A stretch of DNA of 64,000 nt from Geothrix terrae (GTDB taxonomy: Bacteria; Acidobacteriota; Holophagae; Holophagales; Holophagaceae). How positions within the stretch are numbered: the first letter of the stretch is position 1; every line of letters begins with the position of its first letter. The position numbers and the translations under genes were made by a program. Below, piece by piece: positions 1 through 64,000 of this stretch. Location of the stretch: positions 496,001 to 560,000 of the forward strand of contig NZ_JAKZLA010000002.1 of NCBI RefSeq assembly GCF_022808775.1, given 5' to 3'. The notes under the pieces are model-generated. The model was not told the origin of the DNA. It saw only the letters and a program-made list of their open reading frames with translations, and made no database searches.

Positions 1-59
1 CTGGAGAAGGCCTTGAGAACGGCCGTCCCCACACCAGCGCCCAACACCAGGCCCGCCAC
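1..59 (-). CDS. possible N-terminus of a truncated membrane protein
   Basis: Reading the minus strand from a GTG at 59 gives a short hydrophobic start (MAGLVLGAGVGTAVLKAF) that runs off the window edge. A purine-rich GGGAGGCGGG lies upstream as a possible ribosome binding site. It looks like the first membrane segment or signal sequence of a gene transcribed away from the riboswitch. Too little is present to assign a family, and it may not be a gene at all. Confidence 0.25.
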   Translation of the reverse strand, partial: MAGLVLGAGVGTAVLKAFS

Positions 60-177
60 GACGATCGATCCCGCCTCCCGGCCCGGTCCAGCCGCCGCAA
101 AGCGGGAGGAGCCGGTTCCTCTGTGAAGACAACGAAAGGGGTTGCCATCCAGGTTGCCTGGCGTTACTGTTCTTCAC

Positions 178-200
178 CGGCCCTTCGGGGCCGTTCTCTT
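178..200 (+). terminator. GC hairpin ahead of the riboswitch
   Basis: CGGCCC-TTCG-GGGCCG forms a 6 bp stem with a stable TTCG tetraloop, followed by the pyrimidine run TTCTCTT. It could end upstream plus-strand transcription, or be the first hairpin of the methionine operon leader. The U-tract is imperfect, so termination is uncertain. Confidence 0.35.
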
Positions 201-221
201 ACGAGATCCTTGTCAGTTCCA

Positions 222-340
222 TAGCGAGTTATCCAGAAAGGTGGAGGGACGGGCCCTGTGAAACCTTGGCAACCTGCGAAAGCAAGGTGCCAATTCCTGC
301 CGCGATTGAGCGATCAAGCGCGGAGAGATGTCGAGCTGTG
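222..340 (+). promoter_or_regulatory. SAM-I (S-box) riboswitch
   Basis: The leader contains the conserved SAM-I core in order: TTATCCAGAAAGGTGGAGGG (229-248), GGCCCTGTGAAACCTTGGCA (252-271), AACC, AGGTGCCAATTCCTGC (285-300) and the closing GAGAGATG (323-330). These are the P1/P2 kink-turn, P3 and P4 sequences that bind S-adenosylmethionine. It sits directly before metY-metA-lysC and is followed at 363-390 by an intrinsic terminator, so SAM binding should favour termination. The repeated CGAGCTG segments at about 332-350 are candidates for the antiterminator switch. The class is clear; the exact P1 boundaries are approximate. Confidence 0.92.
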
Positions 341-362
341 TCGAGCTGACGCAATCATCGAA

Positions 363-390
363 GGGGGCCCGAGAAATCGGGCCCCCTTTT
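363..390 (+). terminator. riboswitch-controlled intrinsic terminator
   Basis: GGGGGCCCGA and TCGGGCCCCC form a 10 bp GC stem around a short loop (GAAA within GAGAAATC), followed directly by TTTT. Located between the SAM-I aptamer and metY, it is the expected expression platform: transcription stops here when SAM is plentiful. Confidence 0.88.
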
Positions 391-458
391 GCTTTTCCTG
401 GACTTGCTTGGACAGACGGGGCCTCGGCCTTTTCAACTTTGCTTTTTCAGGAGACGCC

Positions 459-1763
459 ATGAGCGCCACCCCCACGCCCCGCTTCGAGACCCTCGCCCTC
501 CACGGGGGCCACAGCCCGGATTCGGACACCAAGAGCCGGGCCGTGCCCATCTACCAGACCACGAGCTACGTGTTCGACAGCACGGAGCACGGCGCGGCCC
601 TCTTCAACCTGGAGGTGCCGGGAAACATCTACACCCGGATCATGAACCCCACCACGGCCGTGCTGGAGCAACGCGTGGCCCAGCTGGAGGGCGGCATCGG
701 CGCCCTGGCCACGGCCTCGGGCCAGGCGGCCATCACGCTCACGCTCACCACCCTGCTCCGCGGCGGCGACCACGTGGTGGCCGGGAACAACCTCTATGGC
801 GGCACCTACAACCTGCTGAGCCACACCCTGCCGCGGGCGGGCATCACCACCACCTTCGTGGATTCCACCAAGCCCGAGGCCTTCCGCGCCGCCCTCCGGC
901 CCGAGACCCGCGCCATCTACATCGAGGCCGTGGGCAACCCCAAGCTGGACGTGCCCGACTTCGAGGCCATCGCCGCCATCGCCCACACAGCGGGCATCCC
1001 CCTCATCGTGGACAACACCCTGCCCAGCCCCTACCTGCTGAACCCCTTCAAGCTGGGCGCGGACATCGTGGTCCACAGCGCCACCAAGTACCTGGGCGGG
1101 CACGGCACTTCGGTGGCGGGCCTCATCGTGGACGGCGGCACCTTCGACTGGAAGAGCGGCAAGTTCCCGGAGTTCACCGAGCCCTTCGCCGCCTACCATG
1201 GCGCCATCCTGGCCGACCTGGCGGGCCCCGCGGCCTTCATCACCAAGGCCCGCATCGAGGGCCTGCGCGACACCGGCGCGGCGCTCAGCCCCTTCAACGC
1301 CTTCCTCATCCTCCAGGGCATCGAGACGCTGCACCTCCGCGTGGAGCGCCACGGCGCGAACGCCCTGGCCCTGGCCCAGTGGCTGGGGACGCATCCCAAG
1401 GTGGCCTGGGTGAACTACCCCGGCCTGCCCACCAGCCCGAACCACGCCGCGGCGGCCCGCTACTTCCGCAAGGGCGCGGGCTTCGGCGGCATTCTCACCT
1501 TCGGCCTCAAGCCCTCAGCATCGGGGGGCGGGCTGAAGGCCGGCGGGGCCGTCATCGACGCGGTCCAGCTCTTCTCGCGCCTGGCCAACCTGGGCGACGC
1601 CAAGAGCCTCATCATCCACCCCGCCACCACCACCCACGCCCAGCTGGCCGCCGAGGAGCGCGCGGCGACGGGCGTCACCGACGACCTGGTCCGCCTCTCC
1701 GTGGGCCTCGAGCACATCGACGACCTCATCGAGGACCTGGACCAGGCCCTGGCGAAAGCCTAG
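459..1763 (+). CDS. metY: O-acetylhomoserine aminocarboxypropyltransferase (sulfhydrylase)
   Basis: A 434-residue PLP enzyme of the Cys/Met metabolism family that makes homocysteine from O-acetylhomoserine and sulfide in the cytoplasm. The N-terminus ([20 protein letters not shown]) and the cofactor motif [13 protein letters not shown], with the Schiff-base lysine at residue 210, are typical of MetY. The length matches the family (about 430), longer than MetB/MetC (about 380-390). The ATG at 459 follows an AGGAG site and lies after the terminator; an upstream in-frame extension would run through the riboswitch and is rejected. First gene of a SAM-controlled operon; metA follows after 14 bp. 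Confidence 0.93.
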
Positions 1764-1777
1764 GGGGAGTCCCGCCC

Positions 1778-2713
1778 ATGCCCGTCAAGGTTCCCGACAC
1801 CCTGCCCGCCCGCGGCGTCCTGGAGGCGGAGAATGTGTTCCTGATGGAAGAGCACCGCGCCCTCCAGCAGGACATCCGCCCCCTCCGCATCGCCATCCTC
1901 AACCTGATGCCCACGAAGATCGCCACGGAGACCCAGCTCCTGCGCCTGCTGGGCAACTCCCCCCTGCAGGTGGAGGTGACGCTGCTCCACATGGCCTCCC
2001 ACGAAGCGAAGAACACCCCGGCGGAGCACCTGCTGGAGCACTACGTGTCCTTCGCGGACGTCCGCGGGCAGGCCTTCGACGGCCTCATCGTCACCGGCGC
2101 CCCGGTGGAGACGCTGCCCTTCGAGGCGGTGGACTACTGGCCGGAGCTGGCGGAGCTGCTGGACTGGGCCCGGACGAACGTCTTCTCCAGCTTCTTCATC
2201 TGCTGGGGCGCCCAGGCCGCCCTCCACCACTACTACGGGATCCCCAAGCACCCCCTGGCCGAGAAGCAGTTCGGAGTGTTCCCCCACCGGGTGAACGCGC
2301 GCCGCGAGCACCTGGTGCAGGGCTTCGATGATGTGTTCTTCGCGCCCCACTCGCGCCACACGGAGACCCGCCGGGCGGATGTCCTGGCGGAGCCGCGGCT
2401 CATGCTCCTGGCCGAGTCCGACGAGGCTGGCGTGTACCTGGTGCAGTCCACGGACCGGCGGCAGGTCTTCGTCACGGGGCACTCGGAGTACGATCCTGGC
2501 ACCCTCCAGGGCGAGTACGCCCGGGACCTGGGCAAGGGCCTGCCCATCGGCATCCCCCGGAACTACTTCCCGGACGACGATCCCACCCGGGAGCCCCTGG
2601 TGCGCTGGCGGAGCCACGCCAACCTCCTCTTCTCGAACTGGCTGAACTACGCCGTCTATCAGGAGGTCCCCTTCCAGGCGGACGTCCTGCCGGCGGAAGG
2701 GGGGCGGGCATGA
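1778..2713 (+). CDS. metAA: homoserine O-acetyltransferase, MetA family
   Basis: A 311-residue protein of the MetA glutamine-amidotransferase-like family, which activates homoserine by O-acylation. The catalytic Cys is at 142 (ICWGAQAA), with His235 and Glu237 in [10 protein letters not shown], the same numbering as characterised MetA proteins. Residue 111 is Glu (GAPVET); published work on this family links Glu at 111 to acetyl-CoA use and Gly to succinyl-CoA, so acetyltransferase is inferred. That fits the adjacent MetY, which uses O-acetylhomoserine. The start at 1778 follows a GGGGGAG site. The stop overlaps the lysC start (ATGA), indicating translational coupling. Confidence 0.93.
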
Positions 2714-4068
2714 GCCTGAAGGTCCTCAAGTTCGGCGGCAGCTCCGTGGGCAGCGCCGACGCGCTCCGCCGGGCTGCCGCCATCGTGCGCGACGAGCTCC
2801 CCTCGGGCGGCCTGGTGGTGGTCTCGGCCCTGAGGGGCACGACGGACCGCCTCCTGGAGGCCTGCGCCGCGGCGGGCCGGGGCGACCTGCCCTGTGCGCG
2901 GGAACATCTGGTCGCCCTGCGGGACCGGCACCGCCAGGTGGCCTCCGAGCTGGGTCTCTGGACCGAGGTCCGGCCGGCCTGGACACCCCTCTTCGAGCGG
3001 CTGGACCAGCTGCTCACGGGCATGGCCATGCTGAGCGAGGCGACAGCCCGGGGGCGGGACTCGGCCCTGGCCCTGGGTGAGACGCTGTCGGCCCACCTGG
3101 CGGCCCTCTGCTTCGGCGGGACCTTCAAGGAAGTGCGGGACGTGATGCGGACCGATGCCCGCTTCGGAAAGGCCCGGCCCCAGCTCGCGGCCCTGCGCGC
3201 TGCGGCCGCGTCCTGGCGCGAGGGACTGGCAAGCGGCGCCCTCTGGATCACCCAGGGCTTCCTCGGCGCCACCGCCGAGGGGCACACCACCACCCTGGGC
3301 CGCGGCGGTTCGGACACCAGCGCCACCCTGCTGGGCGAGGCCCTGGGCGCGGCGGAGGTGCAGATCTGGACGGATGTGGACGGAGTGCTCACGGCGGATC
3401 CCAGCCTGGTGGCCGAGGCCCAGCCCATCCCCCAGATGAGCCTGGGCGAGGCGGAGGCCCTCAGCGCCTTCGGGGCCAAGGTGCTGCACGCGGACTCCCT
3501 GGCCCCCGGGGGCCGGGCGGGCTTCCGGCTCGTGGTGGCCAACACGCTGCGACCCGCGGCGTCGCGAACGGAGATCCTGCCCGTGCCGCCGGCGCGGACG
3601 CCGGGCGCCGTCACCTCCGTGGCATACAAAGAAGGCCTCAGCCTCTTGCGTTTCCCGGCCTCGGAGGGCCTGGAACCGCCCCTGGAGGCCGCCCGGCGCC
3701 TGGAGGAGGCCGGGGCCCTGCGCTTCGGCCTGGTGTCCAGCCCGGCAGGCACCCTGCTGGCGGTGCGGCCGGACACGCCCGCGGCGACCAGGGTACTGGC
3801 CGACCTGGCCGCCGAGGGCCCGGACCTGGAAGGCGGGTGGGCCGTGGTGGCCCTGGTGGGTGAGGGTCTGCGGACCGACCCGCTGGCCGCCCTGCGCCAC
3901 CTGGCGGCCCTGGGGCAGGAGCCCGTGGGTGGTCTTCTCACCGGCGGCAGCACCGTCTCCATCGCCTTCCTGGTCCCCGAGGCCCGGCTGGGCGACTTGA
4001 TCCCCCGCCTCCACGACCGCTGCGTCCTGGACACCTTCCAGACCCAGTCAGGCCCAGCCATGACCTGA
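2710..4068 (+). CDS. lysC: aspartate kinase
   Basis: A 452-residue aspartokinase catalysing the first step of the aspartate family, supplying homoserine for the upstream methionine genes. The amino-acid kinase domain (about 1-290) shows [10 protein letters not shown] at the N-terminus, [11 protein letters not shown] and [10 protein letters not shown]. The C-terminal part (about 300-452) has the length and character of paired ACT regulatory domains, ending in [11 protein letters not shown]. The length is typical of monofunctional LysC/ThrA-type kinases. It overlaps metA by 4 bp, so it is SAM-riboswitch controlled and probably dedicated to methionine supply. Confidence 0.92.
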
Positions 4069-4084
4069 TTTTTACAATCCCGAA

Positions 4085-4318
4085 TCAGCCTTGGCGCAGC
4101 AGCCAGGCGGTCAGGCGCGTGTGGAAGTCCTCGGGGTGTTCCAGGTCCGTGGGTCGCAGGCGGGCGGGATGGGCCGGATCCGCCAGCAGGAGGGGTGCCG
4201 CGTCCACCAGGTTGGGTAGACGATGACCGTCCGGCAGGGACCACAGGGCCCCCCGCGTCTCGTCCTTCCGCACTTCCGGCGCGTGGCGCCGGTCGCCCTG
4301 TGTCTCGCAGGTCATCAC
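4085..4318 (-). CDS. small hypothetical protein
   Basis: A 77-residue frame convergent with lysC. It has a good Shine-Dalgarno (AGAGGAAAG just before the ATG at 4318) and a TAGAAT box a little upstream on the minus strand. The protein is acidic to neutral with no signal peptide or membrane segment; the C-terminal half (VDAAPLLLADPAHPARL) looks like folded protein rather than noise. I do not recognise a family. The RBS and the otherwise empty 490 bp gap are the main support. Confidence 0.5.
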   Translation of the reverse strand: MMTCETQGDRRHAPEVRKDETRGALWSLPDGHRLPNLVDAAPLLLADPAHPARLRPTDLEHPEDFHTRLTAWLLRQG

Positions 4319-4556
4319 TTTCCTCTGTGAATTCTAAAGATAGGGCTCTCCACCCCCCGCGCCACCACTCCCTGACCGCGCCATGGCTTGCCAGGCCCAG
4401 GCCGGTTCGGAGGTCCAGCACACTGGACCATGACCGAGTCCAGACAGCGGCTCAATTCAACATGGATTTTCCCGTGACGCCCTCTGACCCCACCCCCCCC
4501 TCGGACGTACATTTCCCGTACGCGGACGCATCCCCCGCGGGAACAGGCGGCAGGTC

Positions 4557-5114
4557 ATGAGATCACTCAACGAATCCACCACCAACATCCTGGAATGGCG
4601 GCGGTCGGGAGCCAATCCCAGGAGCTTCGAACTGCACGTGGAGCAGGAGGTCTTCGCCACCATGGCCTTCATGGACGAAGGATGCATCCTGGCCCGCGTC
4701 GAGACAGCCGAGGGGACCTGGACCCTCAAGCACCTGGGCGTGATGAACCCGGTGGTGACCTTGCGGGAGGAGGGCGGAAAGGTGAACCTCGCCACCTTCC
4801 ACCCCCACGCCTTCCGGCACGGGCGCCTGGAATTCGAGGATGGCGCGGCCTTCGACTGGATCTGGCACCACGGCGTCGGCCCGGGCGGGACCTTTGCGGA
4901 TCTCAGCGGCATGCCCCTGGTGCGCCTCCATGCCCGTACGGGCCGGGACGCGACTTCGCTCCCCGGCTACGAGCAGGGCGACGTGGAACTGGACACGACG
5001 CACCCGGCCCGCTTCCGGCACGCGATCCTCGCGGCCATCGGGTGGTATCTGATCGTCTTCGACCACCTGAAGGCACGCGACGCCATGGCAGCCGAGACCG
5101 CGCTCCGGATGTAG
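4557..5114 (+). CDS. hypothetical protein, possible tubby/LURP-one-like beta fold
   Basis: A 185-residue soluble protein without signal peptide. The middle has alternating hydrophobic strands with glycines (ILARVETAEGTWTLKHLG, then a further run ending in VVTLREEGGKVNLATF), which recalls single-domain 12-strand barrels of the LURP-one/scramblase type, and the hydrophobic C-terminal helix (AILAAIGWYLIVFDHLKA) is compatible with that. This is a visual fold guess only. The preceding 240 bp show no other gene. RBS is weak (GGCAGG). Confidence 0.72.
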   Translation: MRSLNESTTNILEWRRSGANPRSFELHVEQEVFATMAFMDEGCILARVETAEGTWTLKHLGVMNPVVTLREEGGKVNLATFHPHAFRHGRLEFEDGAAFDWIWHHGVGPGGTFADLSGMPLVRLHARTGRDATSLPGYEQGDVELDTTHPARFRHAILAAIGWYLIVFDHLKARDAMAAETALRM

Positions 5115-5133
5115 CTTCAGGTTTCAGGCGCTC

Positions 5134-5526
5134 TCAGCCCAGGAACTTCTTCAGCAGATCCATGCCGATGCCGCCCTCGGGCAGGCTGCCCTGGGGACTG
5201 AGCTTGTCCACCACCTGGGGCAGGATGCTGGCCAGGCCCGAGGCGGCTTCACCGTGGGAGAGGCCCAACTGGCCCGCCAGCTGCTGGAGCTGGTCCGAAC
5301 CCAGCGCCGCCTGAACGTGCTCGGCGCTGATGGGCTGGTTCTCGCCGGTGCCGATCCAGGAGGCCACCTGGTCGCCCAGCCCCTTCTCCTGGAACTGGCC
5401 CAGCAGGCCCTGGAGGCCGCCAGGATGGTTCTGGATGAGGCCCATCACCGCGCCCATGAGCGGGTTGCCACCTTCCGCCTGGCCGCCCTGTCCCAGCAGG
5501 CCGCCCACCATGTCCAGCAAACCCAT
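5134..5526 (-). CDS. YidB-family (DUF937-like) protein
   Basis: A 130-residue protein starting MGLLDMVGGLLGQ, with Gly/Gln-rich helices, a central QPISAEHVQAALGSDQLQQL segment and the C-terminal GGIGMDLLKKFLG. These features match the YidB/DUF937 family of small helical proteins of unknown function found in many bacteria. The start at 5526 has a strong GAGGAGG site 6 bp upstream; an in-frame extension to 5619 lacks one and is rejected. Divergent from the GlsB-like gene. Confidence 0.85.
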   Translation of the reverse strand: MGLLDMVGGLLGQGGQAEGGNPLMGAVMGLIQNHPGGLQGLLGQFQEKGLGDQVASWIGTGENQPISAEHVQAALGSDQLQQLAGQLGLSHGEAASGLASILPQVVDKLSPQGSLPEGGIGMDLLKKFLG

Positions 5527-5693
5527 GACATCCTCCTCGGGAAGTGGAGCCCCAGCTTCCTCCCCGGCCCCGCATTCCGCAAGCCCCGCTTCGAAATATC
5601 CGAACACGAGGTTTCCCAAGTCTTACGATTGACCACTTCAGGCCCGGAGCCTAAGGTGACTGCATCATTGCCCAACCCATCGAGGAGGTCAGC

Positions 5694-5948
5694 ATGCTCC
5701 ACCTCATCTGGACCTGCATCATCGGTCTCATCGCCGGCGCCGTGGCGAAGCTCGTCATGCCTGGCAAGGACCCTGGCGGATGGATCATCACCATGGTCCT
5801 CGGCATCGCGGGCTCCTTCCTCGGCACCTGGATCGGGCGGGCCGTGGGCCACTATCAGGAAGGCCAGGGGGCTGGCTTCCTCATGTCCGTGGTGGGCGCC
5901 GTGATTCTCCTGGGCATCTACCACCTGTACAAGCGGTTCACAGCCTGA
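5694..5948 (+). CDS. GlsB/YeaQ/YmgE family stress-response membrane protein
   Basis: An 84-residue protein with three hydrophobic segments (LIWTCIIGLIAGAVAKLVMP, WIITMVLGIAGSFLGTWIG, FLMSVVGAVILLGIYHLY). The PGKDPGGW motif after the first helix is the signature of the transglycosylase-associated GlsB/YeaQ/YmgE family of small inner-membrane proteins linked to envelope stress. GAGGTC serves as RBS. Its stop overlaps the start of the next gene (TGATG), so the two are co-translated. Confidence 0.9.
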   Translation: MLHLIWTCIIGLIAGAVAKLVMPGKDPGGWIITMVLGIAGSFLGTWIGRAVGHYQEGQGAGFLMSVVGAVILLGIYHLYKRFTA

Positions 5949-6886
5949 TGGGCTCAGCACAGACCCTGGCGGCCATCCTCGGCCTGTCCACCGTCTCCGG
6001 CATCAACCTCTACCTCACGGTGCTCCTGGTGGGCGCGGGGCAGCGCTATGGCTGGATCCACGGCCTGCCCGCGGATCTGGCCATCCTGGGCCACCCGGTG
6101 GTGATCGGGGTCGCGGCCCTCCTGTTCCTCCTGGAGTTCCTGGCCGACAAGGTGCCCTTCATCACGCCCATCTGGGACGGGCTCCACACCTTCATCCGGC
6201 CCGTGGGCGGCGCCTTGTTGGCCCTGGGGGCCGCGGGCGAGCTGCATCCCGTGGCCAAGGTGCTGGCCCTGCTCGCGGGCGGCACCATCGCCCTGGGCAC
6301 CCACGGCAGCAAGATGGGGGTGCGGCTCCTGGCCCACACGGCGCCGGAGCCCGCCAGCCACAGCGTCCTCAGCGTGGCCGAGGACCTGGGCGTGGCGGCC
6401 CTGCTGGCCCTGGCCTACAGCCATCCGGCCATCGCCCTGCCCGTGCTCGGCGCGGTGCTGGTGGCCACGGCCCTCCTCCTGCCCCTGCTGCTGCGGGCCC
6501 TGGCGTTCGTGCTCACGGGCTTCCGCGGCGCCCTGCGCTCCCTGGTGGGACGCGGAACCCGCGACGAGATCCCCCTCTGGGCGGAGCTGAAGGCCCTGGA
6601 GCTGGCGCCCGCGCGCCCCACGGAGGTCCTGCCCTGCTTCGCCCGCCGCGTAAAGGGTCTGCCACGCTTCCACGGCGCCTTCCTCGCGCAGGCGGGCGGC
6701 CGCTGGCACCTGGTCTACCGGCGCTGGTTCCGGACCCGCAGCCTCGCCTTCGACGCGGCCCCCGGCCCCGCCCGCACCATCCCCGGCCTCCTGTGGGATA
6801 CGGCCGTGTTCCTCCGGGACGGGAAGACCCAGGTCCTGCTGGTGGGGCGGGACTGGCGCCATGCGCTGCCGGACCCGGAGGCCTGA
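5948..6886 (+). CDS. DUF4126-type membrane protein
   Basis: A 312-residue protein. Residues 1-200 are strongly hydrophobic with about five to six helices, starting with TLAAILGLSTVSGINLYLTV, which is characteristic of DUF4126. A conserved-looking loop follows (FLADKVPFITPIWDGLHTFI). The last 110 residues form a soluble domain with basic and aromatic residues (HLVYRRWFRTRSLAF), which extends beyond the core DUF4126. Function unknown; probably an inner-membrane protein acting with the upstream GlsB-like gene, with which it overlaps by one base. Confidence 0.82.
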   Translation: MGSAQTLAAILGLSTVSGINLYLTVLLVGAGQRYGWIHGLPADLAILGHPVVIGVAALLFLLEFLADKVPFITPIWDGLHTFIRPVGGALLALGAAGELHPVAKVLALLAGGTIALGTHGSKMGVRLLAHTAPEPASHSVLSVAEDLGVAALLALAYSHPAIALPVLGAVLVATALLLPLLLRALAFVLTGFRGALRSLVGRGTRDEIPLWAELKALELAPARPTEVLPCFARRVKGLPRFHGAFLAQAGGRWHLVYRRWFRTRSLAFDAAPGPARTIPGLLWDTAVFLRDGKTQVLLVGRDWRHALPDPEA

Positions 6887-6922
6887 CGCTCCCGGGTCCG
6901 AGGTTCCGCCAGGCAGGAGAGC

Positions 6923-9900
6923 CTACTTCGTCCGCACCGGATAGGGCGGCCGCTGGAGTTTGCGGGGCGGGGTCTTCTTCAGCTCAGCCTTCACCAGCTC
7001 GAGGGCCTTCTCCAACTGGGGATCGCGGCCGGCGATGACGTCCTTGGGCAGCTGCTCGACCTCGATGTCCGGGGCCACGCCCTCGTTCTCCACCACCCAG
7101 CCCTGCTCGGTCCAGATGGCCAGGTTGGGGGCGGTGATGGTGCCGCCGTCCATGAGGGAGGGGAAGCCGAGGATGCCCACGAGGCCTCCCCAGGTGGGCC
7201 GGCCCACCAGAGGGCCCAGGCCGAACTTGCGGAACATCCAGGGGAGCAGGTCGCCGCCGGAGCCGGCGGTTTCGTCCACGAGCATGACCTTGGGCCCCTG
7301 GATCGAGGCGTTGGGCGTCTTCAGATCCTGGCCGTAGCGCGTGGCCCACATGGCGATGAAGGGCCGGCGCAGCAGGTCGATGTAGTAGTCGGCCACCTGG
7401 CCGCCGCCGTTGTAGCGCTCGTCGACGATGATGGCGTCCCGCTGGGCCTGGGGATAGAAGTAGCGCTTGAAGTAGGTGAAGCCCAGGGTGGTGGTGTTGG
7501 GCACGTAGACATAGGCCACGCGGCCGTCCGTGGCTTCGGTCACCTTGCGGAGGTTCGCCTCCACCCAGTCGCGGTTGCGCAGGCCCGCCTCGCTCTCCAC
7601 GGGCACGACGGTCACGGTGCGGGCGCCCTTGCCCGAGGGATCAGGCCCCAGCGTGAGCTCCACCAGCTTCCCGGCGGTGCTTTCGAAGCGGGCGTAGAGG
7701 TTCTCCGGAGCCTTCAGGTCGCGGCCATTCACGGCCAGCAGGTACTCGCCGGGCCTGGCGTTCACGCCGGGCTCGGTGAGGGGGCTGCGAAGCTCGGGGT
7801 TCCAGTTGAGCCCGCCGAAGATCTTGGCGATCCGGTAACGGCCGTTCGCCACTTCCACGTCCGCCCCGAGGAGGCCGCCGGGCAAGGCCTTGCCGGTGTC
7901 GGGCAGGTCGCCGCCGCCGCCGCGGTGGTGGCCCACGGCCAGCTCCGAGCACATCCACTGGATGACGCGGTTGAGGTCCGCCCGGGTGGCGAGGTCGGGC
8001 AGGAAGGCCGAGTACTTCGCCTTCATGGCCTTCCAGTCGGCCCCATGCATGTTCGGCGTGTAGAAGAAGTCCCGGTTGATGCGCCAGACCTCGTCGAGGA
8101 TCTGCGCCCACTCCTGTCGCGGGTCCACCTTCACCTGCAGGCCCTCCAGGGCCACCCGCCCCTTGCCGGGCTCCGGCTTGCCGGCCGTGGGGATGACCGT
8201 CACCGCGTCCCGCAGGCGGTAGAGGAGCTTCCGGCCGTCCGCCGAAAGGTCGTAGCCGTCGGCCTTCTCCACCACCACGGTCTCCTCGCGCTTCTTCAGG
8301 TCGAAGCGGCAGAGGGCCATGGGCTCCTCGCGGTTGAAGCGGTTCGCGCCGCCGGCATGGCGCAGGTAGTAGAGGGTGCCGGCCTCGCCCGCAGCCAGGT
8401 CGGTGAAGAAGGCAGCCTTTGCCGCGGCGATGGGCACGATGCGCTCGGCCAGGCCGTCGAAGTCGATGCGGACCTTCGGCTCGGGCTTCCCGCCGCTCTT
8501 CTCCTCGCCCTTGGGCCCCTTCTCCTCAGCCTTGGCCGGTGCGGGCTCCTCGTCGCTCTCCTTGGCCAGGGGCGAAGGCGTGTCCTTGGCCAGCACCATC
8601 AGGTAGAGGTTCCCGCGCATGGTGGCGTCGTTGTTGGACTGGGCGAACCAGTCCCGCACGGGGCCCGCGTCCGTGCTGGCGGTGAAATAGAGGTACTTCC
8701 CGCTGCGGTCGAAGACGGGATCGCTGGCATCGGCCAGGCCGTCTGTCAGCGGCGTGGACCGGTCCTCCTCTACGGAATACAGGTGGATGCGCAGCATCCC
8801 CGACTCCGTGTTGCGGGTGTAGGCCAGGTACCGGGAATCCGGAGACCAGCTGTGGTTCAGGATGGGACCCGGGGTGTACAGCACCTCGCTGGATACGGCC
8901 TTCACCGCGCCGGTGCCGAGGTCGAGGATGCGCAGGGCCAGGGCGTTGTCCGTGTAGGCGATCTTCTTCCCGTCCGGCGACCACTTCAGGCTGTCGTAGA
9001 AGCCAGCCCCCTTCAGGGCGTAGGTGCGCGGCTCGCCCTTGCCGTCCTGGGGCTCGACCTTCAGCACGTACTCGCCGCCGGCGTCGGACAGGTAGGCGAT
9101 GGACCGGCCGTCCGGGGACCAGGCCGGATGGCGCTCGTGGGCCCCCGGGGTGTTCGTCAGGTTGCGGGGATCGCCCTTCTCCGCGGGGACACTCAGGATC
9201 TCGCCGCGGTATTCCAGGGCCACCCGGCTGCCGGAGGGGGACAGGGCCAGGTCTCCCACCCAGCGGGTTCCGGAGGCCCAGCGACCCCGGGCCTCCGGGA
9301 GGTCCGCGGCCGCGGAGACCTTCAGCCGGGTGCTCTGACCCGTGGCCGGGTCGAAGCGGTGCAGCCATCCTGCCTGCTCGTAGACGATGCGTCCCGCTCC
9401 GTGGCTGGCGGCCTGGATGGGGAAGTCCGCGTGGTGCGTCAGCTGCGTCACCGCCTTCGTGGTCAGGTCGTAGCTGAAGAGGTTGAACTCGCCAGCCCGG
9501 TCGGAGACGAAGTAGACCTTCCCGCCGATCCACATGGGGTCGATGTCGTTGCAGCGGCCCTGAGGCTGGTCTTGGAGCTGGGGAATCTGCACCACCTCGT
9601 GGTCCTTCGTCCGGTAGATCCAGAGCCGCGAGGCCGTGCCGCCGCGGTAGTGCTTCCACTGCCGGAAGGCGTCCGACAGGGGGTTGTAGACGAGGTAGGT
9701 GCCGTCGGGTGAATAGGTGGCCCGGGCGGCGTTGGGGATGGGCAGCCGCGTGGGCATGCCCCCTTCGAGCGGCACGGTGAAGAGCTGGGTGTGGCGGGTG
9801 GTGTGGCTGGCGCGTCCGGAGGTGAACAGCACGGCCCTGCCGTCCGGTGTCCAGTCCTGGACCACATCCGCGCCGGGATGCCAGGTGAGGCGCCGGGGCT

Positions 9901-10213
9901 CGCCGCCCGCGGCGGGGATCACCCACACGTCGGTGTTGCCTTCCAGGGTGGCCGTGTAGGCGATCCAGGCGCCGTCGGGGCTGAAGCGCGGCGTGCCCAG
10001 GCAGCCGCCCCGGGTGGTGAGCCGCGTGGCCGTGCCGCCGTCCGGCGCGCAGGTCCAGAGATCGCCCGCGTAGAGGAAGGCCACCTGCCGGCCGCTCGTG
10101 GCTGGGCTGGCCAGGAGCCGCGTGTCCTGGAGGTCCACGGCCACGAGGGGCTGGACCAGGGAGGCAACCATCACCAGGGCCAGGGGGCTGAGGGAGGCGG
10201 ATCGCAGGGGCAT
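6923..10213 (-). CDS. tricorn-type S41-like protease
   Basis: A 1096-residue secreted tricorn protease homologue. The N-terminus (MPLRSASLSPLALVMVASLV) is a signal peptide, so it acts outside the cytoplasm, unlike the archaeal enzyme. Residues about 30-600 contain repeated beta-propeller blades (for example DGAWIAYTATLEGNTDVWVI and SPDGRSIAYLSDAGGEYVL). The later part holds the C1, PDZ and C2 domains. The nucleophile is Ser985 in ETAGSGGD; His lies in ELAVGHHRGGGGD, and the final Glu is in VENEGVAPDIE. A Gly precedes that His where the archaeal enzyme has Ser745 (recalled numbering). A strong GGAGG site fixes the start at 10213. Divergent from the M13 peptidase. Confidence 0.9.
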   Translation of the reverse strand: MPLRSASLSPLALVMVASLVQPLVAVDLQDTRLLASPATSGRQVAFLYAGDLWTCAPDGGTATRLTTRGGCLGTPRFSPDGAWIAYTATLEGNTDVWVIPAAGGEPRRLTWHPGADVVQDWTPDGRAVLFTSGRASHTTRHTQLFTVPLEGGMPTRLPIPNAARATYSPDGTYLVYNPLSDAFRQWKHYRGGTASRLWIYRTKDHEVVQIPQLQDQPQGRCNDIDPMWIGGKVYFVSDRAGEFNLFSYDLTTKAVTQLTHHADFPIQAASHGAGRIVYEQAGWLHRFDPATGQSTRLKVSAAADLPEARGRWASGTRWVGDLALSPSGSRVALEYRGEILSVPAEKGDPRNLTNTPGAHERHPAWSPDGRSIAYLSDAGGEYVLKVEPQDGKGEPRTYALKGAGFYDSLKWSPDGKKIAYTDNALALRILDLGTGAVKAVSSEVLYTPGPILNHSWSPDSRYLAYTRNTESGMLRIHLYSVEEDRSTPLTDGLADASDPVFDRSGKYLYFTASTDAGPVRDWFAQSNNDATMRGNLYLMVLAKDTPSPLAKESDEEPAPAKAEEKGPKGEEKSGGKPEPKVRIDFDGLAERIVPIAAAKAAFFTDLAAGEAGTLYYLRHAGGANRFNREEPMALCRFDLKKREETVVVEKADGYDLSADGRKLLYRLRDAVTVIPTAGKPEPGKGRVALEGLQVKVDPRQEWAQILDEVWRINRDFFYTPNMHGADWKAMKAKYSAFLPDLATRADLNRVIQWMCSELAVGHHRGGGGDLPDTGKALPGGLLGADVEVANGRYRIAKIFGGLNWNPELRSPLTEPGVNARPGEYLLAVNGRDLKAPENLYARFESTAGKLVELTLGPDPSGKGARTVTVVPVESEAGLRNRDWVEANLRKVTEATDGRVAYVYVPNTTTLGFTYFKRYFYPQAQRDAIIVDERYNGGGQVADYYIDLLRRPFIAMWATRYGQDLKTPNASIQGPKVMLVDETAGSGGDLLPWMFRKFGLGPLVGRPTWGGLVGILGFPSLMDGGTITAPNLAIWTEQGWVVENEGVAPDIEVEQLPKDVIAGRDPQLEKALELVKAELKKTPPRKLQRPPYPVRTK

Positions 10214-10375
10214 GGGAATCCTCCATAGCAAGACGAGGTATCAAGGGCAAGCCCCTCCACCATGCCCCCGGCCCGGAACCCGGTCAAGCCGCCACCGCCG
10301 GCGGCCGGGGTGAGTATCATGTCCCCTCGCCCCGGGCGGGGCCGCCGTCCCGCCCCCAGGATCCGAGGATCTTTC

Positions 10376-12418
10376 ATGCGCCGATACCTGTCTCCCCTCG
10401 CCCTCTGCCTGGCCGTCCCAGCCCTGGTGGCGGCCCCGCCCAAGGCCGCGCCCCATGGCCTCGACCTGACGGGCATGGACCGCACGGTGGCCCCCGGCGA
10501 CGACTTCTTCGCCTATGCCAACGGCGCCTGGGTGAAGCGGACGGAGATCCCCGCGGACCGCGGTTCCTACGGGGTCGGACGCGAGGTGGCGGACCTCACG
10601 GACCGGCGCACGGCCGCTCTGATCCAGGCCGCCTCGAAGGCGCCGACGGGATCCGAGCTGAGGAAGATCGGCGACTTCTACACAAGCTTCATGGCCGAAA
10701 AGGCCATCGACAAGAAAGGCCTCAGCCCCCTCCAGCCCACCTTTCAGGCCATCGGCGCCATCCAGGGCCGCCAGGACCTGGCCCGGTACCTGGGCACGAC
10801 CCTGCGGGCCGACGTGGACGTGCTGAACGCCACCCAGTACCACACGGCCAACTTCCTCGGCCTGTGGGTGGCCCAGGACCTGGACGAGCCCACCCGCTAC
10901 GCGCCCTTCCTCCTCCAGGGCGGCCTGGGCCTGCCCGAGCGCAGCTACTACCTGGATCCCTCGGAGGGCATGGCGGCCGTCCGCACCCAGTACATCACCC
11001 ACGTGGCGGCCATGCTGAAGCTGGCGGGCCTGTCGGACGCCCTCAGCCACGCCACGGCGGTGGTGGACCTGGAGACCCGCATGGCCAGGGCCCACCTGGG
11101 TCGCGAGGAATCCGGCGACGTCCAGAAGGGCAACAACCACTGGACCCGGGCTGAATTCTCCGCCAAGGCTCCGGGCCTGGACTGGGACGCCTTCTTCGCC
11201 GCCGCGGGCCTGTCGAAGCAGGCGGTGTTCGTGGTCTGGCAGCCCGGCGCTGTCACCGGCCTCTCGGCCCTGACCACGGAAGTGCCCCTCGACGTCTGGA
11301 AGGACTACCTCACCTTCCACGCCATCCAGCACTGGGCACCGGTGCTGCCCAAGGCCGTGGCCGACCAGTCCTTCGCCTTCTACGGCAAGGTCCTGAGCGG
11401 CGCCTCCAGGCCCCTGGACCGCTGGAAGACGGGGGTGGCCCTGACCAACGAGGCCCTGGGCGAGGCCGTGGGCAAGGCGTACGTGGCGAAGTACTTCCCG
11501 CCTTCCGAGAAGGCCCGGGCCGAGCGGATGGTCTCGAACATCAAGGCGGCCTTCCGCATCCGCATCGAGCACCTGGACTGGATGTCCCCCGCCACCAAGG
11601 CCAAGGCCCTCGCGAAGCTGGACGCGCTCAAAGTGGGCGTGGGCTACCCGGATCGCTGGCGCGACTACCGCGGCCTGAAGGTCACGGCCGGAGACGCCTT
11701 CGGCAACCTCCAGCGGGCCGAACGCTTCGAGTACGAGCGCAACCTGGCCAAGCTCGGCCAGCCCATCGACCGCACGGAGTGGGTGATGAACCCCCAGCTC
11801 GTGAACGCCGTGAACCTGCCGGTGATGAACGCCCTCAACTTCCCGGCGGCCATCCTGCAGCCGCCCTTCTTCGACCCGAAGCGGCCCATGGTCATGGACT
11901 ACGGCGCCATCGGCGCCGTGATCGGCCACGAGATCAGCCACAGCTTCGACGACTCCGGCTCGCTCTTCGACGCCAGCGGGAAGCTGGAGAACTGGTGGAC
12001 GCCCGAGGATCTGAAGCACTTCCAGGCCTCGGCCGACCAGCTGGTGAGGCAGTTCGACGCCTACGAGCCCTTCCCGGGCCTCCACATCAAGGGCAAGCAG
12101 ACCCTGGGCGAGAACATCGCGGACGTGGCGGGCCTCGCCGCGGCCTATGACGCCTACCGCCTGTCCCTGGGCGGGAAGGAGGCGCCGATGGTGCAGGGCC
12201 TCACCGGCGACCAGCAGTTCTTCCTCAGCTATGCCCAGAGCTGGCGCGAGAAGACCCGCGAGCCCCTGCTGCGCCAGCAGATCCTCACGGACGGCCACGC
12301 CCCGGCCTCCTTCCGGCCCTACACGGTGCGGAACCTGGACGCCTGGTACCCGGCCTTCCAGGTGAAGGCGGACCAGAAGCTCTACCTGGCCCCGGCGGAC
12401 CGCGTGAAGATCTGGTAG
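10376..12418 (+). CDS. M13 (neprilysin/PepO) family metallopeptidase
   Basis: A 680-residue zinc endopeptidase with an N-terminal signal peptide (MRRYLSPLALCLAVPALVAA), so exported. The mature start GMDRTVAPGDDFFAYANGAW is typical of the family. Zinc ligands are HEISH at 518-522 and Glu579 in GENIADVAG. The C-terminus APADRVKIW matches the conserved M13 ending. An in-frame extension upstream to 10262 is rejected because the signal peptide begins at 10376. The isochorismatase-like gene follows after 17 bp and is probably co-transcribed. Confidence 0.93.
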   Translation: MRRYLSPLALCLAVPALVAAPPKAAPHGLDLTGMDRTVAPGDDFFAYANGAWVKRTEIPADRGSYGVGREVADLTDRRTAALIQAASKAPTGSELRKIGDFYTSFMAEKAIDKKGLSPLQPTFQAIGAIQGRQDLARYLGTTLRADVDVLNATQYHTANFLGLWVAQDLDEPTRYAPFLLQGGLGLPERSYYLDPSEGMAAVRTQYITHVAAMLKLAGLSDALSHATAVVDLETRMARAHLGREESGDVQKGNNHWTRAEFSAKAPGLDWDAFFAAAGLSKQAVFVVWQPGAVTGLSALTTEVPLDVWKDYLTFHAIQHWAPVLPKAVADQSFAFYGKVLSGASRPLDRWKTGVALTNEALGEAVGKAYVAKYFPPSEKARAERMVSNIKAAFRIRIEHLDWMSPATKAKALAKLDALKVGVGYPDRWRDYRGLKVTAGDAFGNLQRAERFEYERNLAKLGQPIDRTEWVMNPQLVNAVNLPVMNALNFPAAILQPPFFDPKRPMVMDYGAIGAVIGHEISHSFDDSGSLFDASGKLENWWTPEDLKHFQASADQLVRQFDAYEPFPGLHIKGKQTLGENIADVAGLAAAYDAYRLSLGGKEAPMVQGLTGDQQFFLSYAQSWREKTREPLLRQQILTDGHAPASFRPYTVRNLDAWYPAFQVKADQKLYLAPADRVKIW

Positions 12419-12435
12419 GCCCCCAGGAGGTTCCC

Positions 12436-13026
12436 ATGGCCCTTCTCGATTCCAGCCGCAGCATCCTCGTGGTCATCGATCTCCAGGGCAAGCTGGTGGG
12501 CATGGTCCACCGGCCGGCCCTGGTGCTGGAGGCCACACGCCGGCTCATGCGGCTGGCGGACCTCTTCGCCGTGCCCGTGGTTCTCACCGAGCAGTATCCC
12601 AAGGGCATCGGCCCCACCGAGGAGAGCATCCGCGCCACCTACGATGCCCTGGCCACGCCGAAGTTCTTCCTGGAGAAGACCGCCTTCGGCTGCTGCGGCG
12701 ATGCCGGCTTCGAGGCCCTGCTCAAGCAGGCCCGGCCCCACCTGGCCCGGGAGAAGCGCCAGATCGTCGTGGCGGGCATCGAGGCCCATGTCTGCGTGAT
12801 GCAGACCGTGCTCGAGCTGCTGGGCTCGGGCCACGAGGTGCATCTCTGCTGGGACGCCGTCAGCGGCCGGGGCGAAGAGTACCGCCGCCACGCCCTGGAG
12901 CGCATGGCCGCCGCCGGCGCCACGCTCACCAACCACGAGTCCGTGGCCTTCGAGTGGGCCAGGGACAAGAACCACCCCCAGTTCAAGGCGCTGTCCGCCC
13001 TCATGAAGGAGGGCCAGCCCGGCTGA
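12436..13026 (+). CDS. isochorismatase-family hydrolase
   Basis: A 196-residue cysteine hydrolase. The catalytic triad is visible: Asp15 in LVVIDLQGKL, Lys81 in LEKTAF and Cys120 in AGIEAHVCVMQT; the cis-peptide GIEAHVC is a hallmark of the fold. The family includes nicotinamidases, isochorismatases and uncharacterised YcaC-like enzymes; this one lacks a carrier-protein domain, and its substrate cannot be told from sequence. RBS AGGAGG lies before the ATG. It follows the M13 peptidase closely. Confidence 0.9.
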   Translation: MALLDSSRSILVVIDLQGKLVGMVHRPALVLEATRRLMRLADLFAVPVVLTEQYPKGIGPTEESIRATYDALATPKFFLEKTAFGCCGDAGFEALLKQARPHLAREKRQIVVAGIEAHVCVMQTVLELLGSGHEVHLCWDAVSGRGEEYRRHALERMAAAGATLTNHESVAFEWARDKNHPQFKALSALMKEGQPG

Positions 13027-13033
13027 ACGCCCC

Positions 13034-14284
13034 TCAGCGAAGCGCCCGCGGCGGGCTGAAGATCCCCGGAGCCGCAGTCTGGAACATCACGCTCGGCCCT
13101 TCGTTCAGGATCAGGTCGGTGCGGCCGTCTCCATCCAAATCGCCCAAGGCGAGGAAGTTGGCGTTCTGGGTTCCATCCATGACGGTTGCCACCGTGAAGG
13201 CGCCCCGGTGGGCAGCGGTTTGCAGGAGGATGGTCACTTTCGAAGGCGTCGACAGCGACTGGTACACCAGCGAGATCACCGCCACATCCGGCAGGCCGTC
13301 GCCATTGAGATCCCCGATGGCCACCTGACGCGCCCCGTCGGCCACGGGGAGGGCCGTGGCGGCGAAAGCCCCGGGCTGGGTCTGCAGGAAGACCGTCACG
13401 TTGGCGCCGCCCTTCCCGCCATCCGGAGCATTTCCGGCGTTGGCCGCCACCAGGTCCACCCGGCCGTCGCCGTCGAGATCCGCAGTTGCGAGGCCATCCA
13501 CCTTCAGCCCTGCGCTAAGGAACACGGGAGCCGCGAAGCCGCCGCCAGCCTGCTGGTGCAGGATCGCCACACAGTCATAGCCGGCCAATACCAGATCCGG
13601 ACGGCCATCCCCGTTGACGTCGGCCACGGCCAAGTCGCGGAAGCCGTGCCCGGAGCCCACCGGCATCGGCATTGGCGGAAGCAGGGCTCCAGGCGAACCC
13701 GGAGCCTGCGCCAGCAACAGAAGGCGGCTATTGACGAAGACCCCGTCCGCCACCGCCACATCCGCGAGACCGTCTCCAGTCAGCTCCACCACGGCCGCGG
13801 GACCAGCAGCCCCGCCGGTCCACACCCAGGCGGCGGGTAGGAAGCGCCCTGGCGTGCCGGGGTCCTGGCGCAGGATCAGCAGCCCGCCGCTGTCCCCGAT
13901 GACATTCGCCTGAGGGGGGACCGAGGCCTGAATGGATACGAGGAGGTCCGGCCGCCCATCCCCATTCACGTCGCCCACGCACAGGTTCCAGGGATCGAAT
14001 TCGAGAGAGTAGGTCGACGGCGCCGCGAAGCCCCCCGCCGCATCCCGGAGGAAGACCTGCACGCTGTTCCGGTGCGTCCCGCCGTCGATGAGGGTGGCGG
14101 GGACGGCCACATCCGCCCGACCATCCCCGTTCAGATCCGTCACCACCACCTGGCCCCAGACCCAGAAAGGCGGGATCACCACCTCCCCGCTCCCGCCGCC
14201 CCCACAGGCGGCTCCAAGCAGCAGGGCCGCCGCGCCCGCGAGCAGGCTGGTTCCCATCCCGAGGTCCCCCGCGAGCCGCCTCAC
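13034..14284 (-). CDS. FG-GAP/VCBS repeat lipoprotein-like protein
   Basis: A 416-residue exported protein. Starting at GTG 14284, which has a strong GGGGGAGGT site, gives a basic n-region (MRRLAGDLGM), a hydrophobic core and LLLGAACGGGG, similar to a lipoprotein signal although residue -3 is not ideal. At least seven calcium-loop repeats follow (DLNGDGRADVAV, DVNGDGRPDLLV, DLTGDGLADVAV, DVNGDGRPDLVL, DLDGDGRVDLVA, DLNGDGLPDVAV, DLDGDGRTDLIL). They predict an integrin-like seven-bladed beta-propeller for surface adhesion or binding. The 8 bp gap to the convergent hydrolase leaves no room for a terminator. Confidence 0.88.
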   Translation of the reverse strand: MRRLAGDLGMGTSLLAGAAALLLGAACGGGGSGEVVIPPFWVWGQVVVTDLNGDGRADVAVPATLIDGGTHRNSVQVFLRDAAGGFAAPSTYSLEFDPWNLCVGDVNGDGRPDLLVSIQASVPPQANVIGDSGGLLILRQDPGTPGRFLPAAWVWTGGAAGPAAVVELTGDGLADVAVADGVFVNSRLLLLAQAPGSPGALLPPMPMPVGSGHGFRDLAVADVNGDGRPDLVLAGYDCVAILHQQAGGGFAAPVFLSAGLKVDGLATADLDGDGRVDLVAANAGNAPDGGKGGANVTVFLQTQPGAFAATALPVADGARQVAIGDLNGDGLPDVAVISLVYQSLSTPSKVTILLQTAAHRGAFTVATVMDGTQNANFLALGDLDGDGRTDLILNEGPSVMFQTAAPGIFSPPRALR

Positions 14285-14393
14285 GATCCACCTCCCCCGG
14301 AGCTTTCCGATCTGGGCCCGCAGATGGCTTCTGGCGGAAGGGCGTCCTCCACGCGGCGGGACCATCGCAGAATGTACGCCTTCAGGAAGCACC

Positions 14394-15029
14394 ATGCCCC
14401 GCATTCAAGGTCATCCCGTCCCCGCCCTGTTCCCCGACTCCGGTCCCGTCTCCGTCATGCTCTTCGGCGAAGCCCCCGGCCCCCGGGGCGCGGACCAGTC
14501 CGGCCTGCCCTTCTGGGGGGACGGCGCCGGCATCACCGTGTACCGCGCCTTGGCAGCCACCCACCGGGTCGAGGTGCCGGCGGCCGCCTGGGAGGACTGG
14601 GACGGAAGCCGCTTCAAGGCCCTGGCCCTGGCCCCACGCCTCATCGGCACGGCCCTCAGCAACGCCTATCCCGCCTGCCCCACGAAGGACGGTGAGCACT
14701 TCCACGCGCCCTCCAACCGGGATCTGTCATCCCCCGCCAACCTCGCCCGCCTCGTCTCGGAGCTGGCCCGGGCCTCGCAGGGCGACGCTTCCGCCCTGCG
14801 CGTCATCGCCTTCGGGAAGCGGGCGGAGTGGGTGCTCTCGCGGCTGGAGGGCGCGCCCCCCTTCGAGCTGCACGCCCTGCCCCACCCCAGCGCCCAGGGC
14901 CTACTCCAGGCTGCGCCCGGCAAGGGGAAGGGCCTGCGGCTGGAGGACCTCCGCGCCGAGTGGGAGGCCCGGCTCCGAAGCCTGCTGGATCAGGACCGGC
15001 CGGGGCCGCGCCCCCGGACCTTCGCGTAG
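14394..15029 (+). CDS. uracil-DNA glycosylase superfamily protein
   Basis: A 211-residue protein with the UDG-superfamily motif 1 region MLFGEAPGPRGADQSGLPFW, a substrate-loop segment LSNAYPACPTKDG, and the terminal HPSAQG motif. These resemble family 4/5 glycosylases (GEAPG...GLPFVG and HPS). The Cys ligands of the 4Fe-4S cluster typical of family 4 are not obvious, so it may be a divergent subfamily or act on another lesion. The start at 14394 is chosen because upstream in-frame sequence overlaps the divergent lipoprotein promoter. The 3' end overlaps the convergent padR gene by 40 bp. Confidence 0.72.
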   Translation: MPRIQGHPVPALFPDSGPVSVMLFGEAPGPRGADQSGLPFWGDGAGITVYRALAATHRVEVPAAAWEDWDGSRFKALALAPRLIGTALSNAYPACPTKDGEHFHAPSNRDLSSPANLARLVSELARASQGDASALRVIAFGKRAEWVLSRLEGAPPFELHALPHPSAQGLLQAAPGKGKGLRLEDLRAEWEARLRSLLDQDRPGPRPRTFA

Positions 15030-15346
15030 CCGTCCAGGAAGCCCTGCAGGAAACCCATTCGCTGGCGGATGTCGTGCTCCCAGAAGCCGAGCCGCTCCCA
15101 GCCGAGGGGGGTCAGGTCGTAGATCTTCCGGGCGGGGCCGCGGGTGCCCGTGTCCCAGTGGGCCGTCACCTCCCCGGCGGTCTCCAGGGCCTGAAGCGTC
15201 CGGTAGATGGCGCCAGGATCCCCCTTGAAGTCCGCGAACCGCGCGTGGAGCGCCGCCCGGATGGCGTGCCCATGCAGGGGCCCCTCGGTGAGGGCCAGCA
15301 GGATGAAAGCGGGGAGGTGGCGGCCGTGGCGGTGGGTGGCGAGCAT
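14990..15346 (-). CDS. PadR family transcriptional regulator
   Basis: A 118-residue winged-helix regulator. The N-terminal helix and PLHGHAIRAALHARF match PadR helix 1-2; GAIYRTLQALETAGEVTAHW is the recognition helix and wing start; TRGPARKIYDLTPLGWERL completes the wing. The C-terminal helix is short. The chosen ATG at 15346 lacks a strong RBS; an in-frame GTG about 11 codons upstream, or a longer start, is possible. It lies 43 bp downstream of the permease genes on the same strand and may control them or itself. Confidence 0.88.
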   Translation of the reverse strand: MLATHRHGRHLPAFILLALTEGPLHGHAIRAALHARFADFKGDPGAIYRTLQALETAGEVTAHWDTGTRGPARKIYDLTPLGWERLGFWEHDIRQRMGFLQGFLDGYAKVRGRGPGRS

Positions 15347-15389
15347 GGGATCAAGGGAGTGTAACCTCCCCACCCCCTCAGCGGGCTCC

Positions 15390-15896
15390 TCAGCGCGCCG
15401 GCCGGCGTTCCAGCCGCTCCATGAGGAACCCACAGCCGAGGACACCGGGGACGGTGAGGGCGAGGCGGATCAGGGCGAAGCGCGGACCCAGGAAGGCGCT
15501 CTCCAGCATCAGCATGGGCACCTTGATGGTGGCCCAGGCCCCCAGGAAGATGACCAGATTGGCGGTCCGGGCCCCCTTTTCCCGGAGCGACAGGCCAAGG
15601 GGAAAAGCCGCATAGATGGGCCCCGCCGCCGCCGTGCCCAGCAGCATGGCGAAGGCCACCCCCCGGAGGCCGGAGCCGGGACCCAGGCTCCGTTCCACCA
15701 CCGCCCGGGGCACCCAGGCATCGAACAGGGCCAGGAGGACCAGCACCGCGGGCAGGATGGCCAGGATCTGACCGAAACCCTGCAGGCCACCCCGGGCCGA
15801 GGCGGCCGCAAGGCCCGGGAACCGCCAGGCCAGGCCAAGATGGACCGCGGCGATGGCGGCCAGGATCCAGAGGACGGGACGCCAGGTCCGGCTCAC
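15390..15896 (-). CDS. permease half-protein B (DUF318/YraQ-like)
   Basis: A 168-residue membrane protein with about four helices (VLWILAAIAAVHLGLAWRF, GQILAILPAVLVLLALFDAWV, GVAFAMLLGTAAAGPIYAAF, LVIFLGAWATIKVPMLMLE). The GPIYAAFPL and FLGAWATIKVPM stretches resemble the UPF0718/YraQ-ArsP permease family, in which one polypeptide normally holds two such halves. GTG start overlaps the stop of the upstream half gene (GTGA), so the two should be made in equal amounts and assemble. The transported substrate is unknown. Confidence 0.8.
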   Translation of the reverse strand: MSRTWRPVLWILAAIAAVHLGLAWRFPGLAAASARGGLQGFGQILAILPAVLVLLALFDAWVPRAVVERSLGPGSGLRGVAFAMLLGTAAAGPIYAAFPLGLSLREKGARTANLVIFLGAWATIKVPMLMLESAFLGPRFALIRLALTVPGVLGCGFLMERLERRPAR

Positions 15897-16366
15897 AGCA
15901 GCACCCCCATGGCGGCCCCGATGGCCAGGGCCAGGACCAGGCTCAGGGCCTGCCTCCGGAAGGTGAAGGCCCGGCCGAAGGCCTTGGCCTCCAGGGGCGC
16001 CGTGAGGAGACCCACCATGGTGAGGGTGGTGATGAAGCTGGCGAGGGCGGGAAGGCTGGCCCCCATGCGGTGGAGCGTCCCCGCCAGGGGATAGGCCACC
16101 GGCGAGGGGATGGTGAGCAGGGTGCCCAGGCCCGAGAGGAAGAGGAAGCCCGCGGCCCCGTGCTCCTGGAACAGGTGCGCCACGGCCTGGGGCGAGATCA
16201 GGGCCGTGGCCAACCCGATGCCCGCCGTCAGCCCCAGGAGGGAGGGCAGCAGGCCGAGCCAGGATCGCCACGCCGCCTCCAGGATCTTGCGGGTGCGGGC
16301 CCGGTCCTTCCGGGCAGACAGGAGGAGGCCGGACAAGGCCAGCGAAAGCAGGATCAGGGAAGACAT
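15893..16366 (-). CDS. permease half-protein A (DUF318/YraQ-like)
   Basis: A 157-residue membrane protein with an N-terminal helix (SLILLSLALSGLLLSA), a basic loop, then helices at LLPSLLGLTAGIGLATALIS, GAAGFLFLSGLGTLLTIPS and LSLVLALAIGAAMGVLL. TIPSPVAYPLAGTL is the counterpart of the conserved permease loop. The start at 16366 has GGAG 8 bp upstream. With the downstream overlapping half-gene it forms a two-component permease. Twin CATCTAGATG palindromes at 16385-16413 sit at its promoter, so a dedicated regulator is expected. Confidence 0.8.
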   Translation of the reverse strand: MSSLILLSLALSGLLLSARKDRARTRKILEAAWRSWLGLLPSLLGLTAGIGLATALISPQAVAHLFQEHGAAGFLFLSGLGTLLTIPSPVAYPLAGTLHRMGASLPALASFITTLTMVGLLTAPLEAKAFGRAFTFRRQALSLVLALAIGAAMGVLL

Positions 16367-16384
16367 GAGAACAACTCCAGATTG

Positions 16385-16413
16385 AACATCTAGATGTTTA
16401 TTACATCTAGATG
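16385..16413 (-). promoter_or_regulatory. tandem palindromic operator CATCTAGATG
   Basis: AACATCTAGATGTT (16385-16398) is a perfect 14 bp palindrome; a second copy of the 10 bp core CATCTAGATG lies at 16404-16413. The centres are 17 bp apart. They sit 20-47 bp upstream of the permease start. Such spaced identical palindromes are characteristic of a dimeric repressor binding twice at a promoter. The regulator is not identified. Confidence 0.7.
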
Positions 16414-16581
16414 CATCACCATGATTCCTTCCCTGGCTCCTGTCAACCTCGTCCTCTGCCTGGCTTCTATCTGAGGGGGGGAACCTCGGGCCAGACCTAA
16501 ACATTTCTTAACAAGCGCTTCTCTGCATGCCGCGTAGTCTGAGGGTCTCCCGCAGGGAATCTTTCACAACCTGGAGGTCAC

Positions 16582-19380
<2,799 letters not shown>

Positions 19381-19393
19381 TCTTTCTCGTACC

Positions 19394-19433
19394 AGCAAAA
19401 TGGGGGAGCGGCGAGCCGCTCCCCCATTTTGCT
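19394..19433 (+). terminator. 40 nt perfect inverted repeat terminator
   Basis: AGCAAAATGGGGGAGCGGC (19394-19412) pairs perfectly with 19415-19433 across a 2-base gap, giving a 19 bp stem with A-tract on the left and T-tract on the right. It can terminate in both directions and separates the M16 peptidase from the pseudouridine synthase gene. Confidence 0.9.
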
Positions 19434-19515
19434 AGGTGGGAAAAGCCTTTCGTGGTCTGCTGATAGTCCGCTCGGCGTTGATCAGGGACGCGGGGCGATG
19501 ACGGAGGGCGTCGCC

Positions 19516-21270
19516 ATGGCACGCATCGAACGGGAGTGGCAGGCGGAGCAGGAGGGCGCAGCCCTGGCTTCGGAACTGCACAAGGTGATGGTCATCAGCC
19601 ACCGGCAGGCCAAGGGCTTCATCGACGGCCGCTGTGTGACGGTGAACGGCGAGATCGCCGAGAAGCACGGCCACCGGCTCAAGGCGGGCGACGCCGTGAA
19701 GGTGGTGTTCGATCCCGAGCTCACCTACGAAGTACTGCCACCGCCGAAGAAGCTGAGCTCCGGCCCTTACGAGACCCTGTGGGAGGACAACCACCTGCTC
19801 TTCGTCTTCAAGCCCGCGGGCCTGCTGACGGTGCCGGCTGAACAAGGTGGAGAGCCCAGCCTGGCGGAGGCCATCACCGAGTCCTACCGCCGCCGTGGCT
19901 TCAAGCGCTTCAACCTCTTCATCGTCCACCGGCTCGACCGCTTCACCAGCGGGGTGCTGGTCTTCGCCAAGACCCCCGAAGCCCTGCACGGCCTCAAGAA
20001 GCACTTCGAGCTGCACCGCCTCCAGCGCGTCTACTTCGCCGTCCTCGTGGGCGAGCTGCCTGAGAACAGCGGCACCCTGGCGGGCCACCTCATCGAGCAC
20101 GCCAAGTCCCTGAAGATGTCCGTGGCCAAGGTCCGCAAGGGCCCCGGTGGCGGCAAGCGCATGCCCGCCGGCGCCAAGGAGGCCGTCACCCACTACCGCG
20201 TGATCGAGCGGCTTCCCGGCCACACCGTCGTGGAAGTGCGCCTGGAGACGGGCCGCCGCAACCAGATCCGCGTGCAGTTCGCGGATCGCGGCTTCCCCCT
20301 GCTGGGCGACCAGGTCTACGGCACTGAGAGCCCCCTGCTGGACCGCCAGGCCCTGCATGCCGAGCTGCTGGGCTTCAAGCATCCCGTCACCGAGGAGCAG
20401 GTCACGGTGACGGCCCCCATGCCCGCAGACATGGAGGCGGCCCTCAAGGCCCTCCGGAATTCCGCCCGCCTGCAGCGCGCCGCCACGGGCGCCAAGGGCG
20501 AGGAGGGCATCTTCCAGCCCACCGAGAGCCGCGACCACAAGCTCAAGCGCGTGGCCCGCGCCAAGCGGTTCGATGAACGGGAAGCGCCCGCCCGCCCCCG
20601 CCCCATCAATGGCGATGAGCGGCCCCGCCGGGCCTTCGACACCACCGAGCGTCCGGCCCGTCCGCGGCGCGACGACAGCGACGAGCGACCCCGCCGCCCC
20701 TTTACCCCCGGCGACCGTCCGACCCGGCCCCGCCGCGAGGAAGGGGATGAACGCCCCCGCCGCAGCTTCGGCTCCACCGAGCGGCCCGCCCGCCCGCGGC
20801 GCGACGACAGCGATGAGCGGCCCCGCCGCCCCTTCACCCCCGGCGACCGCCCGGCCCGGCCCCGCCGTGACGAGGGCGACGAACGTCCCCGCCGTGCCTT
20901 CGGCTCCACCGAACGCCCCGCCCGTCCGCGCCGTGACGAAGGTGACGAGCGGCCCCGCCGTCCCTTCACCCCCGGCGACCGCCCGGCCCGGCCCCGCCGT
21001 GACGGGGGGGACGAACGTCCCCGCCGCGCCTTCGGCTCCACCGAGCGCCCCGCCCGCCCGCGCCGTGACGAAGGTGACGAGCGGCCCCGCCGGCCCTTCA
21101 CCCCTGGCGACCGCCCGGCCCGGCCCCGCCGCGAGGAGGGTGACGAGCGCCCGCGGCGCAGCTACGACGCCACCAGCCGCCCCGCAGGCCCGCGCCGCGA
21201 AGGCCCCGGCGGACGTCCCGCAGGCAAGCCCGGCCCGCGCACCGGGAAACCCAAGCCCCGGAAATCCTGA
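19516..21270 (+). CDS. RluA-family RNA pseudouridine synthase with repetitive Arg/Pro-rich tail
   Basis: A 584-residue protein. Residues about 15-75 form an S4-like RNA-binding domain (HRQAKGFIDGRCVTVNGEI). Residues 90-300 are the RluA catalytic domain: FIVHRLDRFTSGVLVFAK with the catalytic Asp in HRLDR, and ETGRRNQIRVQFADRGFPLL. After about residue 310 comes a disordered tail; residues 367-564 are nine consecutive 22-residue units of two alternating types. Normal family members end near residue 300-330. The ATG at 19516 follows GGAGGG; an ATG at 19498 is an alternative. The tail probably binds rRNA or DNA non-specifically. Confidence 0.9.
   Translation: MARIEREWQAEQEGAALASELHKVMVISHRQAKGFIDGRCVTVNGEIAEKHGHRLKAGDAVKVVFDPELTYEVLPPPKKLSSGPYETLWEDNHLLFVFKPAGLLTVPAEQGGEPSLAEAITESYRRRGFKRFNLFIVHRLDRFTSGVLVFAKTPEALHGLKKHFELHRLQRVYFAVLVGELPENSGTLAGHLIEHAKSLKMSVAKVRKGPGGGKRMPAGAKEAVTHYRVIERLPGHTVVEVRLETGRRNQIRVQFADRGFPLLGDQVYGTESPLLDRQALHAELLGFKHPVTEEQVTVTAPMPADMEAALKALRNSARLQRAATGAKGEEGIFQPTESRDHKLKRVARAKRFDEREAPARPRPINGDERPRRAFDTTERPARPRRDDSDERPRRPFTPGDRPTRPRREEGDERPRRSFGSTERPARPRRDDSDERPRRPFTPGDRPARPRRDEGDERPRRAFGSTERPARPRRDEGDERPRRPFTPGDRPARPRRDGGDERPRRAFGSTERPARPRRDEGDERPRRPFTPGDRPARPRREEGDERPRRSYDATSRPAGPRREGPGGRPAGKPGPRTGKPKPRKS
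20614..21207 (+). repeat. nine in-frame 66 bp repeats in the pseudouridine synthase tail
   Basis: Nine 66 bp units encode DERPRR-x2-(STERPARPRR or PGDRPARPRR)-x3. Type A (AFGSTERPARPRR) and type B (PFTPGDRPARPRR) alternate, so the higher-order period is 132 bp. The units are diverged at synonymous sites but conserved in protein, apart from the last copy (SYDATSRPAGPRR). The block ends 63 bp before the stop. Confidence 0.93.
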
Positions 21271-21303
21271 GGAACCCCTCCCGGCCAGGCTCATCCTTTT
21301 CCC

Positions 21304-21747
21304 ATGCGCCTCTGGTGGTTCAGCCTCCTCCTCACCCCCTTCCTGGCGGCCCAGGAGGCGGGAGCCCTGGATCTGCGCACCGATCTGGGCGCCGATCCCA
21401 TGGCGCAGCTCCGCCTGGTGCAGCCCGGGTGTTGGGACAGCCTGGTCCTGCACGCTGCCCCCCGGCCCTTGCGCGCCTCCCGTCGGGGCCCCGCCGGCGC
21501 CACGGTGGAAGTGTGGGATCTGGCCTACCGCGACACACCGCGGCGCGAAGCCTTCAGCCTCACCCTCAAGGCCTTGCGGGATCGCCTGGTCCGGGCCTTC
21601 GCGGTCCCGCCGCCCAGCCATGGGGAGATCGAACTCAGCGAGCTGGTCTCGTCGGATCCCTCGAATCCCCAGCAGCTGGACCTCACCAAGGTGCAGTCCA
21701 TGCAGGAACGGTTCAACCCGCCACCACGCACCACACCGGTGCGGTGA
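21304..21747 (+). CDS. secreted hypothetical protein
   Basis: A 147-residue protein with a signal peptide (MRLWWFSLLLTPFLAAQEAG), so probably periplasmic. The mature part has no recognisable motif; it includes the helix REAFSLTLKALRDRLVRAF and a polar C-terminal tail. It lies 33 bp after the pseudouridine synthase and may be in the same transcript. No family recognised. Confidence 0.65.
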   Translation: MRLWWFSLLLTPFLAAQEAGALDLRTDLGADPMAQLRLVQPGCWDSLVLHAAPRPLRASRRGPAGATVEVWDLAYRDTPRREAFSLTLKALRDRLVRAFAVPPPSHGEIELSELVSSDPSNPQQLDLTKVQSMQERFNPPPRTTPVR

Positions 21748-21766
21748 GACGAGGGCGGTCCCCAGG

Positions 21767-22075
21767 CTAGATGTGATCCTGGTACATCCGGTCCAGCGCC
21801 TCGGCCAGGTCCAGGTCCCGCTGGGTGACCCCGCGGCTGACGTGGGTGGTGAGAACCGCCACGACCCAACGGTAGCCAAGAGTCAGGTCCGGGTGGTGAT
21901 TCACCTTCTCGGCATGTTCCGCGGCGGCCATGACGAAGCCCAGGCCTCGCGGATAGCCGGAGAAAACATAGCGGCGCCGGAGGGTCAGGCCATGGGCATC
22001 CCCCTGCGCGACCCAGTCGGGATGCGCCTTCAGGAAGGCCTCCATGGCGTCAGGGCTGACCAGATCCTTGGACAT
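21767..22075 (-). CDS. phhB: 4a-hydroxytetrahydrobiopterin dehydratase (PCD/DCoH)
   Basis: A 102-residue protein of normal family length. The motif EHAEKVNHHPDLTLGYRWVV contains the conserved His-His-Pro, and VLTTHVSRGVTQRDLDLAEALD is the second half of the active site. It regenerates the pterin cofactor of aromatic amino acid hydroxylases by dehydrating the 4a-carbinolamine. No phenylalanine hydroxylase gene is in the window, but hpd at 30.2 kb is the next step of the same catabolic route. The start at 22075 is 47 bp from the divergent reductase gene. Confidence 0.92.
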   Translation of the reverse strand: MSKDLVSPDAMEAFLKAHPDWVAQGDAHGLTLRRRYVFSGYPRGLGFVMAAAEHAEKVNHHPDLTLGYRWVVAVLTTHVSRGVTQRDLDLAEALDRMYQDHI

Positions 22076-22121
22076 GCTTCCCCCCATGGGGCATCCTAAT
22101 CCGTTGCCCTGGAATCGCGCC

Positions 22122-22880
22122 ATGCCCTTCAACCAGCCTCCCCTGCTCGGCCGCATCGCCTTCGTCACCGGCTCCTCCCGGGGCATCGGGCGGGCCATCG
22201 CCGTGGAGCTGGCCCGCTGGGGCGCGGATGTGGTGGTGCATGCCCAGAAGAACCAGGACTTGGCAGAGGCTGTGGCGGCGGAGGTCCGCGGCATGGGCCG
22301 CCGAGCCATGGCCGTGCTGGCGGATGTCCGCGTGAAGGCCGAGCTTGAGGCCGCCGCGGAGCGCGTGAAGGCCGAGCTGGGACCCGTGGACATCCTCGTG
22401 AACAACGCCGGCACCCGCAAGGACGGCCCCTTCATCCTCATGGGCGACGAGAAGTGGGAGGAGGTCATGAATGTGAACCTCCGGGGTACCGTGTACGCCA
22501 CGAAGGCCTTCGTGCGGGGCATGATGGCCCGCAAGTGGGGGCGCGTCGTCAACATCGTCAGCCCCACGGGCATCATCGGCATGGCGGGGCAGACCAACTA
22601 CGGCGCCAGCAAGGGGGCCGTCATGGCCCTCACCAAGAGCCTGGCCCGGGAGGTGGCCCCCTTCGGGGTCCTGGTGAACGCCGTGAACCCCGGGTTCATC
22701 CACACCGAGCTGACGGCGGACGTCTCCGAGGAGGCCAAGCGCGACCTCCTGGCCCCCACCATCCTCAAGCGCGAAGGCGAGCCCGAGGAAGTCGCCAGCG
22801 TCGTGGCCTTCCTCTGCTCCGACTGGGCCAGCTACATGAGCGGCCAGATCATCAATGTGGACGGGGGACTCTGCCCTTAA
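22122..22880 (+). CDS. fabG: FabG-like 3-oxoacyl-ACP reductase (SDR)
   Basis: A 252-residue short-chain dehydrogenase. The NAD(P) motif is GSSRGIGRAIA, NNAG lies in DILVNNAGTRKDG, the catalytic Ser is in NIVSPTGIIG, and Tyr-Lys in TNYGASKGAVMAL. The C-terminus SGQIINVDGGLCP is the usual FabG ending. The protein most resembles FabG reductases of fatty-acid synthesis, although it lies outside a fab cluster and could serve another acyl-chain pathway. The start at 22122 is preferred because an in-frame extension overlaps the divergent pterin dehydratase. Confidence 0.88.
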   Translation: MPFNQPPLLGRIAFVTGSSRGIGRAIAVELARWGADVVVHAQKNQDLAEAVAAEVRGMGRRAMAVLADVRVKAELEAAAERVKAELGPVDILVNNAGTRKDGPFILMGDEKWEEVMNVNLRGTVYATKAFVRGMMARKWGRVVNIVSPTGIIGMAGQTNYGASKGAVMALTKSLAREVAPFGVLVNAVNPGFIHTELTADVSEEAKRDLLAPTILKREGEPEEVASVVAFLCSDWASYMSGQIINVDGGLCP

Positions 22881-22892
22881 AGCGGCAAGCTC

Positions 22893-22990
22893 GCGCGGAG
22901 GTCACCGAGAATGCGGAGGATCGCGGAGAAAGGCGCCCTGACCTGAAAGCCCTTCCTCCGCATTTCTCTCCTGTCTCTGCGTCCTCCGCG
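22893..22990. repeat. palindromic intergenic repeat
   Basis: The 117 bp between the convergent fabG-like and folD genes contains an imperfect long inverted repeat: GCGGAGG and TGCGGAGGA on the left match TCCTCCGCA (22952-22960) and CCTCCGCG (22983-22990) on the right. The repeated CGGAG-type words resemble the dispersed palindromic intergenic repeats seen in many environmental genomes. It may act as a bidirectional terminator. Confidence 0.6.
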
Positions 22991-22997
22991 AGTGTCT

Positions 22998-23912
22998 TTA
23001 GACGGACTGATTCGCCGCCTGAAGGGCGTTGGTCAGCAGCCCCGCGATGGTGAGAGGCCCGACGCCGCCGGGGACAGGGGTCACAGCGGAGGCCACCTGC
23101 ATGGCCTCGCCGAAGCGCACGTCGCCGCAGAGGACAGCGCCCTTGGCCATCAGGGTTTCCAGCTTCTTGGGCTCGGCGGCGAAGATGCGCTCGCCCAGGA
23201 CGAGGTCATCCACGCGGTTGATGCCCACGTCCACCACCACGGCGCCGGGCTTGATCCAGGAACCCTCCACCAGGCCGGGCTTGCCCACGGCGGCCACCAG
23301 CAGGTCCGCCTCGCGGCAGACGGCCGGCAGATCCCTTGTGCGGCTGTGGGCGATGGTCACGGTGGCGTGCTGCTCCAGCAGCATGAGCGCCATGGGCTTG
23401 CCCACGATCTCACTGCGGCCCAGCACCACGGCGCGCAGGCCCTTCAGCGCCAGCCCGTGGTGGGCCAGCAGGGACATGCAAGCCGAGGGCGTGCAGGGGC
23501 GCAGGCCCGGCAGGCCCTCCAGCAGGAGCCCCTGGTTCACCGGGTGGAAGCCGTCCACGTCCTTGGCGGGGCTGATGCGGTGCAGGGCCCGCTTGGAATC
23601 CAGGCCCTTGGGCAGGGGCAGCTGCACCAGGATGCCGTCCACCCCGGGATCGGCGTTCAGGCGGTCGATGAGATCGTCCAGCACGGCCTGGGGCGTGTCC
23701 GCCGGCAGCCGGTGCTCCAGGGAGGTGATGCCCACCTTGGCGCAGGCCGCGGACTTGTTGCGGACGTAGACGTGGCTGGCGGGATCATCCCCCACCAGCA
23801 CCACGGCCAGGGCGGGGGCGCGCTTCCCCTCAGCCAGCCGGGCCTCCACGCCCTGGCGCACCACCTCCAGCATCCGGTCTGCGTGCGCCTTGCCATCCAG
23901 CACCTGTGCCAT
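22998..23912 (-). CDS. folD: bifunctional methylenetetrahydrofolate dehydrogenase/cyclohydrolase
   Basis: A 304-residue cytoplasmic one-carbon enzyme interconverting 5,10-methylene-THF, methenyl-THF and 10-formyl-THF. Family motifs are VYVRNKSAACAKVGI with the catalytic Lys, GILVQLPLP, PAKDVDGFHPVNQG, the NADP-binding VLGRSEIVGKPMALML, and the C-terminal TPVPGGVGPLTIAGLL. The start at 23912 has AGGAGAGG upstream; an ATG 7 codons earlier is less likely. It feeds folates for methionine and purine synthesis. Confidence 0.96.
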   Translation of the reverse strand: MAQVLDGKAHADRMLEVVRQGVEARLAEGKRAPALAVVLVGDDPASHVYVRNKSAACAKVGITSLEHRLPADTPQAVLDDLIDRLNADPGVDGILVQLPLPKGLDSKRALHRISPAKDVDGFHPVNQGLLLEGLPGLRPCTPSACMSLLAHHGLALKGLRAVVLGRSEIVGKPMALMLLEQHATVTIAHSRTRDLPAVCREADLLVAAVGKPGLVEGSWIKPGAVVVDVGINRVDDLVLGERIFAAEPKKLETLMAKGAVLCGDVRFGEAMQVASAVTPVPGGVGPLTIAGLLTNALQAANQSV

Positions 23913-24025
23913 GGGCCACCCTCTCCTGAGCAATAAGGGACCCGCCAGCCCCCTTTCCAGCCTACCAGTCCGAGGTCAGGCCCACCGAGGGCGGAGCACC
24001 GCCACCCCCGGATGCGTTCCCGGCC

Positions 24026-24054
24026 TTGAGAACCCTTGCACATCGCGCTAGACT
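24026..24054 (+). promoter_or_regulatory. sigma-70 promoter of the rimP-nusA-infB operon
   Basis: TTGAGA (24026-24031) and TAGACT (24049-24054) are spaced by 17 bp, a good housekeeping promoter. Transcription would begin near 24061, giving an 85 nt leader that contains the hairpin at 24102-24124. Confidence 0.6.
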
Positions 24055-24101
24055 CATAGGTCAATTCGGCCATGGCCTCCCGGACTCGGGTGCCAAGACT
24101 G

Positions 24102-24124
24102 GGTGGGTTCGGCCCACCTTTTTT
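24102..24124 (+). terminator. leader attenuator-type hairpin before rimP
   Basis: GGTGGG and CCCACC form a 6 bp stem around TTCGG, followed by six T residues. It lies between the promoter and the rimP start codon at 24145, so it would prematurely end the operon transcript unless bypassed. Since the operon encodes NusA, autogenous control of termination is a reasonable inference. Confidence 0.75.
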
Positions 24125-24144
24125 GTTGTTCACCCGGAGATTCC

Positions 24145-24714
24145 GTGGATCTGAAGAAAGCGCAACCCCTCCTCGAGCGCCAGCTGGCCCTGCTGGGCTA
24201 CGAGCTGGTGCACCTGGAGCTGGCCCGCGAAGGCCGGGACGAAGTGCTGCGCCTCTACATCGACCACCTCGACGGCGCCACCAGCGGCCGCAGGGTCACC
24301 CTGGACGACTGCACCGCCGCCCATGAGGGCCTCCTGCTCTGGATGGACGTGGAGTTCCCCGACCTGCGGGAGAAGCTCGGGGTCGAGGTCAGCAGCCCTG
24401 GCATGGAGCGCCCCCTGGTCAAGGCCGACCACTTCCGCCGCTTCGCAGGCCGGCTCTGCCGCGTGCAGACCGCCGTGCCCATCAACGGCCAGAAGCGGTT
24501 CAAGGGCTGGATCGGCCCCATGGAAGGCGCCAGCGTCACCCTGGAAGAGGACGGCGTCCTCAAGAGCATTCCCCTTGAGTCCATCCAGAAGGCGCGCCTG
24601 GCGCCCTTCGATGAGGACAAGACCCCGCGGCCCAAGCACCTGGCCGCCCGTTTGACTGAAGTACCGGATGCCGATGGCGTAGAGACAAGCGCCGTCGAGG
24701 ACGAGGAGGCCTGA
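24145..24714 (+). CDS. rimP: ribosome maturation factor RimP
   Basis: A 189-residue protein needed for 30S subunit maturation. The N-terminal domain shows ALLGYELVHLELAREGRDEV and LRLYIDHLDG; the linker VEVSSPGMERPLVKADHFRR is the conserved SPG-ER-PL motif; the C-terminal SH3-like domain follows, with a short acidic tail. GTG start at 24145 with GGAGA 8 bp upstream; initiating at an earlier ATG would place the terminator hairpin inside the gene. First gene of rimP-nusA-infB. Confidence 0.93.
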   Translation: MDLKKAQPLLERQLALLGYELVHLELAREGRDEVLRLYIDHLDGATSGRRVTLDDCTAAHEGLLLWMDVEFPDLREKLGVEVSSPGMERPLVKADHFRRFAGRLCRVQTAVPINGQKRFKGWIGPMEGASVTLEEDGVLKSIPLESIQKARLAPFDEDKTPRPKHLAARLTEVPDADGVETSAVEDEEA

Positions 24715-24715
24715 G

Positions 24716-26044
24716 ATGGCGAACGTGGCAACGACCTTTTTCGACAGCGTGAAGATGATCGCCGCCGAGAAGGGCATCAACGAGGAAGATGTCTTCGCGG
24801 CGGTGGAGGAGGCTCTCGCCAAGGCCGCGGACAAGTACTTCAATGCCCAGGATTTCTATGGCAACTTCCAGGCCCAGATGGACCGGGAGACCGGCGAGTT
24901 CCACGTCTACGCCCTGAAGCAGGTGGTGGCTGAGGTCGAGGAGGAGGATCTGGAGATCAGCCTGGCGGAAGCCCAGACGCTGAATCCGGACGCCGCCGAG
25001 GGCGACACCCTCTGGCTGCCCCAGGACACCAGCCAGCTCGGCCGCATCGCCGCCCAGGCCGCCAAGCAGGTGCTGGTGCAGAAGGTCCGCGAGGCCGAGC
25101 GCGAGCGCATCTTCACCGAGTTCGCCGATCGCATCGGCGAGGTGGTGGTGGCCGAGGTCAAGCGCTTCGAGAAGAGCGCCATCATCCTCGAGATCGACCG
25201 TGTCGAGGCCATGCTGCGCCGAAGCGAGGCGCTGCGCGGCGACCGCTTCGACAAGGGCCAGCGCATCAAGGTCGTCATCGTCAGCGTCGACCGCAGCGCC
25301 AAGGATCCCCAGGTGCAGGTGAGCCGCACCGATCCGCGGCTGCTCATCAAGCTCTTCGAGAATGAAGTCCCCGAGATCCACGACGGCACGGTGGTCATCC
25401 GCAACTGCGTCCGAGAGGCCGGCGACCGCGCCAAGGTGGCCGTCCACAGCCTCGACCCGGATGTCGATCCCGTGGGCGCCTGCGTGGGCCTCAAGGGCAG
25501 CCGCGTGCAGGCCATCATCCGCGAGCTGAAAAACGAGAAGATCGACATCGTGCGCTTCTCGGATGACGCGGCCCAGTTCATCGCCAACGCCCTGAACCCC
25601 GCCAAGTCCATCCGGGTGAACCTGGTGGACCCCGAAGCCCACCGGGTCGAGGTGGTCGTGGACGACGAGCAGCTCAGCGTCGCCATTGGCAAGCGGGGCC
25701 AGAACGTCCGCCTGGCCGCCAAGCTCACGGGCTGGAACATCGACGTCCGCAGCGAGGCCGACAAGCGCCGCGAGGCCGAAGTCGCCATGGGCCTGGCCCT
25801 CCCGGAGATGGATGCCGAGGCGGCCCCCGCCGCCGAAGCCGCCGCCCCCGCCTCCACCCTGCTGGACGAGATCCAGGTCGAGGGGCTGGACACCGCCCTC
25901 GCCGACCGCCTGGCCGCCGCGGGCTATTCCGATGCCAAATCCCTTTACACTGTCACTGCCGAGCAGCTCATGCAGGTGGAAGGCATGGATCAGGATCTGG
26001 CCTTCCGTCTCATCGATGCCGTGCAGGCGTACTTCGGGGAGTAG
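24716..26044 (+). CDS. nusA: transcription termination/antitermination factor NusA
   Basis: A 442-residue RNA-polymerase-associated factor. The N-terminal domain (1-120), S1 domain (about 130-200), and KH1/KH2 domains are visible, with [23 protein letters not shown]-type KH sequence and [18 protein letters not shown] for KH2. After an Ala-rich linker there is one helix-hairpin-helix-like C-terminal domain ([19 protein letters not shown]), fewer than the two acidic repeats of the E. coli protein. It starts one base after the rimP stop. No ylxR gene intervenes before infB. Confidence 0.94.
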
Positions 26045-26101
26045 GCTGTAGTCCTGCAGCCCTTCCCGTTTCCCACCCCCAGGCCGAGGTAATCCCCTTA
26101 C

Positions 26102-29100
26102 ATGCTGCGTATCAACCAACTCGCCAAAGAGCTCGGAGTCGCCAACCAGGAGGTCATCGAGGCCTGCGAGAAGCGTCTGGGCCTCCAAGGGAAGAGCCAC
26201 AGCTCCAACCTCACCGATGACCAGGCGGACCAGCTGCGCCGGGCCTTCCAGGGCAAGCACAAGGGGGAGAGCGACGCGCCCCCCCTCGCGCTGCACAAGC
26301 CCTCCGCCGCCGTGAAGGTGGTGAAGGGGCCCGCTCCGGCCTCCCCCCGTCCCGAGCCCAAGGTCGAGACCCCGGTCGAGGTCCCCAAGGCCGCGCCCGC
26401 CGTGCTGGTGAAGAAGGCCGAGCCCAAGCCTGAAGCCCGGCCCGAGCCCCAGCCCGAACCGAGCCCCGAGCCGCAGGCGTCGGCCCCCGCGGCCATGCCC
26501 GCATCCCAGGCGAAGCCGGCCGAACCCACCCCGACTCCGGCGCCCGCTGCGGCCGCGTCCGCAGCCCCGGCCGCCACGGCCCCGGCCGCATCGCCGGCCG
26601 CGGTTGAGGCGCCGGCGCCAACCCCGGCGGCGGAAGCCCCCAAGGAGACCTTCTCCCGCCTGAAGGTGTCCACGGGAGCCGCGCCCGCCCCCCGCGAGGA
26701 GAAGCCCGCCCGCTACATCCAGCTCCCGCCGACCCGGCCCGCGGGCGCCCCGGCGGCCCAGCGCCCGGCTCAGCCCTCCACGGCCCAGGGCTCCGGTCCC
26801 CGCCCCGAAGCGGGCGCCCGGCCCATCGTCCAGCGACCCGGCCAGGCCCCCGCCCCCCGGGACGTCCAGCGCTCCGGCATGCCCCAGAAGGAGAAGGCCG
26901 TTCTCCAGATGGCCACCAACACGGGTCGCGGCGAGGTGCGCCACGACGCTCCCGCCCCGGCGGCCCCCAGCCGGCGTCCCTACATTCCGCCCGCCATCAC
27001 CGAGCTGCGACCGGACCAGGGCTTCAGCCGCATCAAGACCTCGGACACCCCGGCCCCCACGCCGCGGCCCCAGGAACCCGCCCGCTACATCCAGCTGCCC
27101 CAGCCCCGCCCTGCCGGCGGCGCCCGCCCCAGCGGCCCCGGCGGTCGTCCGGGCGGTCCTGGCAGCCGTCCCGGCGGCCCCGGCCGTCCCGGCATGGGTT
27201 CCCGGCCCGGCGGCCCCGGCCGTCCCGGCATGGGCCCCCGTCCCGGCGGCCCCGGCCGCGGTCCCTCCATCCCGGCCTCCGGTCCCATCGATCCCAACAG
27301 CCAGAAGGGCCCCGGCCGCGGCGCCCACGTGGGCGGCAAGAAGAAGAAGGGCGGCTACGTCCGGAGCAAGGAGGAGGAACTCGACCTCAAGCTCCGCCAG
27401 CCGCGCTCCCGCGCCCAGCAGGTGGCCAGCGAGTACATCGAGGAGGAGATCGGCATCGTCATGCTCTCCGAGGGCGTGACGGTCAAGGAACTCGCCGAGA
27501 AGTGCAACCGGCCCGCCAAGGATGTGGTCGCCAAGCTGCTCCACCGGGGCATCTTCGCCACCATCAACCAGCCCCTCGACACCGAGATGGCCAAGGACAT
27601 CGCCCGCGAGTTCGGCTACCTGGCCGACATCGTCTCCTTCGAGGAGGACGTGCAGATCGCCGCGGACGAATCCGGCGAGGTGGCGGGCGAGAAGCTGTCC
27701 CGTCCCCCGGTCGTCACCATCATGGGCCACGTCGACCACGGCAAGACCTCGCTGCTGGACGCCATCCGCAAGACCAAGGTGGCGGCCGGCGAGGCTGGCG
27801 GCATCACGCAGCACGTGGGCGCCTACCACGTGGCCGTGAAGGATCCGAACACCGGCGAGAAGCGCAAGGTGGTCTTCCTCGACACGCCGGGCCACGAGGC
27901 CTTCACCAAGATGCGCGCCCGCGGCGCCAAGGTCACGGACATCGCCGTCCTGGTGGTGGCCGCCGATGACGGCGTCATGCCCCAGACCGTGGAGTCCATC
28001 AACCACGCCAAGGCCGCGGACGTCCCCCTGGTGGTCGCCATCAACAAGATCGACAAGCCCGGCGCCAACCCGGACAAGGTCCAGCAGGGCCTGCTCCAGT
28101 ACGGCGTCCAGACCGAGGCCTACGGCGGCGACGTGCCGGCCGTCCTCGTCAGCGCCAAGACCCAGCAGGGCCTCGACGAGCTGCTCGAGACGCTGCTCCT
28201 CGTGGCCGACCTGAAGGAGCTGAAGGCCGTCTACGATTGCCCCGCCGCCGGGTCCATCATCGAAGGCCGCCTGGACCGGGGCCGCGGCCCCGTGGCCACG
28301 GTGCTCGTGCAGCGCGGCACCCTGCGGGCCGGCGACATCTTCGTGGCCGGCGCCACCATGGGCCGCGTCCGCGCCATGTTCGACTACCTGGGCCAGCGTG
28401 TCACCGAGGCCGAGCCGTCCACCGCCGTGCAGATCCTCGGCTTCGAGGAAGTGCCCAGCGCCGGCGACAACTTCCAGGTGGTGGAGGACGAGGGCAAGGC
28501 CCGCACCATCGTCTCCTTCCGCCAGGAGAAGGCCAAGCAGGCGGCCCAGCAGAAGCAGCGCGCCACGCTGGAAACCCTGTTCAGCACCCTCAAGGATGGC
28601 CAGGTCAAGGAGCTGCCCCTCATCATCAAGGCGGACACCCAGGGTTCCGTGGAATCCCTCGTGGGCCAGCTGGAGCGCCTCAGCACCGAGAAGGTCCGGG
28701 TGCGCATCATCCACAGCGCCGCCGGCACCGTCACCGAGAACGACGTGCTCCTCGCCGAAGCCTCCAAGGCCACCATCATCGGCTTCCAGACCCGGGCCGA
28801 GAAGAAGACCGAGGAGCTCGCCCACGAGGAGGGCGTGGACCTGCGCTTCCACGACATCATCTACAAGGTCACGGAAGAGGTCGAGCAGGCCATGGTCGGC
28901 ATGCTGGACGCCACCGAGAAGGAGACCGTCCACGGCCAGGCCGAGGTGCGCCAGCTCTTCAAGATCGGCAAGACCGTCATCGCCGGCTCCTTCGTCACCG
29001 AGGGCAAGGTCCAGAAGTCGAACAAAGTCCGCGTGAAGCGCGGCGAGGAGGTCCTCTTCGAGGGCGGCATCAAGAACCTCAAGCGCTTCAAGGAGGACGT

Positions 29101-29221
29101 GACCGAGGTGAAGAACGGCCTCGACTGCGGCATCTCCCTCGATGGCTTCGACGAGCTGAAGGAAGGGGACATCCTCGAGTTCTTCAGCAAGGAGAAGGTG
29201 ATCGCGACGTCGCTCAGCTGA
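26102..29221 (+). CDS. infB: translation initiation factor IF-2
   Basis: A 1039-residue GTPase that places initiator tRNA on the ribosome. The N-terminal IF2N domain (1-55) is [20 protein letters not shown]; residues about 60-430 are a Pro/Ala/Gly/Arg-rich linker with an internal duplication (SRLK/SRIK plus ARYIQLP blocks at about 184 and 308). A second IF2N-like region precedes the G domain. G1 GHVDHGKT begins near 542, DTPGHEAF is G3 and NKIDKPGAN is G4. The C-terminal domains end VIATSLS. The length exceeds E. coli IF2 (890) because of the linker. Confidence 0.96.
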
Positions 29222-29242
29222 TCCGCGCTCCGCGCAGATCTC

Positions 29243-29274
29243 AGAGGGCCCGCGATGCGGGCCCTCTTTCGTTT
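29243..29274 (+). terminator. intrinsic terminator after infB
   Basis: AGAGGGCCCGC and GCGGGCCCTCT form an 11 bp perfect stem with a GAT loop, followed by TTCGTTT. It closes the rimP-nusA-infB operon 22 bp after the stop codon. Confidence 0.9.
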
Positions 29275-29390
29275 GGGCCTGGTGCGCGATCACGGGGTGC
29301 CCTTCATGCGAACCAGGGAGTGCCTACTTTTCTGCCACGCCTGCATGGGCAACCCTGGGGATCGCCGGACCCCGGCGCCAGGAGGCTGTC

Positions 29391-30059
29391 ATGAAGGTGC
29401 TCATCGTGTTCGCCCACCCGGAGCCCCGAAGTTTCAACGGTGCGCTGTTCGACACGGCCATCGCCACCCTGCGCGGCGCCGGCCACCACGTGGCGACCAG
29501 CGACCTCTACCGCATGGCCTTTGATCCAGTGTCCGACCGCCGCAATTTCATCGCAGCCAAAGACCCGGACTACCTGAAGCTACAGATCGAGGAGACGCAT
29601 GCCACAGAAACCCGTGGTTTCGTCCCCTCACTGGAGGCGGAGATCGCCAAGGTGGAAGCTGCCGACCTGATGATCTGGCAGTTCCCGCTGTGGTGGTTCA
29701 GCGTGCCGGCCGTCCTCAAGGGCTGGGCGGATCGCGTCTTCGCCATGGGGCGGGCCTATGGCCGTGGCCACGTCTACGAGACCGGCATGTTCCGTGGCAA
29801 GCGGGCCATGCTGTCGCTGACCACCGGTGGATCACCGGAGGCTTACACGGCCGATGGACTCCACGGCGACATGGCGGCGGTCCTTCGCCCGATACACCGC
29901 GGCATCCTCGAGTTCACGGGCTTCTCGGTGCTTGCGCCGCAGATCCACTACCAGCCCGTGCGAGTTGATGCCGCCGAGCGCGCGGCCTGGCTCGAGGCCT
30001 GGGCCGGACGGTTGCGCGGCATCGAGACCGAGACGCCAATGGCTGTAGGCCGCTATTGA
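29391..30059 (+). CDS. NAD(P)H:quinone reductase-like flavoprotein
   Basis: A 222-residue flavodoxin-fold protein of the NQO/KefF family. The FMN/FAD phosphate loop is FAHPEPRSFNGAL near the N-terminus; QFPLWWFSVPAVLKGWADRV is the conserved segment contacting the flavin, and TTGGSPEAY is the second loop. It should carry out two-electron reduction of quinones or similar compounds in the cytoplasm. AGGAGG is the RBS. GC content is lower than that of infB, and it stands alone between a terminator and the hpd promoter, so it may be a recent arrival. Confidence 0.9.
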   Translation: MKVLIVFAHPEPRSFNGALFDTAIATLRGAGHHVATSDLYRMAFDPVSDRRNFIAAKDPDYLKLQIEETHATETRGFVPSLEAEIAKVEAADLMIWQFPLWWFSVPAVLKGWADRVFAMGRAYGRGHVYETGMFRGKRAMLSLTTGGSPEAYTADGLHGDMAAVLRPIHRGILEFTGFSVLAPQIHYQPVRVDAAERAAWLEAWAGRLRGIETETPMAVGRY

Positions 30060-30121
30060 CACCGAGGTCTCCCGCCCTTTGGATTGGCCGAGGCATATTC
30101 GACTCACTGGTGCTCAAACTA

Positions 30122-30150
30122 TTGATTACAATGAAGTAATCATTTATGGT
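30122..30150 (+). promoter_or_regulatory. hpd promoter with overlapping 20 bp inverted-repeat operator
   Basis: TTGATT (30122-30127) and TATGGT (30145-30150) are spaced by 17 bp. Exactly within them lies TGATTAC-N6-GTAATCA (30123-30142), a perfect 7 bp inverted repeat. A dimeric regulator bound here would cover the promoter, so repression of hpd is the likely mode. The box is AT-rich compared with its surroundings. Confidence 0.65.
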
Positions 30151-30209
30151 GTGATCCGCGTCACCTCCATCCGGCACCAGACTGGTGGAGCCGCCGCCAC
30201 GAGGTACGC

Positions 30210-31343
30210 ATGTCCGCTCCCACCTTCGCCCTGACCGCCCCCTCCAACCGGAAACCCGGCGGCAATCCCATGGGGCTGCAGCGCATCGACCACTTCCAGC
30301 TGACCGGCTCCGTCGAGCGCCTGGAGCCCCTCTACCGCCGCCTGGGGTTCGCCCGTGTGGCCAGCGGGTCCCATGCCTGGGGCCGAATGGTCCACCTGCG
30401 CCAGCAGCGCATGGACATTCTCATCTTCGAGGCCGTGGCCTCCCATCCGGCCGGCGGTTACGCCCAGGCCCACGGAGAAGGTGTCTGCGCGCTCAACTTC
30501 CTGGTGGACGACCTCGACGTGGCCATGGCCCAGGCCCGCGCCCAGGGGGCCCGCATCATGCTGGAGCCCGAGACGCACGCGCTGGGCGACGGCACGATCC
30601 GCTTCGCCGCGATCCAGGGCGTGGGCGACGTCTGGAACTTCCTCGTGCAGCGCACGCCGGGGAACGAGGACGAGCGGAAGGGCGAGCTGTCTTCCTTCTG
30701 GCCGGGCCTCTCGCCCGACCCGGCCCCGGCCTTCTGCGATCCCGGCCTGGTGCGTGTGGATCACCTCACCAACAACGTGGGCCCCGCCGAGATGGACGCC
30801 CTGGTGGACTTCTACGAGCGCGTCTACGGCTTCGTCGTCACCCGCGAGTTCCACATCCGCGGCGCCCTGGGCACGGGTCTCGACTCCAAGGTGGTGCAGA
30901 GCGCCAACAACCAGGTGATCATCCCCATCAACCAGCCCACGGACGAGAAGAGCCAGGTGCAGGAGTACGTCACCCGGCACAAGGGCCAGGGCGTGCAGCA
31001 CATCGCCCTCTCCACCAACGACATCTTCCACACCCTGCGCACCCTGCGGGACCAGGGGTTCAAGTTCCTGCGGGTTCCCGACACCTACTACGAGCTACTG
31101 CCCGGGCGCATCGCGACGAGCGGCTACACCGTGCGGGAGGACCTGGCCACCGTGCAGGATCTGGGTGTCCAGATCGACGGCGACGAGACCGGCTACCTCC
31201 TGCAGATCTTCACCGAGGACCAGATCGGGCCGCTGTTCTTCGAGATCATCCAGCGGCGGGGGAACATGGGCTTCGGCGAGGGCAATTTCCAGGCGCTGTA
31301 CGACTCCATCGAATTGGACCAGAAGAAGAGAGGCGTTCTCTAG
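30210..31343 (+). CDS. hpd: 4-hydroxyphenylpyruvate dioxygenase
   Basis: A 377-residue non-haem iron dioxygenase turning 4-hydroxyphenylpyruvate into homogentisate in tyrosine breakdown. Two vicinal-oxygen-chelate halves are visible; iron ligands are His185 (VRVDHLTNN), His264 (GVQHIALS) and Glu345 (PLFFEIIQRRG). The C-terminus GFGEGNFQALYDSIELDQKK is the conserved gate helix. An alternative ATG at 30270 begins nearer the first domain; 30210 has the better RBS (GAGGT). No homogentisate dioxygenase is adjacent. Extra copies of its 3' end occur downstream. Confidence 0.94.
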   Translation: MSAPTFALTAPSNRKPGGNPMGLQRIDHFQLTGSVERLEPLYRRLGFARVASGSHAWGRMVHLRQQRMDILIFEAVASHPAGGYAQAHGEGVCALNFLVDDLDVAMAQARAQGARIMLEPETHALGDGTIRFAAIQGVGDVWNFLVQRTPGNEDERKGELSSFWPGLSPDPAPAFCDPGLVRVDHLTNNVGPAEMDALVDFYERVYGFVVTREFHIRGALGTGLDSKVVQSANNQVIIPINQPTDEKSQVQEYVTRHKGQGVQHIALSTNDIFHTLRTLRDQGFKFLRVPDTYYELLPGRIATSGYTVREDLATVQDLGVQIDGDETGYLLQIFTEDQIGPLFFEIIQRRGNMGFGEGNFQALYDSIELDQKKRGVL

Positions 31344-31364
31344 CGCCGCCCCTGTTCCCTCGAA

Positions 31365-31389
31365 AACGGGCCGCCTTGCGGCCCATTTT
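31365..31389 (+). terminator. intrinsic terminator after hpd
   Basis: GGGCCGC (31368-31374) and GCGGCCC (31378-31384) form a 7 bp stem with CTT loop, flanked by AAAA and ATTTT. It ends the hpd transcript before the repeat region. Confidence 0.8.
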
Positions 31390-31400
31390 CATGCGCTCCC

Positions 31401-31429
31401 TATCGAAGGCTCCCTCGGAGCCTCCGATA
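31401..31429. repeat. imperfect 13 bp inverted repeat
   Basis: TATCGAAGGCTCC and GGAGCCTCCGATA are complementary except one position, separated by CTC. It lies just outside the first hpd tail copy and could be a boundary of the rearranged segment or a second terminator-like hairpin without T-tract. Confidence 0.6.
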
Positions 31430-31440
31430 GCCGGTCGCCC

Positions 31441-31631
31441 CATGGGCTTCGGCGAGGGCAATCTCTTCGCCCTTCGGGCTCAGACCTCTCCCCGGGAGGT
31501 TGGCGGCAGCCACCTCATCCATCCTCCTGGCCAGATGAGTTCATCACCCATCGTCGTTCTCCAGGCGCTGTACGACTCCATCGAATTGGACCAGAAGAAG
31601 AGAGGCGTTCTCTAGCGCCGCCCCTGTTCCC
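31441..31631 (+). pseudogene. hpd 3' end remnant, copy 2
   Basis: Positions 31441-31462 repeat the hpd sequence encoding MGFGEGN. Then about 98 bp of unrelated DNA intervene, and 31561-31631 is a 71 bp perfect copy of 31289-31359, the last 18 codons of hpd, its TAG and 16 bp beyond. The frame remains open through the insertion (reading GFGEGNLFALRAQTSP before returning to ALYDSIELDQKKRGVL). There is no start region or body of the enzyme, so it is a tail fragment, not a gene. Confidence 0.85.
31444..31492 (+). repeat. 49 bp dispersed repeat, copy A
   Basis: A 49 bp block from GGGCTTCGGCGAGGGCAA to CTCAGACCTCTCCC that recurs at 31745-31793 with one mismatch. It contains the hairpin GCCC-TTC-GGGC. 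Its first 19 bp equal the hpd coding sequence at 31268-31286, which places it at the junction inside the remnant. Confidence 0.85.
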
Positions 31632-31744
31632 CCTAGCCGGGGCCCCTGCCCCGGCCGACCGCTGCGCGATGGCATCTCAGTGGTGCGGGGCCCCACTCGG
31701 ACCGCCGCCCTGCGGCGTCCACTCGTGACCCGCATCCGCTTCGA

Positions 31745-31793
31745 GGGCTTCGGCGAGGGCAACCTCTTCGCCCTTCGGGCTCAGACCTCTCCC
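31745..31793 (+). repeat. 49 bp dispersed repeat, copy B
   Basis: Second copy of the 49 bp block (one T/C difference from copy A), 301 bp downstream. The sequence after it (a stretch ending CACCCACCGTCGCTCTCCAGG) also resembles that after copy A, so the whole unit of about 180 bp was duplicated with a 300 bp period. Confidence 0.85.
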
Positions 31794-31917
31794 GGAATGG
31801 TCCAGGCAATACAACGCCCCGTCATCCTGGCAGGAGTGGTTCACCACCCACCGTCGCTCTCCAGGCACTGCGCGACTCCATCGAGCTGGATCAGAAGAAG
31901 CGGGGCATTCTCTAACG
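31745..31917 (+). pseudogene. hpd 3' end remnant, copy 3 (diverged)
   Basis: From 31861, 60 bp match the hpd tail with 10 differences, but nearly all are synonymous: it still reads QALRDSIELDQKKRGIL and a TAA stop, against QALYDSIELDQKKRGVL in the intact gene. This pattern means the copy derives from a functioning hpd of another lineage rather than from decay of the local gene. The stop codon region doubles as the end of the convergent dinB-like gene. The whole gene-free stretch 31344-31911 consists of these remnants, the 49 bp repeats and GC hairpins such as 31635-31652. Confidence 0.75.
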
Positions 31918-32391
31918 CCGCTCCCCACCCAGCCGCTTGATGAGCTGGATCTGGCCGCCGTGGTGCAGGTCGTGGGCGGCCACACCAAGGATAAGGTCGC
32001 GGATCCGGTACTGGACCTTGGCGGAGGGGCGGTCCAAATCGACGGGGTCCAGGGCGGCCACGGCGGCGCGCAGGTCCCGGTGCATGCGGTCCAGGAGGGC
32101 CAGGTCCGCCTTCCATGCGGCGGAGTCAGGTCCTTCGCGGGGGAACCAGTTCGACCCCTTGAGGGGAAAGGCGCCCCGGGGCAGGTCAACCAGCTGGCGT
32201 AGCACGGCGTATTTCCAGTAGGCCAGGTGGACGACCAGTTCGTGAATGGAGGGCCGACCGGGTGCTGGGCGGTGGGCGGCCGCCCCCGCGTCCAGCCCGC
32301 GCAACGCGCCCTTCAGGTTCGACCCGTGCCAGGACTTGCGGTCGTAGGCCTGGTCGAGGCTCAGGAGGATCAGCTCGATCTCGCGGGACAT
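31912..32391 (-). CDS. DinB-family metal-binding protein
   Basis: A 159-residue four-helix protein. The second helix has HELVVHLAYWKYAVLRQL and the last helix VAAHDLHHGGQIQLIKRL; these His residues form the metal site of the DinB/YfiT superfamily. Such proteins are often thiol transferases or hydrolases of unknown substrate. GGAGGGG directly precedes the ATG at 32391. The stop codon lies inside the diverged hpd tail remnant of the opposite strand. It follows guaC after 47 bp on the same strand. Confidence 0.87.
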   Translation of the reverse strand: MSREIELILLSLDQAYDRKSWHGSNLKGALRGLDAGAAAHRPAPGRPSIHELVVHLAYWKYAVLRQLVDLPRGAFPLKGSNWFPREGPDSAAWKADLALLDRMHRDLRAAVAALDPVDLDRPSAKVQYRIRDLILGVAAHDLHHGGQIQLIKRLGGERR

Positions 32392-32438
32392 GGCCCCTCC
32401 GGGGGAAGGTACCCCCAGCATGCCAGCCCCGGGGCGCG

Positions 32439-33452
32439 TCAGCGCAGCGTCTTGTGGGGCAGGCCCTCCACCCATCCGGCGGGGGAGACCTGCACGTAGT
32501 TGAGCTTCCGCTGGAGCTCGCGGATAGTGTTCGCGCCGGCATAGGTCAGGCCTGAGCGCAGGCCGCCCACGATGTCGGCGAGGATCTCCTCCTCGTCCTC
32601 GCGGTAGGGGACCTCGGTGGCCACGCCCTCCGCGGTCTTCCATCCGGTGAGGCCGCCCAGGTGGTCGTCGGCCACCTCCTGGCTGGCCATGCCCCGGTAC
32701 ACCTTGCGGGTGGGCGACCCGGCGGCGTCCCGGAGCGGCTCGCCCGGGGTGGGGCGCGTGCCGGCCAGCATGCCACCGATCATGACGAAGTCCGCGCCGA
32801 AGGCCAGGGCCTTCACGATGTCCCCCGGGGTGCGGATGCCCCCGTCGGCCACGATGGAGCGGTCCGCCCTGGAACACTCCTTGATGGCCGTGAGCTGGGG
32901 CACGCCGAAGCCGGTCTTGATGCGCGTGGTGCAGACGCTGCCCGGGCCGATGCCCACCTTCACGATGTCGGCCTTCACGCTGGCCAGGTAGTCCGCCCCG
33001 GCGTAGGTGGCCACGTTCCCCGCCATGATGCATTCATTGGGGAGGATCTCGCGCATGCGCTTGACCATCCGGCCGACATACCGGGCATGGCCATGGGCCA
33101 CGTCCACGCAGAAGTACTGGGCCCCGGCGTCCCGGAGGGCCTCCACCCGCTCCATCTCGGCCTCGGCGGTCCCCACGGAGACGAAGGTCGGGAACCGGCA
33201 CCGCCGGAACATGGCCACGTTCTCCGCCACGGACATGAACCGGTGGAGGACCCCGATGCCCCCCCGCTCGCCGATGAAGTCGGCCATGGCCTCCTCGGTG
33301 ACCGTGTCCATGTTCGCCGTCAGGACGGGGAGCTCGAGCCGGAGCTTCCCGGTCTTGTCGGTCATGCCGATGTCCACGATCCGCCGCGACTCATGGTGGT
33401 TGTAGGCCGGGATCAGGAGGACGTCGTCGAAGGTGATGGCGGTTTCGGGCAT
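32439..33452 (-). CDS. guaC: GMP reductase
   Basis: A 337-residue IMPDH/GMPR-fold enzyme. It lacks the CBS domains of IMP dehydrogenase and has GMPR-like length. Motifs: FDDVLLIPAYN, the catalytic loop KVGIGPGSVCTTR with Cys174, VADGGIRTPGDIVKALAFGA, and the flap GVATEVPYR. It converts GMP to IMP with NADPH, returning guanine nucleotides to the adenine branch. The ATG at 33452 is the family start. Divergent from the pseudopilin gene. IMP dehydrogenase missing its CBS domains is the alternative reading. Confidence 0.9.
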   Translation of the reverse strand: MPETAITFDDVLLIPAYNHHESRRIVDIGMTDKTGKLRLELPVLTANMDTVTEEAMADFIGERGGIGVLHRFMSVAENVAMFRRCRFPTFVSVGTAEAEMERVEALRDAGAQYFCVDVAHGHARYVGRMVKRMREILPNECIMAGNVATYAGADYLASVKADIVKVGIGPGSVCTTRIKTGFGVPQLTAIKECSRADRSIVADGGIRTPGDIVKALAFGADFVMIGGMLAGTRPTPGEPLRDAAGSPTRKVYRGMASQEVADDHLGGLTGWKTAEGVATEVPYREDEEEILADIVGGLRSGLTYAGANTIRELQRKLNYVQVSPAGWVEGLPHKTLR

Positions 33453-33558
33453 GGGATCCTCGTCCGGACGCGCCCAGCATACGTCGATCCCGCCGGCCGG
33501 GCCCGGGCAATCCCGCAACCACCCCCTCGCCGGCCCCGGGCTGCGCTAAGGTAATGCC

Positions 33559-33963
33559 ATGCGCCTCGTCCCCTCCCGCCAGCGCGGGTTCACCCTGATG
33601 GAACTGCTGGTCGTCATGACCATCCTGGCCCTCCTGGCCACGATCGGCCTGGTGGGCTACCGGTACAAGACAACCGTGGCCCGCGAGGCCGTCCTCAAGG
33701 AGAACCTCTTCCAGATCAACCACGCCCTGGAGCAGTACCGGGCGGATCGCGGCAAGTATCCCTCAAGCCTCGCGCCCCTCCGGGAGCTGGGCTACCTGCG
33801 GGACATCCCCTGGGATCCCATGACCCAGTCCCGGGACACCTGGCAGCTCGAAACAGAGCCTCCGGATCCTGATAATCCTGATGCCGACCTGGGCGTGTGG
33901 CGCGTTCGCAGCGGCTCCGCCGACAAGAGCCCCACCAACCAGATCCCCTACAACGAGTGGTAG
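33559..33963 (+). CDS. GspG-like type II secretion/type IV pseudopilin
   Basis: A 134-residue pseudopilin. The short basic leader and prepilin peptidase site RGFTLMELLVVMTILALLAT place cleavage after Gly, with Glu at mature +5. GKYPSSLAPLRELGYLRDIP and WDPMTQSRDTW are typical of the major pseudopilin GspG, including the region near the calcium site, although the ending NQIPYNEW is shortened relative to full GspG. It stands alone, not in a gsp operon, so it may serve another pilus-like machine. Confidence 0.85.
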   Translation: MRLVPSRQRGFTLMELLVVMTILALLATIGLVGYRYKTTVAREAVLKENLFQINHALEQYRADRGKYPSSLAPLRELGYLRDIPWDPMTQSRDTWQLETEPPDPDNPDADLGVWRVRSGSADKSPTNQIPYNEW

Positions 33964-34007
33964 GGCGGTCCCCAGTCCTCAGCATTCAGCATCCAGCCCG
34001 GGAACCC

Positions 34008-34529
34008 ATGAGCCCCAGCACCCTGCACCGCCTCGACCGCATCACCACCGCCCTCCTGCTGCTCTGGGCGGGCGCCGCGCTGGGCTTCGGCGTGTTCTCC
34101 GCGCCGGTCTTCTTCCATGAGCTGCCCAGCCGCGACGTGGCGGGCCATATCGCCGGCCTCATCCTCGGCCGTCTGGACTGGGCCGCCTGGACGGTCTTCG
34201 GCCTGGCGGGCCTGAGCTGGGGCGCCCGGTGGATCGCCGAAGTGAAGGAGGACCTCATCGGCCCCATCCGGCTCTGGAGCGCCGCCTGGCTGGTGGCCAT
34301 GCTCATGTGCCTGGCCAGCACCTTCGTGGTGACCCCCAAGGTCCGGGCCATCCGGGCCCGCATCGACGCGCCCATCGAGACGCTGGCGCCGGATCATGCG
34401 GACCGCGTGGCCTACAACAAGGCCCACGGCCTCAGCCGCAACCTCTTCTTCCTGCGGATCCTCCTGGCCCTGGGCCTGGCGGCCACCGTGGGGATGCTGC
34501 CCCGGAGGGATCAGGCCCCGGAGGCCTGA
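34008..34529 (+). CDS. DUF4149 membrane protein
   Basis: A 173-residue protein with four hydrophobic segments (TTALLLLWAGAALGFGVFSA, AGLILGRLDWAAWTVFGLAG, IRLWSAAWLVAMLMCLASTF, FFLRILLALGLAATVGML). The first segment followed by PVFFHELPSRDVAGHIAG and the conserved VVTPKVRAIRARI fit DUF4149, small inner-membrane proteins of unknown function. It is 44 bp downstream of the pseudopilin gene. Its 3' end overlaps the convergent adaptor gene by 19 bp. Confidence 0.82.
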   Translation: MSPSTLHRLDRITTALLLLWAGAALGFGVFSAPVFFHELPSRDVAGHIAGLILGRLDWAAWTVFGLAGLSWGARWIAEVKEDLIGPIRLWSAAWLVAMLMCLASTFVVTPKVRAIRARIDAPIETLAPDHADRVAYNKAHGLSRNLFFLRILLALGLAATVGMLPRRDQAPEA

Positions 34530-35614
34530 ACCCGGTCCCCGTCCTTCAGGCCGAGGGGCGGATTCAGCACCACCGTGTCCCCGGGCTGCAGGCCGCCCAG
34601 CACGCGGATGCGCTGGTCCTCCTCCTCCCCGAGCTGGAGGGCCTGGAAGCGCACCCGGCCATCGGCCTGCACCACGGCCGCCAGGGGTTTGCCCTCCCGC
34701 AGGACCACGGCCTCGGCGGGCACCGCGAAGCGGCCGGCGGCGGGCACCTTCAGCGCCACCTGGACGAAGCCCCCCGCCAGGAACGCCCGGTCCCGGTTGT
34801 CGAGATCGGCCTCCACCAGCAGGGTGCGGGTCCGGGGATCTAGCGCCCCGGCCACGCGGCTGAGCTTCGCCTTCCGGACGATGTCGAGGCGCTCCGCAGG
34901 GCGGATCTCCACCTCGGTGCCCACCTTCACCCGGGCCGCCGCCGACGCATCCAGATACACCGTGACGCGGAGGCGGTCCACCTCCGCCAGGGTCACCAGA
35001 GGCTGGGCCGTGCTGGTGGCCCCGCCGTTCTGCACCAGGGCGCCGGGATCGGCGAAGCGCTGGGTGACCACGCCGCTGAAGGGCGCGCGGACCACCTGGT
35101 AGCCCTTCAGGGCCGCCTGGGAGGCCAGCTTGGCCTCGGCGACCCGGGCATCGGCTTCCGCCTGCTCCACGTCCCGGGGGCTCAGGAGCCCATCCCCGCC
35201 CAGGGTCCGGCTGCGGGCCGCGTTCCGGCGCTTGTTGTCCGCATCGGCCTGGAGGGCCTGGGTGTCCCGGTCCGTCTCCGGCGATTCCACCACGGCCACC
35301 ACCTGGCCCTTGGCCACGGCGCTGCCCTTGTCCACGGGGATGCTGCGGAGGAAGCCGCTCACCTTGGCGTAGAGCGTGGTGCTGACGTAGGGCAGCGCCT
35401 CGCCTTCGAGGGCCAGGCCGCGCTCGCCGCCCTGGGTGTCCAGCCGGGCCACGTGGACCCGGGGGCCCGCCTCGGCCTCGGCCCGGAGGTGCTGGGCCTC
35501 CCGCTTCAGGCTGGACTGGCGCGCCCAGAGGAGGCTGCCCACGCCCAGCGCGGCCACGGCCACGGTGAGGACGCCGCCCAGCTTGAAGGTGGGGGATTCC
35601 GGCCGCTCGCTCAT
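34511..35614 (-). CDS. RND efflux periplasmic adaptor (membrane fusion protein)
   Basis: A 367-residue membrane fusion protein of the AcrA/MexA/CusB type. The N-terminal hydrophobic segment (GGVLTVAVAALGVGSLLWAR) anchors it; the lipoyl half-motifs are VSGFLRSIPVDKGSAVAKGQ and the later VVRAPFSGVVTQRFADPGAL, flanking a helical hairpin with an ARSRTLGGDGLLSPRDVEQA stretch. Beta-barrel and membrane-proximal domains follow. The start overlaps the pump gene stop (ATGA). It joins the inner-membrane pump to an outer-membrane channel encoded elsewhere. Confidence 0.92.
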   Translation of the reverse strand: MSERPESPTFKLGGVLTVAVAALGVGSLLWARQSSLKREAQHLRAEAEAGPRVHVARLDTQGGERGLALEGEALPYVSTTLYAKVSGFLRSIPVDKGSAVAKGQVVAVVESPETDRDTQALQADADNKRRNAARSRTLGGDGLLSPRDVEQAEADARVAEAKLASQAALKGYQVVRAPFSGVVTQRFADPGALVQNGGATSTAQPLVTLAEVDRLRVTVYLDASAAARVKVGTEVEIRPAERLDIVRKAKLSRVAGALDPRTRTLLVEADLDNRDRAFLAGGFVQVALKVPAAGRFAVPAEAVVLREGKPLAAVVQADGRVRFQALQLGEEEDQRIRVLGGLQPGDTVVLNPPLGLKDGDRVQASGA

Positions 35615-38600
35615 GCTTCACTCCCTTGCTGTTCTTCCTGGAACCGGCTCTCCAGCAGGTGGGCCGTGGGCGGCTTCCTCCGCAGGAGGCTGTAGATGAC
35701 GGGCACGATGAAGAGGGTGACGAAGGTGGCCATCAGCAGGCCCCCGATCACCGCCCGGCCCAGGGGCGCGTTCTGGCTTCCGGCCTCGCCCAGGGCCAGG
35801 GCCATCGGCACCATGCCGATGATCATGGCCAGGGCCGTCATGAGCACGGGCCGCAGGCGCACCTTGCCGGCCTCCAGGGCCGCGTCCAGGGCGCTCATCC
35901 CCGGGTTGCCCGCCCGCACCTCGTTGGCGAAGCTCACGATGAGGATGGCGTTGGAGGTGGCGATGCCCACGGCCATGATGGCGCCCATGAGCGACTCCAC
36001 ATTGAAGGTGGTGCCCGTCAGGGCCAGCATCCACAGGATGCCCACCAGGGCGCCCGGCACGGCCGTGATGATGATGAAGGGATCCAGCCAGCTCTGGAAC
36101 AGGACGACCATGAGCAGGTAGACCAGGGCGATGGCGATCAGCAGCCCCCCGCCCAGGCTCCGGAAGGACTCCGTCATCACCTCGTTCTGGCCCCGGATCC
36201 GGATCTTCATGGGCGGCGGCAAGGGCCCCAGGGCCTTGATCTGCCCTTCGATCTCCTTCACCACGCTGCCCAGGTCCCGGCCGTCCACGTTGGCCATGAC
36301 GTCGAGCACGCGCTGGACCGTCGAATGGTTGATCTCGCTGGGAGTGCTCACCCGCTGGATCGAAGACAGGTTGGAGAGGGGCTGGAAGGCGGCCTGGGTG
36401 GCGGGCCCCGCGGCCCTGAAGGGCTCCGCCTGGAGCAGGCCGGCGGAGCCCGGGAGCCCGAAGGGCGTCGCGAGCAGCTTGTCGGGAGAGTCCAGGTTCA
36501 CCAGGGGCGACTTCACGACCACGGTGTAGTTCACGCCGTTGGCCGGGTTCAGGAAGTAGGAGGGCGCCAGCTGGCCGTTGCCCGAGAGGGAGACCAGCAG
36601 GCCGTTGGCGACATCCCGCTGGGTGACGCCCGCCCGCGCCGCCCGGAGGCGATCCACCTCGATGCGGTAGGCCGGAGCCTCCGTCACCTGCTTCACGCGC
36701 ACGTCCACGGCCCCGGGAATGGCCTGGATGGCGGCCTTCAGGCGCTGGGCGACCGCTCCGCTGGCCCCCAGGTCGGGCCCCTCGATCTGGACATCGATGG
36801 GCGCGGCCACGCCGAAGTTCAGCACCTGGCTCACGATGTCGGCGGGCTGGAAGTAGAAGCCGACCCCGGGCAGGCGCCGCGGCAGCTCCTCCCGCAGCCG
36901 CCGCATGTGCTCGCGGGTGTGGTGCCCTTCGGGGGCCAGGGAGATGAAGATGTCCGCGTCCTGGCTCGTGACGTTGTCGCTGGGCATGTAGGCCATGTTG
37001 AAGGCGTTGGCCACTCCGAGGTTGCTGTTGATGGACCGCAACTCCCCGGCCGGGACGAGGCTCCGGATCTCGGCTTCCACCTGGGCCACGACCCGCTCGG
37101 TCTCCTCCAGGCGCAGACCCACGGGGGCCCGCACATGCAGCTTCATCAGGCCCACGTCCACGGTGGGGAAGAAGTCGCGGCCGATGACGAAGAGCAGGCC
37201 CGAGCTCACCGCCACGAAGGCCAGGGCCACCATGAGGACGAAGACCCGGTGGTGCAGCACCTGATCCAGGGCCCGCCCGTAGGCCGCCTGGAACCGCTCC
37301 AGGGCCCCTTCGCGCCAGGCGTTGAAGCGGCCCACGAGGCTCTCGGGCTCCGGGTGGTCGTGGCCCATGAGCATCCGGGCCATGGTGGGCACCAGGGTGC
37401 GGGACAGCAGGTACGAGGCCAGCATGGAGAAGACCACGGCCATGGCCAGCGGCGTGAACAGGTACTTGGCGGGCCCCACCAGCAGCACCACGGGGAAGAA
37501 GACGATGCAGATGGCCAGGGTGGCCACGATGGCCGGCACGGCGATCTGCCGCGCGCCGTCCAGGATGGCGACGGTGAGGGGCTTGCCCATGGCCTGGTTG
37601 CGGTGGATGTTCTCCACCTCCACCGTGGCGTCGTCCACCAGCATGCCGATGGCGAGGCTGAGGCCCCCGAGGGTCATGATGTTCAGGGTCTGGCCCGACA
37701 GCTTCAGGCCCACGAGCCCCACGAGGACGGCCAGGGGGATGCTGGTGCAGACGATGAGCATGCTGCGCCAGGAGCCCAGGAACAGCAGGATCATCACGGA
37801 CACGAGCAGGGAGGAGGCCAGGGCTTCCTTGGCCACGTCCTGGATGGCGGCCCGCACGAAGTGGCTCTGGTCGAAGTCGAACTTCAGCTCCAGGCCCTTG
37901 GGCGCCGCGGCCTGGATGGCCGGCAGGGCCTCCTTGGCCGCGTCCACCACCGCGAGGGTGGAGGCGTCCGCCTTCTTGAGGATGGCCAGGTAGGTGGCCC
38001 GCTGGCCATTGACGCGCACGATGTTGGTCTGGTCCGCGAAGCCGTCGTAGACCCGGGCCACATCGCCCAGCAGCACCGGCGCGCCGTTCACCACCTTCAC
38101 GGGGAGGTCCCGGAACGCCTCGATGGTCGAGGGGCTGGAGTTCGTCATCACCGGCACCTCGCGGCTGCCCATGCGGGCCATGCCCGCGGGGGTGATGACG
38201 TTCTCGGCGGACAGGGCGTTCACCACATCCGCGGGGCTGAGGCTCCGGGCCGCCAGCTTGGCCGTGTCGATGTCCACGGAGACCTGGCGTCCCTTCCCGC
38301 CATAGGGGAGCGGCGTGGACAGGCCCGGAATGGTGAAGAGCCGGATGCGGATGAAGTTGGTGGCGTAATCCACGATCTTCTGCTCGGGCAGCGTGTCGCT
38401 GCGCGCCGCGAGCTGGACCACGGGCACATTGCTGGCGTTGAACTGGATAACGGCCGGCGCCGTCATGCCCGGCGGCATGAAGCGCAGGATGGGGCCGCTG
38501 ACCGCCGAGATCTGCGCGATGGCCGCGCCGATGTCCGTGCCGGGCTGGAAGTAGACCCGCAGCAGGCCCACCCCCTGGATGCTCTGGGACTCGATGCGCT

Positions 38601-38835
38601 CGATGCCGTTGACGGTGGTGGACATGGCCCGCTCGCTGATGGAGATCACCCGGCGTTCCATCTCTTCGGGGGCGAGTCCTCCGTACTGCCAGACCACCGC
38701 CACCACGGGGATGTCGATGCTGGGGAAGATGTCCACAGGCATGCGGGTGACGGACAGGCCGCCCATGAGCAGCACCAGGAGGCACATGACGGCGGTGGTG
38801 TAGGGGCGGCGCAGGGCCAGGCGGACGATCCACAT
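35611..38835 (-). CDS. RND-family efflux pump, inner-membrane subunit
   Basis: A 1074-residue proton-driven transporter of the HAE1/MdtB type. The N-terminus (ALRRPYTTAVMCLLVLLMGG) is TM1. The conserved TM4 motif GMLVDDATVEVENIHR holds the paired Asp residues of proton relay, and GMVPMALALGEAGSQNAPLG is the matching TM11 region. Two large periplasmic loops occupy about 35-330 and 560-860. A normal partner gene follows, but the order pump-then-adaptor is reversed from the common arrangement. It starts 9 bp after the marR stop, so the MarR protein probably controls it. Confidence 0.94.
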   Translation of the reverse strand: MWIVRLALRRPYTTAVMCLLVLLMGGLSVTRMPVDIFPSIDIPVVAVVWQYGGLAPEEMERRVISISERAMSTTVNGIERIESQSIQGVGLLRVYFQPGTDIGAAIAQISAVSGPILRFMPPGMTAPAVIQFNASNVPVVQLAARSDTLPEQKIVDYATNFIRIRLFTIPGLSTPLPYGGKGRQVSVDIDTAKLAARSLSPADVVNALSAENVITPAGMARMGSREVPVMTNSSPSTIEAFRDLPVKVVNGAPVLLGDVARVYDGFADQTNIVRVNGQRATYLAILKKADASTLAVVDAAKEALPAIQAAAPKGLELKFDFDQSHFVRAAIQDVAKEALASSLLVSVMILLFLGSWRSMLIVCTSIPLAVLVGLVGLKLSGQTLNIMTLGGLSLAIGMLVDDATVEVENIHRNQAMGKPLTVAILDGARQIAVPAIVATLAICIVFFPVVLLVGPAKYLFTPLAMAVVFSMLASYLLSRTLVPTMARMLMGHDHPEPESLVGRFNAWREGALERFQAAYGRALDQVLHHRVFVLMVALAFVAVSSGLLFVIGRDFFPTVDVGLMKLHVRAPVGLRLEETERVVAQVEAEIRSLVPAGELRSINSNLGVANAFNMAYMPSDNVTSQDADIFISLAPEGHHTREHMRRLREELPRRLPGVGFYFQPADIVSQVLNFGVAAPIDVQIEGPDLGASGAVAQRLKAAIQAIPGAVDVRVKQVTEAPAYRIEVDRLRAARAGVTQRDVANGLLVSLSGNGQLAPSYFLNPANGVNYTVVVKSPLVNLDSPDKLLATPFGLPGSAGLLQAEPFRAAGPATQAAFQPLSNLSSIQRVSTPSEINHSTVQRVLDVMANVDGRDLGSVVKEIEGQIKALGPLPPPMKIRIRGQNEVMTESFRSLGGGLLIAIALVYLLMVVLFQSWLDPFIIITAVPGALVGILWMLALTGTTFNVESLMGAIMAVGIATSNAILIVSFANEVRAGNPGMSALDAALEAGKVRLRPVLMTALAMIIGMVPMALALGEAGSQNAPLGRAVIGGLLMATFVTLFIVPVIYSLLRRKPPTAHLLESRFQEEQQGSEA

Positions 38836-38844
38836 GGCGCGCTC

Positions 38845-39348
38845 CTACTTCCCTTCCGCGGAGCCGGTCTGGCCCTGATCCTGGCCCTGCTCCATCCGGT
38901 CCAGCTCGTCCATCCGGTCCAGGTTGCCCATGACCGAGGCCAGAATGTCCCGGAGGCGGTCCCGATCCTTGGGGTCCAGCCCCTGTTCCATCCCTTCCCG
39001 CATGGACTGGCGGAAGCCCTGCAGCTCCTGGACCAGCGCCTCCGCCTCCGGCAGGAGGTGGAAGAGCACCCGGCGCCGGTGGGCGGGGTCGCCCTCGGCC
39101 CGCACGAGACCCCGGTCCTGGAGGGTCCGGAGGATCCGGGTGGCCGTGGGCTTGTCCATCCAGGTGCACCGGGCCAGGTCGCCGTGGCAACGGCCATCCC
39201 GCTCGGCCACGGCCATCAGCAGCTGGAACTGCTGGGGCGTCAGCCCATAGGGAGCCAGGCGGCGCCCGGCCACCTGCCGCATGCGGCTCTTCACCGCGGT
39301 GATCATGTGGGACAGGCTGGCGGTCTTCCAGAAGGTAGTTAGTTGCAT
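38845..39348 (-). CDS. MarR family transcriptional regulator
   Basis: A 167-residue winged-helix repressor. LTPQQFQLLMAVAERDGRCH, then DKPTATRILRTLQDRGLVRA (recognition helix) and AHRRRVLFHLLPEAEALVQE (wing) are classic MarR. The C-terminal tail is polar and Gln-rich (EQGQDQGQTGSAEGK). The gene heads the efflux operon, suggesting ligand-relieved repression of the pump. The ATG at 39348 is chosen; a TTG at 39354 is an alternative, and there is no strong RBS. Confidence 0.9.
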   Translation of the reverse strand: MQLTTFWKTASLSHMITAVKSRMRQVAGRRLAPYGLTPQQFQLLMAVAERDGRCHGDLARCTWMDKPTATRILRTLQDRGLVRAEGDPAHRRRVLFHLLPEAEALVQELQGFRQSMREGMEQGLDPKDRDRLRDILASVMGNLDRMDELDRMEQGQDQGQTGSAEGK

Positions 39349-39591
39349 AAGCAATAAGGCTACGTGACAGGAATCTCCGGGTCTAGTCCTGTCTTCCCTC
39401 CCGGCCTTCCCTGGGGAGTCAGAGTGTGATTTAGAATCCGCACGGGCCGCGCTGGGAGCGCCGGGCGAGCATGGCTAGGACAGGGCCCGCAGGCATGGTG
39501 GTTCCATGTCGAGGGCGCTGGACGACGCCAGGCGACGCCCGCCGCCCCAGCCCGGAGGAACGGTGGCTAGCGGGAATTCCAAAACACACGC

Positions 39592-40782
39592 TCAGACCGC
39601 CGGAGCGGGGTCCGGCAGCTCCCAGTCCTCCAGCTCCCGGGGCTTGGGCGGCCCGGGGATCAGCTCCCGCAGCCAGGCGCGGATCTCGGGGATGCCCGTG
39701 CCGTGCAGCGCGCAGGCCTGGACGGCCCCCGGGTGCCGCTTCTTGAGGTCCAGCTTCTGCGGCCGGTGCAGGCGGTCCACCTGGTTCAGCACCAGCAGGC
39801 GGGGCTGGGCGTCGCCATCCTCGGGGGCGCAGCCGATCTCCCGCAGGGTCGCCCCCACCACCTTGAGGTGGTCCTCCAGGTCCGGGTGGGCCGCGTCGGC
39901 CACCACCAGCAGGGCGTCCGCCGTGCGGACCTCCCCCAGGGTGCTGCGGAAGGCGGCCACCAGCTGGTGGGGCAGCTTGCGGATGAAGCCCACGGTGTCG
40001 GCCACCAGGCAGTGCTTGGGCTCGAGGCTACCCTCGCCGGTCTCGGGGTCGACGTCCTGGCCCAGCCAGGCCTTGCGGGTGGTGGTGTCGAGGGTCGCGA
40101 AGAGCAGGTCCCGGGGCTCGCCTTCGCCGGTGAGGGCCTTCAGGAGGGTGGTCTTGCCCGCGTTGGTGTAGCCCACCAGGGCCACCCTGGGCAGGCCCTG
40201 GGGCCGGCCCTGGCGCTGGGTCTCGCGCACCCGCTCCAGGTGGGTGAGCTCCCGCTTGAGCTGGCTGATGCGGGTGCGGATCATGCGGCGGTCCACCTCG
40301 ATCTGGGTCTCGCCGGGACCCCCGCGGACGCCCACGCCGCCCACCTGCCGCTCCAGGTGGGTCCAGGCCCCCTTGAGGCGGGGCAGCTCGTATTCCAGCC
40401 GGGCCAGCTCCACCTGGGCCTTGGCCTCCCGGGTCTGGGCCCGCTGCTCGAAGATGCTGAGGATGAGCCCCGTGCGGTCGAGGCAGGTGAGGTTCGTGAC
40501 CTTCTGGATGGCATTCACCTGGCTGCCGCTCAGCTCGTCGTCGCAGATGAGGTGGCGGACCCCCTGCCGGGCCGCCTCGTCAGCCAGCGCCTGCAGCTGG
40601 CCGGAGCCGTAGAAGGTCCTCGTGGCGATCTGGGCCCGCCTCAGGGCGCGCCGGGCCTCCACCTCGAACCCGCAGCTCCGGGCGAGCTCGGCCAGCTCCA
40701 GGAGGTGATCCTGGATGCGGTCCTCCCGGTCCTCGGGGCCCTGGCGGGCGATGAGCAGACAGCGGGGCGGGGTTTCGGCCAT
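39592..40782 (-). CDS. hflX: ribosome-associated GTPase HflX
   Basis: A 396-residue GTPase that splits stalled ribosomes. The N-terminal HflX domain includes TFYGSGQLQALADEAA and the glycine-rich GVGVRGGPGETQIEVDRR; a coiled helical linker follows. G1 is ALVGYTNAGKTTLLKAL, G2-G3 DTTTRKAW and DTVGFIRKLPHQLV, G4 NQVD. The length is near the usual 400-430. The GTG/ATG context at 40782 is clear. A 240 bp gap separates it from marR; lolC diverges 55 bp upstream. Confidence 0.95.
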   Translation of the reverse strand: MAETPPRCLLIARQGPEDREDRIQDHLLELAELARSCGFEVEARRALRRAQIATRTFYGSGQLQALADEAARQGVRHLICDDELSGSQVNAIQKVTNLTCLDRTGLILSIFEQRAQTREAKAQVELARLEYELPRLKGAWTHLERQVGGVGVRGGPGETQIEVDRRMIRTRISQLKRELTHLERVRETQRQGRPQGLPRVALVGYTNAGKTTLLKALTGEGEPRDLLFATLDTTTRKAWLGQDVDPETGEGSLEPKHCLVADTVGFIRKLPHQLVAAFRSTLGEVRTADALLVVADAAHPDLEDHLKVVGATLREIGCAPEDGDAQPRLLVLNQVDRLHRPQKLDLKKRHPGAVQACALHGTGIPEIRAWLRELIPGPPKPRELEDWELPDPAPAV

Positions 40783-40837
40783 GAGCCAAAGCTGCCGTGT
40801 CGGGGGGCAAGAATCAAGTCCCGGCTACCCTGGATCC

Positions 40838-42064
40838 ATGGCCCTGTTCGAACGCACCATCGCCGACCGCTACCTGAAGACCCACCGGAAGGGGGCCTTC
40901 GTGCGGATCATGGTGCGGTTCGCCCGGGGCGGCACGGCCCTGGGCGTCTTCGCCATGGTGGTGACCCTGGCCGTGATGAACGGCTTCCACGAGGAGATCC
41001 AGGCCACCCTCTTCAGCGCCACGGCCCACTTCACCGTCTTCAACCTGGGCGGGGACATTCCGGACACTGAAGGCGCCTTGAGAACCATCCGTGCGGTGCC
41101 CGGTGTGCAGGCCGCCTCGCCCATCCGGCTGGAAAAGGGGCTCCTGCGGCGCCCGGACAGCGACATGCCCCCTGAGACCGTGGTGGTGAAGGCCGTGGAT
41201 CCCGCCACGGCCCACGGCACCTCCAGCATCTTCGACTCCATGAAACCCCTACCCGTGGAGCAGCTGAAGGAGGGCGAGATCATCCTGGGCAAGGAGCTGG
41301 CCCAGCGCCTCAGCCTCAAGGTGGGCGACACCGTGGCCCTGGCGGTCTTCCGGCTGGAGCTGGGCCTGGGCGGCCAGCAGCCCAAGGTGGCGGCCTTCCG
41401 CGTGGCCGGGACCTTCTACAGCCACAGCTCCGAGTACGACAAGGCCTGGGCCTTCATCCACCTGGCGGACGCCATGCGGATCGCCCGATCCGAGGGCCGG
41501 GCCGAGATGATCGAGGTGCGCGCCACCAGCATCGACGCCATCGCGGACGTAAAGCCCCGCGTTCTCCAGGCCCTTGGCCCCGCCTTCCAGGCCACGGACC
41601 TGCGGGAATCCAACCGGGCCCTCTTCGCCGCATTGACGGTGGAGAAGTGGGCCTTCGCCTCCATCCTCAGCCTCATCGTGCTGGTGGCGGCCTTCAACAT
41701 CGTGGCCTCCCTGGTGCTGCTGGTGACGGAAAAGCGGCGGGATCTGGGCGTGCTGCTGGCCCTGGGCGCCACGCCGAAGCAGATCCAGCGGCTCTTCGAG
41801 CTGCAGGGCCTGCGCATCGGCGTGGCGGGAACGGCCTGGGGGCTGGGCATCAGCGTGCCCCTCTGCCTCATCCTCGATCACTGGAAGCTCCTGAAGCTGC
41901 CGGCGGCTGTCTACGACTTCATCACCTACATGCCCTTCCGCCTCAGGCTGCTGGACGTGCTGCTGGTGGGCCTCTTCCCCTTGCTGGTCTCCTGGCTGGC
42001 CGCGCGCTACCCCGCCAAGAAGGCCGCGGCCCTGGACCCCGTCGACGCGCTGAGGGCCGAATGA
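40838..42064 (+). CDS. lolC: lipoprotein-releasing ABC transporter permease (LolC/LolE)
   Basis: A 408-residue inner-membrane protein. One helix near the N-terminus (GTALGVFAMVVTLAVMNGFH) is followed by a large periplasmic domain and three C-terminal helices (ASILSLIVLVAAFNIVASLV, GTAWGLGISVPLCLIL, LLVGLFPLLVSWLAARYPA). TEKRRDLGVLLALGATPKQI is the coupling helix of the MacB/LolE superfamily. With LolD it extracts lipoproteins from the inner membrane. A single permease gene suggests a LolF-like homodimer. Overlaps lolD (ATGA). Confidence 0.9.
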   Translation: MALFERTIADRYLKTHRKGAFVRIMVRFARGGTALGVFAMVVTLAVMNGFHEEIQATLFSATAHFTVFNLGGDIPDTEGALRTIRAVPGVQAASPIRLEKGLLRRPDSDMPPETVVVKAVDPATAHGTSSIFDSMKPLPVEQLKEGEIILGKELAQRLSLKVGDTVALAVFRLELGLGGQQPKVAAFRVAGTFYSHSSEYDKAWAFIHLADAMRIARSEGRAEMIEVRATSIDAIADVKPRVLQALGPAFQATDLRESNRALFAALTVEKWAFASILSLIVLVAAFNIVASLVLLVTEKRRDLGVLLALGATPKQIQRLFELQGLRIGVAGTAWGLGISVPLCLILDHWKLLKLPAAVYDFITYMPFRLRLLDVLLVGLFPLLVSWLAARYPAKKAAALDPVDALRAE

Positions 42065-42711
42065 TCGGACAACCCCTTTCCATCCGGGATCTGCACAAGA
42101 CCTACCCCGGCAATGCCCATCCGGTCTTCGACGGCTTCTCCCTGGACGTGGAGGCCGGCAGCCTCTGCGCCATCGTGGGCGTCTCCGGCGTGGGCAAGAC
42201 CACGCTCCTGAACTGCGTCGCCGGCCTCGACCACTGGGAGGGCGGCGGCATCGCCGTGGGCGGGGATCCCGTGCCCGCGGGCGCCGAGGCCCGCGCCCTC
42301 TACCGCCGGCGCCGGGTGGGCCTGGCCTTCCAGCAGCCCCACCTGCTGCCGGAGTTCACCGTGCGGGAGAACCTCCGCATGCCCCTGCTCATCGACGGCG
42401 ACGGCTCCGCCGAGGCCGAGGCCTGGATCGGACAGCTCCTGTCCACCGTGGGCCTGGGCGACCTCGGCGAGCGCCTGCCCGGCCAGCTCTCCGGAGGCCA
42501 GGCCGCCCGCGCCGGCCTGGCCCGCGCCCTGGTGCGCAAGCCCGCCCTCTGGCTGCTGGACGAGCCCACCGGCAACCTGGATCCCGCCACGGCCGAGGAG
42601 GTCTTCGGCTTCCTGATGGACCTCCATGCCGAGCTGCGGCCCACCACCCTGCTCGTCACCCACAACCCAGGCCTGGCGGAGCGCTGCATGCGGACGGTGC
42701 GCCTGGGCTGA
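42061..42711 (+). CDS. lolD: lipoprotein-releasing ABC transporter ATPase LolD
   Basis: A 216-residue ABC ATPase. Walker A is GVSGVGKT (40-47), Q-loop FQQPHLLPEFT, signature LSGGQ, Walker B LWLLDEPTGNLD and switch VTHNP. The DEPTGNLD and PHLLPEFTVRENLRMPLL sequences are characteristic of LolD/MacB-type ATPases. The gene starts within the permease stop, giving coupled translation. It powers lipoprotein release in the envelope. Confidence 0.93.
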   Translation: MIGQPLSIRDLHKTYPGNAHPVFDGFSLDVEAGSLCAIVGVSGVGKTTLLNCVAGLDHWEGGGIAVGGDPVPAGAEARALYRRRRVGLAFQQPHLLPEFTVRENLRMPLLIDGDGSAEAEAWIGQLLSTVGLGDLGERLPGQLSGGQAARAGLARALVRKPALWLLDEPTGNLDPATAEEVFGFLMDLHAELRPTTLLVTHNPGLAERCMRTVRLG

Positions 42712-42725
42712 GCCGGAGGGCGGGT

Positions 42726-45029
42726 TCAGCCCATCTGCCCCAGCTTCAGCTTGAGGTCCATGAGCGTGAAGGGCTTCAGGATCAGGCCCACGTGCGCGCC
42801 CTGCTCGAGGATCCGGTCGCCCCGCTCGTCCCGGTAGCCCGTGGCCAGCAGGACCGGCAGGTCGGGCCGCAGGAGCCGGAGGCGCCTCAGGGTCTCCTCG
42901 CCGTCCATGCCCGGCATGCTGAGGTCCAGGATCACGAGGTCCGGGGTGTAGCCCGCCTCGAGCCGCTCCAGGGCCTGGGGCCCGCCGGCCGCGGCCAGGA
43001 CCTCGTGCCCCAGGGCCTCGAGCATGACCGGCACCGTGCCCCGGACCAGCTCGTCGTCATCCACCAGCAGGATGCGGAGCCGCCGGACCCCGGCCTCCTC
43101 CGCGAGGGCGATCCCGGCGTCGAAGGGAAGGTCGGCCCGGTACGCCGGAAACGAGAGGGTGATCTCCGTGCCCTGGCCCGGCGCGCTGCGGAGGTCCACG
43201 CGCCCGCCGTGGGCCTTCATCACGCCGTAGACCAGGGCCAGGCCGAGGCCGGTGCCCTTGCCCGCCGGCTTCGTGGTGAAGAAGGGTTCCAGGGCCCGTC
43301 CCAGGACCTCCGGCGGCATGCCATGCCCCGAGTCCTCCACCGCGAGCTCCACCATGCCGGCCGCGCCGGAGCGGGTGGCGAGGCGCAGGCGGCCCCCCTC
43401 GGGCATGGCGTCCAGGGCATTGACGCAGAGGTTCATGAGGGCGTTGGAGATGGCGCTGGGATCGCCCATCACCAGGGGAAGACCCTCCGCCAGCGCCAGC
43501 TCCACCTCCACCTTCTGCAGGGTCGTCCTCTGGAGGAGAGCGGCTTCCTTCCGGACCAGCTCGTTGAGCTCCAGGGGCTGGGGCTCGGGGAGGTCCTTGC
43601 GGGCGAAGTCGGTGAGCCCCTTCACCAGGTCCCGGCCCCGGCCCGCGGCGTGCAGCAGGGTGTCCATGGACTTCACCAGGTCCGCGTCGTCCTGGCGCTT
43701 CTCCTTGAGCATGGACGCCACCGCCATGATGGCGGCCAGCACGTTGTTCATGTCGTGGGAGACCCCGCCCGCCAGGGCGCCGAGGGACTCCAGCTTCTGC
43801 CCGTGGGCGACCTCGGCCTCGAGCCGCCGCCGCTCCTCCTCGGCCTCGCGGACCGGCGTCAGGTCGACGGTCGCGGTCCCCACCCCCGTGATCCGGCCCT
43901 CGGCGTCCCGCATGGGCTCGCAGTAGAAATCCAGGAACAGGCGGCGTCCCGGGCGGTCCAGCCACATCTGCTGGTGGATCTCCGCGCCCTCCTCCAGCAC
44001 CTTCCGTTTCAGCTCATCCAGCCGGGCCGCCTGGTCGGGGGAGAACAGGTCGGCATCGCGCCGGCCCACCACGTCCTCGGGCCTGGCGGTCCGGTGGTTG
44101 TAGGCCCAGACATAGCGCAGGTCCCGGTCCTGGACGGCCACCGACACCGGCGCGTTCCGCAGCGCCAGGCGGAAGCGCTGCTCGCTCTCGCGCAGGGCCT
44201 GGATCGCCTCCACGCGCCCGGTGATGTCCTCGGAGAAGATCACGATGCCGCCCACAGTGCCGTCGCCGGCGTGCCAGGGCCGGAGTTCCCAGCGCCGCCA
44301 GTACACGGTCCCGTCCTGCCGGACGAACCGGTCCTCCTCCGACTGCATGACCTCCCCCGCCAATCCTCGCCGGTGGGCCTCCCGCCAGGCCTCGGGGATC
44401 TCCGGGAAGATGTCGTAGTGGGAGCGCCCCAGGATGGCCTGATCGCCCAGGTGGAAGTCGCTGAGCCAGCGCCGGCTCACGGCCAGGTACCGCATCTCGC
44501 GGTCGAACATCGCCAGGGCCGCCGGCGCGTGGTCGATGAGCATCTGCAGGCGCCCCTGGCTCTCGCGGAGGGCCAGTTCCGTGCGCTTGCGGTCGGTGAT
44601 GTCCTGGAAGGTGCCCTGGACCCGGACCACCCGCCCCCCCACGACCACCGGCTGGCCCTGGGTCCATACCCACTTGCGCACCCCCTTGGCGCTCACCAGC
44701 TCCAGCTCCAGGTCGTAGGGACGGCCCTTCTCGATGGCCTCCTGGATGGCCCGCTCGATCAGAGGCCGGGACTCGGCCGTGTAGAAGCTCAGTCCCAGCT
44801 CCGAGGAGGCGGGGGTCGAGGGATCGAGGTCGTGGATGCGGGCCACCTCCTCCGTCCACCAGCCTTCGCCCGAGTCCACGTCGAAGCTCCAGCCCCCCAC
44901 CTTGGCCATCCGGCCGATCCGGGGCAGGAAGCTGGTGATGGCGTCCTCGAACCGCCGGCCCCGCCGCTCCTCGGAACGGGCATCATCAGGGGGGTCGTCG
45001 CCCGGCCCCTGAGCCTCCCTCAGGCTCAC
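42726..45029 (-). CDS. PAS-domain hybrid sensor histidine kinase
   Basis: A 767-residue soluble-looking kinase without membrane segments. Three PAS domains cover about 40-145 (with a W-rich first segment), 160-275 and 285-395 (PAC motif VQGTFQDITDRKRTEL). The DHp His is H425 in AGGVSHDMNN, of the HPK4-like class. The ATPase domain has MNLCVNALDAM, VEDSGHGMP and GKGTGLGLALVYG. A C-terminal receiver has the phospho-acceptor Asp702 (VILDLSMPGMDG). It starts at GTG 45029 with a weak RBS. No partner response regulator is next to it. Confidence 0.92.
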   Translation of the reverse strand: MSLREAQGPGDDPPDDARSEERRGRRFEDAITSFLPRIGRMAKVGGWSFDVDSGEGWWTEEVARIHDLDPSTPASSELGLSFYTAESRPLIERAIQEAIEKGRPYDLELELVSAKGVRKWVWTQGQPVVVGGRVVRVQGTFQDITDRKRTELALRESQGRLQMLIDHAPAALAMFDREMRYLAVSRRWLSDFHLGDQAILGRSHYDIFPEIPEAWREAHRRGLAGEVMQSEEDRFVRQDGTVYWRRWELRPWHAGDGTVGGIVIFSEDITGRVEAIQALRESEQRFRLALRNAPVSVAVQDRDLRYVWAYNHRTARPEDVVGRRDADLFSPDQAARLDELKRKVLEEGAEIHQQMWLDRPGRRLFLDFYCEPMRDAEGRITGVGTATVDLTPVREAEEERRRLEAEVAHGQKLESLGALAGGVSHDMNNVLAAIMAVASMLKEKRQDDADLVKSMDTLLHAAGRGRDLVKGLTDFARKDLPEPQPLELNELVRKEAALLQRTTLQKVEVELALAEGLPLVMGDPSAISNALMNLCVNALDAMPEGGRLRLATRSGAAGMVELAVEDSGHGMPPEVLGRALEPFFTTKPAGKGTGLGLALVYGVMKAHGGRVDLRSAPGQGTEITLSFPAYRADLPFDAGIALAEEAGVRRLRILLVDDDELVRGTVPVMLEALGHEVLAAAGGPQALERLEAGYTPDLVILDLSMPGMDGEETLRRLRLLRPDLPVLLATGYRDERGDRILEQGAHVGLILKPFTLMDLKLKLGQMG

Positions 45030-45303
45030 GGCTGGAGCCCGTCCAGCTTTCCCGAACCGGAGGCCCGCCCCGCGATGGACCCGCGGGCTGCGTCTGCCTT
45101 GCGGAAGGTGGGATGGAGAGCTCTGAGGGAACCTGCCATGCCTGGACCCCTGGAGTCGGAAACGACGGCCTTCGGAGTGGCCCGGAGGCCATCTCCACGC
45201 GACCCATCATGCATCGGTTTGGCCGAGGCTCAACCCAAGAAAACTTTTCGAATTTCCTGGAGCAAATCAGGCAAAAAAAGATCCGAACCAAACATCAGCT
45301 CTC

Positions 45304-46182
45304 TCAGGCCAGCCCGGCGTCCTCCCGGCTGAGGCGGGAGAGGGCCGCCAGATCCTGCTCGCCGTAGCCCTTGGCCACGGCGGACAGGAGGCGGTCCCGC
45401 AGGAGGCTGGCGATGGGCATGGGCGCCTGGTAGGCCTCGGCGGCGCGCAGGGCCAGGCTCACGTCCTTCAGCCCCAGGCGCAGGGCGAAGCCCGCGGGCT
45501 CGAAGTCGCCCCGCACCACGGCTCCGCCGTAGGCGTCGGCCAGGGGGGACTTCAGCAGGGCCGTGTTGAGGATCTTCAGGGTGGTCTCCGGCGCCACCCC
45601 CGCCTTCTCGCCGTAGGCGAAGGCCTCGCTGAGGGCCTCTACGGCGGTGACGAGCAGGCTGTTGCCCGCCAGCTTCATGGCGTGGGCCGTGGAGGCCCGT
45701 CCCCCCAGCGGGAAGACCCCCTGGCCCAGGGCCTGGAACAGGGGCTGGCATTTGGCCACCTGGTCGTCCGGGCCGGCGGCCAGGATCCAGAGCTGGCCCG
45801 AGGCCGCCGCGGGCGGGCGGCCGAACACCGGCGCCGCCACGAAGCCCTGCCCGGCCTCGGCATGGGCCTCCCCCAGACGGGCGGAGGTGGCGATGCCGAT
45901 GGTGCTCATGGAGACATGGACGGCCTCCGGGGCCAGCGTCTCCAGCAGGCCGCCAGGACCGAAGGTGATGGCCTCTTCCGCGGCGTCGTCCGAGAGCATG
46001 GTGATGGCGACCTCCGCCCCCGCCACGGCCTCCCGCACGGAGCCCGCCACCCGGGCCCCCAGGGGCCCGAAGGGCTGGGCCCGGGCCATGTCCCGGTTGA
46101 ACACCGTCAGCTCGAAGGCGCCCACCAGCCGGCGCGCCATGGGGTCGCCCATCCGTCCCAGGCCCAGGAATGCGATGCGCAT
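45304..46182 (-). CDS. NAD(P)-dependent beta-hydroxyacid dehydrogenase family protein
   Basis: A 292-residue enzyme of the 3-hydroxyisobutyrate/6-phosphogluconate dehydrogenase superfamily. The dinucleotide motif is FLGLGRMGDPMARRL; VSMSTIGIATSARL is the substrate motif and HAMKLAGNSLLVTAVEAL carries the catalytic Lys. RAAEAYQAPMPIASLLRDRL is the C-terminal helix. The family includes 3-hydroxyisobutyrate, glyoxylate/succinic semialdehyde and tartronate semialdehyde reductases; the specific substrate is not evident. RuvX is encoded 19 bp upstream on the same strand. Confidence 0.9.
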   Translation of the reverse strand: MRIAFLGLGRMGDPMARRLVGAFELTVFNRDMARAQPFGPLGARVAGSVREAVAGAEVAITMLSDDAAEEAITFGPGGLLETLAPEAVHVSMSTIGIATSARLGEAHAEAGQGFVAAPVFGRPPAAASGQLWILAAGPDDQVAKCQPLFQALGQGVFPLGGRASTAHAMKLAGNSLLVTAVEALSEAFAYGEKAGVAPETTLKILNTALLKSPLADAYGGAVVRGDFEPAGFALRLGLKDVSLALRAAEAYQAPMPIASLLRDRLLSAVAKGYGEQDLAALSRLSREDAGLA

Positions 46183-46201
46183 GGCTCCCTCCCGTGGGGA
46201 A

Positions 46202-46639
46202 TCAGTCCAAGGAGTTGGCGGGGATCCCCCTGGCCCGCCGGTCCTCCAGCAGCTCGTCCAGGATGACCGCCGCCGCCGCGGCGTCCAGCAGGAGCTTGCG
46301 CTTCTCGGGCTTCACGCCCCGCTCCCGCAGGAGGCGCTCGGCCTCGGCGCTGCTGAGGTGCTCGTTCACGAAGCGCAGGGGCAGGCCCGTGCGGGCGGCG
46401 AGGGCCTCGCCGAAGGCCCTCGCCGCGGGTGCCGTGGCGCTCTCGGCGCCATCCTTGTGCCGGGGCAGGCCGATGCAGAGGGCCTGCACGCCTTCCGCCT
46501 TGCAGAGCTTCGCCAGCCGCTCCAGGGTGCGCTCGTCCTCCTGGGGCCACACCTCGAAGGGCGAGGCCAGGATCTCCAGCTCGTCCGAGAAGGCGAGGCC
46601 GAGCTTCTTCGTGCCGTGGTCGATGGCGAGCCAGCGCAT
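46202..46639 (-). CDS. ruvX: RuvX/YqgF Holliday junction resolvase-like nuclease
   Basis: A 145-residue RNase H-fold protein. The catalytic Asp is in WLAIDHGTKKLGLAFSD; other acidic positions are FVNEHLSSAEAE and LLLDAAAAAVILDELL. The length matches the 138-150 of the family. It is thought to process pre-16S rRNA or junction DNA. GIGLPRHKDG-type phosphate loop appears as CIGLPRHKDGAES. It probably shares a transcript with the downstream dehydrogenase. Confidence 0.92.
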   Translation of the reverse strand: MRWLAIDHGTKKLGLAFSDELEILASPFEVWPQEDERTLERLAKLCKAEGVQALCIGLPRHKDGAESATAPAARAFGEALAARTGLPLRFVNEHLSSAEAERLLRERGVKPEKRKLLLDAAAAAVILDELLEDRRARGIPANSLD

Positions 46640-46824
46640 GCTGCCATCCTACCGGGAGGATGAACCAGGCCAAATTCTGCGGCCAGCACAGCCTCGGTGA
46701 TGCGGATGGAACCTGGAGCTGGAACTCCTTTTGAATCCCGACTCCGGTTTCGGCAAATTTGGATGGGGCACGATTAGCATCTTGTAGAGATAGACGCCCC
46801 ATGAGTCATCAAATTTGATTTCGA

Positions 46825-46830
46825 TATAAT
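46825..46830 (+). promoter_or_regulatory. candidate -10 box of the M1 peptidase gene
   Basis: A perfect TATAAT occurs 51 bp before the start codon in an AT-rich leader; the best -35 at 17 bp spacing is TGAGTC (46802-46807), which is weak. The AT richness of 46740-46870 contrasts with the rest of the window. Confidence 0.4.
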
Positions 46831-46880
46831 TCCTCGATCAATCCCAGGCAAATTGCTCAAGCAAGAAGCATGGAGATGAC

Positions 46881-48920
46881 ATGAAATCATTTTTGATCCT
46901 GGCAGTTTCTTTTTTGGTGCTCGGAAGCGCACTGGGCGCTGGAATCATTTCCGACCCAGATTTGGAGCAGCAGGTTCAAGGATTGAACGGCCCCACGGCT
47001 GGGATCGCGCGAAGCATTTCCAATTGGAACTTGACCCTAGGGAAAGGCGCGCTGCGGCTGACGGAGGGCCAGATCCTTCCGCTCCTGAACAAGGAGCGCG
47101 AAGTGGGATTCTACTTCAAGGGTACTGGTGTATTCACCCTTCCGATCGACCAGGAGGATGAGATCCCAGTGGTCAAGTTCAACATCGAGCGCAACACCAA
47201 GGCCAAGTTGCGGTGGGTGGGGCAATCCCTATACCTGGATCTATCAGTCCGGGAAATCAACCTCCTTTACGAGGGCCTCCAGCTCCCGCCGCTCGGTTCT
47301 CCGGAGCCGCAATCCAGTGCGTCGCTTGAGAAAAATCTCAAGGCGTTCCGAGGCCAATACCTCGTGCCAGGCTGGCGGAACCGGAGCCACATCATCTTGA
47401 CCTCCCACCACAATCTCCCCGCCCAGGCCGCGTGGTACATGGACCTCCTGGGAGACCAGGGACTTTGGGAATTCGTGAGGGACCCCTGGGTGACGCACTC
47501 GGAGCAATTGTGGTTTGGAAGAACGCGATCCACGCGCGAAGGCAGAAGGGAGACCGATTCACTGGTCATGGCTCCCATCTCAAGACGAGTTCTAGGCTCC
47601 CAGCCTCGGCGTCCAGCAACCCCTCCCTTCATGCTTCGCCATCTGGATCTGAATCTGGTGGCTCGAGCCAATGGAACCTGCACGTACGTGGCGACGGAAA
47701 CCTTCATTCCGCACGCGGCTGGCATGAGGATGATGAACCTGGATCTGACCGATACGATATTTGACCTAAGCACTGGTCTCGTTGTCGCCCACCACCTAAA
47801 GGTGCGGAGTGTGACTCAAGAAGGTCAACAGCTGCGGTTCGACCACCAGGAGAACGAACTGTTGGTAGAGCTCTCCAAGGCCTCCGAGCTCGGGAGCCCC
47901 ATTCAGCTTCGCTTCGAGGTGGAGGGCGACTTCCTGATCCACCCCGATGGCGATAATCGCTGGGAGCTCGGAGGCGGTCCCTGGATTCCTTCCCCTGAAA
48001 TTGAGGGAAGGCGTTTCACCGCAACTTCGAAGATCCTCAGCGAGAAGCCCTTCTTCCCCTTCGCAAGTGGCCAAGTCATCAGCCGTCGGGAAGAAGGCGG
48101 GTTTCATGTGCTAGAGACCCGTGTGGACCAACCGACCTGGTCTTTCTTCATCGTGGCCGGCAATTACCTCCTCGAAGAAGAGAGTCGGAATGGCGTGACG
48201 GTGAGGGTTGCAAGCTACGCCCACAAGTCCAATTCAGATCGGAAGCTCGCTGCGCTCGCACAGGACATCATCCACTTCTACGAGCCCTTCCTTGGCCCCT
48301 TCCCTGTGAAGGAATTGAACATCGTGCAGCGTAATTCCTGGGGCACCGGCGAGGCTCCCAGTGGTTTTCTCTTCATCACCAACGAAGCATTCAGCCCTCT
48401 GATGGGAGTCTACAACCGGTGGTTTTCCAATGGAATCAACCAGCGTTTTGCCCATGAGATCGCCCACCAGTACTGGGGCAATCAGGTATTGATCGCCAGC
48501 GAAGAGGAGAACTGGATTTCCGAAGCCTTCGCCCAGTACTGTTCGGCCCTTGTCATCCGAAGCGGAAAGGGGGAGACGGATTTTAAGCGGCTCATGACCG
48601 AATGGGCGAGTGAAGCCCGTGATCAATCGAAGTGGTCGACGATACCGACCCTCGGTCGAGTCGAGGACCTCGATGATGACCTGAATACCTCCCGGATCCG
48701 GTGGGCTCTTCTCTACGGGAAAGGCGCGATCTTGTTGCATAAGATCCATACAGAAATCGGAGACCAAGCCTTCGCGACTCTGATGAGGTCATTCCAGAAA
48801 TCACTCAAAGGACGACCTGGGACTACGCAGGATTTAATCAATCTCCTCAAGTTGATTACGAAAAAGGACTACACCTCCTTTTTCGATACCTACCTGTGGG
48901 GCACGGCTATGCCAAACTGA
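46881..48920 (+). CDS. M1 family (aminopeptidase N-like) metallopeptidase
   Basis: A 679-residue exported zinc peptidase with signal peptide MKSFLILAVSFLVLGSALGA. Zinc ligands are HEIAH at 525-529 and Glu548 (NWISEAFAQY), with the usual 18-residue spacing. The GAMEN exopeptidase motif is not present as such; the equivalent region reads GEAPSGFLFI. The unusual N-terminal 300 residues resemble the membrane-bound ABC-associated or Acidobacterial M1 proteins. The gene has visibly lower GC and different codon use from its neighbours, suggesting a separate origin. RBS is GGAGATG. Confidence 0.88.
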   Translation: MKSFLILAVSFLVLGSALGAGIISDPDLEQQVQGLNGPTAGIARSISNWNLTLGKGALRLTEGQILPLLNKEREVGFYFKGTGVFTLPIDQEDEIPVVKFNIERNTKAKLRWVGQSLYLDLSVREINLLYEGLQLPPLGSPEPQSSASLEKNLKAFRGQYLVPGWRNRSHIILTSHHNLPAQAAWYMDLLGDQGLWEFVRDPWVTHSEQLWFGRTRSTREGRRETDSLVMAPISRRVLGSQPRRPATPPFMLRHLDLNLVARANGTCTYVATETFIPHAAGMRMMNLDLTDTIFDLSTGLVVAHHLKVRSVTQEGQQLRFDHQENELLVELSKASELGSPIQLRFEVEGDFLIHPDGDNRWELGGGPWIPSPEIEGRRFTATSKILSEKPFFPFASGQVISRREEGGFHVLETRVDQPTWSFFIVAGNYLLEEESRNGVTVRVASYAHKSNSDRKLAALAQDIIHFYEPFLGPFPVKELNIVQRNSWGTGEAPSGFLFITNEAFSPLMGVYNRWFSNGINQRFAHEIAHQYWGNQVLIASEEENWISEAFAQYCSALVIRSGKGETDFKRLMTEWASEARDQSKWSTIPTLGRVEDLDDDLNTSRIRWALLYGKGAILLHKIHTEIGDQAFATLMRSFQKSLKGRPGTTQDLINLLKLITKKDYTSFFDTYLWGTAMPN

Positions 48921-49031
48921 TCACTCTTGTGAGCAGAAACTCATTGGCAGAGCTTGCTCCCCCCCTTCCATGCGGGTAGATCCCGGAAACTCGATATGCG
49001 GTTCCCATTCTCCCAGCGTAGGTAATCCCAC

Positions 49032-49508
49032 GTGCCCTCTACCTTGACCTTCGTCACCGCTTTGGGGCGGATGCGGTTGGGGTGGACCGGAACGGGCGTC
49101 TGCGAACTACGCTTCTCAGAGGGAATCGGAGAACATGAAACCAAGAACGCCCCGGGGTGGGTGTTGGAAGCGGTTCTCCGGCTCACGTCATATCTCGCTG
49201 GCCAGGCACAGGATCTCCAGAGAATCCCGCTGGACCTGTCAGATCTGGCGCCCTTTCAGCACCGCGTGGCCCAAGTGCTGCGCTCCACCCGGCCCGGCCA
49301 GACGATCACCTACGGCGAGGTGGCCCTGCTGGCGGGCCGGCCTGGCGCCGCGCGCGCCGTGGGCCAGGCTGTGAAGGCCAACCCCGTGCTGATCCTCGTG
49401 CCCTGCCACCGGGTGGTGGCGGCGGACGGGCCCGGCGGCTGGAGCGCCTTCGGATCGCCCGAGGTCAAGGCGCGGCTGCTGGCGCTGGAGGCGCCCCGAG
49501 GGCGATGA
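49032..49508 (+). CDS. ogt: methylated-DNA--protein-cysteine methyltransferase
   Basis: A 158-residue suicide repair protein that takes the alkyl group from O6-alkylguanine. The active Cys125 lies in LVPCHRVVAADGPGG, and TITYGEVALLAGRPGAARAVG is the DNA-recognition helix with the arginine finger. The N-terminal domain is short. Translation begins at GTG 49032. The first 200 bp share the lower GC of the upstream peptidase gene while the active-site half has local GC. Its end overlaps the convergent reductase gene by 44 bp. Confidence 0.92.
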   Translation: MPSTLTFVTALGRMRLGWTGTGVCELRFSEGIGEHETKNAPGWVLEAVLRLTSYLAGQAQDLQRIPLDLSDLAPFQHRVAQVLRSTRPGQTITYGEVALLAGRPGAARAVGQAVKANPVLILVPCHRVVAADGPGGWSAFGSPEVKARLLALEAPRGR

Positions 49509-50154
49509 GGTCGGCGGCCTCGAGGATCGCGCTCGGCGTCCCGTCCCGCGCCACGCGGAGCATGGCCCGGCCCAGTTCCTCTGTGGTGAGGATGGCCTTC
49601 GGGAACAGCCGTCGCAGCAGCGGGAAGCAGGGCCCCAGCACGGTGTAGATGGCCTGGTACCAGCCCGTCCGGGACCGGATGCCGTGCAGCGGCTGGATGA
49701 GGCCGGGGCGGAAGAGGTAGACGGCCCTGAAGGGCAGGCGCCGCAGATCGTTCTCGGTCCGCCCCTTCACCCGCGCCCACATGGTGCGGCCCTGCTCGGT
49801 GCTGTCCGTCCCGGCGCCGGAGACGTAGACGAACGTCATGGCTGGGTTGAGCCGGGCCAGCACCTCCGCCGCCGCCAGGGTGAGGTCGTGGGTCAGGCGG
49901 CTGTATTCGGATTCGCCCAGGCCCGCCGCCGACACCCCCAGGCAGAAGAAGCAGGCGTCCAGTCCGGTCAGCTCCGACGCCACCGCCCGGTAGTCGAAGA
50001 AATCCCCGTGGACGACCTCCCGGAGCTTGGGGTGTGCCTGGCCCGAAGGCTTACGCACGAGGGCCACCACCTGGCTGACGCCGGGATCCCGCAGGCACTC
50101 GCGCAGGACGCCCTGCCCCACCATGCCCGTGGCGCCGAAGATCAGGACCTTCAT
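49465..50154 (-). CDS. atypical SDR / NAD(P)H-binding epimerase-like protein
   Basis: A 229-residue Rossmann protein. FGATGMVGQGVLRECL is the dinucleotide motif of atypical SDRs; FVYVSGAGTDSTEQGRTMWA and VKGRTENDLRRLPFRAVYLF place the YxxxK-like region, although the Tyr is replaced. It resembles the YbjT/HTATIP2-like group, with a C-terminal Ala/Pro tail. ATG at 50154 overlaps the stop of the metallo-beta-lactamase-fold gene (ATGA) and GGAGG serves as RBS. Third gene of the minus-strand operon starting at 52251. Confidence 0.85.
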   Translation of the reverse strand: MKVLIFGATGMVGQGVLRECLRDPGVSQVVALVRKPSGQAHPKLREVVHGDFFDYRAVASELTGLDACFFCLGVSAAGLGESEYSRLTHDLTLAAAEVLARLNPAMTFVYVSGAGTDSTEQGRTMWARVKGRTENDLRRLPFRAVYLFRPGLIQPLHGIRSRTGWYQAIYTVLGPCFPLLRRLFPKAILTTEELGRAMLRVARDGTPSAILEAADLIALGAPPAPAAAP

Positions 50155-51215
50155 GGAAGACCTCCCTGGAGGACGGCGGGCCGCCCATCCAGCGTGGCAC
50201 GGACGGGCACCTCCGCCGCGGTCTTCCAGGGCAGCGCGGGCCACCAGCGCTGGCTCGGCAGGAGGCCGCCGGGCTCGAATCCCTCGCCGGGCCGGGGCAG
50301 AGCCACTGGGATGCCCGCGGGGTCCGCCGCCGCCCGCACCCGCTCAACGGGTTCCGTCCAGCCGTGGGCCGCCAGGTTGAAGAGACCCCAGTGGAGGGGA
50401 ATGAGCACGCGGCCCCGCACCATCCGGTGGGCCGCCACGGCCTGCTCGGGGCCCAGGTGCCAGTCCGGCCAGGCCGGGTTGTAGGCGCCCGCCTCGATCA
50501 TGGCCAGGTCGAAGGGGCCCAGGCGCTCGCCGATGTCCGCCAGGCCCGGGAACATGCCCGTGTCGCCGGAGAAGTAGACCCGGTGGCGGGGGCCGAGAAA
50601 CGCGAAGCCGCCCCAGAGCGTCCGGTCCTTGTCCCGCAGGCCCCGGCCGGAGGCGTGGCGGGCCGGCACCAGCACCACCTCCAGGTCGCCCACCCGCGCC
50701 GACTCCCACCAGTCCAGCTCCGTGATGCGGGCCTCGGGCACGCCCCAGCGCACCAGCCGCGCGCCCACGCCCAGGGGGGTCAGGAAGCGCGTGTCCCAGT
50801 CCTTGATGCGGCGGATCGTGTCCCGGTCCAGGTGGTCGTAGTGATCGTGGGAGAGGACCACCACCTGGGGCACGGGCAACTCCTCCAGGGGGATGGGGGG
50901 CGCGTAGAAGCGCCGGGGCCCGGCCCAGCCCAGGGGCGAGGCCCGGGGGCCCCACACGGGATCCGTGAGGACGCGGGTGCCGTCCACCTCCAGGTACACC
51001 GTGGAGTGGCCCAGCCAGGTGGCCCGCAGGCCCGTGGGGGCGTCTGCGGCCAGCTCGGCCCGCGTGGGGTGGACCACGGAGATCTCGGCCCGGGGGCTCG
51101 CGTTCGGGTCCCGCCGCACCATGGCGGCGAGGGCGCCCCAGGGATCGTTCCAGATGGGTTGGGGGTTGCGGAAGCGCCCATCGCGCCACTGGGGGGATTG
51201 GGGGGATCGGTCCAT
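50151..51215 (-). CDS. metallo-beta-lactamase-fold hydrolase, NAPE-PLD/UlaG-like
   Basis: A 354-residue zinc hydrolase. The metal motif is VVVLSHDHYDHLD; further ligands appear in YFSGDTGMFPGLADIGERLG and LIPLHWGLFNLA. WLGHSTVYLEVDGTRVLTDP is the family N-terminus of NAPE-phospholipase D-like proteins, which act on lipid phosphodiesters. The ATG at 51215 with AGGAG is preferred over a GTG at 51272 within an open hydrophobic stretch that could otherwise form a signal anchor. It overlaps the downstream gene by 4 bp. Confidence 0.88.
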   Translation of the reverse strand: MDRSPQSPQWRDGRFRNPQPIWNDPWGALAAMVRRDPNASPRAEISVVHPTRAELAADAPTGLRATWLGHSTVYLEVDGTRVLTDPVWGPRASPLGWAGPRRFYAPPIPLEELPVPQVVVLSHDHYDHLDRDTIRRIKDWDTRFLTPLGVGARLVRWGVPEARITELDWWESARVGDLEVVLVPARHASGRGLRDKDRTLWGGFAFLGPRHRVYFSGDTGMFPGLADIGERLGPFDLAMIEAGAYNPAWPDWHLGPEQAVAAHRMVRGRVLIPLHWGLFNLAAHGWTEPVERVRAAADPAGIPVALPRPGEGFEPGGLLPSQRWWPALPWKTAAEVPVRATLDGRPAVLQGGLP

Positions 51216-51312
51216 GCGGGGACTCCTGAGGAAGCCGGGGGAGGAGCCGGCGGCCCGGAAGCCCCCCGCCACGGCGGCGGCGAGGAGCAGGGCCCCGGCT
51301 TTGCGGAGACGT

Positions 51313-52251
51313 TCAGATGGGATACACCACCCCCGTGCGCTGCTCGGAGCGCCGCCACATCCAGCGCTGAAGGCCCTCGTCCCGGGAGCGGGCCGTGGAC
51401 CGCACCCGCACCGGGGGCCCCTTCAGTTCCTGGAAGCCCGAGGGGCCAAAGTACTCACCGCCCTGGGCCGCGGGGTCCGTGGCGGCCCTTACCAGCGGCT
51501 GGGCCCCGCCGAAGGCGTCCTGGCTGAAGCACGCCTCGAATCCCTTCAGGAGCCCCGAGCGTCTGAGCCACGGGGCCCACCAGCTCTGCTCCGCGTGGCG
51601 CTGCAGCTCCGTCCGCGCCCAGCCGGGGTGGGCGGCCAGGGAACGCGTGCCCGAGTTCGCCGCCTCCAGGCGTCGGTCCAGCTCGAAGGCGAAGAGGAGG
51701 TTGGCCAGCTTCGACTGGCCGTAGGCGGCCCAGGCCCGGTAGCCGCCGTCGAAGTCCATGTCGTCGGCGTAGATGCGCCCTGAGCGGTGGGCGATGCTGC
51801 TCATGGTCACCACCCGGGAGCTTGGCGTGGCCATCAGGCGCTCCAGCAGGAGGCCCGTGAGCACGAAGGGGCCGAAGTGGTTGGTGCCGAGCTGCGTCTC
51901 GAAGCCATCCTCGGTCTTCCCGTAGGGCGGGATCATCACCCCGGCGTTGTTGAGGAGCAGGTCCAGGCGGTCGAAGCGGGCCTGGAGCTCCGCGGCGGCC
52001 CTCCGCACGGAGGCGAGGGAAGCCAGGTCCAGGGCCTGTACCTCCACCCGGGCCCCGGGATGGAGGGCCTGGATGCGCCGGGCCGCTTCCTCCGCCTTGG
52101 GCTGGTTCCGGCAGGCCAGGACCACCGTGGCCCGGCGCGCCGCCAGGATGCGGGCCGCCTCGAAGCCGGTGCCGGAGGTGGCCCCCGTGACCACCGCCAC
52201 CCGCCCGGTCTGATCGGGGACCTGGGCCCAAGTCCAATCTTCTCGAGTCAT
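51313..52251 (-). CDS. short-chain dehydrogenase (retinol dehydrogenase-like)
   Basis: A 312-residue SDR of the retinol dehydrogenase/WW-oxidoreductase type. The cofactor motif is VVTGATSGTGFEAARIL (Thr where Ile is usual), followed by NNAG in LLLNNAGVMIPP, Ser in VVTMSSIAHRSG and the catalytic YGQSKLANLLFAFEL. AAHPGWARTELQR is the typical post-catalytic segment. First gene of an operon with the metallo-beta-lactamase-fold and Rossmann genes; divergent from the TetR gene across a shared operator region, which probably controls it. Confidence 0.92.
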   Translation of the reverse strand: MTREDWTWAQVPDQTGRVAVVTGATSGTGFEAARILAARRATVVLACRNQPKAEEAARRIQALHPGARVEVQALDLASLASVRRAAAELQARFDRLDLLLNNAGVMIPPYGKTEDGFETQLGTNHFGPFVLTGLLLERLMATPSSRVVTMSSIAHRSGRIYADDMDFDGGYRAWAAYGQSKLANLLFAFELDRRLEAANSGTRSLAAHPGWARTELQRHAEQSWWAPWLRRSGLLKGFEACFSQDAFGGAQPLVRAATDPAAQGGEYFGPSGFQELKGPPVRVRSTARSRDEGLQRWMWRRSEQRTGVVYPI

Positions 52252-52271
52252 GTCGTGCTCCACGATTGATT

Positions 52272-52294
52272 TGACATAATGACTAATAATGTCA
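52272..52294. promoter_or_regulatory. inverted repeat operator 1 in the SDR-TetR intergenic region
   Basis: TGACAT (52272-52277) and ATGTCA (52289-52294) are inverted repeats with an 11 bp spacer, the same spacer length as the second operator. It lies 21 bp before the SDR start codon, suited to block its transcription. Confidence 0.65.
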
Positions 52295-52303
52295 GAAGGC
52301 CAA

Positions 52304-52334
52304 TATTGACAATCGGACAAATTTTGTCAATACT
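52304..52334. promoter_or_regulatory. TetR promoter and inverted repeat operator 2
   Basis: TATTGACAA (52304-52312) and TTGTCAATA (52324-52332) are perfect 9 bp inverted arms spaced by 11 bp. A sigma-70 promoter is embedded: TTGACA (52306-52311), 17 bp, AATACT (52329-52334), leading to the tetR start at 52341. Binding would repress tetR; the shared TTGACA-like half-sites in both operators suggest one regulator binds both. Confidence 0.75.
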
Positions 52335-52340
52335 CTTTTC

Positions 52341-52925
52341 ATGGGAAACGAGAAGAAGGCCCGGGTCCTGGAGGCCGCTGAATCCGTGTTCCTCCGCTTC
52401 GGCTACCGGCGGACCACCATGGGCGATCTCGCCGCCGCCGCGGGCATGTCCCGGCCGGCCCTCTACCTGGTCTTCTGCAACAAGGAGGAGGTCTTCGAGG
52501 CCGTCCTCCGGGCCTTCACGACCCGCACGCTGGAGGAGATCCGGCAGGGCCTGAACGCCCGGCCCACGCCCCTGGAGAAGCTCCGCTTCGCCTTCGACCT
52601 CTGGGCCGTGCGTCCCTTCGGGTTCTTCGAGGCCTCGCCGGAGCTGCGGGAGCCCCTCCACGGCGGCCTCGCCTTCGCCAAGGCGGCCATTGACCAGGCC
52701 ATCGCCACCTTCGAGGCCGAGCTGGCGGGCATCCTCGCGCCCCTGAGCGCCACGGCGCCCGCGAAAGCGCTGCCCCCCGAGCAGATCGCCCGCGTCCTCA
52801 CCCGCGCCGTCCACGGCTTCAAGGAGTCCGCCAAGGACGCCGACGAGCTCCGCACCATGATCGACGGCCTGCTGGAGATGGTGCTGACCTCCCTCCAGCC
52901 GCCCATCGAGGGGCCTGAGGCCTGA
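52341..52925 (+). CDS. TetR family transcriptional regulator
   Basis: A 194-residue regulator. The helix-turn-helix is RRTTMGDLAAAAGMSRPALYLVFCNKEE-like in order (residues about 23-50), after the first helix LEAAESVFLRFGY. The C-terminal ligand domain is Ala-rich and ends PIEGPEA. It is transcribed away from the SDR operon, with two inverted repeats between them, so it most likely represses both itself and the SDR-hydrolase-reductase operon in response to a small hydrophobic ligand. Very little 5' untranslated sequence is left (start about 7 bp after the -10). Confidence 0.92.
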   Translation: MGNEKKARVLEAAESVFLRFGYRRTTMGDLAAAAGMSRPALYLVFCNKEEVFEAVLRAFTTRTLEEIRQGLNARPTPLEKLRFAFDLWAVRPFGFFEASPELREPLHGGLAFAKAAIDQAIATFEAELAGILAPLSATAPAKALPPEQIARVLTRAVHGFKESAKDADELRTMIDGLLEMVLTSLQPPIEGPEA

Positions 52926-52947
52926 GGCCTTCGTCCATACTGGACCC

Positions 52948-53841
52948 GTGACGCGCCCCCTGCCCGACGAGCTGCTGAAGGTCCCACACCGCCGGGACGT
53001 GCCCTTCGCGCGCCTCACCACGCTGGGCGTGGGCGGGCTCTGCCGCTGGCTCTTCGAGCCCACGACGGAGGCCGAGGCCCAGGCCTTCGTGCGGGCCTGC
53101 GCCCGCGAGGGCCTGCCCTGGCGGGTGCTGGGCGGCGGCTCGAACCTGGTGGTGCTGGGCGATATCGACACGCCGGTGCTGCGGCTCGCCCTGCCGAAGA
53201 CCGCGCAGCGCGACGGCACGCGGATCACCGCGCCGGCCAGCCACGGCCACATCGCCCTGGCGGAGGCCGCCGCCGCCGCCGGCCTGTCGGGCCTGGAGTT
53301 CGCCAGCGGCATTCCTGGCTCCCTGGGCGGGGCCATCCGCATGAACGCCGGGGCCTACGGCCGCGAGTGGGTGGATGTGCTCGTGCGATACCGCTTCCTC
53401 ACGCCCGAGGGCGAGCTGGTGGAGAAGGCGCCGGATCCCGGCGAGTTCCGCTACCGCTGGAGCTTCCTTACCGGAGGCCGGGTGGTGCTCTCCGCCACGG
53501 CCCAGCTCGTGGAGGGCGACCCGGCCGCCATCCGGGCCCAGGTGGCCGAGTACCGGGCCAAGCGCGGCACCAGCCAGCCGCTGTCGAAGCGCAATGCCGG
53601 CTGCATCTTCAAGAACCCGCCGGGCCAGAGCGCCGGCCGCCTCATCGACCAAGCGGGCCTCAAGGGCCTGCGCGTGGGCGACGCCGAGGTGAGCCCCGAG
53701 CACGCCAACTTCCTGGTGAACCACGGCCACGCCACCGCCACCGAATTCGCCGAGCTGATGGAACAGGTGCGAACGAGGGTGCGGGAAAGGCATGGCGTGG
53801 AGCTGGAACCCGAAGTGGAGATCTGGCGGGAGCACCCTTGA
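52948..53841 (+). CDS. murB: UDP-N-acetylenolpyruvoylglucosamine reductase
   Basis: A 297-residue FAD enzyme that reduces UDP-GlcNAc-enolpyruvate to UDP-MurNAc for peptidoglycan. FAD motifs are VLGGGSNLVVLG and SGIPGSLGGAIRMNAGAYG; YRWSFL replaces the YRDS type, indicating a type II MurB. The proton donor in KRNAGCIFKNP is Cys219 instead of the Ser of E. coli. GTG start at 52948. It belongs to the dcw cluster but is separated from ftsQ by 2.9 kb of opposite-strand genes. A divergent copy of its C-terminal coding end lies at 54571-54678. Confidence 0.95.
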   Translation: MTRPLPDELLKVPHRRDVPFARLTTLGVGGLCRWLFEPTTEAEAQAFVRACAREGLPWRVLGGGSNLVVLGDIDTPVLRLALPKTAQRDGTRITAPASHGHIALAEAAAAAGLSGLEFASGIPGSLGGAIRMNAGAYGREWVDVLVRYRFLTPEGELVEKAPDPGEFRYRWSFLTGGRVVLSATAQLVEGDPAAIRAQVAEYRAKRGTSQPLSKRNAGCIFKNPPGQSAGRLIDQAGLKGLRVGDAEVSPEHANFLVNHGHATATEFAELMEQVRTRVRERHGVELEPEVEIWREHP

Positions 53842-53898
53842 TCTCCAACGGCCAGCGCCTCGAGATCTGATGGCCAGTTAAGCGGGGTTAGGCCGCCC

Positions 53899-54531
53899 TC
53901 ACTGACGGACATAGCGCAGGTGTGTGGCGGCTGGACCATCAAGAACCTTGTCTATGCGAAACTGCGGCCCGGGCTCGCTTAGGTTCTCGAAGAGACGCCG
54001 CCCGCCGCCGAAAAACACGGGTGCCAAGGCGATTTCCAGCTCATCAACGACACCTAGGTTCAGATACTGCTGGATCACATCCGGTCCACCCGCGACACGA
54101 ATATCACGACTGCCTGCGGATTCCCGAGCCAGTTCTAGGGCGCGCTCTGGCCCTTCATTGACGAAGAAAAAGGTCGTGCCACCGGGGCGCATCCAGGGCT
54201 CGCGTTTCTCATTGGTAAGAACGTATACCGGTGTGTGAAACGGAGCCTCTTCTGGCCAGGCGCGCTCGCCTTGGTCGAACATCCGCTTGCCCATGATGTT
54301 GGCACCGATGCGCTCGGTGGTCCTGCGAACCAGGTCATTGACCGGTCCGGTTTCTCCTCCTGATTCGAGCTTGAGGAGGTTCTCGCGAAAGTACTGTTGA
54401 TTGATGAGCCAAGCCATCAGCGCACCCCACTTGGCACCCCAGTTCTTATACGCGGGATTCTCCATGGTCATTCCTTCCGGCGCCATGTAGCCATCGAGGC
54501 TAAGCGCGATGTTCACAAATACCTTGCTCAT
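53899..54531 (-). CDS. dihydrofolate reductase-like (RibD C-terminal domain) protein
   Basis: A 210-residue reductase of the RibD-C/DHFR fold. It begins VFVNIALSLDGYMAPEG, with the usual SxDG motif; IMGKRMFDQGE and VAGGPDVIQQYLNLGVVDEL are the other conserved blocks. This family (YyaP/YwjB-like) commonly stands next to YciI-type proteins and ECF sigma factors, as it does here. GC content is clearly lower than murB. RBS GAGAGGAAAA precedes the ATG at 54531. It is convergent with murB and lies between murB and the murB tail remnant. Confidence 0.88.
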   Translation of the reverse strand: MSKVFVNIALSLDGYMAPEGMTMENPAYKNWGAKWGALMAWLINQQYFRENLLKLESGGETGPVNDLVRRTTERIGANIMGKRMFDQGERAWPEEAPFHTPVYVLTNEKREPWMRPGGTTFFFVNEGPERALELARESAGSRDIRVAGGPDVIQQYLNLGVVDELEIALAPVFFGGGRRLFENLSEPGPQFRIDKVLDGPAATHLRYVRQ

Positions 54532-54558
54532 GATTTTCCTCTCGTATGTTTGGATGCC

Positions 54559-54678
54559 ATGCAAGCTCGGGATTACGGCAAGGAAAAACTCGTTGAACTC
54601 ATGATCCGCGTGCAGAAGAAAGTGCACGCAAACCAAGGCAGGGAGTTGGAATCCGAAGTGGAGATTTGGCGGGCCTGA
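54559..54678 (+). pseudogene. diverged murB 3' end remnant
   Basis: The frame reads DYGKEKLVELMIRVQKKVHA then GRELESEVEIWRA and a TGA, matching the MurB ending ELMEQVRTRVRERHGVELEP-EVEIWREHP. The last 36 bp comparable (53794-53829 versus 54637-54672) share 31 bases, with three of five changes synonymous. It lacks the rest of murB, so it is not a gene. The coding-type divergence means it came from a different murB, not from recent duplication of the local one. Confidence 0.75.
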
Positions 54679-54688
54679 TGCGCCCTGC

Positions 54689-55096
54689 TCAGGAAGCAGG
54701 TTTCCCCTTGGCCTTGGCACGCCGTGCCTCGCTTTCGCGAATCATCTGGTCCAGGTCCGCTGCCGGCCGGATCTCCCAAGGCCCCATCTTCAGGCCCGGG
54801 TGGTTCGAGATCAGGTGGATGGCGTGGTTGAGATCCCTGGCCTCCAGGATCAGGAGGCCGCCCAGCAGTTCCTTGGTCTCGGCATAGGGGCCGTCCGTCA
54901 CGGACACCTTGCCCTGCTCGAGACGCACCATGACGGCGGTATCCGGGCCCTGCAGCCCCTCCCCGCCGACCCAGTGGCCGTCCTTCTTGAGGCCCTCATC
55001 GTAGGTGAAGCACGCGTCGAACCTGGCGTTCTGCTCGCTCTGGGAGAGGGTCGACCATTGCTGGACGTCGAGGTACCCGAAGCAGATGTATTTCAT
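54689..55096 (-). CDS. YciI-like (DGPF-domain) protein
   Basis: A 135-residue protein of the YCII-related DGPF family: YICFGYLDVQQWSTLSQSEQ at the N-terminus, and the signature SVTDGPYAETKELLGGLLIL (Tyr replacing Phe). The C-terminus is basic. Function is unknown, but in published comparative studies ECF42-type sigma factors are found beside DGPF genes and control them, and here the sigma gene lies upstream on the same strand. The stop is 11 bp from that of the murB remnant. Confidence 0.9.
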   Translation of the reverse strand: MKYICFGYLDVQQWSTLSQSEQNARFDACFTYDEGLKKDGHWVGGEGLQGPDTAVMVRLEQGKVSVTDGPYAETKELLGGLLILEARDLNHAIHLISNHPGLKMGPWEIRPAADLDQMIRESEARRAKAKGKPAS

Positions 55097-55215
55097 GGGT
55101 GGCTCCTATGGGAGGTCGTTCTGACCGCCTTCATTCCCTGGTCGTTCGGGGAGGACCCTTTTCGACAGGGGCGCAGAAATAGTTTCGGTTGTCGACGAGC
55201 CCCAGCCAGACAAGC

Positions 55216-55351
55216 TCTCCACGAAGGACACGAAGGCACCCTGCGGGTGCACGAAGGGCGCGAATGGAGCTCGACCCATCGCGACATCCCTGCTCGGGCG
55301 GTGGGCCTGACTTCGTGGTCTCTGCTTTCCGCTTCGTGTCCTTCGTGGAGA
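55216..55351. repeat. palindromic intergenic repeat with 20 bp perfect arms
   Basis: The left arm (55216-55235), containing CCACGAAGGACACGAAG, is the exact reverse complement of the right arm (55332-55351). The 96 bp between contain GCACCC-TGC-GGGTGC and other short hairpins. CACGAAGGACACGAAGG words are typical of mobile-like palindromic repeats in environmental bacteria. It sits in the middle of the sigma factor-DGPF operon and no gene is seen in it. Confidence 0.75.
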
Positions 55352-55384
55352 TCTTTTGGGACAGCGGCTCGCCGACAACGAGGG

Positions 55385-56632
55385 TCACGATTGGAGCTCG
55401 GCCACCCGCCGCTCGAGGAACCGCCGCTCGGGCCCCTGCTGGACCAGGCTCAGGGCCTGGCGGTAGGAGGCGAGCGCCTCTTCCGTCCTCCCCAGGCGGC
55501 GGCAGAGGTCCGCGCGAACCGCGTGCGCCAGGTGGTACTCCGCCATGTCGCGGCGCGCCAGGAGGGCGTCGGTGAGGTCCAGCCCGGCCTGGGGGCCGTC
55601 CCGCATGGCCACCGCCACCGCCCGGTTGAGGTCCACCACGGGGGAAGGCGCCACCCGGGCCAGGAGGGTGTACAGCCCGACGATCCGGGTCCAGTCCGTG
55701 GCCGGGGCCTCGGCAGCCTCCGCGTGGATCGCGGCGATGGCGGCCTGGAGCGTGTAGGAGCCCACCCGGCGGGAGGCCAAGGCCTGGTCCACCAGCGTCT
55801 TTCCTTCGGCCATCAAGCCCCGGTCCCACCGGGAACGGTCCTGGTCCTCCAGCAGCACCAGGTCCCCCTCCGGCGAGACCCGCGCGGCCCGCCGGGACTC
55901 CTGCAGCAGCATGAGGGCGAGGAGGCCCATCACCTCTGGATCGGGCAGCAGCTCGAGGAGCAGCCGTCCCAGGCGGATCGCCTCGCCCGAGAGGTCCGGA
56001 CGCGTCAGCGCCTCTCCCGAGGAGGCGGAGTAGCCTTCGTTGAACACCAGGTAGACGACCTTCAGCACCGCGTCCAGCCGGCCCGGCAGGTCGGTGCGGC
56101 TGGGGATCTCATAGGGAATGCCCGCCTCGCGGATCTTCGCCTTGGCGCGGACGATCCGTTGCGCCAGCGTGGACGGGGCGGTGAGGAAGGCCCGCGCGAT
56201 GGCCTCCGTCGTCAGGCCGCACACTTCCCGGAGGGTCAGCGCGGTGCAGGCTTCCGGGGGCAGGACCGGGTGACAGCAGGTGAAGATGAGCCGCAGGCGG
56301 TCATCTTCGACGCCCTCCTCCTCACCCCATTCCGACGGGTCCTCGCCGGGCAGCTCCGCCAGCGTCTCCAGCGAGGTGCTGAAGCGTGCGGACCGCCGCA
56401 GGCGGTCGATGGCCTTGAAGCGTCCGGTGGACACCAGCCAGGCGCGGGGATGGTCCGGCACCCCGTCCCTGGGCCAGGCTTCCAGGGCGGCTGCGAAGGC
56501 ATCGTGCATGCCGTCTTCGGCCAGGTCGAAATCCCCGAGCAGCCGGATCAAGGAGGCCAGGATGCGGCGCGATTCCTCTCGAAAGAGCGAATCGAGGAAA
56601 TCCGGAATGCCCCCGGGGGCGATCGAGGCCAT
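55385..56632 (-). CDS. ECF42-type RNA polymerase sigma factor
   Basis: A 415-residue extracytoplasmic-function sigma factor. Region 2 (about 10-80) has LLGDFDLAEDGMHDAFAAAL and PRAWLVSTGRFKAIDRLRR; region 4 (about 120-180) has CTALTLREVCGLTTEAIARA. A C-terminal extension of about 220 residues includes VLKVVYLVFNEGYSAS and helical repeats ending in a tetratricopeptide-like LGRTEEALASYRQALSLVQQ. This architecture with a DGPF neighbour identifies ECF42. Such factors act without a classical anti-sigma; the extension is thought to regulate activity. RBS GGGAGGG. Confidence 0.93.
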   Translation of the reverse strand: MASIAPGGIPDFLDSLFREESRRILASLIRLLGDFDLAEDGMHDAFAAALEAWPRDGVPDHPRAWLVSTGRFKAIDRLRRSARFSTSLETLAELPGEDPSEWGEEEGVEDDRLRLIFTCCHPVLPPEACTALTLREVCGLTTEAIARAFLTAPSTLAQRIVRAKAKIREAGIPYEIPSRTDLPGRLDAVLKVVYLVFNEGYSASSGEALTRPDLSGEAIRLGRLLLELLPDPEVMGLLALMLLQESRRAARVSPEGDLVLLEDQDRSRWDRGLMAEGKTLVDQALASRRVGSYTLQAAIAAIHAEAAEAPATDWTRIVGLYTLLARVAPSPVVDLNRAVAVAMRDGPQAGLDLTDALLARRDMAEYHLAHAVRADLCRRLGRTEEALASYRQALSLVQQGPERRFLERRVAELQS

Positions 56633-56714
56633 GCAGCACCCTCCCAGGTCCTAGAGGATATAGGAGGCTTCCAGGTCCTCCAGGCCACTGCCTCCAGGCG
56701 GTAGACTGACCCCC

Positions 56715-57503
56715 ATGTCCATGCTCCCCCGCACCCGCCCCAAGCGCCCCTGGTTCCCCTGGGTGCGGGCCGGGCTCACGGTGGCGGTGCTGGGCGGGGG
56801 GGCCTGGGCGCTGATGGAGCTGGGCACGCGGTATCTCGGGCTCCAGAAGCTCACCATCGAGCAGGTGAACGTGAGCGGCTGCCGGGGCGAGCGCCAGGCG
56901 GAGATCCAGGCCCTGGCGGAGAAGCTGGCCCTGGGCAAGCCCCTCTTCTGGCTGGACGCGGAGGACCTGCGTACCCGGATCGAGGCCAAGCGCTGGGTGC
57001 GGAACCTCCAGATCCGGAAGGACCCCCCCGACCGCCTCAGCCTCGTGGTCGAAGAGCGGCGGCCCGTGCTCTGGCTGGTGCGGAGCAACGGCGTGTTCCT
57101 CGTGTCCGATGACGGCATCCTCCTGGATCGGGTCAATCAGGCGAACCTAAGTCCCATTCCGGTCGTGGTGGATCCCGCCAGTCAGACGGATCAGGGTCTG
57201 GCCCGGCTCGTGAGCGCCGCACGGGTTTTGAGGGAAAAGCAGGCGGGGTTTTACGACCGGGTGACCGAGCTCCGCTGGAGCCCCAAGGGGCCTGTGGCCT
57301 ACATCGAGGGCCTTCCGGCCCCGATCTACCTGTCCCGCCAGGATGTGACGAAAAACGTGCCCAATTTCCAGGGCCTGTTCGTCGACCGCCTGTCCCAGCG
57401 GCCGGATCTGGCCCGGCTCCGGTACATCGACCTGCGCTGGGACGAGGAGGTCGCCGTGGGGGAACCCGAGGATGCCCCGGCCGGCGTCAAGACGCCACGC
57501 TGA
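56715..57503 (+). CDS. ftsQ: cell division protein FtsQ
   Basis: A 262-residue bitopic protein: cytoplasmic basic N-terminus (RTRPKRPWFPWVRAG), one membrane helix (LTVAVLGGGAWALMEL), a POTRA-like domain (LTIEQVNVSGCRGERQAEIQ) and a beta domain (LSLVVEERRPVLWLVRSNGV, FLVSDDGILLDRV). It joins FtsB/FtsL in the divisome and is located just upstream of ftsA as in dcw clusters. It starts 82 bp from the divergent sigma factor gene. Confidence 0.9.
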   Translation: MSMLPRTRPKRPWFPWVRAGLTVAVLGGGAWALMELGTRYLGLQKLTIEQVNVSGCRGERQAEIQALAEKLALGKPLFWLDAEDLRTRIEAKRWVRNLQIRKDPPDRLSLVVEERRPVLWLVRSNGVFLVSDDGILLDRVNQANLSPIPVVVDPASQTDQGLARLVSAARVLREKQAGFYDRVTELRWSPKGPVAYIEGLPAPIYLSRQDVTKNVPNFQGLFVDRLSQRPDLARLRYIDLRWDEEVAVGEPEDAPAGVKTPR

Positions 57504-57596
57504 CCTGCCGGGGAAGAAAGCGGCGTTTTTTCCGTGCGCAAAGGCTCGAACCTGGCACGGAAGTGGTGTAAACCTAGAGCAAGGAAAAGGATCTTC

Positions 57597-58811
57597 ATGC
57601 CTCAGCGTGCCGTTCTCCTAGGCCTCGACCTCGGTGCAAGCAAAGTGGTGGCGGTGGTGGCCGTCCAGGAAGAAGACGGGACGCTGAATGTGACGGGCAC
57701 GGGACAGGCCTCCCCGCAGGGCGGCTTCACGCAGGGCCAGATCACGGACATGGACCTCTGCACCCGCGCGGTCGTGCGCGCCGTGGAAGAGGCCATGAAC
57801 ACGGCCGGGCAGACCAAGGTGGATGGCATCCGCGTGGCCGTGGACGGCATCCAGTTCAAGGGCGAGAACCTCCGCGATTCCATCACCATCAGCAGCAGCG
57901 ACAAGATCATCACCGCCTCGGACCGCGACCGCGTGCTGGAGCAGGCCACCAACGGCTGCAAGCTGGCCAAGGAGGAGCTGGTCCTCCACCGCATCCCCCA
58001 GATGTTCCACATCAAGGGCCAGCGGGACATCCGCAATCCCGTGGGCATGTTCGGTGAGTCGCTGGAAGCCGAGGTCCGCATCATCGTGGCTCCCAGCCCC
58101 GTCATCATGAACATCCAGCTGGCGCTGAAGAACGCCGGCCTGCACGGCGCGGAGCTAATGTACTCGCCCCTGGCCAGCGCCGAGGCCGTGCTGAGCCGCG
58201 AGGACCGCGAGAACGGCGCCGTGGTGGTGGACATCGGCGAGCACCTCACGCACCTGGGCATCTTCCTGCACGGCACCCTGTTCCATTCCGCGGTGATCCC
58301 CATCGGCGGCATGCACTTCACCCGCGACCTGGAGATCACCAAGCACCTGGGCGGCATCGCCGCCTCCGAGCGCATCAAGATCCGCTTCGGCACCGTGCTG
58401 CACAACCACGTGCCCCCCGAGGAATCCATCGAGCTCGAGGAGGAGGGCCGCCTGGTCTCCCGCCGCGAGATCGCGGAGGTGCTCCAGGCCCGGGCCGCGG
58501 AGCTGCTCAACCTGGTGCTGGCCGAAATGGGTCGCACGGGCCTCATGCACGAGATCCACGGCGGCGTCCACCTGGTGGGCGGCGGCGCCCTCCTCACCCA
58601 CCTGGCCATCCTCGCCCAGACCATCCTCGGGCGGCCCCGCGTGGTGCTGGGCCGCATCATCGGCGTCTCCGGCTTGCCCCAGGCCACCGGCAACCCCTAC
58701 TTCGTGAATGCCCTGGGCGCGGTGAAATCCCTCGCCCGGGACATGAGCGAGACCCGCGGCAAGCAGGACCGGGGAGACGGTTTCCTCGGCCGTTTCAAGA
58801 AACTCTTCTAG
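57597..58811 (+). CDS. ftsA: cell division protein FtsA
   Basis: A 404-residue actin-like ATPase that tethers FtsZ to the membrane. Motifs: LLGLDLGASKVVAVVAVQEE (phosphate 1), VVVDIGEHLTHLGIFLHGTL (phosphate 2), and GGVHLVGGGALLTHLAILAQ (adenosine). The end GFLGRFKKLF is the amphipathic membrane-targeting helix. The start at 57597 has AAGGAAAAGG upstream. 93 bp downstream of ftsQ, with a possible own promoter; ftsZ follows after 36 bp. Confidence 0.95.
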   Translation: MPQRAVLLGLDLGASKVVAVVAVQEEDGTLNVTGTGQASPQGGFTQGQITDMDLCTRAVVRAVEEAMNTAGQTKVDGIRVAVDGIQFKGENLRDSITISSSDKIITASDRDRVLEQATNGCKLAKEELVLHRIPQMFHIKGQRDIRNPVGMFGESLEAEVRIIVAPSPVIMNIQLALKNAGLHGAELMYSPLASAEAVLSREDRENGAVVVDIGEHLTHLGIFLHGTLFHSAVIPIGGMHFTRDLEITKHLGGIAASERIKIRFGTVLHNHVPPEESIELEEEGRLVSRREIAEVLQARAAELLNLVLAEMGRTGLMHEIHGGVHLVGGGALLTHLAILAQTILGRPRVVLGRIIGVSGLPQATGNPYFVNALGAVKSLARDMSETRGKQDRGDGFLGRFKKLF

Positions 58812-58847
58812 TGCCTGTCCTCCGTGATGCCCCACTCGGGAGTTCCG

Positions 58848-60137
58848 ATGTCTGAGACCCCCTTCCTCCCCTGCCCCCACAGCCTTCCCGGCGCCAACAT
58901 CAAAGTGCTGGGCGTGGGCGGCGCGGGCTGCAACGCCATCAACCGCATGATCGAGAGCGGTGTGACCGGCGTGCAGTTCATCGCCATGAACACGGACCAG
59001 CAGAGCCTCTCCCAGAGCAAGGCCCACCTGAAGCTGCCCCTGGGCCCCCAGAGCAGCCGGGGCCTGGGCGCGGGCGGAAGCGCCGAGCGCGGCGCCGTGG
59101 CCGCCGAGGAGAGCCGCGAGGAAGTGCTAGCGGCCCTCCAGGGCGCCGACATGGTCTTCATCACCGGCGGCATGGGCGGCGGCACGGGCACGGGCGCGGC
59201 GCCGGTGCTGGCCAGTTTCGCCCGGGAGCTGGGCGCCCTCACCGTGGCCGTGGTGCTCACGCCCTTCGCCTGGGAGGGCCGCAAGAAGGGCGACCTAGCC
59301 CTCTCCGGCCTCGCCAACCTGCGGGAGACCGCCGACACCGTCATCGTGGTGAGCAATGAGCGCCTGAAGGCCGTCTGCGACGCCCGCGTGACCATGAAGG
59401 AGGCCTTCCGCGTGGCGGACGGCGTGCTCATCCAGGGCGTGCGCGGCATCGCGGACCTCATCCTCAAGCCCGGCATCATCAACGGCGACTTCGCGGACGT
59501 GGAGGCCGTGCTGCGGGACGGCGGCGAGGCCCTCATCGGCACCGGCGCGGGCCGCGGCGAGGAGGCCGTCATGGACGCCCTCAAGAAGGCCCTGGCCTGC
59601 CCCCTGCTGGAGCGCGCCCAGACCGGCGCCGCCGCCAACGTCATGGTGTCCATCACCGCCGACTGGGAGGTCATGGAGGCCTCCGCCATCGAGACGGCGA
59701 TGAACTACCTGCAGGAGCACTACAACGGCCGCCCGGACATCAAGGCCTGCACCGTGGAGGGCGAGGGCATGGAGGACCGCGTGCTGGTCACCGTCCTGGC
59801 CAGCGGCTTCGATGGCGAGGACAAGCTGCTGCAGGACCGCCGCCACAGCCTGAACCTGGCCGGGGCCGCGGAGGCCGCCGCGCCGACGCAGGTCGCCGCC
59901 GGGATTCAACCCGTGGACGGTCAGGCCATCCTGCCCGTGAACGGCCAGGCCATCCTCCCCGTGAACGGCCCCAGCGGCCGGGTCTACGGCGAGGTGCCCG
60001 CCAGCGAGCAGGGCCCGACCCCCACCCGCCTCCTGCCCCAGGCCCCCACGCCCAGCGGCGAGCTGCCCGGCGGCAACGACGACCTCCACGTGCCGGCCAT
60101 CATCCGGCTGGGCCAAGGGCGACTGCCCATCGAATGA
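58848..60137 (+). CDS. ftsZ: cell division protein FtsZ
   Basis: A 429-residue tubulin-like GTPase. Motifs: VLGVGGAGCNAINRM, MNTDQQSLSQS, the GTP loop GGMGGGTGTGAAPV, and the T7 loop NGDFADVEAVL. Beyond about residue 340 a linker contains tandem QAILPVNG units, and the C-terminal peptide DDLHVPAIIRLGQGRLPIE provides the FtsA-binding motif. The start at 58848 follows GGGAG; GTG/ATG positions at 58824-58829 are less likely. The final codons and stop are repeated 23 bp later. Confidence 0.96.
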   Translation: MSETPFLPCPHSLPGANIKVLGVGGAGCNAINRMIESGVTGVQFIAMNTDQQSLSQSKAHLKLPLGPQSSRGLGAGGSAERGAVAAEESREEVLAALQGADMVFITGGMGGGTGTGAAPVLASFARELGALTVAVVLTPFAWEGRKKGDLALSGLANLRETADTVIVVSNERLKAVCDARVTMKEAFRVADGVLIQGVRGIADLILKPGIINGDFADVEAVLRDGGEALIGTGAGRGEEAVMDALKKALACPLLERAQTGAAANVMVSITADWEVMEASAIETAMNYLQEHYNGRPDIKACTVEGEGMEDRVLVTVLASGFDGEDKLLQDRRHSLNLAGAAEAAAPTQVAAGIQPVDGQAILPVNGQAILPVNGPSGRVYGEVPASEQGPTPTRLLPQAPTPSGELPGGNDDLHVPAIIRLGQGRLPIE

Positions 60138-60160
60138 CGGCGCGGCTGCCCATCGAATAA
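60119..60160 (+). repeat. tandem duplication of the ftsZ 3' end
   Basis: GCGACTGCCCATCGAATGA (60119-60137), encoding the end of FtsZ, is repeated as GCGGCTGCCCATCGAATAA at 60142-60160, with 17 of 19 bases equal, including a second stop codon. A GC hairpin (GACCGCC-GA-GGCGGTC, 60168-60183) follows but has no T-tract. Confidence 0.7.
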
Positions 60161-60283
60161 CCCCACGGACCGCCGAGGCGGTCGGCGAGCGATTTCCCTT
60201 CGGCGTTCACGCCGGAGCGGGGCTAAGGTGATGGGGACCGGTCCGTGCTCCATGCGTGGACCCAGCGGATCCTCGGTGATCCC

Positions 60284-62869
60284 ATGACTGCCGAAGCTCG
60301 CATCCATCGACCGTCCGGCCTCGACCTGGAGGGCTTTGCCGGCCTCTCCGAAACCGAGGTGCGGCTTCGCCTGGAGCGCCACGGACCCAATGAGCTGCCC
60401 TCCCGGGACCGGCGCGGCTTCCTGGCCATCGCGTGGGAGGTGGTGCGGGAGCCCATGTTCATCATGCTCGTCGCCGCGGGGGCGCTGTACCTGCTGATGG
60501 GTGAGCACGGGGACGCGGCGATGCTGCTCGGCTTCGTCTTCGTGGTCATGGGCATCACCATCGTCCAGGAGCGGCGGACGGAACACGCCCTGGAGGCCCT
60601 GCGGGATCTCTCCAGCCCCCGGGCCCTGGTGATCCGGGACGGCCGGCAGCGCCGCATCCCGGGCCGCGAGGTGGTGCCCGGCGACATCCTCGTCCTGGTC
60701 GAGGGCGACCGGGTGCCCGCGGACGCCCTCCTGCGCGCCGGCCTCCACCTGTCCGTGGACGAATCCCTCCTCACCGGCGAGTCCGTGCCCGTCCGCAAGG
60801 CGGCCTCCGCCGAGGCCCGCGCCATGGAGCCCCCGGGCGGGGACGACCTGCCTTCGGTCTTCTCGGGCACGCTGGTGACCGCGGGCCAGGGCGTGGCCGA
60901 GGTCCTGGGCACCGGCCTCCGGACGGAGCTCGGCCGGATCGGCAGGGCCCTGCAGCAGGTGGAGCCGGAATCCACCTTCCTCCAGCGGGAGACGGGCCGG
61001 CTGGTGCGCACCTTCGCCCTGCTCAGCCTGGGCGCCTGCGTGACGGTGGTGGTCCTCTACGGCCTGACCCGGGGCGGCGGCCTGGAGGTGTGGAAGGAGG
61101 GCCTGCTCGCCGGCATCGCCCTCGCCATGGCCACGCTCCCCGAGGAATTCCCCGTGGTGCTCACGGTCTTCCTGGCCCTGGGCGCCTGGCGCATCTCCCG
61201 CCATCGGGTCCTCACCCGGCGCATGCCCGCCATCGAAACCCTCGGCGCGGCCACTGTCCTGTGCGTGGACAAGACCGGGACCCTGACCCTCAACCAGATG
61301 ACCCTCCGGCGGCTGGACGTGTCGGGTCATTCCGAGGACCTGGCGAGGACCGGACCGGACCTTCCCGAGCCGGTCCACGAGCTGATGGAATACGCCATCC
61401 TGGCCAGCCGGAAGGATCCCTTCGATCCCATGGAGCGGGCCCTCCACGCCGCCGGGAAGACCTGGCTGATGGAGACCGAGCACCTGCACCCGGACTGGTC
61501 CCTGGCCCGGGAATACCCGCTGATGCCGGACCTGCTGGCTGTCACCCACGCGTGGGACTGTGGCGATGGTCAGGTCGTCGTCGCCACCAAGGGGGCCCCC
61601 GAAGCCGTGGTGGACCTCTGCCACCTGCCCCCGGACCGCCGCGCCCAGGTGGACGCCCGCGTGGCGGAGCTGGCTGCCCAGGGCCTGCGCGTCCTGGGCG
61701 TCGCCCGGGGCCGCTACGGCGCCGCCGACCTTCCGGAGGGTCACCACGACCTGGACCTCGGCTTCGTGGGCCTGCTGGGGCTGGAGGATCCGGTGCGCCC
61801 CACGGTCCCCGCCGCGGTGGCGGAATGCCATGCGGCGGGCATCCGCGTGGTGATGATCACCGGCGATTACCCTCTGACCGCTGAAAGCATCGCCCGGCAG
61901 GCGGGGATCGCCCACCCCGAGCAGGTCCTCACCGGGCCCGAGCTGAACCAGATGAGCGATGCAGACCTCGCGGCGCGGATCCGGGCGGTCAATGTCTTCG
62001 CCCGAGTGGTGCCCGAGCAGAAGCTGCGCCTCGTCGCCGCCCTCAAGGCCAACCGCGAGGTGGTGGCCATGACGGGCGACGGCGTGAACGATGCCCCGGC
62101 CCTCAAGGCCGCCCACATCGGCGTGGCCATGGGGGGCCGGGGAACGGACGTGGCCCGGGAGGCCGCCGACCTGGTGCTGCTGGACGACGACTTCTCCTCC
62201 ATCGTGGCCGCCGTCCGGATGGGCCGGCGCATCTTCGACAACATCCGCAAGGCCGTGGCCTTCATCCTCGCCGTGCACATCCCCATCGCCGGGCTGTCCC
62301 TGCTGCCGGTCTTCCTCGGCTGGCCCCTGCTCCTGCTTCCGGTCCACATCGTCTTCCTGGAGCTGGTGATCGATCCTTCCTGCACGCTGATCTTCGAGGC
62401 GGAGGCAGCCGAACCCGACGTCATGCGCCGGCCGCCCAGGGATCCCGAGGAGCGCCTGTTCAGCCTGAAAGCCACCGGGCTGGCCCTGCTCCAGGGAATC
62501 ACCGCCCTGGCCGCCTGCGTGGCGGTCTACCTCCTGGCCCGGCCCACCCATGGCCATGACGCGGCGCGCGCCCTCACCTTCGCCGGCCTGGTGGCGTCCT
62601 TCCTCGCCATCATCCTGGCCAACCGGTCCTGGTCGCGGAGCATCCTCGGCAGCCTGCGGAGCCCCAACCCCGCCCTCTGGTGGGTGCTGGGGGGCACCAC
62701 CGCCTGCCTGGCTCTGGTGCTCGCCTGGCCCGTGGCCCAGCGCCTCTTCCACTTCGCCCCCCTGCATGGCCTGGATGTCCCGCTGGCCCTGGGGGTGGGC
62801 TTCGCCAGCATCCTCTGGTTCGAGGCCTTCAAGCTCCTGAGGCACCGAGCCGCCCCGGCCGGAGGCTGA
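60284..62869 (+). CDS. P-type cation-translocating ATPase
   Basis: An 861-residue P2-like ATPase (874 if a GTG at 60245 is used). The N-terminal cation domain (GLSETEVRLRLERHGPNELP) precedes TM1-2; the TGES loop is LLTGESVPV; phosphorylation site CVDKTGTLT with Asp329; nucleotide domain; hinge MTGDGVNDAPALKAAHIGVA; then TM5-10. TM4 reads TLPEEFPVVL where SERCA-type pumps have PEGLP, so calcium specificity is uncertain and another cation is possible. 4 bp upstream of the metallophosphoesterase gene. Confidence 0.92.
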   Translation: MTAEARIHRPSGLDLEGFAGLSETEVRLRLERHGPNELPSRDRRGFLAIAWEVVREPMFIMLVAAGALYLLMGEHGDAAMLLGFVFVVMGITIVQERRTEHALEALRDLSSPRALVIRDGRQRRIPGREVVPGDILVLVEGDRVPADALLRAGLHLSVDESLLTGESVPVRKAASAEARAMEPPGGDDLPSVFSGTLVTAGQGVAEVLGTGLRTELGRIGRALQQVEPESTFLQRETGRLVRTFALLSLGACVTVVVLYGLTRGGGLEVWKEGLLAGIALAMATLPEEFPVVLTVFLALGAWRISRHRVLTRRMPAIETLGAATVLCVDKTGTLTLNQMTLRRLDVSGHSEDLARTGPDLPEPVHELMEYAILASRKDPFDPMERALHAAGKTWLMETEHLHPDWSLAREYPLMPDLLAVTHAWDCGDGQVVVATKGAPEAVVDLCHLPPDRRAQVDARVAELAAQGLRVLGVARGRYGAADLPEGHHDLDLGFVGLLGLEDPVRPTVPAAVAECHAAGIRVVMITGDYPLTAESIARQAGIAHPEQVLTGPELNQMSDADLAARIRAVNVFARVVPEQKLRLVAALKANREVVAMTGDGVNDAPALKAAHIGVAMGGRGTDVAREAADLVLLDDDFSSIVAAVRMGRRIFDNIRKAVAFILAVHIPIAGLSLLPVFLGWPLLLLPVHIVFLELVIDPSCTLIFEAEAAEPDVMRRPPRDPEERLFSLKATGLALLQGITALAACVAVYLLARPTHGHDAARALTFAGLVASFLAIILANRSWSRSILGSLRSPNPALWWVLGGTTACLALVLAWPVAQRLFHFAPLHGLDVPLALGVGFASILWFEAFKLLRHRAAPAGG

Positions 62870-62872
62870 GCC

Positions 62873-63964
62873 ATGTTCATCGGCCTCCTCCTCCTGGTCT
62901 CGGCCCTGGTACTGGCCCACGTGGCCTGGCGCACCGCCTCGGTGCCCTGGTTCACACGCTGGTCGCGGCGGCACCTCGGGGCCGCCTTCGCGGGGGCCTG
63001 GGTCCTGATGCTCGCCGGGGGGATCCTGGGACATGAAGCCGCCTTCCCCGGCGCGGGCTGGGTGGCCCTCGCGGGCATGACCGTGCTGGGCCTCCTCTTC
63101 CTCGCCTTCGCCGGCCTCCTGGCCGTGGACCTGGCCACGGGGTTCGGCCTGTGGTTCCGCGCCGCGGCGCCCCGCCTGCGCGGGTGGGCCCTCCTGGCCA
63201 GCCTCGGGTTGGCCGGCCTCGCGACCGTCCAGGGCCTGCGCCCGCCCGAGATCGTGGCCTACGAGGTGGGCCTGCGCGGCCTGCCGCCGGAGCGGGATGG
63301 CCTGGTGGTGGCGGCCCTGTCGGACCTCCATGTGGGCGCCATCCTGGGGCCGGACTGGCTGGCGGCCCGGGTGGCGCAGGTCCAGGCCCTGAGGCCGGAT
63401 CTGGTGGTGCTCCTCGGGGACGTCTTCGAGGGACACGGCCGGCCCGACCCCCGCGCGATCCAGGCCCTGGGCGGCCTGCATGCCCCGCTGGGCGTCTGGG
63501 GGGTGGATGGGAACCACGAGCACTACGGCGTTGCCGGGGCCCCCCTGGAAGCGGCGGGGGTGCGGGTCCTGCGGAACGCCCTCGCCAGCCCCGTGCCCGG
63601 GCTGGTCCTGGCCGGCCGGGCGGACGCGGGCCGGAGCCTCCGCCAGGCCGCCTGGACCGTGCCCCGGGAGCGCCCGGCCGGCGCCCTGGTGCTCTTGTCC
63701 CACCGGCCCACCCAACTGGAGCTGGCGGCCCGCTCGGGCGTGGGGCTCATGCTCTCGGGCCACACGCACGCCGGCCAGATCTGGCCCTTCGGAACCCTCG
63801 TGGGGAGGGTCTATCCAACCCTGTCCGGACGGGCCCAGGTGGGGGACATGACCCTGATCGTCAGCCGTGGCACCGGCACCTGGGGCCCGCGCATGCGGCT
63901 GTGGCGGCGGGGCGAGATCAGCCTGATCCGACTGCGGTCGGTGGAGAGCCGGTCAGGCGCCTGA
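62873..63964 (+). CDS. membrane-anchored metallophosphoesterase (YkuE/YaeI-like)
   Basis: A 363-residue protein. The first 115 residues hold three or four hydrophobic helices (FIGLLLLVSALVLAHVAWRT, LGAAFAGAWVLMLAGGILG, VALAGMTVLGLLFLAFAGL). The calcineurin-like domain follows with metal motifs AALSDLHVG, LLGDVFEGHG, GVDGNHEHYG, LLSHRP and LSGHTHAGQI. The active site probably faces the periplasm or membrane surface, acting on lipid-linked phosphoesters. Co-transcribed with the ATPase upstream. The remaining 36 bp of the window show nothing. Confidence 0.9.
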   Translation: MFIGLLLLVSALVLAHVAWRTASVPWFTRWSRRHLGAAFAGAWVLMLAGGILGHEAAFPGAGWVALAGMTVLGLLFLAFAGLLAVDLATGFGLWFRAAAPRLRGWALLASLGLAGLATVQGLRPPEIVAYEVGLRGLPPERDGLVVAALSDLHVGAILGPDWLAARVAQVQALRPDLVVLLGDVFEGHGRPDPRAIQALGGLHAPLGVWGVDGNHEHYGVAGAPLEAAGVRVLRNALASPVPGLVLAGRADAGRSLRQAAWTVPRERPAGALVLLSHRPTQLELAARSGVGLMLSGHTHAGQIWPFGTLVGRVYPTLSGRAQVGDMTLIVSRGTGTWGPRMRLWRRGEISLIRLRSVESRSGA

Positions 63965-64000
63965 CCAACTCCCCGGCCGGCCCTCCGCGCGGAGCGCCTC

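What the first reader, a model, noticed from the sequence alone, without database searches (positions are those of the whole stretch)
20614..21207. Alternating two-type 22-residue repeat array on a pseudouridine synthase
Nine units (A/B alternation, 44-residue super-repeat) extend an RluA enzyme by nearly 200 residues. Synonymous divergence with conserved protein indicates selection for the Arg/Pro/Asp pattern. The DERPRR charge blocks could drive RNA condensation or ribosome tethering.
Basis: partly seen in the sequence, partly recalled or inferred. Interest (0 to 1): 0.55.

Follow-up and report, generated by a model that had tools for sequence, protein, structure and literature searches.

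The report
Charged repeat tail on pseudouridine synthase
A bacterial RNA-modifying enzyme of the Geothrix group carries a long, floppy, arginine-rich tail made of short repeats; its length and repeats change fast while its charge pattern is kept by selection, so it probably helps hold the enzyme on ribosomal RNA.

Summary
The tail is not a local oddity. All 55 complete Holophagaceae genes read carry a basic, charged tail (54-366 residues). In the window's genus it is a tandem array whose length differs between near-identical enzymes (254, 259, 281, 332 residues) and whose period differs between lineages. Composition is held: 48% charged residues, net charge +0.11 per residue. Differences between repeat copies are mostly synonymous; charge-altering changes are about nine-fold below expectation, and the two other sense frames lack this pattern. 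The tail is predicted disordered. The three other RluA-type enzymes of the genome lack it, though its RluB/RsuA-type enzyme has a basic N-terminal extension; 21 homologues outside the family have no Arg-rich repeat tail. Best reading: an electrostatic RNA or pre-ribosome tether, working like the Lys/Glu tail of eukaryotic Cbf5 but Arg-based and of separate origin. Selection is shown; RNA binding, condensation and the rRNA target are inferred. Charges are not unusually blocky. New variant of a known kind.

The parts
19498..21270 (+). RluA-family pseudouridine synthase with C-terminal repeat tail, 590 aa (an in-frame ATG at 19516 is an alternative start)
19588..19698 (+). S4 RNA-binding domain (residues 31-67)
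   Evidence: Pfam PF01479, 25.9 bits against cut-off 22.8
19792..20283 (+). PseudoU_synth_2 catalytic domain (residues 99-262); HRLD at residues 144-147, of which H144, R145 and D147 are invariant in 36 aligned sequences
   Evidence: PF00849 105.8 bits; alignment A1
20491..20580 (+). basic linker, residues 332-361, alike across most of the family (about GEEGIFxPxxxxxxKxxRxxRAxRF), with a predicted helix 345-360
   Evidence: read-out of 55 complete tails, L090 being the clear exception; model
20614..21207 (+). array of nine 22-residue units, A/B alternation, 198 residues, predicted disordered
21208..21267 (+). basic C-terminal cap, residues 571-590 (GGRPAGKPGPRTGKPKPRKS), its last residues alike in most of the genus

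Best explanation
The tail is an intrinsically disordered, Arg-based strong polyampholyte that acts as a low-specificity electrostatic tether. Many weak Arg-phosphate contacts hold the synthase near nascent 23S rRNA or pre-50S particles so that the folded S4 + catalytic module finds its uridine(s) before the RNA folds; interspersed Asp/Glu keep the contacts reversible and may allow tail-tail contacts. Tandem duplication and loss change the number and period of repeats, while selection keeps composition and charge. Shown: the array, protein-level and charge-level selection, disorder (predicted), presence throughout the family, absence from the other three RluA-type paralogues. Inferred: RNA or ribosome binding, the rRNA target, any condensation.
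For: All 55 complete Holophagaceae genes of 65 read have a basic tail of 54-366 residues. Genus tails (32 complete): FCR 0.48 +- 0.034, net charge +0.113 +- 0.011 per residue, almost no ILVM (mean 0.7%), one Cys in all; 23 tails of other genera: FCR 0.40, net +0.17. Within-array codon differences in 15 of 32 arrays: synonymous 393 (expected 139), charge-keeping 97 (158), charge-changing 24 (217); of the nonsynonymous ones 80% keep charge where 42% is expected; frames +1 and +2 show fewer synonymous changes than expected. In the model the tail has block pLDDT 37-50 on a well-folded core, whose best solved matches are E. coli RluD and the RluD chain of a pre-50S-ObgE particle. The other three RluA-type enzymes of the genome lack the tail. 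Basic disordered-looking extensions sit on other RNA enzymes of the genome too: N-terminal on the RluB/RsuA-type synthase and C-terminal on two DEAD-box helicases. Parallel: the Cbf5 KKE/D tail is a strong polyampholyte needed for efficient rRNA pseudouridylation in yeast, and KKE/D peptides coacervate with RNA (PMC11528048, sections 6 and 8).
Against: No binding, localisation or modification data. Kappa does not differ from shuffles, so no special charge blocks are selected. About 20% of the residues are acidic, which would weaken plain RNA binding. The within-array counts are pairs of copies in related species, not independent events, and 17 of 32 arrays were too diverged for the filter. Homologues outside the family, and the paralogues, work without the tail.
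Confidence: 0.55

Rival explanations
1. The tail is a multivalent docking arm for a protein partner (for example an RNA helicase or ribosomal protein), like the disordered microdomain arm of RNase E, rather than an RNA tether.
For: Unit motifs (DERPRR-[AS]FGS-ERPARPRR, DERPRRPFTPGDRPARPRR) are kept in sequence, not only in charge, within many arrays of the genus.
Against: Units are replaced by others of different period (31, 34 in the genus; 13, 39 and more in other genera) while bulk charge stays; a specific docking motif should be kept.
Confidence: 0.2
2. Spacer or solubility tail: a disordered charged bristle that keeps the enzyme soluble or tunes its turnover, with no specific contact.
For: Bulk properties are what is conserved; the 21 homologues read from other families of the phylum do without an Arg-rich repeat tail.
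Against: Bias to Arg, net positive charge, and the conserved basic linker and cap are more than solubility needs.
Confidence: 0.15
3. A neutral GC-rich minisatellite that happens to be in frame.
For: High GC, strong variation of copy number and period.
Against: Excess of synonymous and deficit of charge-changing differences, in the sense frame only; presence throughout the family.
Confidence: 0.05
4. The DNA repeat or an overlapping antisense reading frame is what is selected.
For: Long antisense frames are open across the array; the antisense frame in register with the sense codons has no stop over the tail in 8 of 10 genes checked, the window's included.
Against: Sense third positions vary most; long open antisense frames are expected in GC-rich, codon-restricted DNA. 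That frame has a stop in 2 of 10; of the other two antisense frames one has a stop in 9 of 10 and one in 10 of 10.
Confidence: 0.03

Closest known systems
RluD and the RluA family of pseudouridine synthases (TIGR00005, PF00849, S4)
   Same: S4 + catalytic domain, HRLD motif; best solved matches 2ist and 7bl5 chain 7 (pre-50S-ObgE particle)
   Different: Adds a tail of 259 residues; scores 128.8 against the RluD equivalog cut-off 351; the genome has a better, tail-less RluD candidate, L003, with 193.8 bits, also under the cut-off
Lysine-rich KKE/D domains of eukaryotic snoRNPs (Cbf5, Nop56, Nop58, helicase Dbp3)
   Same: Disordered strong polyampholyte with net positive charge on a pseudouridine synthase; kappa within the 0.1-0.4 quoted for Cbf5; a DEAD-box helicase of the same genome also bears a mixed-charge tail
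   Different: Arg not Lys (window tail R 29%, K 2%); a stand-alone enzyme, not guide-RNA directed; regular 22-residue units rich in Pro; no homology claimed. The paper presents these domains as a feature of eukaryotic snoRNPs, absent from archaea
Disordered C-terminal arm of RNase E (BR-bodies, degradosome)
   Same: Disordered C-terminal region on a bacterial RNA enzyme, linked to condensates (starts of abstracts of PMC4435900 and PMC10412687 in the listing)
   Different: The RNase E arm binds RhlB, enolase and PNPase and is described by microdomains (same listing); here a near-uniform tandem array
GAR/RGG domains
   Same: Arg-rich, disordered, RNA-linked
   Different: No RGG triplet in the window tail and a high acidic content (sequence)

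Membership tests
RluA family pseudouridine synthase | TIGR00005 subfamily score | tested here: met
   194.4 bits against 192.7, only just over
RluA family pseudouridine synthase | catalytic domain with HRLD and catalytic Asp | tested here: met
   PF00849 105.8 bits; H144, R145, D147 invariant in 36 sequences; the role of this Asp is recalled
RluA family pseudouridine synthase | makes pseudouridine | not testable with these tools
   no biochemistry
RluD (23S 1911/1915/1917) | equivalog model NF008385 | tested here: not met
   128.8 of 351 bits; the paralogue L003 scores 193.8, also below
KKE/D-type polyampholyte tail | strong polyampholyte with positive net charge, kappa 0.1-0.4 | tested here: met
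   FCR 0.51, net +0.11 for the tail; kappa 0.174 for the array; kappa from my own short implementation
KKE/D-type polyampholyte tail | lysine doublets spaced by acidic residues | tested here: not met
   2% Lys, 29% Arg
KKE/D-type polyampholyte tail | RNA-dependent coacervation; needed for rRNA modification | not testable with these tools
   needs bench work
GAR/RGG domain | RGG repeats | tested here: not met
   no RGG in the printed tail

The most novel reading that the evidence does not exclude
Holophagaceae evolved, independently of eukaryotes, an Arg-based counterpart of the Cbf5 KKE/D domain: a selected polyampholyte tail that gathers a stand-alone pseudouridine synthase (and perhaps other RNA enzymes with basic extensions, such as the RluB/RsuA-type synthase and a DEAD-box helicase of the same genome) at nascent rRNA, a nucleolus-like logic in a bacterium.
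Probability: 0.2. Interest if true: 0.65.

Novelty: new variant of a known kind. Interest (0 to 1): 0.4.

Why it matters
It is a clean natural experiment in disordered-tail evolution: enzymes with 98-99% identical cores and tails of 254-332 residues, repeat periods that differ between lineages, and a charge budget that does not. If the tail acts as an rRNA tether, it would show that charged disordered tails on rRNA-modifying enzymes arose separately in bacteria and eukaryotes, and it makes the sequence-versus-charge question directly testable.

Tried and rejected
Neutral minisatellite: rejected by the in-frame selection test and its two frame controls. A first version of that test (20 of 32 arrays) chose windows by residue identity, which biases it towards conserved residues; it was replaced by one chosen by nucleotide identity (15 of 32 arrays, single-base codon differences only), which gave the same direction.

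Overlapping antisense gene: long antisense frames exist, but codon phase and relatives give no support.

Other genes with the same array: a tail search of the own genome at E <= 10 found this gene and one weak hit at E 1.7. In 297 phylum genomes the tail matched 19 at E <= 1e-6, all of this genus (21 genus genomes were in the sample; G032 and G047 gave none); each listed match lies in this gene, except one on a contig edge (G041:C30) whose host gene cannot be told. The DNA pattern for [DE]RPRR gives 92 sites in the own genome against 76 for the reversed control; the nine sites of this array are the only run of three or more close together. These searches go by sequence and would miss tails alike only in composition: a check of termini of named enzymes did find other basic extensions.

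'Tail on only one of five PF00849 enzymes' was my first reading from C-termini. Reading the whole frames corrected it: the RluB/RsuA-type enzyme L175 has about 100 basic, Arg/Pro/Ala/Ser-rich residues at its N-terminus, with few acidic residues.

Concerted evolution: best within-array identity is not clearly higher than best between-species identity (0.889 vs 0.916, 0.890 vs 0.904, 0.959 vs 0.952, 0.864 vs 0.854), so homogenisation within a genome is not shown. Charge blocks as the selected feature: not supported by kappa.

Literature on a tail of this kind on a bacterial RluA-family enzyme: none seen in the listings (open-access full text only, at most 20 rows per listing). Condensates at rRNA operons: listing only, not followed. 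That other phyla (for example Bacteroidota) carry Arg-rich extensions on rRNA pseudouridine synthases is my recollection and was not tested.

Full report
What is there. The window lies in a 3.43 Mb genome close to Geothrix: its enzyme core is 99% identical to that of Geothrix paludis SG195 and 98% to those of G. fermentans DSM 14018 and Geothrix sp. SG200. The gene at 19498-21270 + encodes 590 residues: S4 domain, PseudoU_synth_2 domain, TIGR00005 RluA family just over its cut-off. From residue 332 a tail of 259 residues follows: a basic linker with a predicted helix, the array of nine 22-residue units at 20614-21207, and a basic C-terminal cap.

Is it more than chance? Yes. Units start exactly every 66 bases; residue identity is 0.68 at lag 22 and 0.87 at lag 44, the largest of 5000 shuffles being 0.26 and 0.28. 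The two unit types differ mainly in the middle ([AS]F-x-x-x-E against PFTPGD).

Relatives. 69 of 77 genomes of the family have the enzyme at E <= 1e-60. I read 65 of these 69 genes (those of G016, G028, G035 and G044 were not read): 55 complete, 9 cut by contig ends, and 1 (L106) dropped because my read-out stopped after three codons, apparently at a TGA upstream of the true start. All 55 complete genes have a basic tail: 175-366 residues in 32 genes of the window's genus, 54-266 in 23 genes of other genera. By best self-match, the period in the genus is 44 or 22 in 24 of 32, 43 in five, 31 in L085 and L086, and 34 in L084; in other genera some show other periods (13, 14, 33, 39, 61) and many no clear repeat. 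The closest enzymes have tails of 259 (window), 332 (L006), 281 (L008) and 254 (L007) residues, with 9, 13, 10 and 8 motif starts; the count is rough, since one start in L006 belongs to a shortened unit and one unit of L007 starts with GDRPRR and is missed.

Outside the family. In the phylum sample of 297 genomes, 21 outside the family matched the core at E <= 1e-45; the six genomes of the same class but other families gave none at that threshold. All 21 were read. Counted from the end of the aligned core, 19 have at most 45 residues left (L130, with 45, is charged: R+K 29%, D+E 20%); L129 has 200 residues of lower charge (R+K 17%, D+E 14%) and L189 has 51. None has an Arg-rich repeat tail. 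Whether these are true orthologues was not tested by a tree.

The same genome. PF00849 hits five places. Three are RluA-type paralogues (L002, L003, L004 = L176, L172, L174) without a tail. The fifth (L175), by its sequence an RluB/RsuA-type enzyme (my reading), has no C-terminal tail but about 100 basic, Arg/Pro/Ala/Ser-rich residues at its N-terminus, with few acidic ones. Two DEAD-box helicases end in basic stretches: L178 in about 100 mixed-charge residues, L177 in about 40 Arg/Gly/Pro-rich ones. So the regular charged array is peculiar to this gene, but basic extensions on RNA enzymes are not; this fits an RNA-tether reading and weakens any claim of uniqueness.

Selection. Between units, dN/dS is 0.24 (A) and 0.10 (B). 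Across 15 arrays of 32 (those with DNA lag identity of at least 0.70; windows chosen by DNA identity), single-base codon differences between copies were synonymous 393, charge-keeping 97, charge-changing 24, against 139, 158 and 217 expected from the same codons with a transition bias of 2 and the tail's base composition, scaled to the same total. Among nonsynonymous ones alone, 80% keep charge (42% expected). Read in frames +1 and +2 the same stretches gave 63/355/105 (expected 157/263/104) and 38/273/135 (expected 150/174/123): no excess of synonymous change. These are pairwise counts in related species, so no P value is given. Composition is held: FCR 0.48 +- 0.034 and net charge +0.113 +- 0.011 per residue in 32 genus tails of 148-339 residues counted after a 27-residue linker. 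Against a 'block' reading, kappa is what composition gives (0.174; shuffles 0.162 +- 0.033); of eight relatives checked, five lie within one standard deviation of their shuffles and three (L086, L097, L099) lie below.

Structure. AlphaFold2 with 36 aligned sequences gives a mostly confident core and a helix at 345-360, then no structure, with block pLDDT 37-50 from residue 361 on. Foldseek against PDB puts E. coli RluD (2ist) first and the RluD chain of a pre-50S-ObgE particle (7bl5) second; sequence search also puts RluD first, then RluC and RluA. A large-subunit substrate is therefore a fair guess, but the RluD equivalog cut-off is not reached and a better RluD candidate (L003) exists in the genome.

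Setting. The gene lies between an M16 peptidase gene and a small gene without Pfam match, about 2.8 kb upstream of rimP-nusA. Of 32 named loci searched for the neighbours, 27 have an M16 match upstream (a 25% match in L066 is not counted; L057, L058, L059 and L063 have none; several loci are cut short). The nearness of ribosome maturation genes is suggestive only.

How it most likely works. A disordered Arg-based polyampholyte would make many weak, reversible contacts with rRNA phosphates, raising the local concentration of the catalytic module on nascent rRNA or pre-50S. The model for this is the KKE/D domain of yeast Cbf5, whose loss strongly lowers rRNA pseudouridylation; KKE/D peptides form salt-sensitive coacervates with RNA (PMC11528048: abstract and sections 6, 8 and 16 read). 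The same paper reports that loss of the Cbf5 domain does not affect activity of reconstituted particles in vitro, so a missing in vitro effect would not by itself refute a tether. In E. coli, several rRNA modification enzymes, RluC among them, also help large-subunit assembly (PMC11194073, abstract only). Every step after 'selected, charged, predicted disordered' is inference.

Novelty. The enzyme is an ordinary RluA-family member; the tail is a new variant of a known kind, the charged disordered tail on an RNA-modifying enzyme. Its merit is the evolutionary pattern: units turn over while charge stays.

Noticed in passing
L175 964-2016 (G000:C9, RluB/RsuA-type pseudouridine synthase): About 100 N-terminal residues rich in Arg, Pro, Ala and Ser with short repeats (ARPATGSARPTASARPATGSAR) and few acidic residues: a second synthase of this genome with a basic, probably disordered extension of another make.
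   Followed up: partly
L178 1336-3021 (G000:C10, DEAD-box helicase): A DEAD-box helicase of the same genome ends in about 100 residues rich in Arg, Lys, Pro, Asp and Glu (for example KPRPYQKPKPEADTRPRRTWEERP), a mixed-charge tail without obvious regular repeats. A second helicase (L177) ends in about 40 Arg/Gly/Pro-rich residues.
   Followed up: partly
window 26413-27295: Several short tandem repeats just downstream of nusA, where infB would be expected; probably coding for the N-terminal region of IF-2.
   Followed up: no
L085 and L086: The same tail is built of a unit of period 31 with 0.82-0.83 residue identity between copies, in place of the 22/44-residue unit; L086 matches the place of the gene in Geothrix rubra.
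   Followed up: partly
L104, L105 (genus g2 of the family): Small genomes (0.9-1.2 Mb) of the same family keep the enzyme with a short basic tail (77 residues in the two read), with less Arg and more Ile/Leu/Val/Met than in the window's genus.
   Followed up: no
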